From the NCBI RefSeq assembly GCF_000353285.1, contig NZ_KB731324.1, positions 2,994,577 through 3,058,576 of the forward strand: a stretch of 64,000 bases of DNA, written 5' to 3'. The stretch comes from Leptolyngbya boryana PCC 6306 (GTDB lineage: Bacteria > Cyanobacteriota > Cyanobacteriia > Leptolyngbyales > Leptolyngbyaceae). Position 1 is the stretch's first letter. Each line of letters begins with the position of its first letter. The position numbers were made by a program, and so were the translations under genes. Of the stretch, positions 1-64,000 are shown piece by piece. The notes under the pieces are model-generated. The model did not search any database. It was given only the letters and a program-made list of their open reading frames with translations, and was not told the origin of the DNA.

Positions 1-303
1 TAGAAAATCTAAAACAAGATGCTGTCCTAAATGGACAAAAGATACGGTTGGAGTAACGCCATCTTGAATCGTAGCAACGGAATTTCCAGAGGTGAGTGAA
101 CTCTCAAACCAACGCCCGTGCAGGTTATTCCAGAAGACTTGGTTGAAAAGTCCTTGGTCGTAAGAGGTATAGAACGTGAAATAGCGATTGATTGAGATGA
201 TCAATGTGATGGTAAAAAAGACGATCGCGCAATACCAGGCGCGACGCAAGCCAACTTGATCTTGACTGGGCACGATCGCTTTTAATGCTGTAGAGAAGTT
301 CAT
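1..303 (-). CDS. DUF2079 family membrane protein, N-terminal part (cut by window edge)
   Basis: The frame is open from an ATG at 303 down to base 1, giving 101 residues with no stop, so the rest of the gene lies off the left edge. A hydrophobic helix spans about residues 24-38. It is followed by YDQGLFNQVFW (48-58) and a LHGRWFESSL stretch, which resemble the conserved N-terminal loop of DUF2079 predicted membrane proteins. That family usually has several hundred residues and many helices; its function is not established. The gene is divergent from the Uma2 gene across about 100 bp that probably holds both promoters. Confidence 0.75.
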   Translation of the reverse strand, partial: MNFSTALKAIVPSQDQVGLRRAWYCAIVFFTITLIISINRYFTFYTSYDQGLFNQVFWNNLHGRWFESSLTSGNSVATIQDGVTPTVSFVHLGQHLVLDFL

Positions 304-404
304 CACGTTCAAACACACTTGAGATCAGGAAAAACTATAGCATTCCGAAGTCTCAAACACCTTTTGATATAATCAACGCACGGTCTGATAAGAGGCAGCA
401 GAAC

Positions 405-995
405 ATGACTCAGGCGAAACTGCGATTCTCTAGCTTTGAGGAATATTTTGCAGCGGGCGATGATCTCGAACTCGAAGGACGCTACGAATTGATCGATGGA
501 GAACTCGTCCAAGTGCCACCCGAATCAGAAGAGAATAACTTCTTCGCTTTGAATTTGCGAGATTTATTCGCTGCGCTCCTCCCTCGTCGATGGGTTCGCA
601 TTCATCAGTGTGAGATTCAAGTCCCTGTTTTAGAAAAAAAGGATGCTGCAAATCGGTATCCGGATGTTGTCATTTTGCGCCCAGAACATATCGCGCTTAC
701 GAAAACTCGGTTAACGATAAAAGCAGATATGCCACCTCCACAGTTAGTCGCAGAAGTGATCAGTCCGGGAAGTCAAAACCGCGATCGAGATTTCAACAGA
801 AAACGCGCCCAGTATGCTGAGCGCGGAATTCCTGAATATTGGATTCTTGATCCTCAAACTCGTTCGATTACGGTTCTAGAATTGCGCGATCGCGACTACG
901 TTACGTTCGGCATTTTTGCAAATCATGAACTCATTTTCTCTCCCACTTTTCCCAATCTCGACTTTACTGCTGCTCAAGTTTTTAGCGAGGAGTAG
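405..995 (+). CDS. Uma2 family putative restriction endonuclease-like protein (DUF820)
   Basis: A 196-residue protein with the Uma2/DUF820 pattern, a PD-(D/E)XK nuclease-like fold abundant in cyanobacteria. Visible motifs are YPDVVIL (85-91), VAEVIS with the putative catalytic Glu (115-120) and KRAQYAERGIPEYWILDP (133-150). The length is normal for the family. Cellular targets of these proteins are unknown; many copies per genome are typical. The ATG at 405 directly precedes the conserved start. Its 3' end overlaps the convergent transporter gene by 14 bp, so the two stop codons lie within each other's coding region. Confidence 0.85.
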   Translation: MTQAKLRFSSFEEYFAAGDDLELEGRYELIDGELVQVPPESEENNFFALNLRDLFAALLPRRWVRIHQCEIQVPVLEKKDAANRYPDVVILRPEHIALTKTRLTIKADMPPPQLVAEVISPGSQNRDRDFNRKRAQYAERGIPEYWILDPQTRSITVLELRDRDYVTFGIFANHELIFSPTFPNLDFTAAQVFSEE

Positions 996-2475
996 AACTC
1001 GGTTGTGGCGATTTTGTAGGTTTCGGAGAAACTTTCACCGACTGTGGAGTTGCCGGAACTGGCAAAACGCTTGGCTGTGGACTAGGGGCGACAATCGGAG
1101 CCTTCTCGCCTAGAATGCCCGCGCCTCCCGTATCAAATACACCTGCGACACAGGCAATCATCATTGTGGCTAATGTGCCGACAAATAGTGCTTTCCAGCC
1201 CAATTCAGAAATGTCTTTGCGGCGAGAAGGAATGAGAGCGATTGTTCCACCCACAAAAATTCCCACGGATGCTAAGTGAGCAAATCCTGAGAGCGCATAG
1301 CTGACAATTAGAACGGCTCGATCGCTGATCGGATTTTCGGGTCTTGCTGCTGCTGCTGCTAATGCTTGATAAGGCGGAATTGCGGTTTCGAGCAAACGCC
1401 GACCAATGATGACCGAAGATTCCCAAAGCTCATTCCACTCTAATGAAACCCCAGTCAGGAGCGTAAATGGCAAGAAGATCACCCCTGCAATATTTGCCAG
1501 TGTCACGACTTGGAAAGTACTGCCAATTGGACCCGGTATCGTGGCTAATCCAGCAAAGATTTGATTGATCAATGAGACTAAACCCAGAATCAAGATCAAC
1601 ACCGCCGCGATCGACACCGCCATTTTTACCCCATCCAATGAGCCGATGATCGCTGCATCTAAAGGGCTAGCTTTCTCGATCGGTTCAGCTAGAGCGACCT
1701 CTTCGAGCATTTCTCCGTCTTCTGCCAACCATTTCTTCTCTTCTTTGGGAATTCCACCCATCGTCAAAGGCTTTTCAGTTTCTGGCACCAGAATCTTTGA
1801 CAGTACAAAGCAAGCTGGAATCGCAATAATCGAGGCAGAAACCAAGTGCCCCAAAATATTGGGAAACACAGGACGTAAGAAACTGACATAGATGGCTAAG
1901 GTCGAGGAAGCAGCCGTCCCAAAACAGCACGCCAAAATGGCACAGAGTTCACTGCGGGTCATTTTGGGTAAGTAAGGCTTAACGACGATCGCGGCTTCAA
2001 TTCCAACAAAAATGTTGGCTGCTCCACTGAGTGATTCTGCTCCACTCAACCGCATGGTGAGATAGAACACTTTCGCGAATGCGTTGGTGACGATTTGAAT
2101 GACACCTAGATTTTGCAGGAGTGCCATCAAGCCTGAGAAAAAGATCACAGTTGGCAAAGCCCGAAAGGCAAAAATATATCCCAAATTTACGTCGGGTGGA
2201 GATCCAGGAGCAGGAACGATGTTGCGCCCAAAGACAAAACGCGCCCCCGTGTCTGCCGCAGTAAAGACGCTATCGAGCAAATTGCTGAAAATCTGAAGCG
2301 CATCACGGGTTCCTGGCACGATGAAGACGAATGCACCCAAAACCAATTGCAGTAAGATTCCAGTCGCAACGACTCTCCAGGGAAACACTTTAAGACTGCG
2401 ATTTTCCGAGAAGAGCCATGCGATGATGCATAAGCCGAAAATACCAAGAAAAGAGACGAGGTTGAGTAAGCTCAT
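982..2475 (-). CDS. Concentrative nucleoside transporter (CNT/NupC) family permease
   Basis: A 497-residue multi-pass inner-membrane protein. The first ATG giving a membrane helix (MSLLNLVSFLGIFGL) is at 2475; the open frame extends 33 codons further upstream but looks untranslated. The family couples nucleoside uptake to H+ or Na+. The signature GAESLSGAANIFVGIEAAI lies at about residues 145-163, followed by KPYLPKMT and the nucleoside-transporter C-terminal domain. The usual GQTEAP-type substrate motif reads GIEAAI here, so the substrate may differ. There is an acidic loop after the core helices and a low-complexity Pro/Ser/Lys tail of about 40 residues. Family membership is clear; the substrate is uncertain. 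Confidence 0.8.
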   Translation of the reverse strand: MSLLNLVSFLGIFGLCIIAWLFSENRSLKVFPWRVVATGILLQLVLGAFVFIVPGTRDALQIFSNLLDSVFTAADTGARFVFGRNIVPAPGSPPDVNLGYIFAFRALPTVIFFSGLMALLQNLGVIQIVTNAFAKVFYLTMRLSGAESLSGAANIFVGIEAAIVVKPYLPKMTRSELCAILACCFGTAASSTLAIYVSFLRPVFPNILGHLVSASIIAIPACFVLSKILVPETEKPLTMGGIPKEEKKWLAEDGEMLEEVALAEPIEKASPLDAAIIGSLDGVKMAVSIAAVLILILGLVSLINQIFAGLATIPGPIGSTFQVVTLANIAGVIFLPFTLLTGVSLEWNELWESSVIIGRRLLETAIPPYQALAAAAARPENPISDRAVLIVSYALSGFAHLASVGIFVGGTIALIPSRRKDISELGWKALFVGTLATMMIACVAGVFDTGGAGILGEKAPIVAPSPQPSVLPVPATPQSVKVSPKPTKSPQPSSTPR

Positions 2476-2584
2476 GGGTAGAGGCTGGGTAATAAATCGC
2501 ACATTACAAGTGCCCCTAGAAAGATAGCTAAGATTTCTCAGTTCGGCGCAATTTTTTCCTTGGTTAGTAGGCAACTGAATAAGA

Positions 2585-2642
2585 AGTGGGGAGTGGGGGA
2601 GCAGTCTGGGTGTGGGTTCTCCATATTCTCCCGTTTTGCAAA
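2585..2642. repeat. G/A-rich dispersed intergenic repeat, terminator-like
   Basis: A purine-rich block followed by GTGGGTTCTCC and a CTCCCG block can fold back weakly. A similar element sits at 6008-6065, also beyond a gene end. On the minus strand it follows the fni stop, so it may end the pyrR-fni transcript. There is no strong U-run, so the terminator role is tentative. Confidence 0.4.
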
Positions 2643-2667
2643 ATAAATGCAGTAACGACTCAGTTTC

Positions 2668-3702
2668 TCAGCGCTTCTCCAATACGCCCGATCGCTTTAA
2701 TTCGTTCAAATCGCGCGTTCCGGTACAAAAGAGTACCGTTGTAATTTCTGCTTCAAGGATTTCGACGAGCAGATGCAGCGCTGCTTCTGAGTCATTCGCT
2801 GCTTGTAAAAATGGTAGGGCTAAGCCGCCGAGATCTGCGCCGAGTGCGATCGCTTTTGCGACATCTAACCCATTTCGCAATCCCCCAGAGGCAATTAAGG
2901 GAATCGTTGGCGCGACTTGCCGAATTTGTGTAATGCAGTCGGCTGTCGGAATGCCCCAATCGGCAAAGGTTAAGCCTAATCGTCGTTGGATTGGATCTTG
3001 AGCGCGACCGCTTTCGACTTTTGCCCAAGAGGTTCCTCCGGCTCCAGCGACATCGATTGCACTGACACCGATTTGAATCAGTTTTTCTGCCATTTTCTGG
3101 GAAATCCCATTGCCAACTTCTTTGGCAATGACAGGCACAGGCAGCGTTTCACAAAGCTGAGCAATTTTGTCGAATAAGCCTCGAAAATTTTGATCCCCAC
3201 GGGTTTGCACCGCTTCTTGCAAAGGATTTAAATGCAAAATCAATGCATCGGCTTCTAGAAGATCGATCGCGCGTAAACACTGCTCAACTCCATAGGTATA
3301 GTTCAACTGCACTGCACCAAGATTCGCAAACAGCAAGGCATCTGGAGCGATCGAGCGAATTTTAAACGAATCTGCAACGGCTGGATTTTCGATCGCGACT
3401 CGCTGCGAACCGACTCCCATTGCCAGCCGATATTCTTGTGCGATCGCAGCAAGTCGGTAATTAATAGTCTTCGCTAAATCTGTGCCCCCGGTCATTGAGG
3501 AAATCAGAATCGGCGCACTCAGGCATTTATTGAAGAACCGAGTGCTGATATCAATTTCAGCGCGATCGAGTTCGGGCAAACAGCAGTGTGTAAAGTGATA
3601 ATTTTCCAATCCCGTGGTTGCTTCACGACATTGCACATCATCTTCTAAGCAAACTTTGAGATGGTCTGCTTTGCGGTTTTGAGTTTCGATCGCTCCGTCC
3701 AT
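2668..3702 (-). CDS. fni: Type 2 isopentenyl-diphosphate delta-isomerase
   Basis: A 344-residue FMN- and NAD(P)H-dependent enzyme interconverting IPP and DMAPP, the C5 units for carotenoids, phytol and quinones in the MEP pathway. Recognisable are the N-terminal [11 protein letters not shown] (10-20), SSMTGGT (68-74), MGVGSQR (95-101), [10 protein letters not shown] with the conserved Gln (157-166), KEVGNGIS (194-201), [10 protein letters not shown] (218-227) and the FMN phosphate-binding SGGLRNG. Length is normal and no key residue appears missing. It starts 2 bp after the pyrR stop, implying co-transcription. Type 2 rather than type 1 isomerase is usual in cyanobacteria. Confidence 0.95.
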
Positions 3703-3704
3703 TT

Positions 3705-4241
3705 TTATCCTTTGATAAGTTCAACACCGTCTCGTCCATCGATTTCTTGCAGATAGACTTTGACTTTTTCTTCTTTCGCCGTGGGTAGCTGTTTTCCAAT
3801 GTAATCTGGGTGAATGGGGACTTCTCGATGTCCGCGATCGATTAATACGGCTAATCGAATCACTTCGGGTCGTCCGTAGTCATTGACTGCATCTAATGCC
3901 GCGCGGATTGTGCGTCCTTTGTAAATCACATCGTCGATTAAAACAACCGTTTTACCCGTGAGATCGAAGGGAATGTCCGTTTTTGCAGGGGTGCGAACAC
4001 CGATTGTGTCGAGGTCATCTCGGTAAAAGGTAATGTCGATCGCGCCTAGGGGAACCTCAATTTTCTCTAAGATTTGAATTTGTTCGCACAGCGTTTTTGC
4101 CAAGGGAACACCGCGCGTATAGATTCCCAGTAAGACTAACTTGGACAAATCACCCGATCGCTCTACAATCTCTGAAGCAAGGCGATTCACGGTTCGGCGC
4201 ACTTCTTCAGTCGATAAAATTTCAATCTGTTCTAGAGGCAT
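3705..4241 (-). CDS. pyrR: Bifunctional pyrimidine regulator PyrR / uracil phosphoribosyltransferase
   Basis: A 178-residue type I phosphoribosyltransferase. The PRPP-binding loop [13 protein letters not shown] is at 99-111, with [10 protein letters not shown] (39-48), TFYRDDL (71-77) and LIDRGHRE (133-140) as in PyrR. In Bacillus, PyrR binds pyr mRNA and causes attenuation; cyanobacterial copies may act mainly as UPRTase salvage enzymes. No pyr biosynthetic gene is next to it. It is the first gene of a two-gene unit with fni. Confidence 0.93.
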
Positions 4242-4484
4242 GAGCGATCGTCAAAAGGGATAGCCATAGTTTACATGACGAAAAATCAGCAATTACAATG
4301 CCTCAAGACATTGATTCTTTTCTCTAAAGGTTGATAAATTAAGCTGTGATGTGAGGGTGTGACAGAAATTTAGAAGAAAACGTTCAATTCTGATGAACTG
4401 TCGCTATAACTAAGTATCATTAAACGTCCTTGAACGTTAAACTCCTCTGCTGAGCTGAGCTGATTACGTCCTGCAGGTTATCCC

Positions 4485-5915
4485 ATGAGTGAATCTGAAA
4501 TTCCCAATTCTTCCGCTGATTCGATCGAAGCTCCTTCAACTCAGGAGTCGGGTTGGACAACTGTTAACTTTCCGAATGCGATCGACCTCGATAGCATTCC
4601 AGAAGCTGCGCCTGAACCAACGCCTGAACCGACTCAAATTGGCATTCGGGTCAAGGATTTAGAGCAGCAAAATCAACGTCTGCGATCGCGGGCTGCGGAG
4701 TTGGAGTTTGCGTTGGGTGAAGCTCATGCCACCTTGCGCTCTGAGACGAAGCGCTTAGAAACTCAGTTGAGTACCCAGCAAGCAGAGGCAGAACAGCGAG
4801 CGCTCAAAGAAGCTCAGCTTTCTCAGCAGCAAACGGTGATGATTGCCAAACAGCGTCAAGCCCTAGATGCGTCGCGCCAAAGATTGCAAGATCAAGAAGC
4901 ACAGCTTTCGGAACAAGTTGAGGCGATCAATGCAGTTCAACTGGAAGTGAAGCAGCTGGCTCAGAATTTGGATCAAGCGCATCAAGTGCATCAAAAACAG
5001 CAGATTTTAATCGAGACTTTGACCGCTCAGCTTGAAGCGAGTCAGGCTCAAGTTGCCCAGTTAGAGCGAGATTGTGCGTTAACCAAGCAGCAATATGACG
5101 AGCAAATCCAGCAATTGCGCCAATCTGAGGCAGCGTGTCGGGATTTGCGATCGCGCTTGCATCGCCAGCAGCAATACACGCTGCAATTCAAGGCTGCTTT
5201 AGAAAAATGCTTGGACGTGTCCGCAACTCAGAAGATTGAAGAGTCTGTGGATCAAGCGATTTCACAGAGTGAATGTCATACTGAGCCAGTTGGTTTTGTC
5301 AAAGCGCAGCCAGTTCAACCTTGGTCTACGACGCTCGATAGTACGACAAGCTGGAACGAACCTGAACTGACTCCAGCCGCTTGGGCGACTGCACCAGATG
5401 ATGACATTTTGTTTGAGCCAGAAATTTCAGATGAGATTGCACCAGAAGTTGAGCCAGTGTCTCTAGATGTAGATGTAGATGACACTCAGGTTGAGCTTCC
5501 TGAACCGATCGTGATTAGCCCACCATTGAGCTATACGATCAAACGATCAACGGAAGAATCCCCGTCAGTCCATCACGATATTCATCTGTTTGAGCCGACT
5601 GCGGTGCAAACAGAACCTGAGAATTTTGTAGTCAGTGAACCTGCGATCGACATTGATTCGATGCCTGCCATTGAACCAGTCGAGGAAGTAGCAGCAAGTC
5701 CGACTCTCGCTTTGCCACCTACAATTGAGCCAACTGTTCCGGCTGCTTCTCCGTTTATTACATTGGGTGTGAATGATCGAATTCGACGGGATGAACCGGA
5801 TGAGGATCTCCCACCTGTGGGAGAAAGCCCTTCGCCTGTCGTGTATCCTCAGCGATCGCAAAAGAAACTCGACTCTTTAGCAGCAGTTGAACTGCCAACT
5901 TTCCCGAAAAAATAG
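4485..5915 (+). CDS. Coiled-coil protein of unknown function
   Basis: A 476-residue protein that I do not recognise by name. It has an acidic, Pro/Ser-rich N-terminus (about 1-55), a long Gln/Glu/Ala-rich coiled coil (about 55-245, many heptads, few helix breakers), and an acidic Pro/Glu/Val-rich C-terminal half with no visible fold. There is no signal peptide or membrane segment, so a cytoplasmic structural or scaffold role is possible but not shown. It is divergent from pyrR across 243 bp. That gap carries a short inverted repeat (TTAAACGT ... ACGTTAA) at about 4417-4441. Confidence 0.75.
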   Translation: MSESEIPNSSADSIEAPSTQESGWTTVNFPNAIDLDSIPEAAPEPTPEPTQIGIRVKDLEQQNQRLRSRAAELEFALGEAHATLRSETKRLETQLSTQQAEAEQRALKEAQLSQQQTVMIAKQRQALDASRQRLQDQEAQLSEQVEAINAVQLEVKQLAQNLDQAHQVHQKQQILIETLTAQLEASQAQVAQLERDCALTKQQYDEQIQQLRQSEAACRDLRSRLHRQQQYTLQFKAALEKCLDVSATQKIEESVDQAISQSECHTEPVGFVKAQPVQPWSTTLDSTTSWNEPELTPAAWATAPDDDILFEPEISDEIAPEVEPVSLDVDVDDTQVELPEPIVISPPLSYTIKRSTEESPSVHHDIHLFEPTAVQTEPENFVVSEPAIDIDSMPAIEPVEEVAASPTLALPPTIEPTVPAASPFITLGVNDRIRRDEPDEDLPPVGESPSPVVYPQRSQKKLDSLAAVELPTFPKK

Positions 5916-6007
5916 GATTTAGATCTCAACAATTATGCCTTGCAGTAGCTCTCCAACTTGGAAAAGCGCTGCGAGGTTTTGTTATGAGTAGTTCAGCGCC
6001 AGCAATC

Positions 6008-6065
6008 GGATAGGGAGATAGAGAGCAATCTGAGTTTGGGTTCTCCTCATTTCCCCATCTCCTTA
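6008..6065. repeat. Dispersed intergenic repeat between convergent genes, possible terminator
   Basis: GGGAGATAGAGAG, then TTTGGGTTCTCC, then CCCCATCTCC can pair as an imperfect hairpin. It resembles the element at 2585-2642. It lies between the ends of the coiled-coil gene and the WecG-type gene, where a bidirectional terminator would be expected. Confidence 0.4.
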
Positions 6066-6072
6066 CTCCGGC

Positions 6073-6864
6073 TTAAAGCTCACTCACCGGATTTCGCTTT
6101 GTCAAGCGATAAACGATCGCTCTCGCTGCAAACTTTGGTAAAGCCATCATCCGCTTCCATCGCCAAGGTTCTTGATACAGCCGATACAGCCATTCCAAAT
6201 GGTTATCGCAGAACCACTGAGGCGCGCGCTCTTTCGTTCCTGCCCACACGTCAAAACTCCCTCCTACCCCAATCCAGACCGAATTTGGGCAAATGTGGCG
6301 ATGTTGGGAAATCCATAGCTCCTGACGGGGCACACCTAACCCGACATAAATTAAGCGCGGTTGTAGCATTTTCAAGCGATCGAGAAATTCCCGCTCATTT
6401 TCTGGCTGTAAATAGCCATTTTGCGTTCCCACGATCGAGATTTCGGGTACTTTTTTTTGCCAATGTTCTGCTGCGGTATCGGCTACTCCTGGTGCACCCC
6501 CGAAAAAGAAAATTGACCAGGGTTCGCCAAATTGCGTCGATCTCTCTAGCAACGTCTGCGCAAGTTCAATCCCTGGCATTCGCTGCACCCGCTTGCCATG
6601 AATTCGCATGTAGAAGACAATCCCCGAACCATCTGGAATGACTAATTCTGCTTGATGAATAATATGTGCAAGTACTGGAGTCTCCTCTGCTTGCATTGTC
6701 ATTTCTGCATTCAGTGTAATGACATGACATCCCAAACCCTGTTCTAAACGATGCATAATCCAGTGCGGATAATCCTGAGCAAGGTGCATCGGCAAGCCCA
6801 AAACCGAGACAGGCTGCAAGATATCCGATGAATAGGGAATGTTCGACACGCGATCCTCACACAT
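6073..6864 (-). CDS. WecG/TagA/CpsF family glycosyltransferase
   Basis: A 263-residue GT26-family enzyme. Family members transfer N-acetylmannosamine(uronic acid) or similar sugars onto a lipid-linked GlcNAc for surface glycans. Motifs are VITLNAEM (48-55), ELVIPDGSGIVF (73-84, with the conserved Asp), FFFGGAPGVAD (119-129), YVGLGVPRQE (173-182) and GVGGSFDVWAGT plus RAP (199-215). Length is typical. A Trp/Arg-rich C-terminus (WLYRLYQEPWRW, 225-236) probably meets the membrane surface. It lies 38 bp after proB in the same direction, with no glycan operon around it, so acceptor and donor cannot be named. Confidence 0.88.
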   Translation of the reverse strand: MCEDRVSNIPYSSDILQPVSVLGLPMHLAQDYPHWIMHRLEQGLGCHVITLNAEMTMQAEETPVLAHIIHQAELVIPDGSGIVFYMRIHGKRVQRMPGIELAQTLLERSTQFGEPWSIFFFGGAPGVADTAAEHWQKKVPEISIVGTQNGYLQPENEREFLDRLKMLQPRLIYVGLGVPRQELWISQHRHICPNSVWIGVGGSFDVWAGTKERAPQWFCDNHLEWLYRLYQEPWRWKRMMALPKFAARAIVYRLTKRNPVSEL

Positions 6865-6902
6865 TAGGTGTTCAGGGACAGAATTGTACCAGGAATTGTG
6901 CC

Positions 6903-8006
6903 TTACGACAGGACTAAATTATCGCGATGTACAACGGTTTCTTCCCCGGCATAGCCTAGAATTTCAGGAATTTCATCGGATTGACGTCCGCGAATTTTTT
7001 CGAGTTCGTCATGACTGTAATTGACAATCCCTCTCGCAATTTCTTGCCCAGTCCGATCGCACAATTTCACTGCCTCCTGACTTTCAAATGCTCCTTCAAT
7101 CTGCACAATTCCGGCAGCTAATAGCGATCGACCACTGCTACGAATCGCTCTAACAGCACCCTCATCTAAGTAAATTTGCCCCGTCGGCACCAATCCATGA
7201 GCAATCCAACGCTGACGCGCATTAAATGGGCGGGGCTGCGGTTCAAACTGCGTCCCAATTAACTCACCTGATAGTATCTTGCTCAAATTCTGCGGCGTGC
7301 GACCTTGAGTAATCACCGTTCTCACTCCTGCTCCGGTTGCAATGCGAGCCGCTTGGATCTTCGTCACCATGCCCCCTGTGCCCCATTGCGTTCCAGAGCT
7401 TCCAGTTTGGACTTCTGCGAGTTCATCGAGATTTTTGACGATCGTAATCGGTTGAGCATTGGGGTTACTACGCGGATCAGCAGAATACAAGCGATCGACA
7501 TCGGTTAACAAAAACAACCAATCCGCATCGACCACACTGGCAACGAGAGCCGACAACGTATCGTTATCCCCAAACTTCAACTCATCGACGGACACAGTAT
7601 CATTTTCATTGACGATCGGAATGACATCAAGCTTTAGCAGTTCTTGGAAGGTATGCAACACATTGATATAGCGATTGCGTTGAATCAAATCGCCGCGAGT
7701 CAGCAACACTTGAGCGATCGGTTGCTGTAATGCAGTGAAAAAATCATCATAAATTCGCATCAATCGCCCTTGCCCAACTGCTGCAACGGCTTGCTTTTTT
7801 GCCATCGATTTCGGACGTTCGACCAAACCCAGCCGCGCACAGCCTACTCCTACTGCACCAGACGAGACTAAAACCACTTGATTTCCTTGAGCGCGGAGTT
7901 GGCTGAGCACTTCGACCAAAGACGCGATCGTAGATAGTGCTAACATCCCCGAATCCGGAGTGGTTAGACTCGACGTTCCAATTTTCACCACGATCGTTTG
8001 AGACAT
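6903..8006 (-). CDS. proB: Glutamate 5-kinase
   Basis: A 367-residue enzyme that phosphorylates glutamate in the first step of proline synthesis. The start is placed at the ATG at 8006 ([15 protein letters not shown]); a longer frame adds 13 residues that do not fit the family. The amino-acid kinase domain shows [42 protein letters not shown] and [11 protein letters not shown]-terminal PUA domain begins near residue 270 ([12 protein letters not shown]). Proline feedback inhibition is known for the family. proA is not adjacent. Confidence 0.95.
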
Positions 8007-8160
8007 GAGCGCGAAAGACCTAAAACCGCTCAAATATCCTATCAAACGGTTTCACCGATTAAGATGTGACAAAATATTTCACAATTCTGGAAAATACGTA
8101 GGATCTTCTAAAGAATAAAGGGCAAACATGCCTACAATTTAGACTGCCAAACGTGCGTGG

Positions 8161-9690
8161 GTGAGAGATATGAACCTTAACAGCATTGCATCAGGAACCG
8201 CAACTATTAATTTGACGACTGTTCAGACCAATCAGACTTTGACACGAGAACTTCAGCAACGCCTGATTGCATTAGGTTTTCAACCGGGTCCTGTCGATGG
8301 AATTTGGGGCAGTCGTACGCAGGCGGCTTATGCTGCTTTCGCGACTCGCAACCAGTTCCCAACCACTGCAATCAGCCCGCGTGCGGCTCAAGTCTTACTC
8401 GGCATCAATACCCTAAATAACATTGCATCAGGGACAGTGACGATCGCACTATCGACGATTCAAAATGTACAAACAATCGTCAGAGAGCTTCAACAGCGCT
8501 TGACAAATTTAGGCTTTCAACCTGGACCCATTGATGGAATCTGGGGCAGTCGTACTCAAGCAGCTTATGCTGCTTTTGCAACCCGTGCTCAGCTTAGAGC
8601 GACCGAAGTGACTCCTCGTGCTGCCCAGTTGCTACTAGGACGTCAATCTCTTCCAACTCCGACCCCCACGCCTGCTCCGACCCCCACGCCTGCTCCGACC
8701 CCCACGCCTGCTCCGACCCCAACTCCGACTCCGACCTCAGTTCAACAACCGACCCCAACCCCGACTCCGACCCCAACCCCTGCTCCGACCCCGACTCCAA
8801 CTCCAACTCCTAGTTCGTCTCCTCGCTTTGCTCCAGCAACTCAAGCTTTACCGACTGGACTACGTCCCATTGCTAATGATGTTTGGATTTGGCAATTGAA
8901 TCGAATCAGCACAGATGCTCGCTTGGTTCGTCAGATGCAACAAGGATTAGATGCAATGGGGCACCAGCCTGGATCGATCGATGGACTCTGGGGAGGCAGA
9001 ACGCAAACGGCTTATGCCGGGTTTACTAGAGTTTATGGCTTTCAAGCCGATGAGCTTTCACCGCAAGCAGCTTTGATGTTGTTGGAGCCTGCGATTCCTC
9101 AGATTGGGGTTGTCCGTCCAGTGCGATCGCTACAATCGAAAGATTTTCAAGATGTTGCCAGATCGATTGGCTGTGAGGTTGCAGCCGTGAGAGCGGTTGT
9201 CGAAGTTGAAGCCGCAGGGTCTGGATTCTTGCGGGATGGTAGACCGAAGATTCTATTTGAGGCGCATTGGTTCTCAGAATTTACCAATGGGCGCTTTGAT
9301 AATAGCAATGGTGATATTTCTAGCCCAGTTTGGAACCGTAGTCTCTATATTGGGGGTGCAGGTGAATGGGATCGATTGTATAAAGCAGTGAATTTGAATC
9401 GGAATGCGGCTTTGATGTCTGCTTCTTGGGGACTGGGGCAAATCATGGGATTCAATCATAGTGCAGCGGGCTATCGGGATGCTGAATCGTTTGTGCGAGA
9501 TATGCATGAGAGTGAAGGAAAGCAGCTTGCGGCAATGTTCAATTTCATCAAGAGCAATCGTCTCGATCGCTTTTTGATTAACCGCGATTGGGCAGGATTT
9601 GCGCTTCGCTACAATGGCGAGAGCTATCGTGTGAATCGCTACGATGAAAAGCTTGCCGATGCGTACAGTCGTTGGTCAAATGTTGCTTAG
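8161..9690 (+). CDS. Modular peptidoglycan hydrolase: three peptidoglycan-binding repeats plus N-acetylmuramidase domain
   Basis: 509 residues from a GTG at 8161; an in-frame ATG at 8170 is an equally possible start. Two tandem peptidoglycan-binding modules (about 27-82 and 107-160) share LGFQPGP[VI][10 protein letters not shown] Thr-Pro/Ala-Pro linker follows (165-220), then a third module (253-308, [11 protein letters not shown]). The C-terminal domain (about 327-507) matches the DUF3380 N-acetylmuramidase family: [10 protein letters not shown] with the likely catalytic Glu (347-356), ILFEAHWF (364-371) and [12 protein letters not shown] (421-432). No signal peptide is visible, so export would need another route or phage-like release. 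Predicted substrate is the glycan strand of peptidoglycan. Confidence 0.85.
8655..8817. repeat. Tandem repeat encoding a Thr-Pro-rich linker
   Basis: At least three near-identical 18-bp units (CCGACCCCCACGCCTGCT) followed by diverged CCAACTCCGA-type units, all in frame and encoding TPTPAP. Unit lengths are multiples of 6 bp, so copy-number change would lengthen or shorten the linker without shifting frame. Confidence 0.85.
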
Positions 9691-10183
9691 GTGTGCAGAT
9701 TCAAACCATATCGAGCCTGGTGTATGGAATTCACTGGGCTGATGTGGTTTCAAAATTGGGTTTCGCAATGCTGAGGTTTAGAATGCGATCGCACATCCGT
9801 CTGCTCTCGGTTCTGAACCTGCAATCAAAACCTTGCCAGACTTGAGAATCATCTGTCCGCGTCCGAATGCACTCGGTTCGGCGGTGAGTTGAATTTGGTG
9901 ATTTCTGTCGGTCAGTGCGATCGCAATATCAGATCGCACAGTCTGTTCTAGTAAAACTTGGTTTTTTGCGAACCATCGCCAGCGTGGAGCATTCAAAGCC
10001 GTTTGCGGATTCATGCCATAGTCGATGAGGTTGACAACCATCTGTAAGTGACCTTGAGGTTGCATGAAGCCACCCATCACACCCAAAGCTCCAATCGGTT
10101 GATCATTGACACTCAAAAAGCCAGGAATGATCGTGTGATAGGAACGTTTACTAGGTGCAACTTGATTGGGGTGTCCAGCTTGA

Positions 10184-10193
10184 GTTGAGAAAC
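10184..10193. repeat. Target-site duplication, left copy
   Basis: GTTGAGAAAC immediately left of the IS; identical to 11464-11473. Within the broken gamma-glutamyltransferase it encodes part of GFST on the minus strand. Confidence 0.88.
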
Positions 10194-11463
10194 TTAAGGG
10201 GTGACGACACGACTGAACGGTAGAAAGGATGCCGGATAGCAGCATTGAGAGACAGAAAAAATGAGGTGATTCCACTTGTTTCACCCCATCAATCTAAAAG
10301 ATGTTGCCCTCATTCTATCAAACCTGTTTACAATCGCAATTAACGGAAGCGCAATTTGTGACGCTAGAAATCTTGGTCGAACTGTTGCAAAAAGAGCGAA
10401 GAATTACGATTGAACGGATAGCGACCCTGTTTCCGCAACCGATTCTATTTGAGAGCAGACGGCGGAATATTCAGCGATTCTTGAGTCTGCCGCAACTGAC
10501 TCCACAAGCGATCTGGTTTCCGATTGTCAAGCAGTGGATCAAACGACATTACTCAGGTAGAACTCCGCTTCACCTGGTGGTTGACCGGACGCAATGGCAA
10601 AACCATAACTTGATCATGGTGAGTCTTGTATACCAGAAGCGGGCAATCCCATTGCACTGGATGTGGCTGAACAAGCAAGGACAGAGTTCGCTGGCTGAAC
10701 AACGAAAAGTGTTATGTCCGGTATTTCATCTGTTGAAAAAGTATCGCTTCATTTTGCTCGGAGACCGTGAGTTTCACAGTATCGAGCTTGCTGCTTGGTG
10801 TGTGGAAAAACAAGTCAAATTCGTGTTCCGTTTACCGAAAAGTACGACCATCAAACCGAATGACAGCGATGCGTTTACTCGCCTCGACGATTTGCCACAA
10901 ACGCCCGGAATCACTGAGCAATATCTGCACATTCAAGTCACGCAAAATCGCGGGTTCGGCAAGCATAATTTAGTCTTGCGCCAAAAACGCGCCTACCGTC
11001 AATCGAATTCTGATGCTTGGTATCTGCTGACCAATCTCGTCGGTGCCGAACAAACTCTGAAAGCTTACTCTAATCGCTTCTCCATTGAGCCGCTGTTCAA
11101 AGACTACAAATCCGGTGGCTATCATCTCGAAGATTGCCATGCCGATTCACGCCGATTCAATGCACTACTGGTTCTGATTGCCATTGCTTATTCGCTCTCA
11201 ACGCTTCAGGGACGACGCATTCGCCAAAAGCAAGTGCAATGCTACGTCGGTCGAGTCAAGGAGCCGAAGCGAACCCGAAACCGACATAGCAATTTCTGGA
11301 TTGGCTTGTATGGCAGGTTGTGGATTGAACCCTTGCAATTGTGGTCAACTCTGGCGACCAAGTTGATGGCACTCAAGCCGCAAAAACGTCCCTTTTTTCA
11401 GCGAGGTCTCAATGCCATTTCCTTGATCCAGTCTGCTCTCTAGCTTCGTTGTCACCCCTTGAG
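10194..11463 (+). mobile_element. IS4-family insertion sequence, about 1.27 kb
   Basis: The ends form terminal inverted repeats: AAGGGGTGACGAC at 10196 and, inverted at the right end, AAGGGGTGACAAC, with one mismatch over 13. The element is flanked by a direct repeat GTTGAGAAAC at 10184-10193 and 11464-11473. Because the repeat ends in C and the element may begin with C, the duplication could be 9 or 10 bp; 10 bp restores the host reading frame. A 9-12 bp duplication fits IS4-family elements. It carries one transposase gene and looks complete. No second copy is in the window. Confidence 0.9.
10301..11443 (+). CDS. IS4 family transposase
   Basis: A 380-residue DDE transposase that would cut and move the surrounding element. 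Catalytic candidates are Asp95 (LVVDRTQW), Asp155 (LLGDREF) and Glu263. The IS4 YREK signature Y-x2-R-x3-E-x6-K is intact: Tyr256, Arg259, Glu263, Lys270. Length is normal and no frameshift is present, so the enzyme is probably functional. It starts at the ATG at 10301, about 105 bp inside the left end, and stops 20 bp before the right end. Its direction is opposite to the disrupted host gene. Confidence 0.92.
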   Translation: MLPSFYQTCLQSQLTEAQFVTLEILVELLQKERRITIERIATLFPQPILFESRRRNIQRFLSLPQLTPQAIWFPIVKQWIKRHYSGRTPLHLVVDRTQWQNHNLIMVSLVYQKRAIPLHWMWLNKQGQSSLAEQRKVLCPVFHLLKKYRFILLGDREFHSIELAAWCVEKQVKFVFRLPKSTTIKPNDSDAFTRLDDLPQTPGITEQYLHIQVTQNRGFGKHNLVLRQKRAYRQSNSDAWYLLTNLVGAEQTLKAYSNRFSIEPLFKDYKSGGYHLEDCHADSRRFNALLVLIAIAYSLSTLQGRRIRQKQVQCYVGRVKEPKRTRNRHSNFWIGLYGRLWIEPLQLWSTLATKLMALKPQKRPFFQRGLNAISLIQSAL

Positions 11464-11473
11464 GTTGAGAAAC
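11464..11473. repeat. Target-site duplication, right copy
   Basis: GTTGAGAAAC immediately right of the IS; identical to 10184-10193. The perfect match suggests a fairly recent insertion. Confidence 0.88.
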
Positions 11474-12849
11474 CTGAAGCTCGGTTCTGAAGCGCAATTC
11501 CAGTACCAGGAATTAAAATGCCGCTGCCAAATCCTGCATAGTTCGATTGAATAAAAGACACCATAAAGTCCTGATCTGCGGCTGCTAGATAGACGGTTCC
11601 ACCTTTGGGTAGTCCCGAACTCGTTTCAGGCAAAGCGTTGTCACAGATGAGTTGTCGCCTTTGAGCGGCATAGGTTTTATCTAAGAGATCCGCAGCGGAG
11701 ACGATCATTGACGCAGGATCGCTCACATGACGATCGACATCTGCAAATGCAAGTTTCATGGCTTCAATCTGCAAATGGAAGCTCTCGACCGAATCGCGTG
11801 GAAATTGAGTCAAGTCGAATCCCTCTAAAATGTTCAGAGCCATTAATGTTGCGATTCCGTGCGTATTCGGTGGAATTTCCCAAACATCCACGCCTCGATA
11901 ATTCGTTGAAATCGGAGTTACCCAATCTGCTTGATGAGTTGCTAAATCTGTGCGATCGATCCATCCTCCCGTCTGTTCTGCAAATTGGGCGATCGCGTCT
12001 GCGAGTTCACCTCGATAAAAAGACTCTCCTTGGCTTTGAGCGATCGATCTGAGCGTTTTTGCATGATTCGGGCTGCTCCAAATTTCGCCTGCACGGGGAG
12101 CACGTCCATTCGGAAAAAAGACCGCTTGAAAGGGCTGATATTCCGCGCCTGAAAGTGGAGTAAAAATTTGCTCGGCTCGTTGCCAAGCCCGAGCCGTTTC
12201 AGGAGAAACCGGAAAGCCTGCTTCCGCATATTCAATGGCAGGTTCAAACAGCTTTTCAAACGGTAGCTTTCCCCAACGCTCTGAGAGCGATCGCCAAGCA
12301 GAAACCGCACCCGGAACCGTCACCGTTTTCCAGCCTAAATCAGGCATTCTCGGAGCATTGAGCAGCGTTTCGACTGGAATATGACGCGGGCTTCTGCCGG
12401 AAGCATTGAGTCCATGCAGTTTGCCATCCCAGACCAGTGCGAAAGCGTCAGAGCCAATGCCGTTTGAGGTCGGCTCGACAACCGTGAGCGCGATCGCGGT
12501 TGCAATGGCAGCATCGATCGCGTTTCCACCTGCAAGTAGCATTTGGATGCCTGCGAACGTTGCTAAAGGCTGGCTAGTTGCAACGGCTCCTCGCGTTCCC
12601 ATCACAACCTGTCTCATCGTCGGGTAAGGATAATGAAGAATCTGCCTTTCAGCAGAGAATCGCTCCCACGCATTCGTCTCCAAGATGGACTCCCTTTGGC
12701 TAATTTTGGTGCTGTGCTGATCTGAGCTAGATGATAACTTTATCTCTAGTGGGACAGACCATCTCCTGATCCGGAACCTGTTTCCTCGCTCGTGAATCTA
12801 TAGACAAGAGGACAGTGCCTAAATCGTCTCAGTTCAGGTACTGACGCAT

Positions 12850-13674
12850 ATGAACAAAACTGCACTTTTGACTGGAGCCGTGGTGCTAACTGCCGCCGTC
12901 GCATCAACGATCGCGACCGTCACCTATCAACGTCCGACAGCAGAAAAAGTTGAGCAACCGCCAGTTGAACAACCTCAACCTGCTCCCACATCTACCCCCC
13001 CAACAGAGAAATTCAATCCCCCAGTTGCAACTTCTCCCACGCCTGCATCTTCTCGTCAGCCGATTACTCTAGTCGATGAGTCTGTGCAATCGCCAGAATT
13101 TGCGAAATTTCTCGATCGTACAAAACAAGCGGTTCGCGATCGCGATGCAAAATATATTCGCAGTATTGTCACCCCAGCAACTCGCTTCAGTTTTGGCGAA
13201 CATCGATCGATTAACTATCTCAATCCCGACAATCCCAAATCTCCTTTCTGGACATCCCTGGAAAAAGCCTTATCGCTTGGTTGTTCGCAGGAGGCTCAAG
13301 CCTATTCTTGCCCAACTGTATTTCATCAATTCGACGAAGCTATCAAGAAGAGTAATGCGGACATTGATGCTTTTTCTGCCATTGTCGTAGTCGGACAAAA
13401 TGTGAATGTGCGATCGCAACCTCAGGAAAATGCTGCTGTCATCGCTACTCTGACCAACGAAATTGTCAAGTATGACATGGAAACCTTTCAGAATTCCGCT
13501 GCAAAAGAGGCGCTAAGACTGGATGATCCAAACGGTTGGACTCCGATCGTACTGCCCAATGATAAACGCGGATATGTTTCGAGTCGATATGCTTACAGTC
13601 CAGTCGGTTATCGAGTTTTCTTTGGCAAAGAACAAGGGGAATGGAAAATGCAAGCCTTTGTGAGCGGAGATTAG
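12850..13674 (+). CDS. Membrane-anchored or secreted protein with bacterial SH3 domain
   Basis: 274 residues. An N-terminal hydrophobic segment (about 5-24, Ala/Val/Thr-rich) looks like an uncleaved signal anchor. A Pro-rich spacer follows (35-70), then a domain of unknown type (about 75-175), then an SH3-like module (about 183-248, VNVRSQPQENAAVIATL ... GYVSSRYAY). SH3b modules usually bind cell-wall peptides or mediate protein contacts, so a periplasmic location is likely. Only two Cys (145, 154) lie in the middle domain and may form a disulfide. No catalytic motif was seen. Confidence 0.75.
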   Translation: MNKTALLTGAVVLTAAVASTIATVTYQRPTAEKVEQPPVEQPQPAPTSTPPTEKFNPPVATSPTPASSRQPITLVDESVQSPEFAKFLDRTKQAVRDRDAKYIRSIVTPATRFSFGEHRSINYLNPDNPKSPFWTSLEKALSLGCSQEAQAYSCPTVFHQFDEAIKKSNADIDAFSAIVVVGQNVNVRSQPQENAAVIATLTNEIVKYDMETFQNSAAKEALRLDDPNGWTPIVLPNDKRGYVSSRYAYSPVGYRVFFGKEQGEWKMQAFVSGD

Positions 13675-13690
13675 TGTGAGCGGAGATTAG
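13659..13690. repeat. 16-bp perfect tandem duplication spanning two convergent stop codons
   Basis: TGTGAGCGGAGATTAG occurs twice without a gap (13659-13674 and 13675-13690). The first copy holds the stop of the SH3-domain gene; the second holds the stop of the pentapeptide gene on the other strand. It looks like a slippage duplication that left both frames intact. Confidence 0.9.
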
Positions 13691-14220
13691 TCCGCATGGC
13701 GATGTCCGTCCGGGTAAATCGTAAAGGCATCAACGATCGCACCTGTTAAGTCGAGATCAATTGCTCGATCCAAATTGGCTCGGCTCAAATTCGCGCCGCT
13801 CAAATTTGCATCGCGGAAATTCACGCGACGCAGATCCGTATTGCTTAAATCTGCATCGCTGAGATCGGCGTTTCTCAAATCCGCTCCCGCTAAATCGGCT
13901 CCCGTCAAATTTGCTCCGCTTAGATTTGCAAAACTCAAATCCGATCGCGAAATTTTCGCCTGCTGTAAATCTGAATTTGATAAATTCGCCTGATGCAGTT
14001 GGGTATCACTCAACTCTGCGAACTGTAACTGAGTCGATGTCAAATTCGCCTGTCGCAAATTCGCATACGGTAAATAGGCTCGATTCAAGCGACATTCAGC
14101 CAAATTGATATCGACTAACATCGCCTCAAAAAAGTTTGCTTGTTCTAAGTTACACCGTTCAAAATTCCGTTCTCCCTGGTTGTACCTTGAAATTAGCTCT
14201 TCTGCTGCGATCGTATCCAT
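13687..14220 (-). CDS. Pentapeptide-repeat protein
   Basis: 177 residues from the ATG at 14220 (MDTIAAEELISRYNQGE); a GTG 7 codons upstream is possible. From about residue 25 nearly the whole protein is A(D/N)LXX repeats, about 24 in a row (ANLSGANLTGADLAGADL and similar), which fold as a right-handed quadrilateral beta helix. There is no signal peptide or added domain. Such proteins are numerous in cyanobacteria and mostly of unknown role; some mimic DNA and protect gyrase, but nothing here points to that. Confidence 0.9.
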   Translation of the reverse strand: MDTIAAEELISRYNQGERNFERCNLEQANFFEAMLVDINLAECRLNRAYLPYANLRQANLTSTQLQFAELSDTQLHQANLSNSDLQQAKISRSDLSFANLSGANLTGADLAGADLRNADLSDADLSNTDLRRVNFRDANLSGANLSRANLDRAIDLDLTGAIVDAFTIYPDGHRHAD

Positions 14221-14459
14221 TACCGTTCTAAAGTCCACCAATCAACGCTCATTACAAAAATGTAAAAAAGAATTGTAATAGGTTAAGGATACTTAACATT
14301 TTCTTTAGGGATCATCCAAAAAAGATCTTGAAAATATGGGGAACGGCAATCCAAGAAATTGAAAAGTCTCTATCTTGGAATCAAGTTGTTCTGCGAACGA
14401 CTAGCTCTCAACCCCATCTCGTGTCAATATCAGAAACAGTACGCTGCCGAACCAGGACT

Positions 14460-15989
14460 ATGCCGGACTTGCAAGTGTCGATCGCTCAACACTATCACGA
14501 ACGTACCAAATACGACCCCCAAACGATTCATGCCAAAAGCCAAGCCCTAAATTGGGAAGAACAACCCATTCCGTTCAAAGCATACCGATTTGGCACATCG
14601 TTCGATTTGAAGCCCTATCTGAGCGAAGAGACCAACCAAGGCGATGAGACGATTTGGTGGCAAAGGCTCTCTAAGCTTTTAGTTTGTAGTTACGGTTTGA
14701 CCGGAGCAATCCCCACCAATGGCGAACCGCATTATCTGCGATCGTCCCCATCGGCAGGCGGTCTTTATCCGGCGGAGATATATTTGATCTCACGCGGCAC
14801 TCCCTATCTTCCTGCCGGACTCTACAACTATCAATCGAAAACGCATACGCTGATTCATTTTTGGCAGAGTGATGTCTGGACAGCTTTACAATCGGCGTGT
14901 TTTTGGAATCCAGTGCTCGAAGATACACAGCTTGCGATCGTGGTTTCTGCTGTGTTTTTCCGCTCGGTATGGCGGTATCAAGATCGAGCGTATCGACGGA
15001 TTTTTCTCGACAGTGGGCACTTACTAGGCAACATTGAACTTGCCTGTGCGATGACTGATTTTCGTCCCCATTTGATTGGGGGATTTGCCGACGAAGCGAT
15101 CAATCAATTGCTGTATTTTGACGTGAATCAAGAAGGTGCGATCGCAGTGTTACCGATCGCAGATTTACGAGAACTGCGCGAAAATTTGCCCCTAGCTCGC
15201 ACTGCGCTACCCACGACTCCTCAGCTAGAGTATCCTCGTATTCCAGACGGCAGTTTATTGAGCTATTTTCATCAAGCCACCCAAATTCCCGACAATCCGA
15301 ATGCAAAAGTAAATTGGCAAGTTCCTGAACCGAAAGCGCAGCAGGATAAGTACAATTTTCCGTTCTGCTTAAAGGTTTCCATGACTTGTCCACCGATCGA
15401 TTGGAGTCCGAATTTATCTGGACTTGAACAAACGATCATTCACCGTCGCTCCACTCGTGCGTTTAGTGGAGAGAAGCTATCGCTGGATGAACTTCGCGCT
15501 GTCCTCGATTTTACTTATCAACCTCAGCATTACATTGAGCAAAACTTCGATCGATCTCCCGATTATTTTGATTTAAGCTTGGTGGAGACATTCATTGCGG
15601 TATCTGGGATTCAAGACCTGGAGGATGGATGTTATTACTATGCGCCTGCGACTCAAGAACTTCGGCAGATTCGGTTTAAAAACTTTCGCCGAGAACTACA
15701 TTTTCTTTGCTTAGGACAAGATTTAGGGCGAGATGCGAGTGCGATTGTGTTTCACACGGCTGATTTACGCACGGCGATCGAGCAATATGGCGATCGAGTG
15801 TATCGCTATCTGCATATGGATGCCGGACATCTTGGACAACGAATAAATCTGGCTGCCATTCACCTCGGTCTAGGCGCAAGTGGCATTGGTGGATTCTTTG
15901 ATGATCAAGTCAATGAAGTCTTAGGGATTCCCGAAGATGAAGCGGTCTTGTACATCACAGCCTTGGGACGACCGAGAAAGCGAGAATAA
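14460..15989 (+). CDS. SagB/ThcOx-type nitroreductase-fold dehydrogenase, two fused domains
   Basis: 509 residues from the ATG at 14460 (MPDLQVSIAQHYHERTKY); the frame extends upstream to a TTG at 14328 but that part is not family-like. Two FMN-binding nitroreductase-like domains are in tandem: the first has SSPSAGGLYPAEIYL (about 97-111), the second begins IIHRRSTRAFSGEKLS. Each ends in a conserved DAGHL-type or DSGHL-type segment. Related enzymes oxidise thiazolines and oxazolines in RiPP clusters, but no cyclodehydratase or precursor is adjacent, and stand-alone two-domain copies are common in cyanobacteria. Function is therefore open. Confidence 0.82.
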   Translation: MPDLQVSIAQHYHERTKYDPQTIHAKSQALNWEEQPIPFKAYRFGTSFDLKPYLSEETNQGDETIWWQRLSKLLVCSYGLTGAIPTNGEPHYLRSSPSAGGLYPAEIYLISRGTPYLPAGLYNYQSKTHTLIHFWQSDVWTALQSACFWNPVLEDTQLAIVVSAVFFRSVWRYQDRAYRRIFLDSGHLLGNIELACAMTDFRPHLIGGFADEAINQLLYFDVNQEGAIAVLPIADLRELRENLPLARTALPTTPQLEYPRIPDGSLLSYFHQATQIPDNPNAKVNWQVPEPKAQQDKYNFPFCLKVSMTCPPIDWSPNLSGLEQTIIHRRSTRAFSGEKLSLDELRAVLDFTYQPQHYIEQNFDRSPDYFDLSLVETFIAVSGIQDLEDGCYYYAPATQELRQIRFKNFRRELHFLCLGQDLGRDASAIVFHTADLRTAIEQYGDRVYRYLHMDAGHLGQRINLAAIHLGLGASGIGGFFDDQVNEVLGIPEDEAVLYITALGRPRKRE

Positions 15990-16031
15990 GTTGCTATAGT
16001 GAAAAACTGAATCTATTGCAGATATCCGCTT

Positions 16032-16940
16032 ATGTTTCCGGTGATCTATTCCGATGAGTTTCTGCTGCACGATACGGGGCATTTTCACCCCGAAAACTCT
16101 GGGCGACTGACTGCAATTCAAGCTGCATTAAAAGCAACATTCCCCAGTCAGATTCACTGGCAACTTCCGACTCCGGTCGAAACTCGATCTCCCCTTTTAT
16201 CGGTTCAAGCGGTTCACACTCAGCATTATCTAGATCAAGTTCGGTTGACTGCAAATCGCGGGGGCGGGTTTGTCGATGGTGAAACTGTGATTTCTCCACG
16301 CAGCTATGAAGTTGCACTGCTTGCGGTCAATGCTTGGATTGATGGGGTTGAGATGGCGCTTTCGGGTCAGCCTTGTTTTGTGATGGCACGCCCGCCTGGA
16401 CATCATGCGATCGCAGATTTGGGTATGGGATTTTGCTTACTGAGTAATGCTGCGATCGCGGCTCATTACGCGCTGCAAAAGTGCGATCGCGTTGCGATTC
16501 TGGATTGGGATGTACATCACGGGAATGGCACACAAGCGATCGTCGAAAAGAATCCGAACATTCGCTTCTGTTCGCTGCACGAATCGCCTCAATATCCGAG
16601 AACAGGAGATGCTTCTGAAAAAGGGTTTTATCAGAATGTTTTGAATTTGCCTGTGTCGGCGGGAAGTACGATCGCAGACTATGAACCGCTCTTTCAGCAG
16701 AAAGTGATTCCATTTCTAAGTGAATTTGAGCCGGATCTGCTGATCGTTAGTGCTGGATATGATGCGAATGCTGCCGATCCTTTAGCAGGCGTTTCACTCC
16801 AGCCCGATGATTATCGTGTGTTTACAGAATACTGTTTGGGGCTGACTCGCAAGATTGTGTTTGGGTTAGAAGGCGGATATGACTATGATGCGTTAGCGCG
16901 ATCGGTGGTGGCAACGATCTCACCCTGTCTGAAGGATTGA
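16032..16940 (+). CDS. Histone deacetylase family (arginase/deacetylase-fold) hydrolase
   Basis: A 302-residue Zn-dependent amidohydrolase related to acetoin-utilisation AcuC and bacterial polyamine deacetylases. Key residues are visible: His124/His125 in ARPPGHHA, the zinc ligands Asp160 and His162 in LDWDVHHGNGTQ, Asp244 in SAGYDANAADPL, and the catalytic Tyr283 in LEGGYD. N-terminal FHPENSGRL is also typical. The substrate is probably a small acetylated amine or a protein lysine; sequence alone does not decide. It begins 42 bp after the SagB-like gene in the same direction and may be co-transcribed. Confidence 0.9.
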   Translation: MFPVIYSDEFLLHDTGHFHPENSGRLTAIQAALKATFPSQIHWQLPTPVETRSPLLSVQAVHTQHYLDQVRLTANRGGGFVDGETVISPRSYEVALLAVNAWIDGVEMALSGQPCFVMARPPGHHAIADLGMGFCLLSNAAIAAHYALQKCDRVAILDWDVHHGNGTQAIVEKNPNIRFCSLHESPQYPRTGDASEKGFYQNVLNLPVSAGSTIADYEPLFQQKVIPFLSEFEPDLLIVSAGYDANAADPLAGVSLQPDDYRVFTEYCLGLTRKIVFGLEGGYDYDALARSVVATISPCLKD

Positions 16941-17810
16941 GAGTGCTTTTTCAAGATTAGAGCCACAAGGTTTAGAGACTGATTAACCCTCAGTTCGCAA
17001 TGCTTCTCGAACAGTCTCAAACTTGTCTAATCGCTCACGTCCTCATCCTGCTGTAGCGTCGCTCGATAGCTTTGCGGAACTTCTTGAGGTAGGGTCAGCG
17101 ATGAATCATCGTGGTTAAAAAAGTTCGATCGCGTGCGCTTCAATCCCCCTACTGTATCCCTCCGAGATTAATACGCGAATCTACTGTTCTGTGAACTGCC
17201 GCTGTGTCATGATCTTTATAGCTCTCCTCATCCCTTATAACTTCCTAGCCGATCTTATTGGTTCATTTTTTCTTAACTTTCTGAGCAATTTTTAGCTAAT
17301 TCTTCTTGTGTTTTTTTACCGTTATCTGGTTGTCTAAATCTCTTAAGTTTATTTCCCATTCTATAAATATCTGAAACTCGCAATTCTAAAAGAAAACTTA
17401 AATCTATCCAACTCCTTGGATCTCAGATTGATTTAGTCTTTTTTCCATCCATTCATTCACTTTAGTCTCTAGGAAAGCCCTGAATAACTGGCTTTCCGGC
17501 ACTCGATTGTTGCCTTATGGATGATTTGATTTGATTGAGATTAGCGATCACACTTTTCTTAAATGTGAGACAGAATGATCGATTTCTATCTTCAGGCATA
17601 GACCATGATTTGCATTAATTGGGAATTACTAGACATATAGTCTCTAGAAAATGCTTTTCTCAGACAAAATTTAGAATTCTGCTCCAATTGATCGTCACAA
17701 AACGAATTGACAAAGTTGTTCTTTTTTAGCTTAGAGAGATGACTTAGGAAGCAGTGCGATCGAAGCATCTCTATTATTCATTTCCCTGCCTTCTCACATT
17801 CCTTAGGTCT
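16941..17810. other. Long intergenic region (870 bp) without a convincing gene
   Basis: AT-rich, with stops in all frames. On the minus strand about 17030-17180 encodes a roughly 40-codon piece ending LPQEVPQSYRATLQ-like sequence without a start, possibly the eroded C-terminus of a lost gene. A perfect 8-bp stem-loop lies at 17472-17497. The last 250 bp probably carry the promoter and leader of the histidine kinase. No known riboswitch or small RNA was recognised. Confidence 0.5.
17472..17497. other. Stem-loop, 8-bp perfect stem
   Basis: GGAAAGCC at 17472-17479 pairs with GGCTTTCC at 17490-17497 around a 10-nt loop. No U-run follows on either side, so it is not a standard terminator. Its role is unknown. 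Confidence 0.5.
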
Positions 17811-20477
17811 ATGGCTTCTTTAACCACTGGTTATAATCTTCAACTTGTTCTTGTTTCAGTGCTCATCGCTGTTTTAGCCTCCTACTCTGCTATAGATCTG
17901 GCTGGAAGAGTGACTGCAACCCAAAGCCGAGTTCAAAAGATTTGGTTGTTCAGTGGTGCTGCTTCGATGGGCATCGGCATCTGGTCAATGCACTTTATTG
18001 GTATGTTGGCATTCCGATTGCCTGTTCTGGTAAATTACGACTTTCTCACCGTTCTTGTTTCGATTGTGCCAGCCATGATTGCTTCAGGATTGGCGCTATT
18101 TCTGGTTAGTCGTCCAACATTGGGCTGGTCTCAACTTCTAGGTGGCAGTATCTGCATGGGCTTGGGGATTGCCTCTATGCACTATATCGGTATGCTTGCA
18201 ATGCATGCCTCGGCAGTCATCCACTATGACGTTCGCGTGGTTGCGCTCTCGGTTCTGATTGCGATCGCCGTCTCGTTTGCAGGACTGTTTTTGGTCTTCC
18301 AGTTGCGAGAAGAAACCACATCGCGCCAACTCTGGAAAAAACTCCTAGCTTCCTTAATTATGGGGATAGCAATTCCGACGATGCACTACACTGGCATGGC
18401 TGCCGCCTGTTTCATGCCGATGTCTAATATGCTCGCGGAGTCAAGCTTACAACCCCCCAAAAACGTAGTCCCTTTAGCTGCTGCTGTGATTGTTGGCACG
18501 CTGATTATTTTAGGACTCGCATTACTAGCCGCGTTTTTCGATCGGCGGTTATCTGCTCAAATCATCTATGCCCAGGCGATTCAGGAGAGCCAACAATATC
18601 TCAAAACAATTCTTCAAGGCATTCAAGTTGGTGTATTGGTGGTTGAAGAAGATGCTCAAATTCAGTTATCCAATCGCGCAGTGCTCGATCTATTACATTT
18701 CTCCAGTGAAGCAGACCTACAAAAGCTGTGGAATCAAGGTATTACAAGCTGTCTGGATTCAACTTTGCTTGAGGATTCAGAGAATCCGCTGCTTCATTCA
18801 ATGCAACCTGTATTGCAAAACATCCTTGCCAAACAGCCAGTACAGAATGCTGTGATTTATGTTGAAGCTGAGGAGCAAGAACCAACGGCGCTTCTAGTTA
18901 ATGCTGTTCCTTTGAAATTATCGAATGCTGCGGTCACTCAGATGGTTTGTACGTTTAATGAGATCACTGAGTTAAAGCGTACTGAAAATCGTCTCAAGGA
19001 ATCCGAAGCAAAATTCAGAGACTTAGCAACTCAGGAAGAACTGCTCAACCAGCTTTCATCTCAGATTCGAGAATCTCTGGATCTTCCGACGATTTTGCAA
19101 ACGGCAGTCTCCGAAGTGCGGAAACTATTTGCTGTCGATCGCGCTTTGATTTACCAATTTAATGCGGATTGGCGGGGACAGGTTTCACTTGAAGATGTGG
19201 CAGAACCTTGGTCTCCTACCCTAGGCGAGGCAGCAGATAATTGTGCGCCCGGTGAATGTTTTGAAAAATACCGCCAGGGTCAAATTCGAGCCATTAACAA
19301 TGTGCTTGAAGCGGGGTTAGATCCAACGCATCTTCAGTTCTTGCAACGCTTGCAGGTGCAAGCTAATCTGATTGTGCCGATCATGGTGGGCGATCAACTC
19401 TGGGGCTTGCTGATTGTGCATCAATGTAGTCACCCTAGGGTTTGGAAGGAGGAAGAAGGCAATCTACTGTATCGCCTGGCGGGTCAGCTAGGGATTGCGA
19501 TTCAACAAGGAGATCTCTATGCCCGGATGGAGAATACTGCACTGCAAGCTCAAGCTCAAGCTGAACAATTGCTCGAATCTGAAGTCCGACTGACGCAGCA
19601 AACTCGAACTCTCCAAAAAACCCTGGAAGAGCTACAAAGCGTTCAACTCCAACTCGTTCAGAGCGAAAAGATGTCTGGTTTAGGTCAACTGGTCGCGGGC
19701 GTCGCTCATGAAATCAACAATCCAGTCAACTTTATCCACGCTAATCTGAATCATTTACAAACCTATGCGTGGGATTTATTAGATTTTGTACAGCTTTACC
19801 GCAAGTATTACCCCGATGCGATGCCAGAGATTGAGGCGAAGGCTGAAGAAATCGACCTCGAATTCTTGCAGGAAGATTTGATGAAACTGCTGACTTCAAT
19901 GAAGACTGGCACTGATCGTATTCGTCAGATTGTGCTGTCGTTGCGTAACTTCTCGCGCATGGATGAATCAGAATTTAAAGCCGTCGATATTCACGAGGGA
20001 ATTGAAAGCACCTTGATGATCTTGCAACATCGGTTAAAGGGAAGTAAAAACCGTCCAGCGATCGGGGTCATTCGGGAATATGACAATTTGCCGATCGTGG
20101 AATGTTATCCTGGACAACTCAACCAGGTATTGATGAATCTGCTCAGTAATGCGATCGATTCTTTGGAAGACCAGAACGAAAAACGAACCCTGCAAGACAT
20201 CAAAGATCATCCCAGTCAGATCACACTTCGCACATCCTCGATCAACGCTCAATGGATCGAAATAGAAGTGGTCGATAATGGTGCGGGAATTCCTGAAGAA
20301 GTTAAAGAACGGATTTTTGATCCATTCTTCACCACAAAACCAGTTGGGAAAGGAACTGGTATGGGATTATCCCTGAGCTATAAAATCATCGTTGAACAAC
20401 ATGGTGGCAAACTAGAGTGCTATTCACAGCCTAATCAGGGCGCACAGTTTGTGATCCGGATTCCTATCAAACAGTAA
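17811..20477 (+). CDS. MHYT-PAS-GAF hybrid-input sensor histidine kinase
   Basis: 888 residues from the ATG at 17811; a GTG 19 codons upstream is less likely because [14 protein letters not shown] starts the first helix. The N-terminal MHYT domain has seven helices (about 8-240) with three repeats: SMHFIGM, SMHYIGM and TMHYTGM. These are proposed metal or gas sensors. A PAS-like region (about 260-385), a phytochrome-type GAF domain (about 416-560), and a coiled coil leading to a HisKA box ([11 protein letters not shown], phospho-acceptor His633) follow. The ATPase domain has [15 protein letters not shown] and [12 protein letters not shown]. No response regulator is adjacent, so this is an orphan kinase. 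The GAF lacks an obvious bilin Cys. Confidence 0.9.
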
Positions 20478-20621
20478 ACCTAGAAGAGTGGTTTAATCTC
20501 AAATTCCGACAAGCTCAAATCGTTTGGACTGTCATGCTATCGCTGCACATCTCACCAGCCAATTTCTAAAAACCTTACTAGCCGATGTAGAGTTCATAAC
20601 AGTCTTAAATCGGTGTGAAAT

Positions 20622-20660
20622 AGGGGAATAGGGAAATCGCTTCTCGTTCCCCTGTTCCCC
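20622..20660. terminator. GC-rich hairpin after the histidine kinase gene
   Basis: GGGGAATAGGGAA at 20622 pairs, with one bulge, with TTCCCCTGTTCCCC ending at 20660. It lies between the kinase stop and the hydrolase start. No long U-run follows, so it may be a dispersed repeat rather than a strong terminator. Confidence 0.4.
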
Positions 20661-20698
20661 CAACTTGCAAGACCTTATGAATCAACCAGGAGTGCTCT

Positions 20699-21547
20699 AT
20701 GTTTGCGAAGATTCGGGATACACAGATTTACTTTGATATTGAAGGCGCAGGACTCGTTCCCGATGGCGATCGTATGCGAGAAAAGCCGATCGCCTTCCTG
20801 ATTCATGGTGGTCCTGGTGCGGATCATAGTTCTTACAAGCCGACGTTCTCTGCCCTGAGTGATCAATTGCAGCTCGTCTACTTTGATCATCGCGGACAAG
20901 GACGATCGGCAAGAGGCGACAAATCAACTTACACGCTCGATCAAAATGTCGAAGATATGGAAGCACTTCGACAATATTTGGGACTCGAGAAAATTGCTGC
21001 GATCGGCGGTTCGTACGGGGGCATGGTTGCTCTAACCTATGCCACTCGCTATCCCCAAAATCTCTCTCATCTGATCGCGATCGCCACTGTTCCCGATTTC
21101 CGCTTTCTCAAACGTGCTCAAGCAATTCTCAACGAACGAGGCACCCCCGAACAAATCGAGATCGCTCAATATCTCTGGAATGGCAACTTTGAAACCGAAG
21201 AGCAACTTGCCGACTACTTCCGAATCATGCAGCCGATGTACTCTGTGAATTGTCCCGTTGCAGAAAGTCGATCGCGTACCATTCTCTCGATCGATGCAAT
21301 TAACATGGCGTTTGGAGGATTTTTGCGATCGTATAACGTTCTCGATCAGCTTCACAAAATCACTGTTCCTACGCTCGTCATTGGCGGACGGCACGATTGG
21401 ATCTGCCAACCCGAATTCTCAGAAGAAATTGCCAACGCGATTCCCAACGCGGAGCTGAAAATTTTTGAGAACAGTGGACATCTCATCCGTTTAGATGAAC
21501 CACAAGCCCTACTGAGTGCAGTTTCAGAATTCATTGCTAAAAAATAG
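20699..21547 (+). CDS. Alpha/beta hydrolase, proline iminopeptidase-like
   Basis: A 282-residue serine hydrolase. The oxyanion-hole motif HGGPGADH is at 36-43, DHRGQGRS at 63-70 and the nucleophile Ser105 in GGSYGG. The triad is completed by an Asp in GGRHDWICQP and a His in NSGHLIRLDEP. The HGGPG motif is shared with proline iminopeptidases and some haloperoxidase-like esterases. No signal peptide is present, so it is cytoplasmic. Substrate cannot be fixed from the sequence. It is followed directly by a bidirectional terminator. Confidence 0.87.
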   Translation: MFAKIRDTQIYFDIEGAGLVPDGDRMREKPIAFLIHGGPGADHSSYKPTFSALSDQLQLVYFDHRGQGRSARGDKSTYTLDQNVEDMEALRQYLGLEKIAAIGGSYGGMVALTYATRYPQNLSHLIAIATVPDFRFLKRAQAILNERGTPEQIEIAQYLWNGNFETEEQLADYFRIMQPMYSVNCPVAESRSRTILSIDAINMAFGGFLRSYNVLDQLHKITVPTLVIGGRHDWICQPEFSEEIANAIPNAELKIFENSGHLIRLDEPQALLSAVSEFIAKK

Positions 21548-21575
21548 GGGCGATCCCTCAGAATCGCCCCGTTTT
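21547..21575. terminator. Bidirectional intrinsic terminator
   Basis: GGGGCGAT at 21547 pairs perfectly with ATCGCCCC ending at 21570; GTTTT follows on the plus strand and CTATTTTTTA on the minus strand. It separates the convergent hydrolase and Gly-rich protein genes and touches the hydrolase stop codon. Confidence 0.85.
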
Positions 21576-21577
21576 GC

Positions 21578-22645
21578 CTATGCTTCGCTTGTTACGTTGT
21601 CCGTGCCTTCGTCGGTTCGACGTTTCACGGGTTTGGGAAGAGGTTCCGTCCGACGCGGAGCCGCCTGTGGTTGAGGCGCAGCTCCTGACGGTCTACGATC
21701 GCCGCCACTCGGTCTACGATCGCCGAACGGTCTTCTGCCGCCACCACCGCCGCCGCCAAAACGCCCGCCTGGGCGAGAGAAGCGACCGCGTTCGATCTCC
21801 TCTTTCGACTTCTTCCGAGGCGGAATCATGCCGATCGACTTAGCAGTCATGACGACCAGATCTGCACCTTCGCGCTTCGCGTTAATTTCCCAGAAATATC
21901 CAACCGATTTTCCGGTCAACTCACCGCGCAATTTCAGCTTGAAGGCTTTTGCACGATCGTCTTTCTTGCGTGGAGCTTGCTGAATCTTAATCACCATCGA
22001 CTTCTCTTCAGGCGTGTGAAAAATCACTTCGCCTCGAATCGAAAAGTAATTATCTTCTACCTCAGAAGAAGGCAGATAATTCGGGGTTTCCTCGGCTTCT
22101 GACTCTTCTTCAGACTTACTGAGATTTTCAGGCTCCCAAACTCCGACGATCTGAACATGCAGATCTTCGTGCTTCTCACGAGTGCGCGGATACACGACCC
22201 AGAGATGCTCTTGTTCGAGGTCTAAATGGTTTTTCACTAAACTCATCACCCGACCGAGCAGCACGGCTTCGATCGTGGTTCCATCTGCGGTCTTCATCTC
22301 GCCCCGCGTGAACTGTTCTTCAGACGGAGTATAGCGACCTCTCAAAAGCCCGATCGCACGATACTGCATCGGTTCGCTCGGAGCCGGAATCGGCTGCTGG
22401 CGCAAACTTGCAGGATCAAACAATTCGATCTCTGGCTCAGGAGGCTTCTCCACAGCAGGCGGAGGTGAGGTCGGAGCCGCAGGAGCAGGTTGAGGGCGCG
22501 CGACAGGTCGCACCAGCGGGCGCTGGGCGGTCGGCGGCTTTGGATCAGATGCATCTGGGGATTGTGGCATGTCAGAGCCTTCAGCCGCAGTCTCGGCGGC
22601 ATAGGATTTAGGAGGCTGGAGTGGTCGGTTGGGCAAGGGACTCAT
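21578..22645 (-). CDS. Conserved cyanobacterial protein with Pro-rich N-terminus and Gly/Arg-rich C-terminus
   Basis: 355 residues. A Pro/Ala-rich low-complexity N-terminus (about 1-95) precedes a central globular part (about 100-275; YRAIGLLRGRY, WVVYPRTREK, GYFWEINAKREG). After that comes a basic Arg/Gly-rich tail with FGGGGGGGRRPFGDRR-type repeats, which resembles RGG-type RNA-binding tails. I do not recognise a named domain in the centre. An RNA-related role is only a guess from the tail. It has its own bidirectional terminator at 21547-21575. Confidence 0.75.
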   Translation of the reverse strand: MSPLPNRPLQPPKSYAAETAAEGSDMPQSPDASDPKPPTAQRPLVRPVARPQPAPAAPTSPPPAVEKPPEPEIELFDPASLRQQPIPAPSEPMQYRAIGLLRGRYTPSEEQFTRGEMKTADGTTIEAVLLGRVMSLVKNHLDLEQEHLWVVYPRTREKHEDLHVQIVGVWEPENLSKSEEESEAEETPNYLPSSEVEDNYFSIRGEVIFHTPEEKSMVIKIQQAPRKKDDRAKAFKLKLRGELTGKSVGYFWEINAKREGADLVVMTAKSIGMIPPRKKSKEEIERGRFSRPGGRFGGGGGGGRRPFGDRRPSGGDRRPSGAAPQPQAAPRRTEPLPKPVKRRTDEGTDNVTSEA

Positions 22646-23228
22646 AGGCTGTCATCGTCACAGGCTGAGGGCAAAAAGCAATCAGTCGCTTATTGTACTG
22701 AATGCAGGCTGGCTTTCAAGAATCCGAACGCTTTTAGACCGATTTACAAAAAAAATATTTCTCATCGGCTAAACTTGCGGTTGTTTCGGATTCTCCAGAG
22801 TGACTACGAGAATGCCATACTGGAAAATACGGCACTTCATAGACCTCTTTCTTAGCATCTTCGGCATCGTGTCAGCAAGAATACTATGCCTATGATACTG
22901 ATTTCTAATGCCGTCCAAATCGCTTTGGACGGCAACAATCTTAAGATTTCCCGTGATTTGATTGAGATCAACAGAGATTTCTGCCTGTGTGTCTCTGTTC
23001 GGAAATTTCGATATAGAAATCTACCCAGCAGTAGAGAGCCTAGAATCAATACTTATGGCGCTACACGAAACCTTGACAATTACGTTAAAATTTGTAAACG
23101 AGTAATACATATCGCTTCACATCCGTCGCCTCAGGAATCTTTCGGATGCGAAATGAAGTCATTGTGAAGCAGATGTGGATTAGCGCTCCTTTGTATTTAG
23201 TGTTTCACCGAGTTTGGTGAGTTTGAAC
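22646..23228. other. Intergenic region (583 bp): leader of the efflux operon
   Basis: No gene is seen. A perfect 9-bp stem-loop lies at 22910-22933 (GCCGTCCAA / TTGGACGGC). Nearer the HlyD gene, GCTTCACA at 23114 and TGTGAAGC ending at 23170 enclose an inner CATCCG / CGGATG pair, giving a long potential hairpin about 60 bp before the start codon. This may be a structured leader or operator. The region is divergent, so both flanking promoters should be here. Confidence 0.5.
22910..22933. other. Perfect stem-loop
   Basis: GCCGTCCAA (22910-22918) and TTGGACGGC (22925-22933) with a 6-nt loop. No U-run follows; it could be an operator or a remnant of a palindromic repeat. Confidence 0.5.
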
Positions 23229-24602
23229 ATGCAAGTTCCGTTTTTTGGCAAGGTTGGCAAAAGTCAGCCATCTCGTTGGGTATTGGCATTGCTTGCAGCA
23301 GGCGCGATCGCGATTCCAAGTGGTGTATTTCTGGCTTCACGGCAGTCTAGCCCTCGTCAGGAAACCGCTACAATTTCTGTCGAATCGAAGACCGTGACTG
23401 CGAGAATTTCAGCGAGTGGCGAGATTATCCCAGTTCGCACGGTTAATTTAAGTCCGAAAACTGCCGGGAAGATCGTTCAGTTGCTAGTCGATCAAGGCGA
23501 TCAGGTGACGCAAGGACAGGTTGTGGCGCGAATGGAAAGCCAAGATATTGAAGCAGAACGCAATCAGGCTCAAGCGCGAGTTGCGGAAGCTCAGGCGAAG
23601 TTAGATCAATTGAGAGCGGGAACGCGGGTTGAAGAACTGCGCCAAGGAGAATCAGAAGTTGCGAGAGCAGAAGGCGAAGTGCAGCGAGTGCGAGGATTAG
23701 TTGCGGATGCGAACTCTGCGCTAGATTTTGCTCGAACTCAAACGCGCCGACAGCGAGATCTGGCAAGCCAGGGGGCAATTTCGGCGAATTCACTGGATGA
23801 ATTTGTGCGACGGGAACAGAATGCGAGTCAAACGCTGAGTCAAGCTCGTGCGCAGTTGAGCCAAGCGGAAGCTCAATTGAGTCAAGCAAATCAACAATTA
23901 GAACAGCGCCAGAATGGGGCGCGACCGGAGGAGATTCGGCAGTCTGAGGCACAGTTAGCATCCGCGATCGCTCAGCTTCAGCAAGTCCAAAACCGTCTTG
24001 AAGATACTTTTATTCGTGCTCCTTTTTCAGGAGTCATTACTCAGCGATATGCCACCGTTGGAGCGTTTGTCACGCCGACGACTCAGGCAAGTGCGGGAGC
24101 AGATGGTTCGGCATCGACTTCGATATTCGCCTTAGCCAGTGGATTAGAAGTGCGGGCGAAAGTGCCAGAAGTGGATATTGCTCAGATCAAAAGCGGTCAA
24201 GAAGTCGATATTCGAGTCGATGCTTATCCGCAAGAAACCTTTAAAGGTCGAGTTCGTTTAATTGCTCCTGAAGCTGTGACAGAGCGGGATGTGACATCTT
24301 TCTCAGTGCGGATTGATATTCTCACAGGACGCGACAAACTGCGATCGAAGATGAATACCGATGTCAGTTTCTTAGGCGATTCGATTCCTGAAACGCTGGT
24401 TGTTCCGACAGCTGCGCTTTCAACTCAGAAAGGTAAAACAGGCGTTTGGGTTCCAGGTGAGAACAATAAACCGCGTTTCCAAACCGTGACGACTGGACTG
24501 AGTTTTGATAACGAGACTCAAATTTTAGAGGGAATTAAGGCAGGCGATCGCATTTACGTACAGCCACCTGCAGGACAGAAAATCGAGAATTCCAATCAGT
24601 AG
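23229..24602 (+). CDS. HlyD/MacA-type membrane fusion protein (efflux adaptor)
   Basis: 457 residues from the ATG at 23229 (MQVPFFGKVGK). One N-terminal membrane helix (about 17-35) anchors it, with the bulk periplasmic. A lipoyl half (SGEIIPVRTVNLSPK, QLLVDQGDQVTQGQVVARM) leads into a long Ala/Gln/Glu coiled-coil hairpin (about 110-255). The second lipoyl half (FIRAPFSGVITQRYATVGAFV) and beta-barrel and membrane-proximal domains follow. It would link the ABC transporter encoded next to an outer-membrane channel, as MacA links MacB to TolC. It is the first gene of a three-gene operon, 9 bp before the permease. Substrate unknown. Confidence 0.92.
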   Translation: MQVPFFGKVGKSQPSRWVLALLAAGAIAIPSGVFLASRQSSPRQETATISVESKTVTARISASGEIIPVRTVNLSPKTAGKIVQLLVDQGDQVTQGQVVARMESQDIEAERNQAQARVAEAQAKLDQLRAGTRVEELRQGESEVARAEGEVQRVRGLVADANSALDFARTQTRRQRDLASQGAISANSLDEFVRREQNASQTLSQARAQLSQAEAQLSQANQQLEQRQNGARPEEIRQSEAQLASAIAQLQQVQNRLEDTFIRAPFSGVITQRYATVGAFVTPTTQASAGADGSASTSIFALASGLEVRAKVPEVDIAQIKSGQEVDIRVDAYPQETFKGRVRLIAPEAVTERDVTSFSVRIDILTGRDKLRSKMNTDVSFLGDSIPETLVVPTAALSTQKGKTGVWVPGENNKPRFQTVTTGLSFDNETQILEGIKAGDRIYVQPPAGQKIENSNQ

Positions 24603-24611
24603 GGTAGAGCA

Positions 24612-25826
24612 ATGGATTTTGGTGAGAGCTTAAAAATGGCAGCGAAGACGCTGACTGCCAACAAGCTTCGCAGTAGTTTGACAATGTTGGGAATGATCAT
24701 TGGCAATGCGTCGGTTATTGCCATGATTGGCATTGGACAAGGCGCGCAAAGGCTTGCTTCTGAGCAATTTGAATCGTTGGGACCGAATGTATTGTTTGTG
24801 TCACCGGGCGGAAATCAGGCACGGCAACGGACGAATAATATCCCGAGAACCTTAGTCTGGGACGATGCAAAAGCGATCTCCGAACAAGTTCCGAGCGCAG
24901 CAGGCGTTTCTGCCCAGAAAAATGCTTCGTTTCCAGTGGTGTATGGCAGTCGAAATTCTACGTCGCTGATTGTGGGTGCGACCCCCGAATTCTTGACGGT
25001 GCGGAGCTTTGATGTTGAAAAAGGGCGATTTATTTCCGAGATTGACTTGAAGCGAAATCAGCGAGTCGTCACGTTGGGCGCAGATTTGGCAAATCGGTTT
25101 TTCGGAGATAAAAATCCGATCGGAGAAGAGATCCGAATTCGCAACGTCAGTTTCAAGATTGTCGGTGTTCTGCAAGCGAAAGGCTCTTTTCTTGGCAGTA
25201 ACCAAGACGACGCGGCTTATATTCCTTTAACGACCATGTCGAGTACTTTGACGGGTCGATCGCCCTACGGATTAGATCTGTCGTTTATTTCGATTTCAGC
25301 GAAAGATGAAGCGAGTATTCCGGCGGCTGAGTTTCAGATTACAAATTTACTCCGACGACGACACAAAATTGTCACAGATGATGATTTCACAGTGCAAACT
25401 CAGAAAGATATTTTGCAAATCGTTGGTACGATTACGAGCGGATTGACGGCAATGCTAGCGGCGATCGCGGCTGTTTCTCTGCTGGTTGGCGGTATCGGCA
25501 TTATGAACATCATGCTGGTTTCTGTGACGGAGAGAACTTCAGAGATTGGTTTACGCAAAGCGATCGGAGCATCAGGGAATGACATTCTGATGCAATTTAT
25601 GATCGAAGCTGTCATTCTTTCAGCAGCAGGTGGATTAATTGGAACGATCGTTGGTGTGGGCGGTGTGGTGCTGGTAGCTGCCTTTACGCCGCTTGAAGCG
25701 ATCGTTGCTCCTGCCGCCATTATTCTTGCCGTTGGAGTCTCAGGCTCGATCGGCTTAGGATTTGGTGTAATTCCTGCGCGCCAAGCTGCCAAACTCGACC
25801 CCATCGTTGCGCTCCGGAGTGCTTAA
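24612..25826 (+). CDS. MacB-type ABC transporter permease
   Basis: 404 residues. It starts with DFGESLKMAAKTLTANKLRSSLTMLGMIIG, the usual cytoplasmic and first-helix segment. A periplasmic MacB-like domain follows (about 45-270), then three C-terminal helices with GGIGIMNIMLVSVTERTSEIGLRKAIGA, the FtsX-domain hallmark. Unlike E. coli MacB, the ATPase is a separate gene 2 bp downstream. Family members act as mechanotransmission pumps, driving export from the periplasm through an outer-membrane channel. Confidence 0.92.
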   Translation: MDFGESLKMAAKTLTANKLRSSLTMLGMIIGNASVIAMIGIGQGAQRLASEQFESLGPNVLFVSPGGNQARQRTNNIPRTLVWDDAKAISEQVPSAAGVSAQKNASFPVVYGSRNSTSLIVGATPEFLTVRSFDVEKGRFISEIDLKRNQRVVTLGADLANRFFGDKNPIGEEIRIRNVSFKIVGVLQAKGSFLGSNQDDAAYIPLTTMSSTLTGRSPYGLDLSFISISAKDEASIPAAEFQITNLLRRRHKIVTDDDFTVQTQKDILQIVGTITSGLTAMLAAIAAVSLLVGGIGIMNIMLVSVTERTSEIGLRKAIGASGNDILMQFMIEAVILSAAGGLIGTIVGVGGVVLVAAFTPLEAIVAPAAIILAVGVSGSIGLGFGVIPARQAAKLDPIVALRSA

Positions 25827-25828
25827 TC

Positions 25829-26548
25829 ATGCCAAATTCAGTCATTATTCGCTTAGAAGAAGTTACGAAGGTCTACGGAATCGGAGATACAACTGTTCAT
25901 GCTTTAGCAGGAGTCGATCTGATCGTCGAACAGGGTGAGTACTGCGCGATTATGGGGGCTTCTGGGTCGGGTAAATCGACGATGATGAACATTATCGGCT
26001 GTCTTGATCGACCCACTGCCGGACGGTACTATCTCGACGGAGAAGATGTTGCTCAGTTAGACGATAGGGCTTTAGCTCATATTCGTAATCAGAAGTTGGG
26101 CTTTGTGTTTCAGCAGTTTCATTTACTTCCGCAACTGACTGCATTAGAGAATGTGATGTTGCCGATGGTTTATGGGAATGTACCTGCTCAAGAGAGGCGC
26201 GATCGCGCAACAGAAGCTTTGATCAAAGTCGGCTTAGAGCAGCGAATGCAAAATAAGCCGACTCAGCTTTCGGGGGGACAGCAGCAACGGGTTGCCATTG
26301 CTAGAGCGATCGTCAATCGTCCGGTGCTATTGCTAGCAGATGAACCGACAGGTGCATTAGACTCGACCACGACTCAGGAAATTCTGAATATTTTTACCGA
26401 GTTGAATGCGAGTGGAATGACAGTTGTGATGGTAACGCACGAACCAGAAGTTGCTCGGTGTACTCGGCGAGTGATTTGGTTCAAAGATGGACAGGTGCTA
26501 ACGCCTTACTTAGCTCCAGAAGAAGTAGGCGTTGCAACCGTGAGCTAG
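25829..26548 (+). CDS. MacB/LolD-type ABC transporter ATP-binding protein
   Basis: A 239-residue ATPase with Walker [10 protein letters not shown] (43-51), Q-loop [17 protein letters not shown], signature LSGGQQQR, Walker [13 protein letters not shown] and the switch His in VTHEPE. It belongs to the class that pairs with FtsX-domain permeases. It is the last gene of the HlyD-permease-ATPase operon, and all three components needed on the inner-membrane side are present. Confidence 0.94.
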
Positions 26549-26609
26549 GAAATTCAGGAATGAATTGATATCTCCTGCGAGAGAAGATCTAGCAAGTTTC
26601 TCGCGATCG

Positions 26610-27575
26610 CTAAACATGCTCTCGCTGGCGACTGCAATAGCGAATCAATGCAATGAATAAGCCAATGCCTGCAAAATATTTCAGGGGATCAGGCACGATT
26701 GGACTCGGTGAGAAAAAGCCTTCAATCACGCCTGCAACAATCAACATGGGAATAACTCCAAACATGAGTTGTGCTGCCTTCAAACTGTAGACTTTAATCG
26801 CATCAATCCGTCGATACTGTCCTGGAAACAGAATGCCTCTTGCAATTAACAATCCTGCTCCGCCAGAAAAGAAGATGGCAGGAAGTTCCAACGAACCATG
26901 TGGAAACACAAACGCCCAAAATGGAAAAGCGAGATTGTTCTGTCCCACTAAAGTGCCTACCCCCCCAATCAGCAAGCCATTCATAAATAGCAAGAAGATC
27001 GTAAATAGTCCGAGTGTCATACCCCCTGCAACGGCTCGAAAAGTCACCCCTAGATTGTTCGTCATAATCTGGCTTGCTGCTTCTGGTTCAATTCCTAGAA
27101 TCGAACCCATCCAAAGTCTCCCATCATCCCGTACAGTGCGAATCAGATGGTCTGGAACAATCATTTCGAGAAACTGCGGATCGCGCCAGGAAAACCACCA
27201 AGCGATTAATCCACCTAAGCAAAATATTCCGGTTGCGATCGCAGTATAGCCGAACGTCTCCTGCACCACCGCAGGCAAGCCCCATTTGTAAAAGTCGATC
27301 GCAGTTTTCCAATCTTGCTTGCGCGATCCCTGATAAATCTGACTATATCCACGAGAGGTGAGCCGTTGTAAATCCTGGACGAGCGTATTGCCAACCTGGG
27401 CTTGATTGGTGCGTGCTCTGGCTAGATCGGCAGATACCGAGCGATATAAACTGGCAAGACTTTTAATTTCTTGTGTCGAGAGCGATCGCAGTCCTCGCTT
27501 TTCTATCCGGGTGAGAAGTTCGTCTAATTGTTTCCAATTCGGCTCACGTCGAGCAATCCAGCGCTTAACATTCAT
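26610..27575 (-). CDS. Stage II sporulation protein M (SpoIIM) family membrane protein
   Basis: 321 residues. A soluble, helical N-terminus (about 1-95) is followed by five or six helices with the SpoIIM-type NNLGVTFRAVAGGMTLG and FPHGSLELPAIFFSGGAGLLIARGI motifs. In Bacillus SpoIIM works with SpoIID/P in engulfment. In non-sporulating bacteria the family often sits next to RDD and related membrane genes, as here, and its role is unknown. It is divergent from the next two genes across 85 bp. Confidence 0.88.
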   Translation of the reverse strand: MNVKRWIARREPNWKQLDELLTRIEKRGLRSLSTQEIKSLASLYRSVSADLARARTNQAQVGNTLVQDLQRLTSRGYSQIYQGSRKQDWKTAIDFYKWGLPAVVQETFGYTAIATGIFCLGGLIAWWFSWRDPQFLEMIVPDHLIRTVRDDGRLWMGSILGIEPEAASQIMTNNLGVTFRAVAGGMTLGLFTIFLLFMNGLLIGGVGTLVGQNNLAFPFWAFVFPHGSLELPAIFFSGGAGLLIARGILFPGQYRRIDAIKVYSLKAAQLMFGVIPMLIVAGVIEGFFSPSPIVPDPLKYFAGIGLFIALIRYCSRQREHV

Positions 27576-27660
27576 AGTTTGTAAAATTTTCGGGTGTTTC
27601 GGACAACCTCGCCTAAGATAGCCTCAGACCGTACGGTTTGATTCATTCACGTCGAAATTT

Positions 27661-28479
27661 ATGTCTAATCTTAGCCCTAGTAATCCCATTCAGCCCCTCA
27701 GTGTTGGAGATGTGATCAGTGCAGGTGTGCGTCTGTACCGCTCCAATCTCAAACGATACTTGATTTTAGTGTTGCGGACTTATCTTTGGATTTTTGTTCC
27801 CGTGTACGGATGGGCAAAAAGTGCAGAAATCACGGGTCGCATCTCTCGCCTTGCTTATCAAGAATTAATTAATCAACCAGAGACTCTCACTGAAGCTCAG
27901 CAAAACACTGAACCAAAAGTCTGGAATTTTCTAGGCGCGGGATTACTGATGGGGTTAATTGTGATTGGGATATACATGGCTTTTTTAATTGCCTTTTTCA
28001 TCCTGATTGTGATTACAGCAGCATTAACAGCGGTGAATCCGCCGTTAGGAATCGTTGGTGGCTTGTTAATGGTTGTTGCATTCATATTTGGATTGTTTAC
28101 TTTTATCCGGATTATGTCTCGGGTCTTTATTTATGATGCGGCGTTAGCAATCGAGGATAATCTGGATGCTTCGAGTTGTATTGGTCGCAGTTGGAATCTG
28201 ACGAAAGGATCGGTCGGTCGGATTCAGTGGATTTTCTTTGTCACATTCATCCTGACGCTGATCGTCAACGTTCCTTCTCAATTTGTGGGTGCAGCGTTTC
28301 CTGTAGGGGAAGATACTGATCCTGCCATTGCTGTGACTGCCACACTCTTGTTTTTTGCGATTAGCCTAATTGGCAGTGCGTTCATTACTCCGCTGTGGCA
28401 AACCATTAAAGCGGTGGTGTACTACGATTTGAGAGCGCGACGAGAAGGTTTTGGCTTGGAATTGCGCGATCGCGGTTAA
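27661..28479 (+). CDS. Multi-pass membrane protein, glycerophosphodiesterase-membrane-domain-like
   Basis: 272 residues with about six helices. It starts with PLSVGDVISAGVRLYRSNL and ends PLWQTIKAVVYYDLRARREG. That pattern is typical of the GPDPase membrane-domain / DUF975-like group, where the final YYDLR-x-RREG segment is conserved. No catalytic domain is attached. The role is unknown. It is 43 bp before the RDD gene in the same direction, and SpoIIM is divergent upstream. Confidence 0.7.
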   Translation: MSNLSPSNPIQPLSVGDVISAGVRLYRSNLKRYLILVLRTYLWIFVPVYGWAKSAEITGRISRLAYQELINQPETLTEAQQNTEPKVWNFLGAGLLMGLIVIGIYMAFLIAFFILIVITAALTAVNPPLGIVGGLLMVVAFIFGLFTFIRIMSRVFIYDAALAIEDNLDASSCIGRSWNLTKGSVGRIQWIFFVTFILTLIVNVPSQFVGAAFPVGEDTDPAIAVTATLLFFAISLIGSAFITPLWQTIKAVVYYDLRARREGFGLELRDRG

Positions 28480-28522
28480 AGTGGGAATGACTTGAGATAG
28501 TCCTCCTTATCGAATCACGGTC

Positions 28523-29290
28523 ATGAGTCTGTTTAACCACATCAAAGTCCGCACTCCAGAGAGCGTCGAATTAGAGTTTACGCTCGCAGGAATTGGCAAT
28601 CGTACGATCGCGCTGATTGTGGATTACCTCATCTGGGGTGCGTTGCTGATCGGTGTATTAATGGTTTGGTTAATTCTGTCTGTCCAAATTCAGCAGTATT
28701 TTCCAAATACCAGAAACATTGAGATGTGGTTGACTGCCATTTCGATCCTGCTTTCGTTTGCCATCTACACGGGCTATTTTGTTCTGTTTGAAACCCTATG
28801 GCAGGGACAAACGCCAGGAAAACGCTATACCAAAATCCGAGTCATTCGAGATGATGGGCAGCCAGTGGGGGCGACTCAGGCAATTTTACGAGCATTGGTT
28901 CGCCCGATCGATGATATTGCTTTTATCGGGATGTTGTTAATTATTCTGACGAAACGTGAAAAACGTTTGGGAGATTGGATTGCGGGAACTTTGGTTGTTC
29001 AAGAACAACGTCCGATCTCGTCTGCGAATTTTAAGCTGTCTCCAGAAGCAGACTCGCTGGCAAATCAACTGGTCGCAACTCAAAATGTTGCCGTGTTGTT
29101 ACCTGATGATTTTGCGGTTATTCGGGAGTATTTGCAACGTCGATCGATGTTAGACAATCGAGCTAAAAATGATCTCAGCCTGAAGTTAGCAAGACAGGTC
29201 AGAGATTTACTAGAGATGAAAGAGCTTCCATTTGAAATGACAGCAGATTTGTTTTTGGAAGCAGTCTACTTGGCATATCAGAGACAATAG
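28523..29290 (+). CDS. RDD family membrane protein
   Basis: 255 residues. The RDD domain (about 10-160) has VELEFTLAGIGNRTIALIVDY, with Arg and Asp in the first helix, then FETLWQGQTPGKRYTKIRVIRDDG and RLGDWIAGTLVV. A cytoplasmic C-terminal part of about 80 residues follows. RDD proteins are thought to be transporters or channel-like; some are linked to ion exchange. It ends 17 bp before the tRNA array, which is on the opposite strand. Confidence 0.88.
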   Translation: MSLFNHIKVRTPESVELEFTLAGIGNRTIALIVDYLIWGALLIGVLMVWLILSVQIQQYFPNTRNIEMWLTAISILLSFAIYTGYFVLFETLWQGQTPGKRYTKIRVIRDDGQPVGATQAILRALVRPIDDIAFIGMLLIILTKREKRLGDWIAGTLVVQEQRPISSANFKLSPEADSLANQLVATQNVAVLLPDDFAVIREYLQRRSMLDNRAKNDLSLKLARQVRDLLEMKELPFEMTADLFLEAVYLAYQRQ

Positions 29291-29307
29291 ACTCAGAAAC
29301 AATAGAC

Positions 29308-29390
29308 GGAGAGTAGAGGAATCGAACCCCCAGGTATTACCCAGTCCTCGTTTTCAAGACGAGTTGCTTGACCATTTAGCGATACTCTCC
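29308..29390 (-). tRNA. tRNA-Ser (anticodon TGA)
   Basis: Seven-pair acceptor GGAGAGT / ACTCTCC. Anticodon loop CTTGAAA gives TGA. It is 83 nt with an extra variable-arm hairpin, so properly class II. It is the last gene of the array in transcription order. Confidence 0.92.
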
Positions 29391-29397
29391 ATTTGGG

Positions 29398-29470
29398 GTG
29401 ACTGACGAGACTCAAACTCGCTAACACTAGTTTCACAGACTAGCTCCTCGATCACTTCGGATTCAGTCAC
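29398..29470 (-). tRNA. tRNA-His (anticodon GTG)
   Basis: Acceptor GTGACTG / CAGTCAC; loop CTGTGAA gives GTG. The D arm pairs poorly (only TCC / GGA) and position 8 seems to be A instead of the usual T, so it may be partly degenerate. Confidence 0.75.
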
Positions 29471-29473
29471 AGT

Positions 29474-29546
29474 GGATTCGGCGGGATTTGAACCCGCAAC
29501 CTATCGTGTGCAAGACGATCGCTTTCCCAGTTAGAGCTACGAACCC
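29474..29546 (-). tRNA. tRNA-Ala (anticodon TGC)
   Basis: Acceptor GGGTTCG / CGAATCC; D arm AGCTC / GAG-type; loop CTTGCAC gives TGC. The T arm GCGGG-TTCAAAT-CCCGC is perfect. The canonical G3-U70 alanine identity pair is present (G3 opposite T70). Confidence 0.9.
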
Positions 29547-29551
29547 AAGGC

Positions 29552-29623
29552 AGGAGTGATAGGACTCGAACCTACAACATCCAGGGTCGAAACCTGGTAC
29601 TCTTCCAATTGAGCTACACTCCT
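29552..29623 (-). tRNA. tRNA-Arg (anticodon TCG)
   Basis: Acceptor AGGAGTG / CACTCCT; anticodon stem CCAGG / CCTGG with loop TTTCGAC gives TCG. T loop TTCGAGT. All stems pair. Confidence 0.88.
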
Positions 29624-29633
29624 ATGTTTTGGC

Positions 29634-29704
29634 GAGAGTGGTAGGACTTGAACCTACACAGATCGGTTTAGAAGACCGATGCCCTTCCATTAGACGACAC
29701 TCTC
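29634..29704 (-). tRNA. tRNA-Arg (anticodon TCT)
   Basis: Acceptor GAGAGTG / CACTCTC; stem TCGGT / ACCGA with loop CTTCTAA gives TCT. All stems pair. Confidence 0.88.
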
Positions 29705-29733
29705 AGATAGTTCTTAGATAGTAAAAAATTGGT

Positions 29734-29803
29734 ATGGACAGCGAGACTCGAACTCGCACCCAGAGTTTGGAAGACTCTCATGCTACCGTTACACCATATC
29801 CAC
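29734..29803 (-). tRNA. tRNA-Gly (anticodon TCC)
   Basis: Acceptor GTGGATA pairs fully, with wobbles, to TGTCCAT. Loop CTTCCAA gives TCC. A73 and CCA are encoded (29730-29733). The body is very similar to the Trp-anticodon gene at 31922-31991. Confidence 0.85.
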
Positions 29804-29810
29804 AAATGGG

Positions 29811-29883
29811 GCTGATGACAGGAATCGAACCTGCAACTAGCTACTTACAAGGTAGCTGCTCTGCCAAATTGAGCTACATCAGC
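29811..29883 (-). tRNA. tRNA-Thr (anticodon TGT)
   Basis: Acceptor GCTGATG / CATCAGC; stem GCTAC / GTAGC with loop CTTGTAA gives TGT. All arms pair well. Confidence 0.92.
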
Positions 29884-29956
29884 AAGAACTTGAAATACTG
29901 TGTAAAACTTTCTAGACAGTTTTTCTAACGCATTTAAGAACGCTTATAGTATTTTC

Positions 29957-30628
29957 ATGGCTATTAATCCTCCTCCAAAAACATGCCTACACTGCGGGCA
30001 ACTCTTTCATAGGCGCGAAAATGAGCGTCTTTCTGACTTCAAAAAGAAGAAGTTTTGCGATCGCTCTTGCTCTGCGTCGTACAACGGTAGGATGTTTCCC
30101 AGAAAAATTACAATTTCACCAACAGGGGGTATTCTTCCCTGTCAACGATGTTCTGCACCTATTCAGCTTAAGCGAGCAGCAAGAGGTGGGTACTACAAGA
30201 GAAAGTACTGCGATTCATGTTTGAAACGTTCTCTATCCGAACATGGCACAACAGTTATTGCCAAGAATACTAAAGAGTACCAGGCTAAGAGAATCAATGT
30301 TCTATCTTTAACAAAAGCAGAATTGTTTAGTAGAAGAAAGAACTGGCAATCAGCTAGAACTAGCATTAGAAATCATGCCTCAAGAATCTATCTTGCTAGT
30401 GGTGGTCGAAAACAATGTGCTATTTGCGGGTATAGCTTGCATATAGAAATCTGCCATAGAAAGCCTGTTAGTCAATTTTCAGATCATGCTCTTATCTCCG
30501 AAATTAATGCTTTTTCAAATTTGATTGCTCTTTGTCCAAATCATCATTGGGAGCTAGATAATGGATTACTCTTGTTGAAAGAGTTGGACGCGGGGCTGGG
30601 AGTTGCACCCAGTGATCGCAGCGTATGA
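29957..30628 (+). CDS. Zinc-finger / HNH endonuclease-like protein inside the tRNA array
   Basis: 223 residues, antisense to the surrounding tRNA genes. Two CxxC pairs near the N-terminus (Cys10/13 with Cys34/38; Cys62/65 with Cys85/88) look like zinc ribbons. The C-terminal part has CAICG (154-158), ICHRKP (165-170) and ALCPNHHWELDNG (191-203), an HNH-type metal and catalytic site with Cys193, His196 and His197. This fits a free-standing homing-type or mobility-related nuclease, though no target is shown. Its last 40 bp overlap the tRNA-Met gene at 30589-30660. It is more AT-rich than its neighbours, suggesting transfer. Confidence 0.75.
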   Translation: MAINPPPKTCLHCGQLFHRRENERLSDFKKKKFCDRSCSASYNGRMFPRKITISPTGGILPCQRCSAPIQLKRAARGGYYKRKYCDSCLKRSLSEHGTTVIAKNTKEYQAKRINVLSLTKAELFSRRKNWQSARTSIRNHASRIYLASGGRKQCAICGYSLHIEICHRKPVSQFSDHALISEINAFSNLIALCPNHHWELDNGLLLLKELDAGLGVAPSDRSV

Positions 30629-30660
30629 GACTGCCGAGCCACTCCTGCTCTACCCCCGCT
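30589..30660 (-). tRNA. tRNA-Met (anticodon CAT), initiator-like acceptor
   Basis: Position 1 (A) and position 72 (G) do not pair, and positions 2-7 GCGGGG pair with CCCCGC. An unpaired 1:72 is an initiator trait, but the three G-C pairs expected in the initiator anticodon stem are absent (GCAGT / GCTGC). Loop CTCATAC gives CAT. It overlaps the 3' end of the antisense HNH-like gene. Confidence 0.8.
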
Positions 30661-30662
30661 AT

Positions 30663-30736
30663 ACCCCCGACTGGACTCGAACCAGCAAGACGCTTATTTT
30701 AAGTAAGCGATGTCTTCCCAATTGCATCACAGGGGC
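30663..30736 (-). tRNA. tRNA with leucine anticodon TAA, short variable arm
   Basis: Stem GCTTA / TAAGC with loop CTTAAAA gives TAA. Acceptor GCCCCTG / CGGGGGT, A73. The length is 74 nt with a variable region of about 5 nt, whereas leucine tRNAs are normally class II. There is no group I intron, unlike the usual cyanobacterial tRNA-Leu(UAA) gene. The D arm is atypical (GATG / CATC). Confidence 0.78.
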
Positions 30737-30748
30737 AGATGGTCTAGT

Positions 30749-30819
30749 GGGCGCTACAGGAATCGAACCTGTCTGAGTCTGATTAAAAGCCAGATGCATC
30801 ACCGCTCTGCCAAACGCCC
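30749..30819 (-). tRNA. tRNA-Lys (anticodon TTT)
   Basis: Acceptor GGGCGTT / AGCGCCC; stem TCTGG / TCAGA with loop CTTTTAA gives TTT. Confidence 0.9.
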
Positions 30820-30823
30820 TGGT

Positions 30824-30897
30824 ACACCGAGCAGGACTCGAACCTGCTAGTAACACGCTCATCAGGCGTGCGCGTAGACCACTTCCGCCTTCGGTGC
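30824..30897 (-). tRNA. tRNA-Ile (anticodon GAT)
   Basis: Acceptor GCACCGA / TCGGTGT; stem CACGC / GCGTG with loop CTGATGA gives GAT. Position 37 is G where isoleucine tRNAs normally have A (modified to t6A). Confidence 0.85.
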
Positions 30898-30904
30898 ATT
30901 TGGT

Positions 30905-30977
30905 ACTCTCGACAGGATTTGAACCTGCATCAACTCCGTCCCTCAAACGGAGGCGTTTACCGTTTCGCCACGAGAGC
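30905..30977 (-). tRNA. tRNA with leucine anticodon GAG, short variable arm
   Basis: Acceptor GCTCTCG / CGAGAGT, then A73 and encoded CCA. D stem GGCG / CGCC; stem TCCGT / ACGGA with loop TTGAGGG gives GAG. It is 73 nt with a 6-nt variable region, so class I rather than class II. Confidence 0.8.
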
Positions 30978-30982
30978 ACAGT

Positions 30983-31054
30983 ACCCCTGGTGGGAGTCGA
31001 ACCCACAAAACCTGGTTTCTAAGACCAGTGCATATTCCGTTCTGCTACAAGGGT
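30983..31054 (-). tRNA. tRNA with leucine anticodon TAG, short variable arm
   Basis: Acceptor ACCCTTG / CAGGGGT, A73. Stem CTGGT / ACCAG with loop CTTAGAA gives TAG. It is 72 nt without a long variable arm. Confidence 0.8.
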
Positions 31055-31058
31055 GAAT

Positions 31059-31135
31059 TGGTCGGGATAGTAAGATTTGAACTTACAACCTTCGACTCCC
31101 AAAGTCGCTGCGCTACCAAATTGCGCCATACCCCG
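31059..31135 (-). tRNA. tRNA-Pro (anticodon TGG)
   Basis: Acceptor CGGGGTA / TATCCCG, A73 and CCA encoded. Loop TTTGGGA gives TGG, with stem CGAC / GTCG. D arm GGCGC / GCGC-type, like ordinary bacterial proline tRNAs. Confidence 0.9.
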
Positions 31136-31143
31136 ATCGTGTT

Positions 31144-31221
31144 TGGTACTCCTGATGAGATTTGAACTCATACATGAACTATTTTTGAGATAGTTGCCTC
31201 TACCAGTTGGGCTACAGGAGC
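31144..31221 (-). tRNA. tRNA with leucine anticodon CAA, short variable arm
   Basis: Acceptor GCTCCTG / CAGGAGT, A73 and CCA encoded. Stem ACTAT / ATAGT with loop CTCAAAA gives CAA. It is about 75 nt without CCA, variable region 6 nt, so class I. Confidence 0.8.
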
Positions 31222-31272
31222 AAAAGACAGGAGGATAGAAGTGCTGACCCAAAAGCATTTCATGCCCCCCGA

Positions 31273-31347
31273 CTGGGAAGGAAGGAATCGAACCTTCAAC
31301 CATCTGTTTCAAAGACAGATCGCTTTACCTAATTTGCGTACTTCCCA
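31273..31347 (-). tRNA. tRNA-Gln (anticodon TTG)
   Basis: Acceptor TGGGAAG / CTTCCCA with the weak U1-A72 pair typical of glutamine tRNAs, and G73. Stem TCTGT / ACAGA with loop CTTTGAA gives TTG. Confidence 0.9.
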
Positions 31348-31387
31348 CTATCGATTTGGATGATCTGAATGATTTGAATAGTGTGGA

Positions 31388-31460
31388 TGCCGAGGTTGGA
31401 TTTGAACCAACATCTCCATGATTCAGAGTCATAGCAACTTTCCAAGTCGTCCACTCGGCA
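31388..31460 (-). tRNA. tRNA-Gln (anticodon CTG)
   Basis: Acceptor TGCCGAG / CTCGGCA with U1-A72. Stem TATGA / TCATG with loop CTCTGAA gives CTG. Confidence 0.87.
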
Positions 31461-31469
31461 TTGATTGGC

Positions 31470-31541
31470 TGCCCTAGTAGGATTTGAACCTACAACCCTC
31501 CGATTAACAATCGAATGCTCTGCCAGTTGAGCTATAGGGCA
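31470..31541 (-). tRNA. tRNA-Asn (anticodon GTT)
   Basis: Acceptor TGCCCTA / TAGGGCA; D arm GCTC / GAGC; stem TTCGA / TCGGA with loop TTGTTAA gives GTT. T arm GTAGG / CCTAC. Confidence 0.92.
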
Positions 31542-31563
31542 ATGTTCCTGAAGATTTCAGGAT

Positions 31564-31635
31564 GGGAATGGCAGGGATCGAACCCGCGTCCTCAGAGCTT
31601 CAACCTGATGCTAAAACCAACTCAGCTACATTCCC
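31564..31635 (-). tRNA. tRNA-Phe (anticodon GAA)
   Basis: Acceptor GGGAATG / CATTCCC; stem TCAGG / TCTGA with loop TTGAAGC gives GAA. T arm GCGGG-TTCGATC-CCTGC. Confidence 0.9.
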
Positions 31636-31648
31636 TTAAAAGTTTGTT

Positions 31649-31734
31649 TGGCGGAGAGAGTGGGAGTCGAACCCACAGAGGGAATTTCCTCGATCGTTTA
31701 GCAAACGACTTGCCTTGCCAATGGCGACCTCTCC
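31649..31734 (-). tRNA. tRNA-Ser (anticodon GCT)
   Basis: Acceptor GGAGAGG / TCTCTCC, G73 and CCA encoded. Stem GTCGT / ACGAT with loop TTGCTAA gives GCT. A long variable hairpin is present, as expected for serine. Confidence 0.93.
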
Positions 31735-31741
31735 ATTTGGT

Positions 31742-31822
31742 GGGTCGAGTTGGATTTGAACCAACGATGCTTGCGCAACCGTTTTACAGACGGCTTCCTT
31801 GATCAGACTTGGATATCGACCC
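31742..31822 (-). tRNA. tRNA-Tyr (anticodon GTA)
   Basis: Acceptor GGGTCGA / TCGACCC; stem GCCGT / ACGGT with loop CTGTAAA gives GTA. The variable arm (TGCGCAAGCA) is long, as is normal for bacterial tyrosine tRNA. Confidence 0.92.
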
Positions 31823-31830
31823 AGATTTGG

Positions 31831-31904
31831 CAGTGCTGACGGGAGTTGAACCCGCAAACGCAACTTTGAAAGAGTTGTGGCTTTACCAATTTGCCTACAG
31901 CACC
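31831..31904 (-). tRNA. tRNA-Glu (anticodon TTC)
   Basis: Acceptor GGTGCTG / CAGCACT, G73. Stem CAACT / AGTTG with loop CTTTCAA gives TTC. Confidence 0.88.
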
Positions 31905-31917
31905 ATGAAATTCGATT

Positions 31918-31991
31918 TGGCGAAGGGACTGAGACTCGAACTCAGATCGTCGGTTTTGGAGACCGAAATGTTACCGTTACACCATCCCAAC
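31918..31991 (-). tRNA. tRNA with tryptophan anticodon CCA on a Gly-like body
   Basis: D stem GTGT / ACAT, stem TCGGT / ACCGA, loop CTCCAAA gives CCA. G73 and CCA are encoded. The acceptor GTTGGGA / TCCCTTC has two U-U mismatches at 2:71 and 3:70. Its D arm (GGTGTAACGGTA) is the same as in the Gly gene at 29734-29803. Confidence 0.78.
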
Positions 31992-31996
31992 GTGTT

Positions 31997-32069
31997 TGGT
32001 CGCAGTGCGGGGAGTTGAACCCCGAATGTCTTGGATATGAATCAAGATCCTGACCGTCAGGACACTGCA
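31997..32069 (-). tRNA. tRNA-Met (anticodon CAT), second copy
   Basis: Acceptor TGCAGTG / CACTGCG, A73 and CCA encoded. The D arm is a small palindrome (TCCTGA-CGG-TCAGGA). The anticodon stem has an A-C mismatch next to loop TTCATAT, giving CAT. It could be elongator Met or, if C34 is modified to lysidine, Ile. Confidence 0.78.
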
Positions 32070-32082
32070 AAACTTTAGAATT

Positions 32083-32157
32083 TGGAGTCCGGGAGGGGAA
32101 TCGAACCCCTGTTGAGCAGATTTGCAGTTTGCCGCCTTCCCACTTGGCTACCCGGAC
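32083..32157 (-). tRNA. tRNA-Cys (anticodon GCA)
   Basis: Acceptor GTCCGGG / CCCGGAC with U73, the cysteine discriminator, and CCA encoded. Loop CTGCAAA gives GCA; the anticodon stem has one A-C mismatch. Confidence 0.9.
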
Positions 32158-32161
32158 AGGC

Positions 32162-32247
32162 GAGGATAACGAGATTTGGCACAAGATTTGAACCTTGCGA
32201 TTTCTGGCTTGATAGTTCAGTGCTTGACTCGGCTGAACTACATCCTC
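32162..32247 (-). tRNA. Degenerate tRNA-like element, identity uncertain
   Basis: It is first in the array by transcription order. The acceptor GAGGATG pairs fully with TATCCTC and a T-loop-like TTCAAAT is present. The T stem is poor, and an extra 11-12 nt separates it from the acceptor. The D region forms an over-long hairpin (AGTTCAG / CTGAACT). The best loop, CTATCAA, would give anticodon ATC (Asp-like), but its stem has only three pairs. Probably a decayed gene. Confidence 0.4.
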
Positions 32248-32563
32248 TGAAGAAGCAGGTAAGATTGCTAGGCTTACCTGCTCTGGATCATATGGGTGAA
32301 CTATTCAGTTTTCATGGTTCAGAAGTTAGTGCAGTCTAAAGTAGTGTTCGCCGTTGCAAAAAGCCTTCACTTTGCACTTTTGAAACGGCTTCGGCTTGTT
32401 TTCGCCGATCCGATGCTGATTGATCTCTGCGTCGATCCCAGCTAAAGTTCCAGGAGTCCGATCGCGGATGTCTTAGAAACAGAATCATTTCGTCGCCTCC
32501 GGTTTGTCTTCTCTTGTGCTACATTAATACTACATTCTGTATTACAGAGTTGTCAAGAGCGTA
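32248..32563. other. Leader region of the tRNA array (316 bp)
   Basis: No gene is seen between the first tRNA-like element and the HNH stop codon. It contains a candidate promoter (32527-32556) that would give a leader of roughly 270 nt before the first tRNA. A GCAGGTAAG / CTTACCTGC inverted pair lies at about 32255-32281. Confidence 0.55.
32527..32556 (-). promoter_or_regulatory. Candidate sigma70 promoter of the tRNA array
   Basis: On the minus strand TTGACA (32551-32556), 18 bp, then TAGTAT (32527-32532). The spacer holds the palindrome CTGTAATACAG (32537-32547), similar to the CTGTAGTATG motif before the HNH gene at 33309-33341. It lies just after the HNH stop and points into the array. 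Confidence 0.65.
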
Positions 32564-33082
32564 CTACAACTTTTTTTCAGATGCCTTCCAGAACTGTTCA
32601 GCAAAGGCAATTGCGGGATGAATCGGGGCTTTCGGCTTGGTTTTAAGCTTCATTCCGAGTTCAGATAAAAAGCGATCGCCTTTTTTAGAATTACAGCCTG
32701 CACAAGCCGTCACAACGTTATCCCAGGTATGAGTTCCACCTCTGGAACGGGGAATCACGTGGTCGATCGTCAACTGCTTCTGAGTTCCGCAATACTGGCA
32801 GGTGTGGCAGTCTCGGCGGAGAACTTCTCGGCGACTGACTGCTGGCACTTTCCAATGCCGTTCTGGATTCGATCCCGTTAAACGGATGTGCTCAGAAACA
32901 TGTAGTACAACATTGGGAGAACGAACTTCCCATTGCCGAGCATCTTCAAAATCGAGGGCTTCGGCCTGTCCAGAAATAATCAGAACAATTGCACGTTTGA
33001 TGTTGATGCGCGCGATCGGTAAATAGTTTTTAGAAAAAACCACGATCGACGCTTGTAATATATGTGGTTCAGTTGCCTGCAT
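32564..33082 (-). CDS. HNH endonuclease
   Basis: 172 residues from the ATG at 33082 (MQATEPHILQAS), chosen because AGGAG lies 10 nt upstream; the frame runs 50 codons further but through a terminator-like hairpin. The N-terminal half carries VVLHVSEHIRL. The HNH core has CQYCG, TIDHVIPRSRGGTHTWDNVV and CAGCNSKKGDR, with both CxxC zinc pairs, the catalytic His in DHV and the Asn in WDNV. Stand-alone HNH proteins of this type are widespread in cyanobacteria and of unknown target. It is transcribed toward the tRNA array. Confidence 0.88.
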   Translation of the reverse strand: MQATEPHILQASIVVFSKNYLPIARINIKRAIVLIISGQAEALDFEDARQWEVRSPNVVLHVSEHIRLTGSNPERHWKVPAVSRREVLRRDCHTCQYCGTQKQLTIDHVIPRSRGGTHTWDNVVTACAGCNSKKGDRFLSELGMKLKTKPKAPIHPAIAFAEQFWKASEKKL

Positions 33083-33097
33083 GACGGTTTCACTCCT

Positions 33098-33134
33098 AAA
33101 AAAGAACCCCGCTCCTGATGTGCCAGAAGCGGGG
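33098..33134 (-). terminator. Intrinsic terminator-like hairpin in the HNH leader (possible attenuator)
   Basis: On the minus strand CCCCGCT (33134-33128) pairs with AGCGGGG (33113-33107), followed by TTCTTTTTT. The U-run ends one base before the ribosome-binding site AGGAG and 16 bp before the start codon. No promoter can fit in between, so HNH transcripts must read through it. Confidence 0.7.
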
Positions 33135-33308
33135 AAAGGGTGGTGAGTAAATGCCCTTACGCTGGAGATAGAATCTCCCGATTTCGCCCGCTTTTTGCAC
33201 CATGATTTTTCAGCCAGTTTTCCGACATGCACGCACTTTCTACACCCGGAACTGGGGCAGATGTGCAGTCACATAAATGGGAAAAGCCGTAAATCATTGC
33301 GATGTAGT

Positions 33309-33341
33309 ATCTGTAGTATGATTTATTTACATACTACAGAT
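33309..33341. promoter_or_regulatory. Perfect 12-bp inverted repeat, operator-like
   Basis: ATCTGTAGTATG (33309-33320) and CATACTACAGAT (33330-33341) with a 9-nt AT-only spacer; a further TGTAGTAT directly precedes it. It could be the binding site of a dimeric regulator of the HNH gene. It also resembles the palindrome in the tRNA-array promoter. Confidence 0.55.
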
Positions 33342-33412
33342 ATATTACAAATTTGTCCAGGCGATTTCGGGAATTTTTTCGTCAATTCAGCTTTGAACGA
33401 TCGTCAATCTCG

Positions 33413-34735
33413 TCAGAAACTCTCTCGATTCAAATTCGACAACCCATGTTGACGACGTAACTCATGCAAGGTGAGATAGTCTGCACCATAAAACGCTTGC
33501 TTTTGCCGTTCGTCCATCTCATTGCAGCCATAAAGATAAGGACGACCTCCTAGAGCACAACATTGTTGTAGTGCCATTTGTAAAACTGGAAGCGTCTTGG
33601 TCAGCAGCATCGGGTTCCAGCGGCTCACCATTGTGTAAAGCCCCACGCTAAAGAGTAATGTTCCTTTCGGTGCTGGAAGAAAAGCAAAATTCGTATGGTC
33701 TGCTGGGCGACGAATCATGAGAATGTAAATTGCTTTGAGTGCTTCAGATAGAGGCTGTTCTCTCATCAAAGGTTCCAGAAATTCCATGAAGCGAACTACG
33801 TTAGCATAGTCAAAGATATAATCTGTCCAAATCTGAAAATGATCTGGGAATGCGGAAAGCCAGACATCTCTGCGCGCTTGTAGCTGAAAGGGAAAATCTT
33901 GCTCACTCTTGACTTGATCTGAATCTTGATACAAAGCAGGGGCAATACAAGAGTCACTAAATTGCTCTTGCTGGCTCATATAACCATACTCAGAAGCAAT
34001 CTCATTCAAAGAGATATAGCCATTGAAATGCTGAATTCCACTGTTCGGGGCAGCTAGCTCTGGTAAAAACTCCAGCATTTCAGAAACGTTATCATGCTGT
34101 CGCTTAACAGTATGTGTAAATTTTGAGAAGGGCTGAGTCTGCATTACGACTTTGTCAATAATGCCAACTTGTCCTAATCCTGCCAAAGCAAAGCGGAACA
34201 GCGTTTCATTCTCGTGCGGAGAACACCAAAGAACCTGTCCATTCGGCTGAATCAAACGCAGGCGACGAACTTGATCGACTTGGAAACCATGCGCGATCGA
34301 ATTCAGCCCCATTCCACCTACTGAAAGCGTTCCACCCACTGACAAATCCAGATAATCAGTCAGAACGGCTGATTGTCTGCCTGCCTGGTTCAAACATTCC
34401 TCAACCGCACGCCAACAGCTTCGCCCCGAAACTTCAACCAAGCCATCTTCTAAGAACTCAACTTCAGCCGATCGACTAAAGTTTTCAAGAAGAATGCCTC
34501 CAGAATTGAGACTCTGCCCATTACATGAATGACCAGCCCCTCGAACTGTTAGCGAAGTTCCAGTCGTCTGAGCCACTTCTAACGCATGAAGAATATCTTT
34601 CTCCTGATGCGCTGTTACTAAAATGCCAGGTTGCTTGCGTCGCAACCCTCCGAAATCAGTTTGATACTGTGCAGGCACAATATCTGTAACTTCGCCCTGT
34701 ATGCCTTGCCGAAGTGAATCTAGAATGTCAGACAT
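33413..34735 (-). CDS. FAD-linked oxidase, cytokinin-dehydrogenase-like
   Basis: 440 residues of the PCMH/BBE-type FAD oxidase superfamily. VRGAGHSCNGQS (64-75) contains His69, the expected covalent FAD attachment site. LTDYLDLSVGGTLSVGGMG and the following FQVDQVRRLRLIQPNG resemble the cytokinin dehydrogenase FAD domain, and the C-terminal half fits its substrate cap. No signal peptide is present. Plant homologues cleave isoprenoid-bearing cytokinins, so an isoprenoid or alkaloid-type substrate is plausible. It is the last gene of a five-gene operon, starting 2 bp after the GMC gene. Confidence 0.8.
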   Translation of the reverse strand: MSDILDSLRQGIQGEVTDIVPAQYQTDFGGLRRKQPGILVTAHQEKDILHALEVAQTTGTSLTVRGAGHSCNGQSLNSGGILLENFSRSAEVEFLEDGLVEVSGRSCWRAVEECLNQAGRQSAVLTDYLDLSVGGTLSVGGMGLNSIAHGFQVDQVRRLRLIQPNGQVLWCSPHENETLFRFALAGLGQVGIIDKVVMQTQPFSKFTHTVKRQHDNVSEMLEFLPELAAPNSGIQHFNGYISLNEIASEYGYMSQQEQFSDSCIAPALYQDSDQVKSEQDFPFQLQARRDVWLSAFPDHFQIWTDYIFDYANVVRFMEFLEPLMREQPLSEALKAIYILMIRRPADHTNFAFLPAPKGTLLFSVGLYTMVSRWNPMLLTKTLPVLQMALQQCCALGGRPYLYGCNEMDERQKQAFYGADYLTLHELRRQHGLSNLNRESF

Positions 34736-34737
34736 AA

Positions 34738-36252
34738 TTACTTATCCAGAATCATTTGAGCTGCTTTCTCACCAATCATGATGCAGCTTGCGTTAGTATT
34801 CCCACTCACAATCACAGGCATAATCGAGGCATCGGCAACTCTCAGTCCTTCAACCCCATGGACTCGGAGCTTTGAGTCCACTACTGCCATTTCATCTTGT
34901 CCCATTTTGCAGGTTCCAACAGGATGCCAAATCGTCGTTGCCTGAGTGCGAATGAGACTGTTCAAGTCATCGACATCTGCTGTAAATTCGCCGCCATTGA
35001 ACTCCATTAAGCTTGAAGTATGAGTCAGTTCACGAGCGAGCTGAATCCCTTGTCGTAAGACTTTCAAATCACGATCGCAACTCAAATAATTTGGATCAAT
35101 CCTTGCTGAATCCAACGGATTGGCAGAGCGCAAATTGATCTGACCTCGACTTTCAGGTTTGACTAACGTTGGCGCACAAAAAAACACAGAATCTTCGATC
35201 GATAATTCTTGAGGAATCAATCCACGCATATTTCCTGTGAAGTGAAATTGTAAATCTGGTGCTTCATGCTGATCATCTGTATTGACAAATAATCCAGCTT
35301 CTCCTAGAAAAGTAGGAATCTCAAGATTTTGTTTAGCTCGATACATCAAAACCATCATCAGATGATCGTGTAAGTTCTGTCCGACTCCTGGCAAATTGAC
35401 TTGAACTGAAACGTCGTGCGCTTTAAGCTGAGCGGTAGAACCAATTCCAGAAAGCATTAAAAGTTTGGGTGAGTCGATCGCTCCTGCACAAAGGATGACT
35501 TCTTGATTGCAGTAAACTCGCTGAATTTCACCTGCTTGAATATATTCCACACCAATGGCACGATTGCCTTTTAGCAAAATACGAGTGACTTGGACTTGTG
35601 TCTGAATCGTTAGATTCGAGCGGTGGAGAACCGGATTGAGAAATGCGATCGCGGCGTTACATCTTCGCCCATCTGGAGTTACATTCACTTGATAAATGCC
35701 CGCTCCATTTTCTTGCTGCTCCCCATTAAAATCCCAATCTACGCCATAGCCAAGTTCTCTGCCTGCTTGCACAAAAGCTCTTGAAACGGCAGTAGGTTCA
35801 GGACAATGCCGAACACTCAGCTCGCTTCCCATCCCATGAAAATTAGAGACATCTCCAGCATAATTCTCTGACTTCTTGAAGATGGGAAGTACTTCATCGT
35901 AGCTCCATCCCTCATTCCCTAAGTTCTTCCAGCCATCAAAATCATGACGGCTGCCTCGAACGTAGATCATCGCGTTAATACTACTGCATCCCCCTAAAAC
36001 TTTGCCTCGTGACATGAAGATGCGGCGGTTACAGAGTCCAGGCTGTTCCTCAGTGAAGTAAGACCAATCGTGTTGAGATCCCCAAAGACTAAATAATTCC
36101 GACGGTTGATCAATATTAGAATGCTTTGCTGAACCTCCTGCTTCTAAGACTAAAACAGTAGTGTCAGAATCAGCACTGAGACGATTCGCAATTACACATC
36201 CAGCGGAACCCGCACCGATCACGACATAGTCAAACGACTGCTGCTGTAGCAT
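34738..36252 (-). CDS. GMC family (glucose-methanol-choline) oxidoreductase
   Basis: 504 residues. Dinucleotide-binding YVVIGAGSAGCVIANRL (9-25), signature 1 KVLGGCSSINAMIYVRG (84-100), signature 2 GAIDSPKLLMLSGIG, and the C-terminal active-site HPVGTCKMG and GNTNASCIMIGEKAA. FAD-dependent members oxidise primary or secondary alcohols to aldehydes or ketones (choline, alkanols, terpene alcohols). Length and motifs are complete. In this operon it would be expected to oxidise an alcohol made by the upstream synthase; this is inference. The gap to the next upstream gene is 21 bp. Confidence 0.92.
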   Translation of the reverse strand: MLQQQSFDYVVIGAGSAGCVIANRLSADSDTTVLVLEAGGSAKHSNIDQPSELFSLWGSQHDWSYFTEEQPGLCNRRIFMSRGKVLGGCSSINAMIYVRGSRHDFDGWKNLGNEGWSYDEVLPIFKKSENYAGDVSNFHGMGSELSVRHCPEPTAVSRAFVQAGRELGYGVDWDFNGEQQENGAGIYQVNVTPDGRRCNAAIAFLNPVLHRSNLTIQTQVQVTRILLKGNRAIGVEYIQAGEIQRVYCNQEVILCAGAIDSPKLLMLSGIGSTAQLKAHDVSVQVNLPGVGQNLHDHLMMVLMYRAKQNLEIPTFLGEAGLFVNTDDQHEAPDLQFHFTGNMRGLIPQELSIEDSVFFCAPTLVKPESRGQINLRSANPLDSARIDPNYLSCDRDLKVLRQGIQLARELTHTSSLMEFNGGEFTADVDDLNSLIRTQATTIWHPVGTCKMGQDEMAVVDSKLRVHGVEGLRVADASIMPVIVSGNTNASCIMIGEKAAQMILDK

Positions 36253-36273
36253 CCCGCCTACTCCAAGGTTCTT

Positions 36274-37056
36274 TTAGATTCCAGCGAAGTTCCCAACTGG
36301 AGGCGATGAAAAGTCAGTGCCATCATTGATGATTTTGATTGCAGATGCCATGCGCTCCATCTGCGATCGCAACTCTGGATAGTCTTGCATTGTATTCACG
36401 AATCGCCCTGCCTTGTCTTGAAACTCAATGCCATTAAAGAAATTCATGACAAGATAGTTGCCTTCATACCAAATAAAACCATAAGACGTGAGATGAAGTT
36501 CTTGATAACTATCGAGATGCGAATCCCAAGCATCGCTCGGAGCAATGAATAACTCTGGAATACCCGACTGAGGCATGTTATCCCCCAAACCACTATGCAT
36601 TTTGTAAGTGACTTGAAATGACCATCTATCTGTTTCAATCTGTTCTAGTTCTTCAATTTGGGTCGGAATTGAAACAGGAGATGGATCTCCCATGCGGCGA
36701 AGCCAACCTAAGTTATCTCGATTGCCGAGTTCAGCAAAAATCTCTGGCGGTAATCTCTGTCCATCAACAGATGGAATCACATAGACCCCAAAAAAGGCAT
36801 GAAAATAAGGACTCGTTGCATCAAAATGAGCAGAGTAAGAACAACCAGGGGTAGGTGCAGGAAACAGCAAATAGCTTGTCCCCTTGAGATCTTGAATGGC
36901 ATCCCCACATTGAATGTGTTGCCAGTGAGGTTGCATGGCAAGGCAGAAAATCTTAGGCAACCAACCTGCTTCAACGCGAAAGACAGGGCGCGGATTCCAT
37001 CCTCTCAAGTTAAAAATTGTTTGGACGGTAGGAGCGGATTGTAGTTGTTTCAGCAT
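36274..37056 (-). CDS. Protein of unknown function in the isoprenoid-synthase operon
   Basis: 260 residues; no family recognised. It is rich in Trp, Tyr and Phe, with segments such as GWNPRPVFRVEAGW (19-32), YLLFPAPTPGCSYSAHFD, YFHAFFGVYVIPS and LTSYGFIWYEGNYLVMNFFNG. No signal peptide, membrane helix or nucleotide-binding motif is apparent. The aromatic, beta-prone pattern could fit a ligand-binding or oxygenase-like fold, but no metal site is obvious. Its start overlaps the stop of the 68-residue gene (TAATG), so translation is coupled. Confidence 0.75.
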   Translation of the reverse strand: MLKQLQSAPTVQTIFNLRGWNPRPVFRVEAGWLPKIFCLAMQPHWQHIQCGDAIQDLKGTSYLLFPAPTPGCSYSAHFDATSPYFHAFFGVYVIPSVDGQRLPPEIFAELGNRDNLGWLRRMGDPSPVSIPTQIEELEQIETDRWSFQVTYKMHSGLGDNMPQSGIPELFIAPSDAWDSHLDSYQELHLTSYGFIWYEGNYLVMNFFNGIEFQDKAGRFVNTMQDYPELRSQMERMASAIKIINDGTDFSSPPVGNFAGI

Positions 37057-37262
37057 TAATAGTTGACCTGTTCGTTTGCCTCTAATAATGCATTCTGGTT
37101 TTGATAAAGCATCTCAATATCAAAGGATTCCAGATGGTAACCTTTGCTGACAAACCACGATTGCATCTGCTCAGCTTCGGGAAAAGGCAGAACAAGATTG
37201 AGTTCTTGAAGCAAATCGGTTTGAGTCGTGATATCTAGAATAAAATCGGTGTACGTTTTCAT
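37056..37262 (-). CDS. Small protein (68 aa), Nif11-like in appearance
   Basis: 68 residues from the ATG at 37262 (MKTYTDFILDITTQTDLLQ); a longer frame to 37313 overlaps the synthase and has no ribosome site. The pattern (short helix, DLLQELN, then SWFVSKGYHLESFDIEML) recalls Nif11-type leader domains, in which a helix precedes a G-Y/F-x-h-x-x-x-E/D-h segment. There is no Cys/Ser/Thr-rich core or GG cleavage site, so it need not be a RiPP precursor; a small partner or carrier is equally possible. It lies 20 bp after the synthase gene and overlaps the next start. Confidence 0.7.
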   Translation of the reverse strand: MKTYTDFILDITTQTDLLQELNLVLPFPEAEQMQSWFVSKGYHLESFDIEMLYQNQNALLEANEQVNY

Positions 37263-37282
37263 GAGAGTACTTCCTATTGAAG

Positions 37283-38287
37283 TCAAATTGTAGATAATTC
37301 TTCCAAGGGGCAAGCGAGTTGCCGCAACTCAGAAGCATAGGTTTTGAGGGAAATTGATTCTGCTGCCTGTTGGGCTTCCCTTAACCAGAGAAGAATGTAA
37401 GAAACGAGAGTAGAAAGCAATTTCGTTTCTTCGAGATGCTGTTGCAGAATTCTCCATTCAGGAGACTGATGATTTTTCCCTCCGCACCCCAACCAGACGA
37501 GTTGGTATTCTGGAGACAGTAGGTGATACACAGCTGAGAGTTCCCCTGCAAAGGCATCGCTGCTACAGTCGCGCAAATCATCTAACAGTCGCCATGCAAT
37601 ACAAAATGCCTCGTAAGCAGTTTGAACCGCGATCGCATCACTTCCTGTACGATGTGCAGTCAACATCGGTGAAATTAAGGTCGTACTCAACTGCTTACGG
37701 AACAATTCGCAGTAAGCATCCAACCCAACTACTGGAGTCGGGCAATGCACCCCACTAAAGTATCGAGCTAACAGAGAGTTAACAATCGTTTCGCCTTCAG
37801 GTAAACATTGAGCAAGAGATAAGGTCTCTTGATTAAACTTCATCCATGCCTGTGTTCTCAGTTGCAGGAGGAGATGACTTGGTGCAAGCTGCCCATCTGA
37901 AATGTGATCGTCCAGCATATGTAGGAAATATGCCATTGCCTGTGCGCTCAAGGCAGCTTTTAGCTCATCTTGTTGCAGAGTAGGCTGATTTTGCTGCATC
38001 CAATAGATGATCGACCAACTTGGAGTATAGAATTTCGTAAAGAAGTTCACCAAGTTTGAGAGTTGAAACCCTGTGTAGTGTCTTTGAATTGTGAGAAGAG
38101 CAGATCCGCGCAATGGCTCTGGTAGGGCGCGACATAGCTCAATCATTTGGCGATTCATGAAGGAGAGCATTGAAGTTTGCTCTGGATTGAGTGACACCTG
38201 ACCAAAATTGACGGATTCAAATTCTGGGACAGTTAAGAGCTTTGCTGAATGATCGGATGAGATTCGAGAGAGCGCTAGAGCATGCAT
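37283..38287 (-). CDS. Class I isoprenoid synthase-like protein
   Basis: 334 residues, all-helical pattern. An Asp-rich motif MLDDHISDG lies near residues 123-131 and a second, LLDDLRDCSSD, near 242-252. They are spaced as in trans-prenyltransferases, squalene/phytoene synthases and class I terpene cyclases, where they bind Mg2+-diphosphate. The rest does not match polyprenyl diphosphate synthase (no FARM, no chain-length region) or canonical phytoene synthase. An uncommon branch of the superfamily is therefore likely, substrate unknown. It is the first gene of the operon, behind a candidate promoter at 38345-38374. Confidence 0.72.
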   Translation of the reverse strand: MHALALSRISSDHSAKLLTVPEFESVNFGQVSLNPEQTSMLSFMNRQMIELCRALPEPLRGSALLTIQRHYTGFQLSNLVNFFTKFYTPSWSIIYWMQQNQPTLQQDELKAALSAQAMAYFLHMLDDHISDGQLAPSHLLLQLRTQAWMKFNQETLSLAQCLPEGETIVNSLLARYFSGVHCPTPVVGLDAYCELFRKQLSTTLISPMLTAHRTGSDAIAVQTAYEAFCIAWRLLDDLRDCSSDAFAGELSAVYHLLSPEYQLVWLGCGGKNHQSPEWRILQQHLEETKLLSTLVSYILLWLREAQQAAESISLKTYASELRQLACPLEELSTI

Positions 38288-38773
38288 GATTTAACTGAAA
38301 ATCGAGTAGGTCATGGTTTCTGCACCTTGATGAAATTGGGTTGAGTAATAGCGAGAAGGTAGTACTCAAGTCAATTGTGATTTCATCTTGAGCTTTTAGC
38401 CTATCAATTTATTTCTTCTATTTAATTCAGTATTAACACTAAATTTTCAGCCTGGAAAAATTGGAATTTAGGCTTTTTATAAATGTGAAGCTCTTATACA
38501 TCAAGATTCAATGAAGATTTTATATATTAATTGATTTGCTTAGAATTGAGCTTTAACTCAATACGAATCCGCTATTTTAAACAGAGCAAAATCTTTAGAA
38601 TTCGTGAAATATGTTGCTTTGTCTAAGTTAATTTTTAATAAAATAGAGTGAAAAAATGGTGAATCCTGCTATCAATTTTCTGAAGATTGGATTAATTATA
38701 TCTTTACGAAAAAAGTTGACTCAAACTATTATCTTTTGGGCACATTAAAGTTGAATTATGCTCTGTTCTCCTT
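38288..38773. other. AT-rich divergent intergenic region (486 bp)
   Basis: No gene. Clearly more AT-rich than the flanking genes, especially 38440-38720. It must hold promoters for the leftward operon (see 38345-38374) and the rightward TpsA gene, and its size and composition suggest added regulation or horizontally acquired DNA. Confidence 0.55.
38345..38374 (-). promoter_or_regulatory. Candidate promoter of the isoprenoid-synthase operon
   Basis: On the minus strand TTGACT (38369-38374), 18 bp, TATTAC (38345-38350). Transcription would start about 50 nt before the ATG at 38287. Confidence 0.5.
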
Positions 38774-41293
38774 ATGCGCCCTTTACTTTGTTCCCTTGGT
38801 TTAACTAGTATTGCGCTGCTTGGATTAAGCTTTGCACGTCCAGCATCTGCTCAGCTTCGAGTGGTTGAAGATGGTACGTTATCGACAAAAGTCACCTCTC
38901 CAGATGGATTAAACTTCACGATCGATTTTGGCGATCGTATGGGTAATAATCTATTCCATAGCTTCCGAGAGTTCTCGATTCCAGCATTCGGGTCGGCAAG
39001 ATTCAATCATGCCTCAGAGATTCAGAACATCTTCAGTCGGGTTACAGGTGGCACTGCATCTAGTATTAATGGCGTGATTGAAGCTCAAGGCACTGCTAAT
39101 TTGTTTCTGCTCAATCCAGCGGGGATTCTCTTTGGTGCGAATGCACAGTTGAATATTGGCGGCTCTTTTGTTGGGACAACAGCTTCTAGTATTCGGTTCG
39201 CAGATGGTGCAGAATTTAGAGCAACAGATCTTAATGCGCGTCCTTTACTAACCGTCAGTGCCCCGATTGGCGTGCAGTTTGGGCAGCCTGCTGGAGCAAT
39301 CCAAGTTCAAGGTATTGGACATCCATTAACGGGTAGAACACGTCCAGATGTGAGAAATCCTCTTGTAGGTGCAGGAACGAGCACAACAGGATTGAGCGTA
39401 AAGTCTGGAAAGACGTTGGCTCTGATTGGCTCTGGCGTAACACTTGATGGCGGAATTCTCAGTGCACCTGAGGGGCATTTGGCGTTGGGCAGTGTAAGTT
39501 CAGGCTATGTGAGTCTTCTGCCCAATGCACAGGGCTGGCAGCTAGGCTATGAACAAGTCCAGGGTAAGCAAAACATTCAACTGTCTCAGAAGGCTCTACT
39601 CGATGCGAGTGGTTTAGGAAATGGATCTATCCAGCTTGATGGTGCTCAGATCTCGCTAAGTGGAGGGTCTGTTGCGCTGATTCAGAATCAAGGAACGGTA
39701 TCTTCTGGTCAAATTCAAATTCGCGCTTCTGAAAAGCTTTATCTGAGCGGCACGACACCAGATGGCACGATTCAGACTGGGCTGCACATGCAACAAGTCA
39801 ATACGGGAAATGGAAATGAGATTAATATTGTTGCGCCACAGGTTGAAGTACTAGCGGGGGCAGGAATTAGCAGCAAAACCTTTGGCAGTGCTCATACAGG
39901 AAATATCAGAATTGATGCTGATCAAGCCGTCCGAGTACAGGATTTTTCAGCGATCGATTCTTCTAATTTCTCTTCGATTACTAACTACACTTATAGTCGA
40001 AGCAGCAGTGCAGGAAATACAGGCAATATCAGTATTTCAACTCGCGAGTTGAGCAGTGTAAATGGAGGATCAATTGGGCTTGGGACTTTGGGCGCTGGCT
40101 CAACCGGAAACCTAGATATTAAAGCAACTGAGTCTGTAGAATTGGGAGGAGAAGAGCCAAGATTCCGGCAGTTTAGCACTCTGTTTGATGTCTCTTTTGG
40201 AACAGGAAATGCAGGCAACCTCACGCTTGATACAAAGCGATTGTTGATTCGGGACGGGGGACGGCTTGGTGCTTCGACGGTTGCTTTTGGTAATGCTGGA
40301 AATATTACTGTCAATGCAAGTGAGTCTGTAACTGTGAAAGGAATTGCGCCTGTTGCCAGAATTCCTAGCCAAATTAGTTCTGCTGGCAATATTCTGCCAG
40401 AGAGCGTACGTCTACTCTACAATACTCCACGTCTGCCAAGTGGGAATGCAGGCAGCGTCACGATCAATACGAATCGCTTGCAGGTAGCCAATGGCGCACT
40501 GGTCACAGTGAGAAATCTTGGCTCTGGAAATGCTGGAAGCTTGAATGTCAATGCAAATTCAATTTATCTAGATCAAAGAGGAAGTCTTGCTGCTTCGACG
40601 ACGGTTAGCAATGGTGGAAATATGAGTCTTCAAGTTCAGGAGTCGATCATCATGCGTCGTGGAAGTGGAATTACGGCTGAGGCGAGGGGAGGAGGCAATG
40701 GAGGCAATCTTACTGTCAATGCGCCGATTTTACTAGGGTTAGAAAACAGTGATATTGTTGCTAGGGCTGAGCGAGGCAATGGCGGTAATATTCAAATCAC
40801 GACTCAAGGCATTTTTGGCTTAAAGTTTCGATCGCAGCAGACCCCTGAAAATGACATTACTGCGAGTTCGGATTTTGGTGTGAATGGCAGTGTCGCCATT
40901 AAGAGTCCTGATGTAGATATCAATGCAGGATTGTTGCAATTACCTGTTGAGTTCCTCGACGCAGGACAGCAAGTTGCAAAAGGATGTTCAGCGCTCGAAG
41001 GCAGCCGTTTTGTCGTCACAGGGCGAGGTGGAATTCCAGAAGATCCGACTCATGCTGTGGCTCACAATTTGGTCTGGTCTGATTTGCGAGATCTTGCTGA
41101 TTTAAAATTGTCAAACGGTCGTGCATCTCGCTCAACAGTGTCTTCGGGCAGTGAAATGCATGAAATGATGGTAGAGGCAACCGAATGGCGACGCAATGCG
41201 GCGGGTCAGGTTGAATTAATTGCGAAACACGCCCCTGTATCATCAATTTCCGCACTGAATTGCGCTGGAGAAAACATTAATTCAGCACCTTAG
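38774..41293 (+). CDS. Filamentous haemagglutinin-type exoprotein (two-partner secretion, TpsA)
   Basis: 839 residues. A Sec signal peptide is clear: hydrophobic LLCSLGLTSIALLGLSFA then PASAQ, cleavage near residue 26. The TPS domain (about 27-250) has FTIDFGDRMGNNLFHSFREF, SRVTGGTASSINGVIEAQG and NLFLLNPAGILFGANAQL, the NPNGI-type motif recognised by TpsB. A long run of beta-helix repeats (GNAGN[IL]-type) follows to about 740, and then a conserved cyanobacterial C-terminal region. It would be exported and bind surfaces or the cell envelope. No TpsB transporter gene is in the window. Confidence 0.92.
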   Translation: MRPLLCSLGLTSIALLGLSFARPASAQLRVVEDGTLSTKVTSPDGLNFTIDFGDRMGNNLFHSFREFSIPAFGSARFNHASEIQNIFSRVTGGTASSINGVIEAQGTANLFLLNPAGILFGANAQLNIGGSFVGTTASSIRFADGAEFRATDLNARPLLTVSAPIGVQFGQPAGAIQVQGIGHPLTGRTRPDVRNPLVGAGTSTTGLSVKSGKTLALIGSGVTLDGGILSAPEGHLALGSVSSGYVSLLPNAQGWQLGYEQVQGKQNIQLSQKALLDASGLGNGSIQLDGAQISLSGGSVALIQNQGTVSSGQIQIRASEKLYLSGTTPDGTIQTGLHMQQVNTGNGNEINIVAPQVEVLAGAGISSKTFGSAHTGNIRIDADQAVRVQDFSAIDSSNFSSITNYTYSRSSSAGNTGNISISTRELSSVNGGSIGLGTLGAGSTGNLDIKATESVELGGEEPRFRQFSTLFDVSFGTGNAGNLTLDTKRLLIRDGGRLGASTVAFGNAGNITVNASESVTVKGIAPVARIPSQISSAGNILPESVRLLYNTPRLPSGNAGSVTINTNRLQVANGALVTVRNLGSGNAGSLNVNANSIYLDQRGSLAASTTVSNGGNMSLQVQESIIMRRGSGITAEARGGGNGGNLTVNAPILLGLENSDIVARAERGNGGNIQITTQGIFGLKFRSQQTPENDITASSDFGVNGSVAIKSPDVDINAGLLQLPVEFLDAGQQVAKGCSALEGSRFVVTGRGGIPEDPTHAVAHNLVWSDLRDLADLKLSNGRASRSTVSSGSEMHEMMVEATEWRRNAAGQVELIAKHAPVSSISALNCAGENINSAP

Positions 41294-41383
41294 TTAAAAG
41301 ATTGAGTATTCTGAGATTTCCAAATAAGGTTAGCACTGAGAGCTATACAGGCATTGCTGTAATCTATTATCAAATAAACCTAT

Positions 41384-41420
41384 ACCCCTCAAGTCTTCAG
41401 GCAGTGAAGATTTGAGGGGT
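41384..41420. terminator. Long hairpin between convergent genes
   Basis: ACCCCTCAAGTCTTCA pairs with TGAAGATTTGAGGGGT around a 5-nt loop (16 bp with one G-T). It lies between the ends of the TpsA gene and the sugar importer operon. No strong U-run is present, but position and stability suit a bidirectional terminator. Confidence 0.65.
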
Positions 41421-41441
41421 AAATTGCAGATTGCAACAGCG

Positions 41442-42542
41442 CTATGCCATCACATGCGATCGCGCATCTGTTATGCGATCGCCCGTTGCCACATCAAACC
41501 AATGAATGGTTTCATCTGAAAAGGCTAACTGCACGGCACTTCCTGCTTTTAAGCCCGAATGGACTGGGAGGATCGCGCGCAGGTTGATCGGTTCACTTGT
41601 TCCATGTCCGATCCGTACACTGACCAAATCGTGCATGCCTAAATTCTCGGTTAGGAACACTTCACCCTCTAGCGTCGGTTCATTGCGGTTTTGCGCAAGA
41701 TGCACATGCTCAGGACGAATTCCTAAGATAATCTCTTGAGCGCTAACGCTTCGGGGTAGAGGAATTTTAGTATTGCCCACGATCGCATTGCCATTCTGAC
41801 AAGGAACCCGTAAAAAGTTCATCTGTGGGCTACCAATAAAGCCTGCAACAAATTGATTGGCAGGTTGGCTGTAGATCACATCAGGTCGATCGAACTGTTG
41901 CAGGTAACCATTATTCAGCACAGCTACTTTGGTTGAAAGGGTCATTGCTTCAGTCTGGTCGTGCGTCACGTAAACAACAGGCGCATTTTGTGAACCAAAC
42001 AATTGCTTCAATTCAGCCCGGACGTGTTCCCGGAGTAACGCATCCAAGTTACTCAGAGGTTCGTCTAGTAGGAATAAATCAGGACGACGAACCAAGGTTC
42101 TTGCGACTGCAACTCGCTGTCGCTGTCCGCCAGACAGTTGACCCGGCTTACGATTCATCAGATCATGCAATCCTAGGAAATCTGCGACCTCACGAATTCT
42201 TTCTTTGATCTCTGCATGGGGCGTTTTCCGCAGTTTTAGCCCGGATGCGATGTTGTCATACACGGTCATGTGCGGATAGAGTGCATAGCTTTGGAAGACC
42301 ATTGCAATATTGCGATCGCCCGGATTCAAGCGGCTCACATCCCGACCATTGATCAGGATTTGTCCACTAGTCGGCTGTTCTAATCCCGCAATCAAGCGCA
42401 AGATCGTCGATTTACCGCATCCTGAAGGTCCTAACAAAGTGAGAAATTCGCCTTGTTCGACACTCAAGTTAATGTCTTTTACAGGAACAATTTGCTGAGT
42501 GTAAGCTTTTCTCAAGTTAATGAGTTCTAGTTTCTTATCCAT
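41442..42542 (-). CDS. Sugar ABC transporter ATP-binding protein (MalK/UgpC type)
   Basis: 366 residues. Walker A GPSGCGKST (38-46), Q-loop VFQSYALYPHMTVYDN, signature LSGGQRQR, Walker B LFLLDEPLSNLD and switch VTHDQTEAM. The C-terminal TOBE regulatory domain (about 240-366) marks the MalK/UgpC/GgtA class that energises sugar or osmolyte uptake. It is the last gene of a four-gene operon whose order is binding protein, two permeases, ATPase. Confidence 0.94.
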   Translation of the reverse strand: MDKKLELINLRKAYTQQIVPVKDINLSVEQGEFLTLLGPSGCGKSTILRLIAGLEQPTSGQILINGRDVSRLNPGDRNIAMVFQSYALYPHMTVYDNIASGLKLRKTPHAEIKERIREVADFLGLHDLMNRKPGQLSGGQRQRVAVARTLVRRPDLFLLDEPLSNLDALLREHVRAELKQLFGSQNAPVVYVTHDQTEAMTLSTKVAVLNNGYLQQFDRPDVIYSQPANQFVAGFIGSPQMNFLRVPCQNGNAIVGNTKIPLPRSVSAQEIILGIRPEHVHLAQNRNEPTLEGEVFLTENLGMHDLVSVRIGHGTSEPINLRAILPVHSGLKAGSAVQLAFSDETIHWFDVATGDRITDARSHVMA

Positions 42543-42561
42543 GATGTTTGAGAAGAGTGAA

Positions 42562-43446
42562 TTAACCTTTGACTGCGCCAGACGTTAGCCCTTGAACAAT
42601 GCGGCGTTGGAAGAAGAGAACTAACAACACCAGTGGAATTGTTCCGAGAACCGTTGCTGCTGCGATCGGTCCAAATGGAATTTCAAAGGGCGAAGCTCCG
42701 CCGAGCTGTGCGCCTGCAACTGGAACTGTTTTCATGTCTTCGCGAGTGATGAAAGTCAGGGCAAAGATGAATTCATTCCAGGCAGAAATGAAAGTCAAAA
42801 TTCCAGTCGTCACGAGTGCTGGAATCGTCATCGGTAGAACGACTTCGAGCAGCATTCGAGGGGTGCTATAGCCATCGACTCTTGCCGCATCTTCGAGATC
42901 TTTGGGAAGTTGCTGAAAGAAGCTTCGCATCACCAGAATCGTGAGCGGCAAGTTAATCGCGGTGTAAGGAATGATCAATGAAAGATAGTTGTTTCCAAGA
43001 TGAAGCGCCCGAACGATTTCGAGGAGTCCCAGGAAGAGCAGAATCGGTGGGAATAGCGTCACGATCAGAACACCTGCTAAAATCCAGCGTTCTCCTTGAA
43101 GTTTCAGTCTGGCGAGCGCATAAGCTGCGGGAGAGCCGACTCCTAAAGCGAGGATAGTTGAAGCAAAAGAGACGATCGCACTATTGAAGATATAGTTCAA
43201 AAATGGGCGACGCTCAAACAAAGAACGGTAATGATCTAATGTAAATCGAGTTGGGAAATAAACATTGGGAATTGCCGCAATGTCAGCATTCACTTTGAAT
43301 GAGGTCAAGAGCTGCCAAAGGATTGGAGCCAGGCAAAAGATGACAGTAAAGGCAACTGCAATCGGCAAGACGACTTTTCGCCCAATTCGAGTTGATTTGC
43401 CTCCTGGCATTCGTCGATCTACGGATTCTGGAAATACAGTTGTCAT
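42562..43446 (-). CDS. Carbohydrate ABC transporter permease (MalG type)
   Basis: 294 residues with six helices. The EAA loop for the ATPase contact is LEDAARVDGYSTPRMLLEVV. N-terminal residues about 23-46 form the first helix, followed by the usual large extracytoplasmic loop (FPTRFTLDHYRSLF). It is the second permease, 1 bp from the first, so the two form a heterodimeric channel. The family imports di- or trisaccharides and glucosylglycerol in cyanobacteria. Confidence 0.93.
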   Translation of the reverse strand: MTTVFPESVDRRMPGGKSTRIGRKVVLPIAVAFTVIFCLAPILWQLLTSFKVNADIAAIPNVYFPTRFTLDHYRSLFERRPFLNYIFNSAIVSFASTILALGVGSPAAYALARLKLQGERWILAGVLIVTLFPPILLFLGLLEIVRALHLGNNYLSLIIPYTAINLPLTILVMRSFFQQLPKDLEDAARVDGYSTPRMLLEVVLPMTIPALVTTGILTFISAWNEFIFALTFITREDMKTVPVAGAQLGGASPFEIPFGPIAAATVLGTIPLVLLVLFFQRRIVQGLTSGAVKG

Positions 43447-43447
43447 A

Positions 43448-44353
43448 TTAAATTGCTCCCGATGCTTTAGCTCTGGATCGAGTTAGGAAGTAACTTGCGA
43501 TCGCAACGGCTAACACTAACAGTAAGAACGTCACCACAACTAATGCTGCTCCATAACCGAAGTCTAGATAGCGCATTACCGTAGCGTAGATGTAGAGCGA
43601 AACCGTTTCAGTTGCACCGCCAGGGCCACCTCCGGTCATGACACTGATTAAGTCAAAGATTCCGAATGCCTGAGCGAGCCGGAATAACAGTGAAATGACC
43701 ACTTGCGGCATCAGCAAGGGCAAGGTAATCTGTCGAAAACTTTGCCAAGGAGAAGCTCCATCGATCGCTTGTGCCTCGTACAGATCATTTGGAATGGATT
43801 GCAGTCCAGCGAGCAATAGAATGCTGATGAAGGGTGTTGTTTTCCAAACATCTGCAAAGATGACTGCTAGCATGGCTAAAGTCGGATTGCCGAGCCAGTT
43901 GATACCAGTATCGATGAATCCCAACCGCAGCAAAATGTCATTGACAATCCCGTATTGATCATTGAAAATCCATGTCCAACCGAGTGCAATCAGTGCGGTC
44001 GGCAAAGCCCACGGCAGAATTGCGATCGTTCTTACTGCTCCTCGACCTCGGAAAGATTGGTTGAGTACGAGCGCAATTCCCATCCCGAGCACAAGTTCGA
44101 TCGCCACGGATGAAAACGTAAAAATCGCTGAATTGACCATACTTTGCCAGAATCGCCCGTCTTGAGCCATCCGGGCAAAATTAGACAATCCTGTAAAATG
44201 TGGATTCAGTTGATTTCCTAAGTTCTGAACAAATAGACTTTGCCAGAACGCTCGCAGAATTGGATAAGCAAAGACCAGCGTCAAAATCAGCAAGGCTGGA
44301 ATCGTTAAGAGCCAACCTGTACGACGTTCTCGCTCTCGAATCACATCTTTCAT
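43448..44353 (-). CDS. Sugar ABC transporter permease (MalF type)
   Basis: 301 residues, six helices. The EAA motif is LYEAQAIDGASPWQSFRQIT. The start at 44353 (MKDVIRERERRTGWLLTIPALLIL) gives the normal short cytoplasmic N-terminus. It follows the binding-protein gene by 3 bp. Without the long MalF insertion, it resembles UgpA/ThuF-type permeases. Confidence 0.93.
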   Translation of the reverse strand: MKDVIRERERRTGWLLTIPALLILTLVFAYPILRAFWQSLFVQNLGNQLNPHFTGLSNFARMAQDGRFWQSMVNSAIFTFSSVAIELVLGMGIALVLNQSFRGRGAVRTIAILPWALPTALIALGWTWIFNDQYGIVNDILLRLGFIDTGINWLGNPTLAMLAVIFADVWKTTPFISILLLAGLQSIPNDLYEAQAIDGASPWQSFRQITLPLLMPQVVISLLFRLAQAFGIFDLISVMTGGGPGGATETVSLYIYATVMRYLDFGYGAALVVVTFLLLVLAVAIASYFLTRSRAKASGAI

Positions 44354-44356
44354 CGG

Positions 44357-45664
44357 CTAAACTCCTAACAATGCGCGTGTTTCACGGGCTGCTGACTTCA
44401 TCGCTTCTTCGGGTGAAATGCGTCCTGAGATTGCGGAACTGAGATAGCGCTGCAAAATATCAGACGCTTGGGCATATTGCGCGATCGGAGGTCGAATTCC
44501 AGGATTTTCCAGAGCTTTGAGCGCGACTGGGAAAAAGTCGTATTTCGCGAGAATTTCTGGGTCTTTGTACAACGCTTTGCGACTCGGCAAGTACCCAGAG
44601 GAAAGGGATGTGGTTTTTTGAACGTGGGTTCCTGTAAAGAAGTCGAGCGCTTTCCGAGCTTCAACGGGATGCTGAGTCGTGCTAGCGATTCCCCAACCCC
44701 ATCCGCCTAGACAAGACACGCTCAGTTTTCCAGGTGCGTGAATCACAGGTTTGACGGCGACTTTGCCGCGAACAGGTGAGTCTTCTTTATTGAGTAATGC
44801 CCAAGCGTAAGGCCAGTTTCGCATAAATACGGTGTTCCCACTTTGGAAGAGGAGCCGCGCTTCTTCTTCTTGATAGGTACTGACCCCAGCTGGTGTCACA
44901 CCTTTGTCAACAGTGGTTCTTAAGAAGTTTAAGGCTTGAATCGCTTCGGGTCGATCGAGTCCAACTTCATTTGTTTGAGGATTGACCCAGAAGCCGCCAT
45001 TGCCTTCTAAGACCTCAATAAACATCGCAGCAACGCCTTCGTACTGTCGCCCTTGATAAACGTATCCCCACTGTGCGCCATTCTTACCTTGAATTTGCTG
45101 CGATGCTTTGATCAACTGATCAAAAGTTTCGGGTGGCTGAAGTCCTGCTTGGTCGAGCAAATCTTTCCGGTAGAAGAGTAACGCTGCATCTGTTCGCCAG
45201 GGCACTCGATAGAGTTTGCCTTGATAGCGACTGGCTTCGATGTCTCCGGGCAAGAACTCGTTTAACTGTTCTTGGGGAATTTCATTAGTTAAGTCACGCA
45301 GCCATCCTGCTGCTGCAAATTTTGCGACCCAAGTGACATCCATATTGACGAGATCATAAGGCGCACTTCCTAAAAGAAAAGCAGACGTATTCAAGTCTTC
45401 GATCAAGTTTGAAGCGTTGGGACCTTCAATCATGTTGAGCTTGATGCCTGGATTTTGCTTCTCAAATTCTGCAATTAAAGGTCGCAGATTTGGCACTTCG
45501 GGTGCATTCATCAAAAATGTGAGAACGACGGGCTGCGATCGCGCAGGTAACACGATCAGAAGCGCAGAGATGGCAAAGATGGTAAGTAAACTAAGACTGC
45601 GAAAGACGATCGAGGATCGCCAAAACTGCGCTAATTTATAGCGATATTCTTGTAGCATTTCCAT
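44357..45664 (-). CDS. Extracellular sugar-binding protein of an ABC transporter
   Basis: 435 residues from the ATG at 45664 (MEMLQEYRYK); an upstream in-frame start adds 10 residues. A hydrophobic N-terminal segment (about 19-42, ending PARSQP) is the signal peptide or anchor; no lipobox Cys is present. Family 1 solute-binding features include LNMIEGPNASNLIEDLNTSAF, DLVNMDVTWVAKFAAAGWL, VPWRTDAALLFYRKDLL and GGWGWGIAS. Specificity is probably for a disaccharide such as trehalose, maltose or sucrose, or for glucosylglycerol. It is first in the operon, whose promoter lies in the 370-bp gap upstream. Confidence 0.9.
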   Translation of the reverse strand: MEMLQEYRYKLAQFWRSSIVFRSLSLLTIFAISALLIVLPARSQPVVLTFLMNAPEVPNLRPLIAEFEKQNPGIKLNMIEGPNASNLIEDLNTSAFLLGSAPYDLVNMDVTWVAKFAAAGWLRDLTNEIPQEQLNEFLPGDIEASRYQGKLYRVPWRTDAALLFYRKDLLDQAGLQPPETFDQLIKASQQIQGKNGAQWGYVYQGRQYEGVAAMFIEVLEGNGGFWVNPQTNEVGLDRPEAIQALNFLRTTVDKGVTPAGVSTYQEEEARLLFQSGNTVFMRNWPYAWALLNKEDSPVRGKVAVKPVIHAPGKLSVSCLGGWGWGIASTTQHPVEARKALDFFTGTHVQKTTSLSSGYLPSRKALYKDPEILAKYDFFPVALKALENPGIRPPIAQYAQASDILQRYLSSAISGRISPEEAMKSAARETRALLGV

Positions 45665-46033
45665 AGGCGTGTCACCCTGCGATCGCAACTTCACTCACGA
45701 TCGCGCTTTAGTGAATAAATGGTTTGTTTCACACTTCGATCGCTAAAACTCATCATTTCTGTAGAAGTCCTAGCATTGGAAAATCATACGAATACGGTGA
45801 TCCCTACCTCATCTCCTCTAAGATGGATCGCCTGAGAAAAGCTGTTAAGTTACTTGAATAAACCTACCAATACCTAATAATAATTCGCTCCGTTTTTCTT
45901 ACCCGTTTGGGCACTGTGGATGTTTTGTAGGGGCGCTTAGGCTGAAATGACAAGCGATAGAAATGCAGTGCATAAAGTCTCGATCGCTTCCCTATTAACC
46001 CGTATCCACTCATTTACTGGAGCTTCAAGGAAT
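45665..46033. other. Divergent intergenic region (369 bp)
   Basis: No gene is seen. The frame of the rightward gene stays open to 45947 but lacks a signal peptide there, so translation most likely begins at 46034, where CAAGGA lies 5 nt upstream. The gap should hold the sugar-importer promoter and that of the secreted protein. Confidence 0.5.
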
Positions 46034-46987
46034 ATGCAATCTAAACATTTGTTAGCAAGCACATTATTGGCTGGGCTAATGTTAAGTTTAGGCACAACAG
46101 CCGGGTTTGCAAATGAAATTAAACCGATTCATGTGAATCCGAATCTGTTTGGTAACTTGACTGCACTGAATTCTCCAAATCCTGTTCTCGCTTTCAAAGG
46201 AACCGAAAACAAAAATGGCTATACTTACTACAATTTGACGGTTACGAACTGGCAGCAAATCAATGCTGCGCTGTTTACGAGTGCTCCGGATTTGCCTGCT
46301 TGCGGTGCGAACACCAATTCTTCGAGAACTTGGGTTGATATCTATGATGCTCAATCGAATCAGAGAATCTATGGGTTCTGTGCTTTTTCAAATCCAGAAA
46401 ATCTGACGAAGCTCTGGTTTGCAGTTCAGCAAGGCAAAACCCCGCCCCAATCGGTTTACATTGTGTTGCACGATCGTAAAACGGATCGAAAATATCGATC
46501 GAATGCAGTTTCGCTCGGTCAAACTGCGCTGAATGAAGATTGCATTGCGTTCAATCCTAATAATACAGCCGTTGAGAATGTTCAGGGGCGTTGGACGATC
46601 GTGGAAAATGGCAATCATTTGATGTTTAATTTCGAGGGCGATCGCGCAAGAGCAGAACAGTCTCTCCGCACGATCAAGCGCTATGGAATGAACAAGTCTT
46701 GCTTTGTGGGCAGACCTCAGCCTTCGTTCCAATATATGTTGGTGAACAATGCTGCTCCAGTAGGCGCAATGCGCGGTGAAGATTGTATTCCGTTCAATCC
46801 GGCGACGACGACGGTGAGCAAGATTAACAATCGTTGGAAAATTGTAGATGGCAATCACTGGATGTTTGATTTTGAAGGAAATCAGGCTGAGGCAGAACAG
46901 TCTTTGGCGGTGATTCGGAAGTATGGATTTAAGCAGTCTTGCTTTGTGGGCAGACCGAATGCGAAGTTTACCTACCTGCGCCGTTAG
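46034..46987 (+). CDS. Secreted protein with two copies of a cyanobacterial repeat domain
   Basis: 317 residues from the ATG at 46034. The signal peptide (HLLASTLLAGLMLSLGTTAGFA) is cleaved near residue 21. An N-terminal domain of about 150 residues has three Cys. It is followed by two tandem units of about 65 residues (near 172-240 and 250-317), each EDCI[AP]FNP ... RW.IV..GNH.MF[ND]FEG ... AEQSL..I..YG...SCFVGRP. The paired Cys in each unit probably form disulfides. The motif recurs in other secreted cyanobacterial proteins; its function is unknown. Confidence 0.78.
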   Translation: MQSKHLLASTLLAGLMLSLGTTAGFANEIKPIHVNPNLFGNLTALNSPNPVLAFKGTENKNGYTYYNLTVTNWQQINAALFTSAPDLPACGANTNSSRTWVDIYDAQSNQRIYGFCAFSNPENLTKLWFAVQQGKTPPQSVYIVLHDRKTDRKYRSNAVSLGQTALNEDCIAFNPNNTAVENVQGRWTIVENGNHLMFNFEGDRARAEQSLRTIKRYGMNKSCFVGRPQPSFQYMLVNNAAPVGAMRGEDCIPFNPATTTVSKINNRWKIVDGNHWMFDFEGNQAEAEQSLAVIRKYGFKQSCFVGRPNAKFTYLRR

Positions 46988-47028
46988 AGGGTGTTTTAAA
47001 AGTATCAACCGTTTCCTCGCTCCGTTCT

Positions 47029-47170
47029 AGCTCGCCCCGGAATGAATTCGGGGCTAACGGTGCGAAGTCCTTTGAAAAGGACTGAAGACCCCATTCTGAT
47101 TGGCTGTTAGTCCCTTCAGTGGACTTCGTTCAACTAGCCCGGAATTCCATTCTAGGGCGGGTGAATGCGC
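47029..47170. repeat. Palindromic intergenic repeat element
   Basis: A cluster of nested hairpins: GCCCCG/CGGGGC at 47034-47054, AGTCCTT/AAGGACT at 47066-47083 and outer arms CGAAGTCC (47063-47070) / GGACTTCG (47121-47128). A GCCC/GGGC pair flanks GGAATTCC further right. No ORF. It resembles the non-coding palindromic repeats common between cyanobacterial genes and may be a MITE-like relic. Confidence 0.6.
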
Positions 47171-47233
47171 CTCAACGATTACTTTTAAAGCATACTCTTA
47201 GGATGTGCTCCGATTGAATCGTCGGGAAGCAAG

Positions 47234-50200
47234 CTAAACTGAAGCAATTTCTACTCCTTCAAGCTTTCTATCCGATTGTTCATAGAGCGCTCTAAGTTTC
47301 GATAGCTTCTCATCATCGGGATTCCAAAATCCTCGTCCGTTTGCTTCTAGCATTCGTGCCACAATATTGCGAAAGGCTTCAGGATTCGCTTCTTGAAGTC
47401 TTTTTGCCATGTCTGCATCTAAAGCATATGTATCCGCCGCTTGGTCGTAGACCCAAGATTCTTTGAAGTCAACTGTGCCACTCCACCCGATTAAAGCAGT
47501 CATGCGTTGTGAAATTTCGTAAGCTCCTCCTGATCCTTGGGCTGCCATTGCTTCTGCCCATTTTGGATTTAGCAGTTTTGTTCGATACTCCATTCTCAAT
47601 AGGTCTTCTAAATTTCGAGGCGTTGTATCTTTTGAAAAGCTTTCGACAAAGCTCGCTTGAACTTTCGTTCCTTTTTGCTGTTCTGCCGCGCGTTTGAGTC
47701 CGCCTGTGTTGGCGTAGTACTCTTGAATATCAGTCAAGCCATATTCGACTGAATCTATTTCTTGAACAATGCGATCGGTAGTTTTTAAGAGAGTTTCTAA
47801 GACTTGAGATCGCACTTCTCCTTTATCTTTTCTGCCATAGCTAAAGACATTTCGACTCTGCCAGGTTTGTCCTAATTCTTCACCGGATTCCCAGTTTGAG
47901 GAAACAACTTGATCGTTGACGAGCGAACCATAATCACCTGCGGGATTGGAGAATAAGCGGGCGGTTGGATTGTCTACTCCTTGAGTTTGCAGCGCGATCG
48001 CATGTTTGCGAATAAAGTTTTGGTCTGCTGGTTCATCTAGTTCTGCGGCTCGTTGAAACAAATCGTCGAGTAGCTCAATGATATTAACAAAGCTATCGCG
48101 GAAAATGCCTGAAAGATTCGCGAGAACATCGATTCGAGGATGTCCAACTTCTGAGATTGGCTTGAGTTCGTATCGGACAATTCTGCCTGTTCCTTCTTTA
48201 ACAGGTTCCGCTCCGACGAGTTCGAGTAAGATTCCGATCGATTCACCTTTGGTTTTAATCGCATCCAGTCCCCAAAGCATGACTGCTACCGTTTCTGGAT
48301 AGGTTTGATGCTCTTTGAGATGCTGATCGATAATTTTACGAGCAATCTCGCGACCGCGTTCATAAGCAGCAGGAGAAGGCATTCGATAGGGATCAAGGGC
48401 GTGAATATTTCGACCCGTGGGTAATGCGCCTAAGCCATCTCGAAGTAAATCACCTCCGGGCGCAGGAGGAATATATTCGCCATTCAATCCGCGTAGTAGA
48501 TTCGTCAGTTCGTCAGTCGTTTGTAGTAGCAGATTACGAATATCAACGGCTTCTTGCCATTGTGCTAAATCTTCACCTTGAGCAATTTGAGCGATCGACG
48601 ATTCAGGAATGCGATCATCAAAATATGCTTTGAGATAACTTTCAAGCATCTCTGGTGAGGGCATTTCACCTAAGGTATGTAAGCCCGATGAGAACAATCG
48701 ATTTTCTAAGACCTGCAAGTATTCGTACAGAGTAATCAGATAACGATTAAAAGCATCATTGCTAAAGAGATTGATATTCTCAAGATTGAACGCAATGCCT
48801 AGTTGCTTTGCTTCTGCAAACGGGCAATCTGCATCAATTCCTATATCGATGATTTTTTGCACGATCGCGGATTTGAGCGCATAGTTCTTTTCTGGATCTT
48901 CGCGATACTCTGCAATTAAGTCTCGAATGTTGACTAGCTCTTTGTACAATCCTGCTCGACCATAAGGCGGAACATTGTGAGAGATTAAAGTGCCATAGCC
49001 TCGGCGCTTTGCCAGAATCGATTCTGAAGGATTATTTGCCGCGTAGACATAAAGATTTGGAAGATTGCCGAGTAAGATATCTGACCAAGAATAACCTGTA
49101 TTTCCAAGCGGTGAACCGGGGAGCCATTCGACGGTTCCATGCATTCCGAAATGCACGATCGCATCTGCTCCAAAGTCATTCTGAAGCCATTTGTAAAATG
49201 CTGCATACTGCGGATGAGGCGTTAAATCCCGCTCAAACATCAATCGCATCGGATCTCCTGAAATTCCGAGTGGAGGCTGCACTCCGATCCAAACATTGCC
49301 AAGCTGAACACCTCCCCACACTAAATCATCGCCGAGTGTCTTAATTCCACTATTGGATAACGATTTCCACTGCTTTTCAACTCTAGAGGTAAGCAGATAG
49401 CCTAACCATTTTCCTAGTGTTTGAGTTGAAATTGCGATCGCATCTCCTTCATCTGAGCTTTTGACGGCTTGAATCAGAGTTTCTCCATCTTCGGGTAAAT
49501 CCGCGATCGCATATCCTTGCTCTTTCATCGCCTGTAATAGTTTGATCAGCGATCGCGGCACATTCAGCAATGCTGCTGTTCCAACTGCTCCATATCCGGG
49601 CGGAAATCCATATAGTAGAATCGCAATTTTTCTTTGCTCAGCAGGAGTTTGGCGGAGTTTAATCCATTGATTTAATCGCCCGGTTAATCGGTCTACTCGT
49701 TCTGGAATGAGGTAAATGGTCTCTCCGACTAGACCTCCGAGCGCAATCGTATCGATCGCGCCATCTAATTCAGGCAGCGCATACAACACCACACTCTGCA
49801 ATCCGCCAATTCCCTGCCTTGTCCAAGAATGAATGTCTTGAATGAGTAATGGAGCCGCAACAATGTAGGGAACATTCTTAGCGCTGAGAATGCGTTTAGC
49901 AACTTCGATCTGTCTTCCTGCTTCCATTGATCCGGCGGGGCCTCCGACTAAGGGAAATCCAATTGTAGAAACAATTGCATCTACCTTTACCGCTTGATCT
50001 GAAAGTGAAAGCGTTGCATTGATACCGCGATCGCGCTGTTGCTGTTCATAGTCTGTCGTCATCAAATCACGAACAGCAACATGACCTTCAACGCCGTTAA
50101 TAAAAATTGGAACGGGAATTAAATTGGCTTTCTCAAACGCTTTGATTAATTTTGGAATATATTGCTGATTTGTAATGACATGCTTTCGATAGAGCAGTAT

Positions 50201-50902
50201 TCCAACAGTCGGATGATCAGAATTGAAACGCTGGCGATACCAGTCTAGATATTGCTTTGGAGATTCAAAATAGCCATCATACTCAGGATGCAAAAGCCCA
50301 ATATTTGGAGTTTCAATGGGGTCTGCAATTTCGCCAACGGTTAGACCTAAATACTTTTGAGCGATCGTACAAAATAGAGCCGCGACATTCTCTGTTCCGC
50401 CTGCATTCCAATAGCCATAAATGATCAACCAATTTCGCAGATCTTGAACTTTTTGAACTGGGACAAATTTCAATAATTTTGGGCCTGTTTTCAGAAAGCT
50501 AATATAGCCTGCAAGCTTGTCTTCTTCTCGCCCATTGCTGAATTTATCGAGAATGAATTTGACAGGTTTGGGCATTCCTTTGGGCTTATCCCCAATTGCA
50601 AATTTCCCTAACTGCGTCAAACTCATTAATTCCAATGCCGATTCAAACACCAAGCGAATGGGAATCGTCTGTACTCGTTCTCTTAGCCAAAGTACTTGAT
50701 CGTAGTCAAACAGCAAACTGGCAAAAAAGACATCAGCTTGCTGCAATGCGGCTTCTATTTTTGTCGGATTTGAGGTGAGATCGCGATCGCTAAATACTCG
50801 AATGTCTAGCTGTGAGCATTGTGACTGTGCTAAATCTGCCGCCTGCCGATACAGCCCTGCATTAAACGATTCAAATCCTGCAATCAGAACAATCCGCTTC
50901 AT
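47234..50902 (-). CDS. bchH: Magnesium chelatase subunit H family protein (ChlH/BchH paralogue)
   Basis: 1222 residues from the ATG at 50902 (MKRIVLIAGFESFN). The family's large subunit binds protoporphyrin IX and, with the I and D ATPase subunits, inserts Mg2+. Matching segments include NWLIIYGYWNAGGTENV, FINGVEGHVAVRD, DGAIDTIALGGLVGETIYL, LLYGFPPGYGAVGTAALLNV, VHFGMHGTVEWLPG and the C-terminal LLNPKWAEAMAAQGSGGAYE plus LEANGRGFW. The shorter length than housekeeping ChlH (about 1330) and the diverged N-terminus suggest the second ChlH-like protein found in many cyanobacteria. CobN is the main alternative. No chlI or chlD is adjacent. Confidence 0.8.
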   Translation of the reverse strand: MKRIVLIAGFESFNAGLYRQAADLAQSQCSQLDIRVFSDRDLTSNPTKIEAALQQADVFFASLLFDYDQVLWLRERVQTIPIRLVFESALELMSLTQLGKFAIGDKPKGMPKPVKFILDKFSNGREEDKLAGYISFLKTGPKLLKFVPVQKVQDLRNWLIIYGYWNAGGTENVAALFCTIAQKYLGLTVGEIADPIETPNIGLLHPEYDGYFESPKQYLDWYRQRFNSDHPTVGILLYRKHVITNQQYIPKLIKAFEKANLIPVPIFINGVEGHVAVRDLMTTDYEQQQRDRGINATLSLSDQAVKVDAIVSTIGFPLVGGPAGSMEAGRQIEVAKRILSAKNVPYIVAAPLLIQDIHSWTRQGIGGLQSVVLYALPELDGAIDTIALGGLVGETIYLIPERVDRLTGRLNQWIKLRQTPAEQRKIAILLYGFPPGYGAVGTAALLNVPRSLIKLLQAMKEQGYAIADLPEDGETLIQAVKSSDEGDAIAISTQTLGKWLGYLLTSRVEKQWKSLSNSGIKTLGDDLVWGGVQLGNVWIGVQPPLGISGDPMRLMFERDLTPHPQYAAFYKWLQNDFGADAIVHFGMHGTVEWLPGSPLGNTGYSWSDILLGNLPNLYVYAANNPSESILAKRRGYGTLISHNVPPYGRAGLYKELVNIRDLIAEYREDPEKNYALKSAIVQKIIDIGIDADCPFAEAKQLGIAFNLENINLFSNDAFNRYLITLYEYLQVLENRLFSSGLHTLGEMPSPEMLESYLKAYFDDRIPESSIAQIAQGEDLAQWQEAVDIRNLLLQTTDELTNLLRGLNGEYIPPAPGGDLLRDGLGALPTGRNIHALDPYRMPSPAAYERGREIARKIIDQHLKEHQTYPETVAVMLWGLDAIKTKGESIGILLELVGAEPVKEGTGRIVRYELKPISEVGHPRIDVLANLSGIFRDSFVNIIELLDDLFQRAAELDEPADQNFIRKHAIALQTQGVDNPTARLFSNPAGDYGSLVNDQVVSSNWESGEELGQTWQSRNVFSYGRKDKGEVRSQVLETLLKTTDRIVQEIDSVEYGLTDIQEYYANTGGLKRAAEQQKGTKVQASFVESFSKDTTPRNLEDLLRMEYRTKLLNPKWAEAMAAQGSGGAYEISQRMTALIGWSGTVDFKESWVYDQAADTYALDADMAKRLQEANPEAFRNIVARMLEANGRGFWNPDDEKLSKLRALYEQSDRKLEGVEIASV

Positions 50903-51151
50903 AAGCCTTAGAAAATGTCTCAAACCCTATTGTAGAAGAGTCAGCAGAAAGGAGAGGACAGTCTTGAAAGAACCCTCGGTTATCTCTCTCTACTCTGTAC
51001 ACACAAGTTGATTGATCGGTGATTGCTTGAACCTCTCGCCCCCTAAGTCCCCCAAATTTGGGGGATTTAGGGGGCTGAAACCGCATGAAACGAAGTGAAT
51101 ACCGATTTATGCTTACACAGTAAGCTGTCTCGCTTGTGAATGCTTACAAAT
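50903..51151. other. Intergenic region with a long perfect palindrome
   Basis: Between recJ and the ChlH-family gene, both leftward. Apart from the palindrome at 51038-51075 nothing else is recognised. Confidence 0.5.
51038..51075. repeat. Perfect 19-bp palindromic repeat (cyanobacterial REP-like)
   Basis: The arms start GCCCCCTAAGTCCCCC and meet at AAATTT without a loop; there is one G-T pair. Such CCCCC-TAA-TCCCCC palindromes are dispersed in many cyanobacterial genomes. No U-run follows, so it is called a repeat, although it may stop transcription from recJ. Confidence 0.75.
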
Positions 51152-53098
51152 CTAAATCGCCAAAGCATTCACCGCAGCTTTCACCAAATCATAATACGGT
51201 GCTTGTGAAACATCGACTTCTTGTATTGTTTTATCGATTCTTCCAAGTGTTCCAATTTTCCGTCCTTTTTGGATCACTAAAATATCGCCCTTCGCATTTT
51301 GAATTCTTAATTCTTTCTGATCGAGCATTGTGCAGTGATAGACTCGATCGCTAAATCGAAATTCTGTCTGAGAACTCTGTCCTGGGAATCTCACACCGAG
51401 AATTTCAAGCTGGACAGAAACCTGATTATTCCACTCATTCGACTTGACTCGATATGCAACATCTAAGGGGCTTGGTAACGGAAAATACTCACCCCAACGC
51501 CACGCGATCGCATTGACTTTTTGCCCCGCAGATTCTAAGACTAGTTTGATATGTCCCTTGCCAATGCGCCGCTGCTCGGTGACTAAAACATTCGGTGTCC
51601 AAAATACAGGCTCAGGATTCTCCATCCCGCATGGATGTAAAACATCAAGCTGTGCATGAAGTGCCAGATCAATTTGAGCTAGATCTGCTTCAACATCGAT
51701 CGTCACTAAAGGCTTAAGATGCTCAGTTTTGAGAGATTGATGTGCGAATGTTCTCAAGCGATCGCGAATTTCATCTAAACGATCTGCCTTAAACGAGAAC
51801 CCACCTGCTGCTTTATGTCCCCCTGATTTCAGCATCAGATCCTTGCAAAATTCTAATGCCTCAAACACATTGAATTCTGGAATACTCCGAGCCGAACCGC
51901 GAATATGATCGTCATCTTCGTAAGTTCCAATAAACACGGGAACTCCATAGCGCTCAACTAATCGAGATGCAACAATCCCAATTACACCATGATGCCAATC
52001 TCGCTTTACTAGCAGTAATACTCGATCGGCTTTTGCATCAAATGAACTATCTTCGTAATACTCGATCGCTTCTTTTTCAATCTGTTCGCAGAGTTGCTGC
52101 CGCCGCTTATTCTCGATTTCGCACTTCATTGCTTGTTCTAAAGCAACGCCGTCATCATCAGTAACAAGTAGCTCAATCACAACTTGCGGATCGCCAATTC
52201 TCCCGATCGCATTAATTCTCGGTCCTAACCGGAACCCGATCGCTTCTGGCTTTAAGTTTTTCTCATTGCTCAATCCAGCAATTTGAATCAGAGCTTGAAT
52301 TCCAGCCATTTTAGACTTCGGTAAAAGCTGTAAGCCCCGTTTTACCCATCGGCGATTCACCCCGGTTAAAGGTGCTAAATCCGCGATCGTGCCTAATGTA
52401 AATAGCTCTAGCAAAGAGTTCTGCAATTCTCTCGTCTGTCCAAAACTTTGAGCTAAACAGAGCGCCAACACATAAGCTACTCCTACCCCTGCCATACTTC
52501 GATACGGCGACTCTTCTGCAATTAGCTTCGGATTGAGAATTGCATTTGCATTTGGAAGCTCTGGGGGTAGATCATGGTGATCCGTCACAATGATCGTTAA
52601 ACCTAGCTCTCTAGCGCGCTCGATCGGCTGATGGGCAGCAATTCCATTATCGACTGTGAGAATCAGCCCTACGCCTTCTTCGTAGAACTCTTCTACAATT
52701 CGAGTGTTAATCCCGTAGCCTTCACTCATCCGACTGGGGATCGCATAATCTACTCGCCCACCTAAGTATCGCAAGGCTCTGAGTAACAATGCTGTACTCG
52801 TCATTCCATCCGCATCATAGTCTCCACAGATAGCAATCCGAGTTTTGTCATTAATCGCATTGATCAAGAGTTCCAAACTTACGGCTAAATCCGGAAAATC
52901 TTCCAGTGCAGACGGCAACTCTTGCTGTGGATCGAGAAATTCTTGAATGTCCTCGAAAGTTTCTAATCCGCGATTGAGCAGAACTTGCGTTAACAGTGGA
53001 GAGCGATTTGTCTCTAAGGCAAGCTGAAGCGCTCGATCGCTTTGATCGGGATGAATATACCAACGTTGATCTGGAATACGCGATCGCGAAAGAGACAT
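51152..53098 (-). CDS. recJ: Single-stranded-DNA-specific exonuclease RecJ
   Basis: A 648-residue 5'-3' exonuclease of recombination and mismatch repair. DHH-family motifs: CGDYDADGMTST (91-102), TVDNGI (148-153), VTDHHDLPPELP (171-182) and NPKL. The DHHA1 motif GGHKAAGGFSF, an OB-fold domain and a short C-terminal extension complete it. Catalytic Asp residues for Mn2+/Mg2+ are present. It lies 11 bp after a glycosyltransferase gene, which is probably only transcriptional linkage. Confidence 0.95.
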   Translation of the reverse strand: MSLSRSRIPDQRWYIHPDQSDRALQLALETNRSPLLTQVLLNRGLETFEDIQEFLDPQQELPSALEDFPDLAVSLELLINAINDKTRIAICGDYDADGMTSTALLLRALRYLGGRVDYAIPSRMSEGYGINTRIVEEFYEEGVGLILTVDNGIAAHQPIERARELGLTIIVTDHHDLPPELPNANAILNPKLIAEESPYRSMAGVGVAYVLALCLAQSFGQTRELQNSLLELFTLGTIADLAPLTGVNRRWVKRGLQLLPKSKMAGIQALIQIAGLSNEKNLKPEAIGFRLGPRINAIGRIGDPQVVIELLVTDDDGVALEQAMKCEIENKRRQQLCEQIEKEAIEYYEDSSFDAKADRVLLLVKRDWHHGVIGIVASRLVERYGVPVFIGTYEDDDHIRGSARSIPEFNVFEALEFCKDLMLKSGGHKAAGGFSFKADRLDEIRDRLRTFAHQSLKTEHLKPLVTIDVEADLAQIDLALHAQLDVLHPCGMENPEPVFWTPNVLVTEQRRIGKGHIKLVLESAGQKVNAIAWRWGEYFPLPSPLDVAYRVKSNEWNNQVSVQLEILGVRFPGQSSQTEFRFSDRVYHCTMLDQKELRIQNAKGDILVIQKGRKIGTLGRIDKTIQEVDVSQAPYYDLVKAAVNALAI

Positions 53099-53109
53099 AC
53101 GCTGAACAT

Positions 53110-54273
53110 TTAAGGAGACGGAAACGATTGTACTCCTGAACGCTGCGATTTCGGATCAAATTCCACTTGATTTTTGATTGCTTCCGCAAAACGATGAGCT
53201 AATAGCGCATTCGTATAATTTTGATGCACCGAGTTTCGTCCTGTTTCGGCTAAAGAAACTCGCAACTCTGGCTCTACAATTAATCTTTCAAGCGATCGAG
53301 CAAGCGCGATCGCATCTCCTTCTGGAAAAACTACTCCACCTTGAGTCGCTTGAATCAGATACGGAATTTCTCCTGAGTCAGACCCTACCACCGCTGTTCC
53401 ACAGGCCATCGCTTCAATAATGACTCGCCCAAATTGCTCTTTCCAATTTGATCGCGTCTCAGAGGGTAAGACGAGAATATCTAACTCAGAAAGATAGTTT
53501 GGTGTTTCTGTAAACGGCACAAAACCATGTTTTTCAATGCGATCGCTTAAATTCAGCGATCGAGCAATCTGATCAAATTCTGGCTCAAATTCTCCGCTTC
53601 CAATCAGAACAAATCGCCACGGCAAATGTGCAATTTCTCCAAGTGCTAGTAATAATGTCTTCAAGCCTTTCTGTTCAACAATTCGCCCCACATATCCAAT
53701 TAAGATTTCGTCAGGTCTAGACTGCTGTTCTCTGGGATAGTAAATCGCCGGATCAATCCCTGAAGGTAGCAAAACACTTTGTCCAGTAAAACCTTTTTTT
53801 CGCATCACTGCTTCTGCACTGTGCGATCCTGGAAACATCACATCTGTATGTTTCAAGATCCAGCGCTCCATTTGTCGAAAAGGAACTGGATAGTTCTTAA
53901 AAATGTTCTGCCAAGTAAAAAAGCCAATGGACTTACGAATAGTGAGATAGTTTGCTAAATAAATTTGCAGAGTGACTAACGCATAAGGTTCTTGATGCAC
54001 ATAGATAAAATCAGGAGCTAAATCTCGCAACAGGTTGAAAAATAAAGACCGATAAATGTGTAATGGAATACTCCCTGATTTCCAAACAGGTAGACTAATA
54101 AGCTGTCCTGTAAAGTCTTTCCACCGCTCTACTGTACGGACGCGATTATATTCATCTTGCCAATTACTGGGAACAACGATCGTAATCTCCCAACCCGTTT
54201 GCCGTTCAACTTCCGCATAAAACTGCTGTACAACGGGAATCGTACAGGAATGATTAATAATTAATAGCTTCAT
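53110..54273 (-). CDS. Glycosyltransferase family 4
   Basis: 387 residues, GT-B fold. The N-terminal acceptor half is followed by donor-binding ILIGYVGRIVEQKGLKTLL and a C-terminal EQFGRVIIEAMACGTAVVGS, the E-x7-E-type nucleotide-sugar motif, with PSETRSNWKEQ before it. It is a retaining transferase. Together with the GT2 gene 11 bp upstream and the divergent rfbB, it suggests assembly of a surface polysaccharide or glycolipid containing a dTDP-deoxysugar. Confidence 0.92.
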   Translation of the reverse strand: MKLLIINHSCTIPVVQQFYAEVERQTGWEITIVVPSNWQDEYNRVRTVERWKDFTGQLISLPVWKSGSIPLHIYRSLFFNLLRDLAPDFIYVHQEPYALVTLQIYLANYLTIRKSIGFFTWQNIFKNYPVPFRQMERWILKHTDVMFPGSHSAEAVMRKKGFTGQSVLLPSGIDPAIYYPREQQSRPDEILIGYVGRIVEQKGLKTLLLALGEIAHLPWRFVLIGSGEFEPEFDQIARSLNLSDRIEKHGFVPFTETPNYLSELDILVLPSETRSNWKEQFGRVIIEAMACGTAVVGSDSGEIPYLIQATQGGVVFPEGDAIALARSLERLIVEPELRVSLAETGRNSVHQNYTNALLAHRFAEAIKNQVEFDPKSQRSGVQSFPSP

Positions 54274-54284
54274 ACGTCAAAACT

Positions 54285-55217
54285 TTAGGTTACAAGTTCA
54301 TAGGCTGGAGTACGTTTAACTTTATGCCATTTGTAGTAGGTCGTCCACTTCAACGCTTTACGATCGCGCCAAAGCACTGAATAATTCCTGCGTAGTTCTG
54401 CCAAAATCCACCCCGCTCCAAACTCACTTTCGATACCTTGTTGTTTGCGGTATCGCTGATGCTTATAGCTGTAAACCAAAAGTCTTGCTGGAATACTCAA
54501 GAGCATCATGAAGAGTGGCTCGTTATAAACCGCAGCAAAACATTTATTCCGGCAACCATTTCTGAGCGCAATTAAATTGTTGCGTCCGATCGGAGATTGG
54601 TGATGAATGATGCCTGCATCGGGAAGATAGACGACGTAAAAACCACGATCGAGCATCCGTTTACAAAATTCTGGCTCCTCATAATAAGCCGCGAACACTT
54701 CCCGATAGCCTCCTAGCTCTACAAATAGCTCGCGCCGCAGTAAGCTTCCATATCCAATAAAAGTTGGGGCGTAGCATCGATAACTTGCGGGTGCAGGCTG
54801 TCCAGGTAACAATTCTCCTCGCTCATTGGTTTGAGACAGTGCTACAGCCCCGACTTCTGGACTTGTTTCTAACACTCGGATTGCTGCATAAATGCTACTC
54901 GCACTGAGTAACTGAGCATCATCATCAAGACAGAACAAATACGGTGCATTTGCGCGCTGTGCAAGTTCATTCCGAGTTGCAGGAATCCCGCGATTCTGCG
55001 CATGGCGGAAAAACTGAATTTTAGAGACAAGGCTAGGATGAATTTCTTGAAGAACCCGATCCGCGATCGCGATTTCCGAAGCATCATCGATCACAATGAT
55101 CTCAAACTCGATCGTATCGAGTAATACTAATGAATTGAGACATCGGATCAAATCCGCTGGACGATTCCGAGTTCCAACACAAATAGAAAGCTGAATAGCA
55201 CTCACAGATTTCATCAT
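54285..55217 (-). CDS. Glycosyltransferase family 2
   Basis: 310 residues, GT-A fold. The N-terminus LSICVGTRNRPADLIRCLNSL, IDDASE and the DxD-like FCLDDDAQL (about 114-122) bind the nucleotide sugar and metal; a later YYEEPEFCKRMLDRG is typical of rhamnosyltransferase-like GT2 enzymes. A hydrophobic LLSIPARLLVYS stretch near 235-246 may touch the membrane. It is the first gene of the leftward GT2-GT4-recJ unit and divergent from rfbB across 192 bp. Confidence 0.92.
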   Translation of the reverse strand: MMKSVSAIQLSICVGTRNRPADLIRCLNSLVLLDTIEFEIIVIDDASEIAIADRVLQEIHPSLVSKIQFFRHAQNRGIPATRNELAQRANAPYLFCLDDDAQLLSASSIYAAIRVLETSPEVGAVALSQTNERGELLPGQPAPASYRCYAPTFIGYGSLLRRELFVELGGYREVFAAYYEEPEFCKRMLDRGFYVVYLPDAGIIHHQSPIGRNNLIALRNGCRNKCFAAVYNEPLFMMLLSIPARLLVYSYKHQRYRKQQGIESEFGAGWILAELRRNYSVLWRDRKALKWTTYYKWHKVKRTPAYELVT

Positions 55218-55409
55218 AACTAGGGTCTTAACGACTCGTAACCTAATGTGAGAGATTAAATATGTTCGTTCATCTTTCTAAGGGAAGGCTTTAATGCACA
55301 CAGTCAAGATTGTCTATCCCAATAGGCATAATGTTAAAGTCTTAGTTTCAATCATCAATTAAGCGATAGCACGAGAATAATATTTGATTCAGTTGATCAG
55401 AGCCAAGCT

Positions 55410-56492
55410 ATGCAAACGTTTCTTGTCACCGGTGGAATGGGTTTTATTGGCTCTAATTTTGTATTGAAGGCTTGCAAAGAACAATGGGCAAGCATTATCA
55501 ACCTCGATAAGCTTACATACGCTAGTAATTATCAGACTCTCGCAGAGTTAGAGCAGCATCCTGACTATACTTTTGTTCGAGGAGATATTTGTGATCTTGA
55601 ATTACTGAAGGATTTGTTGGAGCAGTACAAGCCAGATGCAATTGTGAACTTTGCCGCAGAAAGTCATGTCGATCGCTCAATTTTGCATCCACATGCATTC
55701 ATTGAAACCAATATTCTAGGCACATTTCGCCTGCTCGAAGCGAGTCGAGCGTATTGGGAGAAATTACTGGGTCAGAAACGCGATAGCTTCCGCTTTTTAC
55801 AGGTTTCAACCGATGAGGTCTATGGCTCACTCAACCCAACTGATCCAGCATTTCGGGAAAATACGCCTTACGCACCAAACAGTCCTTATGCAGCTTCTAA
55901 AGCAGGGGCTGATCATTTAGTTCGGGCTTATTATCACACCTATGGATTACCAACGCTGACGACAAATTGTTCTAACAATTATGGGCCACGCCAATTTCCG
56001 GAGAAGCTTATCCCCTTGATGATTCTGAATGCCCTTAATAGTAAACCACTGCCGATTTATGGAGATGGGCAAAATATTCGAGACTGGCTCTATGTTGAAG
56101 ATCATTGTGATGCACTTTACCAAGTCTTGCAACATGGGCGAATTGGAGAGACTTACAACATTGGTGGAAACAACGAACAAACGAATCTTGCAGTCGTGAA
56201 TCAGATTTGTACTGTGTTGGATCAACTAGCTCCCAAGGCGAATTTTCAACATGCTGAACTGATTACCTTTGTCAAAGACCGTCTTGGACACGATCGCCGT
56301 TATGCCATTGATAACAGTAAAATTCAGCGTGAGCTAGGTTGGGAACCCAGAGAAAGCTTTAACAGTGGCTTACTCAAAACAATTCAGTGGTATCTCAATC
56401 ACACTGATTGGGTCGAACAAGTCCAATCTGGAGCGTATCAGGCTTGGATTGAACAGAACTACGGCGATCGTAATTCTTCAACTGCTGTATAA
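55410..56492 (+). CDS. rfbB: dTDP-glucose 4,6-dehydratase
   Basis: A 360-residue extended SDR enzyme making dTDP-4-keto-6-deoxyglucose, the precursor of rhamnose and other deoxysugars. NAD-binding TGGMGFIGSNF (7-17), NFAAESHVDRSI, catalytic STDEVYGSL with Thr/Asp/Glu, and YAASKAGADHL with the Tyr-x3-Lys pair. YGPRQFPEKLIP and the C-terminal DRLGHDRRYAID are also family markers. rfbA, C and D are not adjacent. The neighbouring glycosyltransferases are likely users of the product. Confidence 0.95.
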   Translation: MQTFLVTGGMGFIGSNFVLKACKEQWASIINLDKLTYASNYQTLAELEQHPDYTFVRGDICDLELLKDLLEQYKPDAIVNFAAESHVDRSILHPHAFIETNILGTFRLLEASRAYWEKLLGQKRDSFRFLQVSTDEVYGSLNPTDPAFRENTPYAPNSPYAASKAGADHLVRAYYHTYGLPTLTTNCSNNYGPRQFPEKLIPLMILNALNSKPLPIYGDGQNIRDWLYVEDHCDALYQVLQHGRIGETYNIGGNNEQTNLAVVNQICTVLDQLAPKANFQHAELITFVKDRLGHDRRYAIDNSKIQRELGWEPRESFNSGLLKTIQWYLNHTDWVEQVQSGAYQAWIEQNYGDRNSSTAV

Positions 56493-56603
56493 GCCTGCTT
56501 CTGGATGAAAAAACTCGAATAGAAGTGCGATCGCGATAAATCTGGGTTGCAAGTCGAACTCATAACGAGTATGATTTAGGCAACAAAGATTTCAGAGGTG
56601 ACT

Positions 56604-56996
56604 ATGAACTTCTATCGAATTGAACATATCAACAAGGTTTGTCAGAACTTAGAAGCAACCTTGCAGTTTTACCAAACCCTCTTTCCTGATTGGTTTATCC
56701 GTGCCCAAGAACAGTCAAACGACATGAGCTGGCTGCATTTTGGTAATCAGCAATTCTATCTCTCACTCTACGAACGACCCAACGCATCTCAAGCCAGTCC
56801 ACTTCATACCGGAAATATTGATCACATCGGCTTTGTGATTGCAGATGGCAAAAAAATGACCGCGTTACTAGAAGCAAACGGAATTGAATATATGCTTGAG
56901 GATTCTCCAGAAACCAAGTACCGCATCTATGTAAAAGATCCCGATAGCACATGGCTAGAACTCGTAGAGTATAAAGAAAGTTACGCACTGCGATAG
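56604..56996 (+). CDS. VOC (glyoxalase/bleomycin-resistance) family protein
   Basis: 130 residues from the ATG at 56604 (AGAGG 6 nt upstream); a GTG two codons earlier is possible. There are two beta-alpha-beta-beta-beta units: FYRIEHINKVCQNLEATLQFY and NIDHIGFVIADGKKM. Candidate metal ligands are His8, His71 and Glu in WLELVEY. Family members include glyoxalases, dioxygenases and resistance proteins, so the substrate is open. Confidence 0.83.
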   Translation: MNFYRIEHINKVCQNLEATLQFYQTLFPDWFIRAQEQSNDMSWLHFGNQQFYLSLYERPNASQASPLHTGNIDHIGFVIADGKKMTALLEANGIEYMLEDSPETKYRIYVKDPDSTWLELVEYKESYALR

Positions 56997-57218
56997 CAAT
57001 TCCGATGTTGACTCTTGATTGAGGGAAAAATTGGCTAGCAAGAGTTTTCGCGGTTTAAAAAAGTACAAGCGAGCTCTCCTCTCTTTTGGCAGATTTTTTA
57101 CTACTCAAAAGTGCAACTTCTTAGTGATTCGGAGCTTTCAAGATTGACTGTAGGATGTACCGTGCGATCGTACTCACGCACGCGCGACTCTTGAAGTTAA
57201 TTTCTAACAGTATTTAAC

Positions 57219-58913
57219 ATGCAAAGCTACGACGCGATCATTATTGGTGCAGGGCATAATGGCTTAGTCTGTGCTGCCTACCTCCTCAAAGCAGGCTATA
57301 GTGTCTTACTGCTTGAAAAAAATTCCATTCCAGGCGGGGCAGCGACGACAGAAGAACTGATGCCAGAAGACGCTCCTGGATTTCTGTTTAGTCCTTGTGC
57401 GATCAATCATATTTTCATTCACTTAGGACCTGTTGTTGAAGAATTAGAGCTAGAAAAATACGGGCTGGAATATCTATTCTGTGACCCAGTTGTGTTTTGT
57501 CCTCACCCAGATGGCAAGTACTTTTTAGCGCGTCGCTCAGTCGAGCAAACCTGTGCTGAAATTGCACGATACAGTCCCCGTGATGCAGCGAAATATGCTG
57601 AGTTCACTGACTTCTGGCAGCGGGTGATTGGAATGCTGACCCCCCTATTTAATGCCCCTCCCAAGTCGATCGTGGATATGGCGGGCAACTACGACATCAG
57701 TAAAATCAAAGATATGATGTCATTGATGGGGTCAGGAGACAAAACGCTGGATCTCATCCGCACCATGTTATCTAGCCCGCTTGATGTGATCAATGAATAC
57801 TTTGATTCAGAGTTTTTGAAAGCGCCTCTCGCAAGACTTTCTGCTGAACTTAGCACCCCGCCTTCCCAAAAGAATATGGCAGTGGGTTCAATTATGATGT
57901 CATTGCGGCACAATCCGGGTATGGCACGTCCCAAAGGTGGAACTGGGGCACTCACGCAAGCGTTGGTTCGATGTGTGCAGGATCTCGGTGGTGAAATTCG
58001 GACGGATCAGCAGGTGCAACGGGTTTTGATCGATGATGGAAAAGCTGTAGGAGTTCGGCTTACTAATGGTCAAGAATATCGATCGACGATGGGAGTGATA
58101 TCGAGCTTAGATGCTCAAAGACTATTTTTACAATTAATCGATGAGCGTGATGTTGATGCTGCAGATGCTGAACTGCGAGAACGAGTTTCTCGTCGCATCG
58201 CGAATCACAATGAAGCCATCCTCAAAATTGACTGTGCATTGTCAGAATTGCCTCGCTTTGAAAATCACAATCATCAAGATGAATACTGGATGGGTTCAGC
58301 ATTGATTGCAGATTCGGTCGCGCAAGTGGAGATTGCTCATACTGATCCGACTATTGGCAGAATTCCAATTGATGATCCTTCGATGTACATGGTCGTGCCA
58401 TCTTTGCTTGATTCATCCCTAGCTCCAGAAGGTCAACATACACTTTGGATTGAATTCTTTGTGCCGTACCAGATTGCAGGAGCAGAAGGCACTGGGCTAA
58501 AAGGAACAGGATGGACAGAAGACTTAAAAAATCAAGTCGCAGATCGTGTTCTCGATAAACTGGCTGAATACACCCCCAATCTCAAATCTTCAATCATTGC
58601 CCGTCATATTGAAAGTCCACCAGAACTAGAGCGCCGGATTGGAGTTTCAAAAGGCAATTACTATCATTTGGATATGAGCTTTGATCAAATGATGTTTTTC
58701 CGTCCATTACCGGAACTTGCGAACTATAAAACCCCGATCGAGGGACTCTTTCTCACAGGTGCAGGAACTCATCCCGGCGGATCAATTTCAGGCTTGCCAG
58801 GACGCAACTGTGCGCGAGTCATTTTGCAAACGGAACATCCTGTCTCTCAAACGCTATCGGATACAGGCAATGTGATCAAATCAGCCGCAAAATCTTTGTT
58901 TAGTCGATCGTAA
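57219..58913 (+). CDS. crtO: Beta-carotene ketolase, CrtO type
   Basis: 564 residues, FAD-dependent, of the phytoene-desaturase-like family. The N-terminal Rossmann motif IIIGAGHNGLVCAAYLLKAG (7-26) and EKNSIPGGAATTEE are followed by LFSPCAINHIF, GGTGALTQALVRC and the C-terminal LFLTGAGTHPGGSISGLPGRN. CrtO introduces a 4-keto group into beta-carotene to give echinenone or canthaxanthin, used in photoprotection, e.g. as orange carotenoid protein ligand. Related RetH/desaturase-like oxidoreductases are the alternative. It is a single-gene unit with a 220-bp upstream gap. Confidence 0.82.
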   Translation: MQSYDAIIIGAGHNGLVCAAYLLKAGYSVLLLEKNSIPGGAATTEELMPEDAPGFLFSPCAINHIFIHLGPVVEELELEKYGLEYLFCDPVVFCPHPDGKYFLARRSVEQTCAEIARYSPRDAAKYAEFTDFWQRVIGMLTPLFNAPPKSIVDMAGNYDISKIKDMMSLMGSGDKTLDLIRTMLSSPLDVINEYFDSEFLKAPLARLSAELSTPPSQKNMAVGSIMMSLRHNPGMARPKGGTGALTQALVRCVQDLGGEIRTDQQVQRVLIDDGKAVGVRLTNGQEYRSTMGVISSLDAQRLFLQLIDERDVDAADAELRERVSRRIANHNEAILKIDCALSELPRFENHNHQDEYWMGSALIADSVAQVEIAHTDPTIGRIPIDDPSMYMVVPSLLDSSLAPEGQHTLWIEFFVPYQIAGAEGTGLKGTGWTEDLKNQVADRVLDKLAEYTPNLKSSIIARHIESPPELERRIGVSKGNYYHLDMSFDQMMFFRPLPELANYKTPIEGLFLTGAGTHPGGSISGLPGRNCARVILQTEHPVSQTLSDTGNVIKSAAKSLFSRS

Positions 58914-58975
58914 AATACTTCAAAAGCTTCGCAAATTCGATTCGCGAAGCTTACAAGTTGACCGATTCACACGAA

Positions 58976-59335
58976 TTAATTTTCTCGCGTGGGTCGTTTG
59001 GGAGCATCAGTGCGGGGAGTCGGTCGCCCTTGAGGACGATCGCGTCTGGGAGGGCGATCCTCAGAATCTTCTCGACCGCTCCCGTAAACATCCAGATTTA
59101 CCGTCTGTCCTGCCGCCTTCGCAACACCCTCGATCGTAGTCCGAATTGCCTGCACATTTCGTCCACCTCGACCAAAGACACGTCCTTTGTCCGTGCCTTC
59201 AAACGCTAAACGAATCCAAATCCGCGATCGATTGGCGAGCACCTCACAGTCGATTTTCAGCGCATCTGGCGTTTCGAGAAAAGGTTCAACAAGAAACCGG
59301 ATCAGTCCGGCATAATCTGGAGTCACAGGTTTCAC
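58976..59335 (-). CDS. KH domain RNA-binding protein
   Basis: 119 residues. A single KH domain with FGRGGRNVQAIRTTIEG (54-70, GxxG loop Gly-Arg-Gly-Gly) resembles KhpA, found beside rpsP in many bacteria and binding diverse mRNAs. The C-terminal 25 residues are Arg/Pro-rich (DRPPRRDRPQGRPTPR) and probably disordered. It lies 5 bp after rpsP, the standard arrangement. Confidence 0.9.
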   Translation of the reverse strand: MKPVTPDYAGLIRFLVEPFLETPDALKIDCEVLANRSRIWIRLAFEGTDKGRVFGRGGRNVQAIRTTIEGVAKAAGQTVNLDVYGSGREDSEDRPPRRDRPQGRPTPRTDAPKRPTREN

Positions 59336-59340
59336 AAGAA

Positions 59341-59592
59341 TTACTCAGCTTTCAATTGCTCAAGTACATTGTTTTTGAAGAGGATATCGCGAACAGTATC
59401 CGTCGGCTGCGCGCCTTTCTTCATCCAATCCAAGATCTTCGGAACATCTAAACGGACTTCATCTGATCTGGGATTATAAAATCCAACTTCTGCCAAGGGG
59501 CGACCATCGCGACGAGTGGTACTTTGAGCAACAACAATCCGATAGCTGGCTTCACGCTTTTTACCAAAGCGCTTTAATCTCAATTTGAGCAT
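59341..59592 (-). CDS. rpsP: 30S ribosomal protein S16
   Basis: 83 residues from the ATG at 59592 ([20 protein letters not shown]); the frame is open 35 codons further but the conserved start is clear. [20 protein letters not shown] and [12 protein letters not shown] are S16 hallmarks. It helps assemble the 30S body. Followed closely by the KH-domain gene; upstream it is separated from ffh by a toxin-antitoxin pair. Confidence 0.97.
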
Positions 59593-59723
59593 AACTAGAA
59601 CCGAGGACTCCTTTCTGATAGTTTCAACGTGATATGGCGGAATTGCCACACTTCCCGGAATAGTCATCCTAACATGGTGCGGGGAAATTAGAGACACTCA
59701 CTCTATTACTTACCGCAAGGCTG

Positions 59724-60071
59724 CTAAATTCCTAAGATTGTTTGTAAGAGTTGATGCAGATCTTGCTGATCAGAAGATTGCAAAGTTCCGAGTTTACGAA
59801 TCACTAATTTTTGTTCGATCGTTGTAATCGCAGGTTTAATCATTGAGGCTTTTAACAAGCCTGCGGACTGCCAATCTTGAATAATCAAGTCTCCAAATCG
59901 GGGAGTTGAAATTTGACTGGTCACTGCAATGAGAATTAGATCTGGATGAGCTTGATGATACGCTCCAGAACTAATCACAACGGCAGGACGCTTTTTGTTT
60001 GTGGATTGGTCGCTGAGGGGAAAAGGAACAAGTAAAACATTCCCGAATTCATAAGTTGTCGTACTCGGCAT
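59724..60071 (-). CDS. Type II toxin of the MazF/PemK family
   Basis: 115 residues from the ATG at 60071 (MPSTTTYEFGNVLLVPFP). GNVLLVPFPLSDQSTNKKRPAVVIS is the conserved SH3-like start, with Arg in KRPAVV, and ILIAVTSQI and KPAITTIEQKLVIRKLG follow. Family toxins cleave mRNA at short motifs. It overlaps the antitoxin gene by 23 bp, so the pair is translationally coupled. The length is normal and it appears intact. Confidence 0.87.
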   Translation of the reverse strand: MPSTTTYEFGNVLLVPFPLSDQSTNKKRPAVVISSGAYHQAHPDLILIAVTSQISTPRFGDLIIQDWQSAGLLKASMIKPAITTIEQKLVIRKLGTLQSSDQQDLHQLLQTILGI

Positions 60072-60261
60072 CGTCGGGATTATCCCAAATCTTCTGAAAA
60101 ACGGGTTCTGAAAGCTGAGTTGCGATCGCAGTGAGCTGCTGATTCTCTTGCTCTCGTTGCGATAAGAAGTCAATAAAATTCTCGACTTCAGCTATCTTTT
60201 CAGGTGAGAGTTGCTGGAGCTTAACCAGTAGTCGCTGTTCGGAAGTCATTGAGGTTTCCAT
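60049..60261 (-). CDS. Antitoxin partner of the MazF-type toxin
   Basis: 70 residues, acidic and Gln/Glu-rich. LLVKLQQLSPEKIAEVENFIDFLSQRE is the helix seen in DUF2281-like cyanobacterial antitoxins. The acidic C-terminal NPDDAEYDNL probably threads into the toxin. Start at 60261; a second in-frame ATG (MTSEQ) is four codons in. The stop lies within the toxin gene. Confidence 0.82.
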   Translation of the reverse strand: METSMTSEQRLLVKLQQLSPEKIAEVENFIDFLSQREQENQQLTAIATQLSEPVFQKIWDNPDDAEYDNL

Positions 60262-60339
60262 CGCGTTTCAAGTGAGTGATAGACCAACGCAAGAATCGCA
60301 AGAATATTGTGAGGCTGACGTTGGTCTTGAATTCAAACT

Positions 60340-61827
60340 CTACAGATTGCCGAAGCCTTTTTTCTTCTTATCTTTGCCGCCTTTTTTCTTCTTCCCGCCT
60401 CCGCCTTGATAGCCTCTAAATCCAGGCTGGGGTGGACGCATTCCACCACCCGTTCCGCCAAATGGATTTCCACCCCCAAATGGATTGGGCATTCCACCCA
60501 TCGGACCCATTCCAGGAAAACCCATCTGACCTGAACCCATTTGTTGCATCAGCGATCGCATTCTTTGGAAATTCGTCACCAATTCGCTGACTTCCTTGTC
60601 AGAATGTCCGGAACCCTTGGCAATCCGTTTCCGACGACTAGGAGAATTGGCAAGCAGATCGGGATTTTTCCGTTCCTCGACCGTCATGGAGCCGATCATC
60701 GCTTCGGCTTTTTTCAGTTGTTCTTCACCTTTGGCAAGCTGTTCTTCGTTCACCATCTTGCCCATGCCAGGAATCAGCTTCATGACACCGCCGAGCGATC
60801 CCATGTTCTTCAGCAGGCGAGTTTGCTTGAGGAAGTCAGAGAAATCGAATTTTGCAGATAGAATCTTCTCCTGCATTTTTTCGGCTTCTGCCATGTCCAC
60901 TTCTTCCCGCGCTTTCTCAACGAGGGTCAGGACATCGCCCATGCCCAAAATCCGTGAAGCCATCCGGTCAGGATAAAACGGCTGTAATGCGTCAACTTTC
61001 TCACCGATCCCGATGAATTTGATCGGCTGTCCAGAAATTCGCCGTACCGAGAGTGCCGCACCCCCGCGAGTATCGCCATCCATTTTGGTAAGGATTGCAC
61101 CCGTTACGCCGATTTGCTCATGGAAGGTGCGAGTCAGGTTAGCAGCTTCTTGACCCGTCATCGCATCGACGACCAGCAGGGTTTCATGCGGCTCGATCGT
61201 GTCTTTGATCCGCTTCAATTCGCCCATCATGGATTCGTCAATCTGCAAACGTCCGGCAGTATCAACGATCACGACATCAAATCCATCGGCTCTCGCTTTT
61301 TCAACCCCTTGACGTGCGATTTCTACGGGGTCGGCATCTTTCCCCATGTCAAATACGGGGATATTAATTTGCTTACCGAGTGCGATTAATTGGTCGATCG
61401 CAGCAGGTCGGTAAACGTCGGTTGCGACTAACAATGCTTTTTTATCTTCTTTTCTTAAATGCAGCGCCAGTTTTGCGGTTGCAGTCGTTTTACCTGTCCC
61501 TTGCAAACCCGCCATGAGTACGATCGTCGGAGCGGTTTCTGCTTCAGCGAGGGGCACATTGGCATCGCCCATCACTTTGACCAGTTCGTTATAGACGATT
61601 TCGATGAACTGCTGGTCGGGACGAACGCCTGCAATGACTTCTGCACCGAGTGCATTCTGTTCAACTTCTGCGACAAAATCTTTCACGACTTGCAGATTCA
61701 CATCTGCTTCAAGGAGCGCGCGCCGAACTTCCCGCAGCGCGTCTTTGACATTCGATTCAGAGATTTTGTCTTGACCGCGAACTTTTTTCCAGGCTTGTTC
61801 TAAGCGATCGGCAAGAGCGTCAAACAT
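60340..61827 (-). CDS. ffh: Signal recognition particle protein Ffh
   Basis: 495 residues. N domain (about 1-90), GTPase G domain with GLQGTGKTT (107-115), DVYRPAAIDQL, DTAGRLQID and TKMDGDTRGG, and a Met-rich M domain (about 300-430) that binds 4.5S RNA and signal peptides. The C-terminal tail is Gly/Met/Pro-rich and ends in a lysine cluster (GGGKKKKGGKDKKKKG). Cyanobacterial SRP also targets thylakoid proteins. In many cyanobacteria ffh directly precedes rpsP; here a toxin-antitoxin pair lies between. Confidence 0.97.
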   Translation of the reverse strand: MFDALADRLEQAWKKVRGQDKISESNVKDALREVRRALLEADVNLQVVKDFVAEVEQNALGAEVIAGVRPDQQFIEIVYNELVKVMGDANVPLAEAETAPTIVLMAGLQGTGKTTATAKLALHLRKEDKKALLVATDVYRPAAIDQLIALGKQINIPVFDMGKDADPVEIARQGVEKARADGFDVVIVDTAGRLQIDESMMGELKRIKDTIEPHETLLVVDAMTGQEAANLTRTFHEQIGVTGAILTKMDGDTRGGAALSVRRISGQPIKFIGIGEKVDALQPFYPDRMASRILGMGDVLTLVEKAREEVDMAEAEKMQEKILSAKFDFSDFLKQTRLLKNMGSLGGVMKLIPGMGKMVNEEQLAKGEEQLKKAEAMIGSMTVEERKNPDLLANSPSRRKRIAKGSGHSDKEVSELVTNFQRMRSLMQQMGSGQMGFPGMGPMGGMPNPFGGGNPFGGTGGGMRPPQPGFRGYQGGGGKKKKGGKDKKKKGFGNL

Positions 61828-61943
61828 AGGAGAAATTGATCAGAAGATATCCTTCTCAGAGTAGCGTGTTTCCAGCACAATCGCGAAGTCGAGAAACCCG
61901 TCCGAATCCGTTAAATTAGATTGTCCTGTTTTTATTTCTCCAA

Positions 61944-63143
61944 ATGTCAAATCAAACTGTTGTCGATCGCATTCATGAGTTTAATCAGGGGCGCGATCCT
62001 GAACTGCTGAAACTCAAATATCAAACGATGGCAAAAAATGCGTTTTCGTTTTTGCGAGGAACTTGTCATCTGTTTTATCAGGATTTACCAGTTGAAGGCA
62101 TTTTTGCCTCTGCACCGCCTGTTTGGAGTTGTGGCGATCTGCATTTACAGAATTTTGGCAGCTTCAAGGGAGACGATCGCTTAGTTTATTTTGATGTCAA
62201 TGATTTTGATGAAGCGCTCTTAGCCCCTTGTACTTGGGATGTTGTGCGGTTTTTAACGAGTGTGATTGTTGGCGCTCATACGCTCAATATTGACGATGAA
62301 ACAGCGATCGCACTTTGCCGTTGCTTCCTCGAAACTTATATCAAAGAACTCTTGACCGGAAAAGATCGAACTGTTCATGGTGAAGTGTCAACCGGGTTAG
62401 TTCGGGAATTGTTACTAGGATTGAAAACGCGGAAACGCAAAGACTTTCTAGATGAACGAACGGAACTGAAATCAAAAGTGCGATCGCTCAAACTTATTGA
62501 AGGCAAAACGAAACCCGCGACAGAATCCGAGCGCGAAAGGGTAATAGAAGCGATCGCAGAAAGCACTCAAACATATCCAGAACCAGAGTTTTACACAATT
62601 CTCGATGTGATGCATCGAATTGCAGGAACCGGAAGTTTGGGACTCGAACGCTATGTGATCTTAGTCGAAGGCAATGGCTCACCGAATCAGAACTATCTAT
62701 TAGATCTCAAGCTATCTCGATCGTCTTCCTTGCAAGCATATACTCCGTGCCTACAGCCTGATTGGAACAGTGAAGCAGATCGCATTGTTGCCATTCAAAA
62801 TCGATTTCAAGAATCTCCGCCAGCCTTGTTACATGGATTAACCATTGCAGAAAAATCTTACGTCTTACGCGAACTTCAACCGACTGCCGATCGCGTTGAC
62901 CTCGATAAAAGCAATGGCAAAATAAAGCGATTGAAAAAAGTGATCAAAACCATGGCAGAAGTCACAGCTTGGGGACAAATGCGTAGTACAGGGCGACAAA
63001 AATCAGCGATCGCAGATGATCTCATCGCATTCGCTGAAACTGCTTCGGTCTGGCACGATTCTGTACTTGACTATGCTCGATCGTATGCCGTACAAGTTGA
63101 GCGAGACTACGCAGAATTCAAAGCACAGGTCAATGAAGGCTAA
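61944..63143 (+). CDS. DUF2252 family protein
   Basis: 399 residues. The kinase-like DUF2252 core is clear: YQTMAKNAFSFLRGTCHLFYQD (26-47), VWSCGDLHLQNFGSF (73-87), YFDVNDFDEALLAPCTWDVVRF, LDVMHRIAGTGSLGLERYVIL and YVLREL. The family is predicted to be related to aminoglycoside or homoserine kinases, with CGDLHLQNFG as catalytic loop and DVNDFDE as metal site. Substrate unknown. Divergent from ffh across 116 bp. Confidence 0.9.
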   Translation: MSNQTVVDRIHEFNQGRDPELLKLKYQTMAKNAFSFLRGTCHLFYQDLPVEGIFASAPPVWSCGDLHLQNFGSFKGDDRLVYFDVNDFDEALLAPCTWDVVRFLTSVIVGAHTLNIDDETAIALCRCFLETYIKELLTGKDRTVHGEVSTGLVRELLLGLKTRKRKDFLDERTELKSKVRSLKLIEGKTKPATESERERVIEAIAESTQTYPEPEFYTILDVMHRIAGTGSLGLERYVILVEGNGSPNQNYLLDLKLSRSSSLQAYTPCLQPDWNSEADRIVAIQNRFQESPPALLHGLTIAEKSYVLRELQPTADRVDLDKSNGKIKRLKKVIKTMAEVTAWGQMRSTGRQKSAIADDLIAFAETASVWHDSVLDYARSYAVQVERDYAEFKAQVNEG

Positions 63144-63185
63144 TCAAGGGGTACTCTGGGGGTTGGAAATTCACTCTTTTCTCCC

Positions 63186-64000
63186 ATGAAAAACTGGTGG
63201 CAACAGTTCAAACCCCGAATTCAAGTCATTCCAGAAATTCAGCCTGAAGACTCGATTTTGTTTCGAGTACTCGCCCAATCGCTCGTCACGATTGGAATTT
63301 TGGCAATTGACTTAGCCGCAGAAACTCACATTGGACTGTGGGCAATTCCGCTGAGTGCAATTGGGGCGAGTTGGAGTTGGTACTGTCGTCGCAAGAAGAA
63401 TACTGGATTTAAATTCTTACTGGCGATCGCGATGATGGTCGCATTACTCACGTTTTTTAGTAAGCTACCGACGGCTTGGCAGACGGGCGATACTCGGCTC
63501 GTTTTAGCAGAATTTCTCATTCAAGTGCAGGTTTTGCATACATTCGATTTGCCGCGCCGCAAGGATCTGGGTTACTCGATGATGATTGGGCTTGTGTTGC
63601 TCTCGCTCGCAAGTACTTTAAGTCAAACGATGCTCTTTGGTGGCTTGCTGGTTGCCTTTTTAGCGATCGCGCTTCCGACGTTGATGTTGGACTATAGTTC
63701 ACGGTTGGGCGTGAGTGATGTCAAAGTCGATCGCAGTCGATTGCAGAAAATTACCTTTGGTAAGCTGCCAATGATTTTCGCGATCGTCGTTGCTTTGGGA
63801 TTAGTATTTTTTCTGCTGATGCCACGGTTTCCTGGCTATCAACTGAGAATGTTTCCTGTAAGTGCGCCTATAACGGTTCAGGAAAGATTTGATAATCGAG
63901 AGATTAGAACTCCAGGTGCAGGTCGGAGTGCCTTAGAATCACAAGTCCGAGGCGGAGGAAGTTCAGCGCAACGGGGAGAAGTGCGCGATCGCAGTGATGA
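63186..64000 (+). CDS. TgpA-type transglutaminase-like membrane protein, N-terminal part (cut by window edge)
   Basis: The frame opens at the ATG at 63186 (MKNWWQQFKPRIQVIPEIQ) and runs to the window end without a stop, giving 271 codons. About six helices are visible within the first 200 residues, including LLAIAMMVALLTFF and IFAIVVALGLVFFLLMPRFPG. After the last helix a periplasmic stretch with RFDNREIRTPG and Gly/Ser-rich sequence begins. This matches DUF3488/TgpA proteins, whose transglutaminase domain would follow outside the window. It starts 42 bp after the DUF2252 gene and is probably co-transcribed. Confidence 0.85.
   Translation, partial: MKNWWQQFKPRIQVIPEIQPEDSILFRVLAQSLVTIGILAIDLAAETHIGLWAIPLSAIGASWSWYCRRKKNTGFKFLLAIAMMVALLTFFSKLPTAWQTGDTRLVLAEFLIQVQVLHTFDLPRRKDLGYSMMIGLVLLSLASTLSQTMLFGGLLVAFLAIALPTLMLDYSSRLGVSDVKVDRSRLQKITFGKLPMIFAIVVALGLVFFLLMPRFPGYQLRMFPVSAPITVQERFDNREIRTPGAGRSALESQVRGGGSSAQRGEVRDRSD

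Follow-up and report, generated by a model that had tools for sequence, protein, structure and literature searches.

Short peptides encoded directly beside class I-like enzymes are known from the ComQ/ComX and PalQ/PalX systems. According to PMC10853753, PalQ had been catalogued as a terpene synthase and stands far from the named subfamilies; its target is the conserved Trp at the C-terminus of PalX, a precursor of the NHLP type for which a core of 8 residues is proposed. ComQ, for its part, is described as having lost its second Asp motif (PMC5331326, PMC10853753). Nif11-type leaders also figure in prenylation, as described for the MppC lanthipeptide system (PMC12715784).

A second point of comparison comes from plasmids of Nostoc sp. 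ATCC 53789 and Gemmobacter aquarius, where small Nif11-type proteins are encoded beside GMC oxidoreductases; the Nostoc plasmid carries two Nif11 and two GMC genes together, Gemmobacter has a like arrangement, and no prenyltransferase is annotated. Here we analyse a five-gene run on the minus strand (33413-38287) of a 64,000-nucleotide window, the whole stretch of Leptolyngbya boryana PCC 6306 DNA under study, whose product is probably an oxidised isoprenoid.

Results

The five genes follow one another on the minus strand with successive spacings of 20 bp, a 1-base overlap, 21 bp and 2 bp. The initial annotation had read them as a single operon; its genes and spacings were reproduced exactly from the ORF coordinates, and they support that reading. 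In order of transcription, the run encodes a 334-aa synthase-like protein (P0001, 37283..38287), a 68-aa peptide (P0002, 37056..37262), a 260-aa orphan protein (P0003, 36274..37056), a 504-aa GMC flavin oxidoreductase of the choline-oxidase/dehydrogenase type (P0004, 34738..36252) and a 440-aa FAD oxidase (P0005, 33413..34735). All five genes recur together, in identical order and with 48-61% identity, in a second genus, as represented by the metagenome-assembled genome of Alkalinema sp. RU_4_3 (L004), which answers the proposal that the gene set be sought in other genomes; in that genome a frame change divides the GMC gene between two ORFs, and it was kept in that form. Because the gene order, the 20-bp gap between the synthase and peptide genes and the 68-aa peptide length are all common to L. 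boryana and Alkalinema, the arrangement is more than chance, and the outer flanks of the operon differ between the two genomes. The five-gene unit is rare but conserved, with the synthase profile finding matches in 2 of the 388 sampled genomes of the class, L. boryana's own included. Weak extra profile matches were dropped, being short fragments alone in two of four genomes at E <= 0.05 for A1 (E 0.013, with an internal stop, and E 0.036) and in two of four for A2 (E 0.024 and 0.027); viral contigs held no A1 or A2 relatives (317 and 70 pattern matches, none confirmed), and the plasmid search returned no match for P0001, P0002 or P0003.

The divergent intergenic region (38288..38773) separates the operon from a plus-strand gene for an 839-aa two-partner-secretion (TPS) exoprotein (38774..41293). 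All five genes had been placed behind one candidate promoter, a claim left weak here: the best promoter-like site (38724-38695, minus strand, 10/12 matches) does sit upstream of the operon's first gene, but the region holds 9 such sites against 10.2 +/- 3.1 in shuffles, a count not above chance. Beyond the last gene lies a minus-strand terminator-like hairpin (33107..33134; 12 pairs, 8 of them G-C, with a T-rich tail), which lies inside the next ORF when that is taken at its greatest length; terminator-like sites in the region number 4 against 5.3 +/- 2.4 in shuffles, again not above chance. The two genes adjoining the operon, which were those checked, encode HNH and TPS proteins. A relative of the TPS gene lies beside the Alkalinema operon too, making it part of a conserved block that the initial annotation had not described. 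The gene was rejected as a specific marker because its relatives are widespread, occurring in 35 of 41 family genomes and giving 19 matches in the L. boryana genome itself.

P0001 carries two Asp motifs, DDHISD (D126, D127, D131) and DDLRDCSSD (D236, D237, D240, D244), whose DDxxxD and DDLRDxxxD patterns are invariant between it and its Alkalinema ortholog P0006; the DxxxD pair of PF00494 occurs in order in both proteins (D127xxxD131 and D240xxxD244). These motifs, together with a sub-threshold match of the ortholog, point weakly to a class I isoprenoid synthase, divergent but akin to squalene/phytoene synthase; the earlier class I assignment stands to that extent, but P0001 itself scores in the noise. 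Specifically, P0006 matches SQS_PSY over the second Asp motif at E = 0.035 (14.2 bits, below the 26-bit cut-off), and this is the sole family reported for it at E <= 10 among 24,736 Pfam families, under HMMER filters that discard the bulk of weak hits. A local profile test placed P0006 ahead of all decoys (6.1 bits vs 2.6 for the best shuffle), and the P0001 score fell within the shuffles. P0001 gave no Pfam match at E <= 1 and chance matches alone among PDB sequences, and searches of the L. boryana genome with PF00348 and PF00494 did not pick it up. Profile comparison with hhalign assigned it 1.0-2.6% probability against three squalene/phytoene-type profiles with many members in common and 0.6% for polyprenyl synthases, with a shuffled query doing better than P0001 for two of the four profiles; polyprenyl synthases were rejected as its parent family, shuffled and reversed queries having scored better.

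Like squalene/phytoene synthases (PF00494), the protein has a second catalytic helix in register (LRDxxxDAxxG, with YYLLP after it in P0006), a first motif reading DxxxDG and a similar length. Alignment to phytoene synthases with MAFFT brought the second Asp motif into register in 3/3 settings and the first in 0/3. Unlike members of that family, P0001 and P0006 fall under the family cut-off, have an extra Asp in both motifs and space the motifs more closely (113 residues in P0001 vs 126 and 133 in phytoene synthases); two phytoene synthases also have 65-79 fewer residues before the first motif.

The 68-aa gene is real, and differences between L. boryana and Alkalinema are spread over the codon positions in the way expected of a translated gene (27/16/44 at positions 1/2/3 over 69 codons, stop included). 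Identity between P0002 and its Alkalinema counterpart P0007 runs from 22/28 in the first segment through 15/31 in the middle to 2/9 in the variable tail, whose terminal Tyr is kept in both; the only Trp of P0002, the conserved W36, is internal. By its register, F..L...L...GY, which it shares with Nif11/N11P leaders (PF07862, TIGR03798), P0002 may be Nif11-like, a resemblance missed in the initial annotation. With a hand-cleaned Nif11 profile the resemblance extended across almost all of the domain and was equalled by 1 of 400 shuffles; with the first, uncleaned version 10 of 200 did as well; hmmsearch ranked P0002 97th and P0007 124th among 909 listed sequences, mostly shuffles. Neither protein matched Nif11 in Pfam (E <= 10) or NCBIfam, and a PF07862 search of the L. 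boryana genome found three other places, P0002 not among them. Unlike the described leaders, P0002 lacks such a curated match, has a 3-residue insertion and a very short tail, and offers no double-Gly cleavage site, GG being absent from both P0002 and P0007.

The 260-aa P0003 had been called novel, and the description holds: no match was found in Pfam, NCBIfam or PHROGs (E <= 1 for the latter), and PDB sequences gave chance matches alone; its ortholog is 51% identical. P0001, P0002 and P0003 are all without a family match above threshold.

The two flavoenzymes are identified on firmer ground, and both earlier assignments proved solid. P0004 has both Pfam GMC domains above cut-off (6.3e-54 and 6.9e-39). 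A link to mycofactocin was dropped because the choline dehydrogenase model (528.4 bits, cut-off 605) outscored MftG (364.9 bits, cut-off 387.45) and no other mycofactocin family was found for the other four proteins. P0005 matches FAD_binding_4 (4e-18), and its GHS His and TDYL Asp align in register with cytokinin dehydrogenase 7 (2exr). Its closest solved structures are cytokinin dehydrogenases, with the similarity to the best of them limited to residues 25-244, the FAD-binding half; unlike in those enzymes, the substrate half is not recognisable, and no cytokinin-binding domain appears among the family matches of P0005 or P0009. On plasmids, P0005 is 23% identical to a Rhodococcus fascians FAD-binding protein over 92% of its length, and two Nostoc loci examined, of 63 matching records, had no similar cluster around them; relatives of P0004 had Nif11 neighbours at one of four loci examined, of 1066 matching records.

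Discussion

We favour, tentatively and at somewhat less than an even chance, a rare operon dedicated to making an oxidised isoprenoid small molecule. The order of the genes, their conservation as a set, the families of the two flavoenzymes and the invariance of the Asp motifs are established, and the chemistry is inferred throughout. P0001 would use its two Asp motifs to bind, via Mg2+, a prenyl diphosphate, which it would then couple or cyclise; the GMC enzyme P0004 would oxidise the product alcohol to an aldehyde or acid, the cytokinin-dehydrogenase-like P0005 would oxidise a second position, C-O or C-N, the Nif11-like P0002 would assist these enzymes as a small partner, perhaps that of P0004, and P0003 could add a further tailoring step of unspecified type. 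Retention of both Asp motifs, as in enzymes handling diphosphates at both sites, counts for such a small molecule; Nif11-type proteins beside GMC genes with no annotated prenyltransferase count for the partner role within it. The terpenoid pathway first proposed for the locus is upheld in part, by the operon, the two flavin oxidases and the co-occurrence of all five genes, but the identity of the synthase is weak and a prenylated peptide is a close rival.

As P0002 may be Nif11-like, the isoprenoid may sit on the peptide rather than form a free terpenoid, and P0002 may itself be the thing being modified. P0002 would then be the precursor of a prenylated, oxidised ribosomal peptide, a Nif11-like leader followed by a short, variable stretch whose last residue is Tyr, and P0001 a prenyltransferase of the ComQ/PalQ kind acting on that Tyr or on the conserved Trp36 before the flavoenzymes oxidise the prenylated residue; we put this at about one chance in three. 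It explains better than a free isoprenoid does why the synthase and peptide genes lie so close together, with 20 bp between them in both genomes and, if P0001 is class I, in an arrangement like that of ComQ/ComX and PalQ/PalX. The remote Nif11 resemblance, which covers almost the entire domain (1/400 shuffles with the hand-cleaned profile), and the fall in identity to 2/9 along a tail that yet keeps its terminal aromatic residue, as PalX does, also favour it, with PalQ/PalX a close precedent (PMC10853753) and MppC a precedent for the leader type (PMC12715784). Against it, P0001 and its ortholog keep both Asp motifs, unlike ComQ as described (PMC5331326, PMC10853753); the terminal residue is Tyr rather than Trp; and the Nif11 match is absent from Pfam, NCBIfam and the own-genome PF07862 search, with 10/200 shuffles equal under the uncleaned profile. 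MppC, moreover, is described as a beta-barrel enzyme rather than class I (PMC12715784). Among the five genes and the two adjacent ones checked we recognised no peptidase, no peptide exporter and no histidine kinase gene of the sort found in ComQ/PalQ systems; P0002 and P0007 also lack a double-Gly. The operon further differs from those systems in its orphan protein and pair of flavin oxidases. A still bolder version, unlikely in our judgement, would be a new peptide class in which a two-Asp-motif squalene/phytoene-synthase-like enzyme prenylates the C-terminal Tyr of a Nif11-like precursor, the GMC and cytokinin-dehydrogenase-like oxidases act on the prenyl-tyrosine and the 260-aa orphan completes the product.

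Rather improbable is that P0001 is no isoprenoid enzyme and has Asp-rich helices in an unrelated helical fold; the flavin oxidases of the operon would then act, together with a Nif11-like partner, in a pathway for a different amine or alcohol. The want of a family match for P0001, profile comparisons within or near noise, and operons shared by GMC and Nif11-type genes with no annotated synthase all fit this, but two invariant Asp motifs and the ortholog's sole reported Pfam match, to a class I superfamily in catalytic register, argue for an isoprenoid enzyme. Catabolism of a cytokinin or similar hormone, in which P0005 would cleave a prenylated amine into fragments handled by the remaining genes, we regard as very improbable: the nearest solved structures and the R. 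fascians plasmid protein (23%) point that way, but the best-structure similarity is confined to residues 25-244 of P0005, the cytokinin-binding domain is unmatched, and a degradative pathway would not be expected to include synthase and peptide genes.

To return to an oxidised isoprenoid, such a product would mean a minimal pathway in a genetically tractable model cyanobacterium, and one invisible to standard profiles because curated families give no above-threshold match to the synthase, the peptide or the 260-aa protein. Were the peptide itself prenylated, terpene and peptide chemistry would be joined in one five-gene operon. The plasmid operons resemble this locus further in that the first Nostoc GMC protein is 52% identical to P0004, although a Nostoc GMC protein without Nif11 neighbours is equally close (53%); they differ in having an EthD gene in place of any annotated synthase or FAD_binding_4 oxidase nearby, and in Nif11 proteins that are longer and conserved in their C-terminal half. 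From the pairing of Nif11 and GMC genes in Nostoc and Gemmobacter there is a hint that certain Nif11 proteins act as partners of enzymes rather than as precursors, which bears on the function of the Nif11 family.

Operon organisation and distribution

The five genes of the candidate operon lie on the minus strand at 33413-38287, where the spacings described in the initial annotation were recovered (in order, a gap of 20 bp, an overlap of one base, and gaps of 21 bp and 2 bp). Its single candidate promoter fared less evenly: the best-scoring promoter-like site is correctly placed, but such sites are no more numerous than in shuffles (9 observed against 10.2 +/- 3.1), and the promoter argument is thin. 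A site scan found a terminator-like hairpin past the last gene; the number of terminator-like sites in the scanned region is not above chance. G+C across the operon (0.44-0.47 per kb) is similar to its surroundings, the exception being one kilobase at 0.37 that contains the intergenic region. Elsewhere in the assembly, two 12-kb stretches are 100% identical to plasmids of Leptolyngbya boryana, the sole species among the records matched (2 for one stretch and 4 for the other). An HNH endonuclease gene (32564-33232) sits beside a minus-strand array of 23 tRNA genes (29305-32157), within which many small listed ORFs overlap tRNA genes. The nearest gene upstream, divergent on the plus strand (38774-41293), encodes a two-partner secretion (TPS) exoprotein of a large paralogous family.

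A scan with the 260-aa orphan P0003 across genome contigs of 84,980 species, which detects close relatives only and may leave out the window's own genome records, gave 49 pattern matches, one of them encoding a relative: JAAUSA010000033.1 of the metagenome-assembled Alkalinema sp. RU_4_3. All five genes recur there in identical order, bearing out the proposed set, at identities of 48% for the synthase-like protein, 57% for the 68-aa protein, 51% for P0003, 57-58% for the GMC protein (in two pieces in Alkalinema) and 61% for the FAD oxidase. A divergent TPS exoprotein gene adjoins this operon too, matching that of the window in three main pieces (39-50%); because TPS genes are common in the family (at E <= 1e-30, relatives occur in 35 of 41 genomes, and the own genome gives 19 matches), this neighbour is shared synteny and not a specific marker. 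Apart from antisense shadows, the other window ORFs with matches on the 32,493-base contig lie at 405-995 and 8170-9690, over 23 kb from the window's own operon.

Among 386 sampled cyanobacterial genomes, the synthase-like protein P0001 and P0003 were each found in one, their own; P0001 occurred in 2 of 42 sampled genomes of the family and in none of seven other genomes of the genus (E <= 0.001). Two-row profiles matched 2 of 388 sampled genomes of the class for the synthase and, at E <= 0.05, 4 of 388 for P0003, two of these four being short weak fragments. The five-gene set was not described among the literature matches listed, judged by title and abstract start, which does not prove absence; the searches covered Nif11 with prenyltransferase, GMC, or terpene, phytoene or squalene synthase, cyanobacterial ComQ/ComX, and terpene clusters with GMC or cytokinin dehydrogenase.

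The encoded proteins

P0001 (334 aa) has no match in Pfam, NCBIfam or PHROGs and only chance hits among PDB sequences, and own-genome searches with PF00348 (polyprenyl synthases) and PF00494 (SQS_PSY, squalene/phytoene synthase) do not recover it. Two stretches, HMLDDH..DGQ and EAFCIAWRLLDDLRDC..DA.AGELS, are invariant between it and its Alkalinema ortholog P0006, whose single reported Pfam match at E <= 10 is SQS_PSY (E 0.035, residues 185-310). A local profile was built from squalene/phytoene synthase relatives in the genomes of the PF00494 search (12 of 13 had matches). On it P0006 reached 6.1 bits, more than any of 200 shuffles, two reversed copies or the window ORFs, and P0001 scored -0.7 bits, within noise. 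Comparison by hhalign gave E 0.054, 0.018 and 0.040 for three squalene/phytoene-type profiles that share many members, and 0.093 for polyprenyl synthases; the query exceeded all 10 shuffles for two of the four profiles and was outscored by a shuffle for the remaining two. MAFFT alignments with phytoene synthases brought the second Asp motif into register under all three settings and the first under none of them; the motifs are 113 residues apart, compared with distances of 133 and 126 residues in two of the phytoene synthases. Judged from these sequence comparisons, P0001 is a likely, though unproven, class I isoprenoid synthase. Elsewhere, a third SQS_PSY paralog of the genus (in the own genome at C1:5411432-5411980) keeps the second motif (RDLRED) and has no DxxxD at the usual place of the first, and two adjacent short SQS_PSY matches at C1:2053184-2053563, one with an internal TAG, look like the remains of a gene of this family.

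The two flavin oxidases are of the kinds first proposed. P0004 (504 aa) carries both GMC domains by Pfam, its best solved-structure relatives being choline dehydrogenase, alcohol oxidase and choline oxidase entries; P0005 (440 aa) carries FAD_binding_4, and cytokinin dehydrogenases are the closest relatives of its FAD half, in which the GHS and TDYL motifs line up with theirs. We take the GHS His to be the covalent-FAD His and the TDYL Asp to be catalytic.

The 68-aa ORF P0002 is a real gene, since its protein has the same length in both genomes and the differences from its ortholog P0007 fall 27/16/44 by codon position. In register (F, L, L, GY) it agrees with the Nif11 domain. A first Nif11 profile, assembled automatically from 29 rows that included wrong ones, was matched equally well by 10 of 200 shuffles, and hmmsearch ranked P0002 97th and P0007 124th of 909 listed sequences. 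A second profile of 24 rows, cut back to the domain after wrong rows had been weeded out by hand and the Nostoc pair included, yielded P = 0.0022 and a probability of 12.8% in hhalign, with 1 of 400 shuffles equally good. Pfam and NCBIfam give no match, and a PF07862 (Nif11) search of the own genome found three other places and not P0002. Relatives of true Nif11 proteins can escape Pfam too: two Gemmobacter proteins have no Pfam match, one of them 40% identical to the Nostoc plasmid Nif11-type protein P0011 and the other aligning with its companion P0010. Conservation between P0002 and P0007 is lowest over the final nine residues (2 of 9 identical), and both proteins end in Tyr.

Possible products: free terpenoid or prenylated peptide

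In plasmids of Nostoc (L092, 6622-11165) and Gemmobacter (L097, 1-4330), an EthD gene is grouped with genes for two GMC oxidoreductases and for a pair of Nif11-type proteins. Since the GMC proteins pair off between them (54% and 57% identical within pairs, about 39% between pairs) and the small proteins align in the same pairing, the Nif11 proteins are suggested to be partners of the GMC enzymes. Of the papers found, only PMC7105596 has Nif11 together with the phrase GMC oxidoreductase, and Nif11 occurs in it once, in a protein table; PMC2887384 describes Nif11-derived precursors in a main text without GMC, FAD or terpen-.

The 68-aa protein could instead be the substrate of the synthase-like protein, giving a prenylated peptide. 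This reading has precedents: the synthase gene directly precedes the peptide gene, as comQ precedes comX in the account of PMC5331326; according to PMC10853753, the conserved Trp at the end of an NHLP-type precursor is prenylated by PalQ, which is distant from the named subfamilies and was formerly listed among the terpene synthases; and Nif11-type leaders direct prenylation by MppC, a beta-barrel enzyme by the description in PMC12715784. Against it, the second Asp motif of the synthase-like protein is intact, the 68-aa tail has no Trp, and the five genes and the two neighbours checked include no recognisable peptidase or exporter. We regard it as less likely than not. Nif11-type proteins also adjoin GMC genes at loci without an annotated prenyltransferase. 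The two readings are close. In Leptolyngbya boryana, presented as a genetic model organism in PMC10581220, our tentative preference, still short of an even chance, is that the operon makes a free terpenoid, given both Asp motifs, squalene/phytoene synthases as the nearest family, two oxidases and the Nif11-GMC neighbours.
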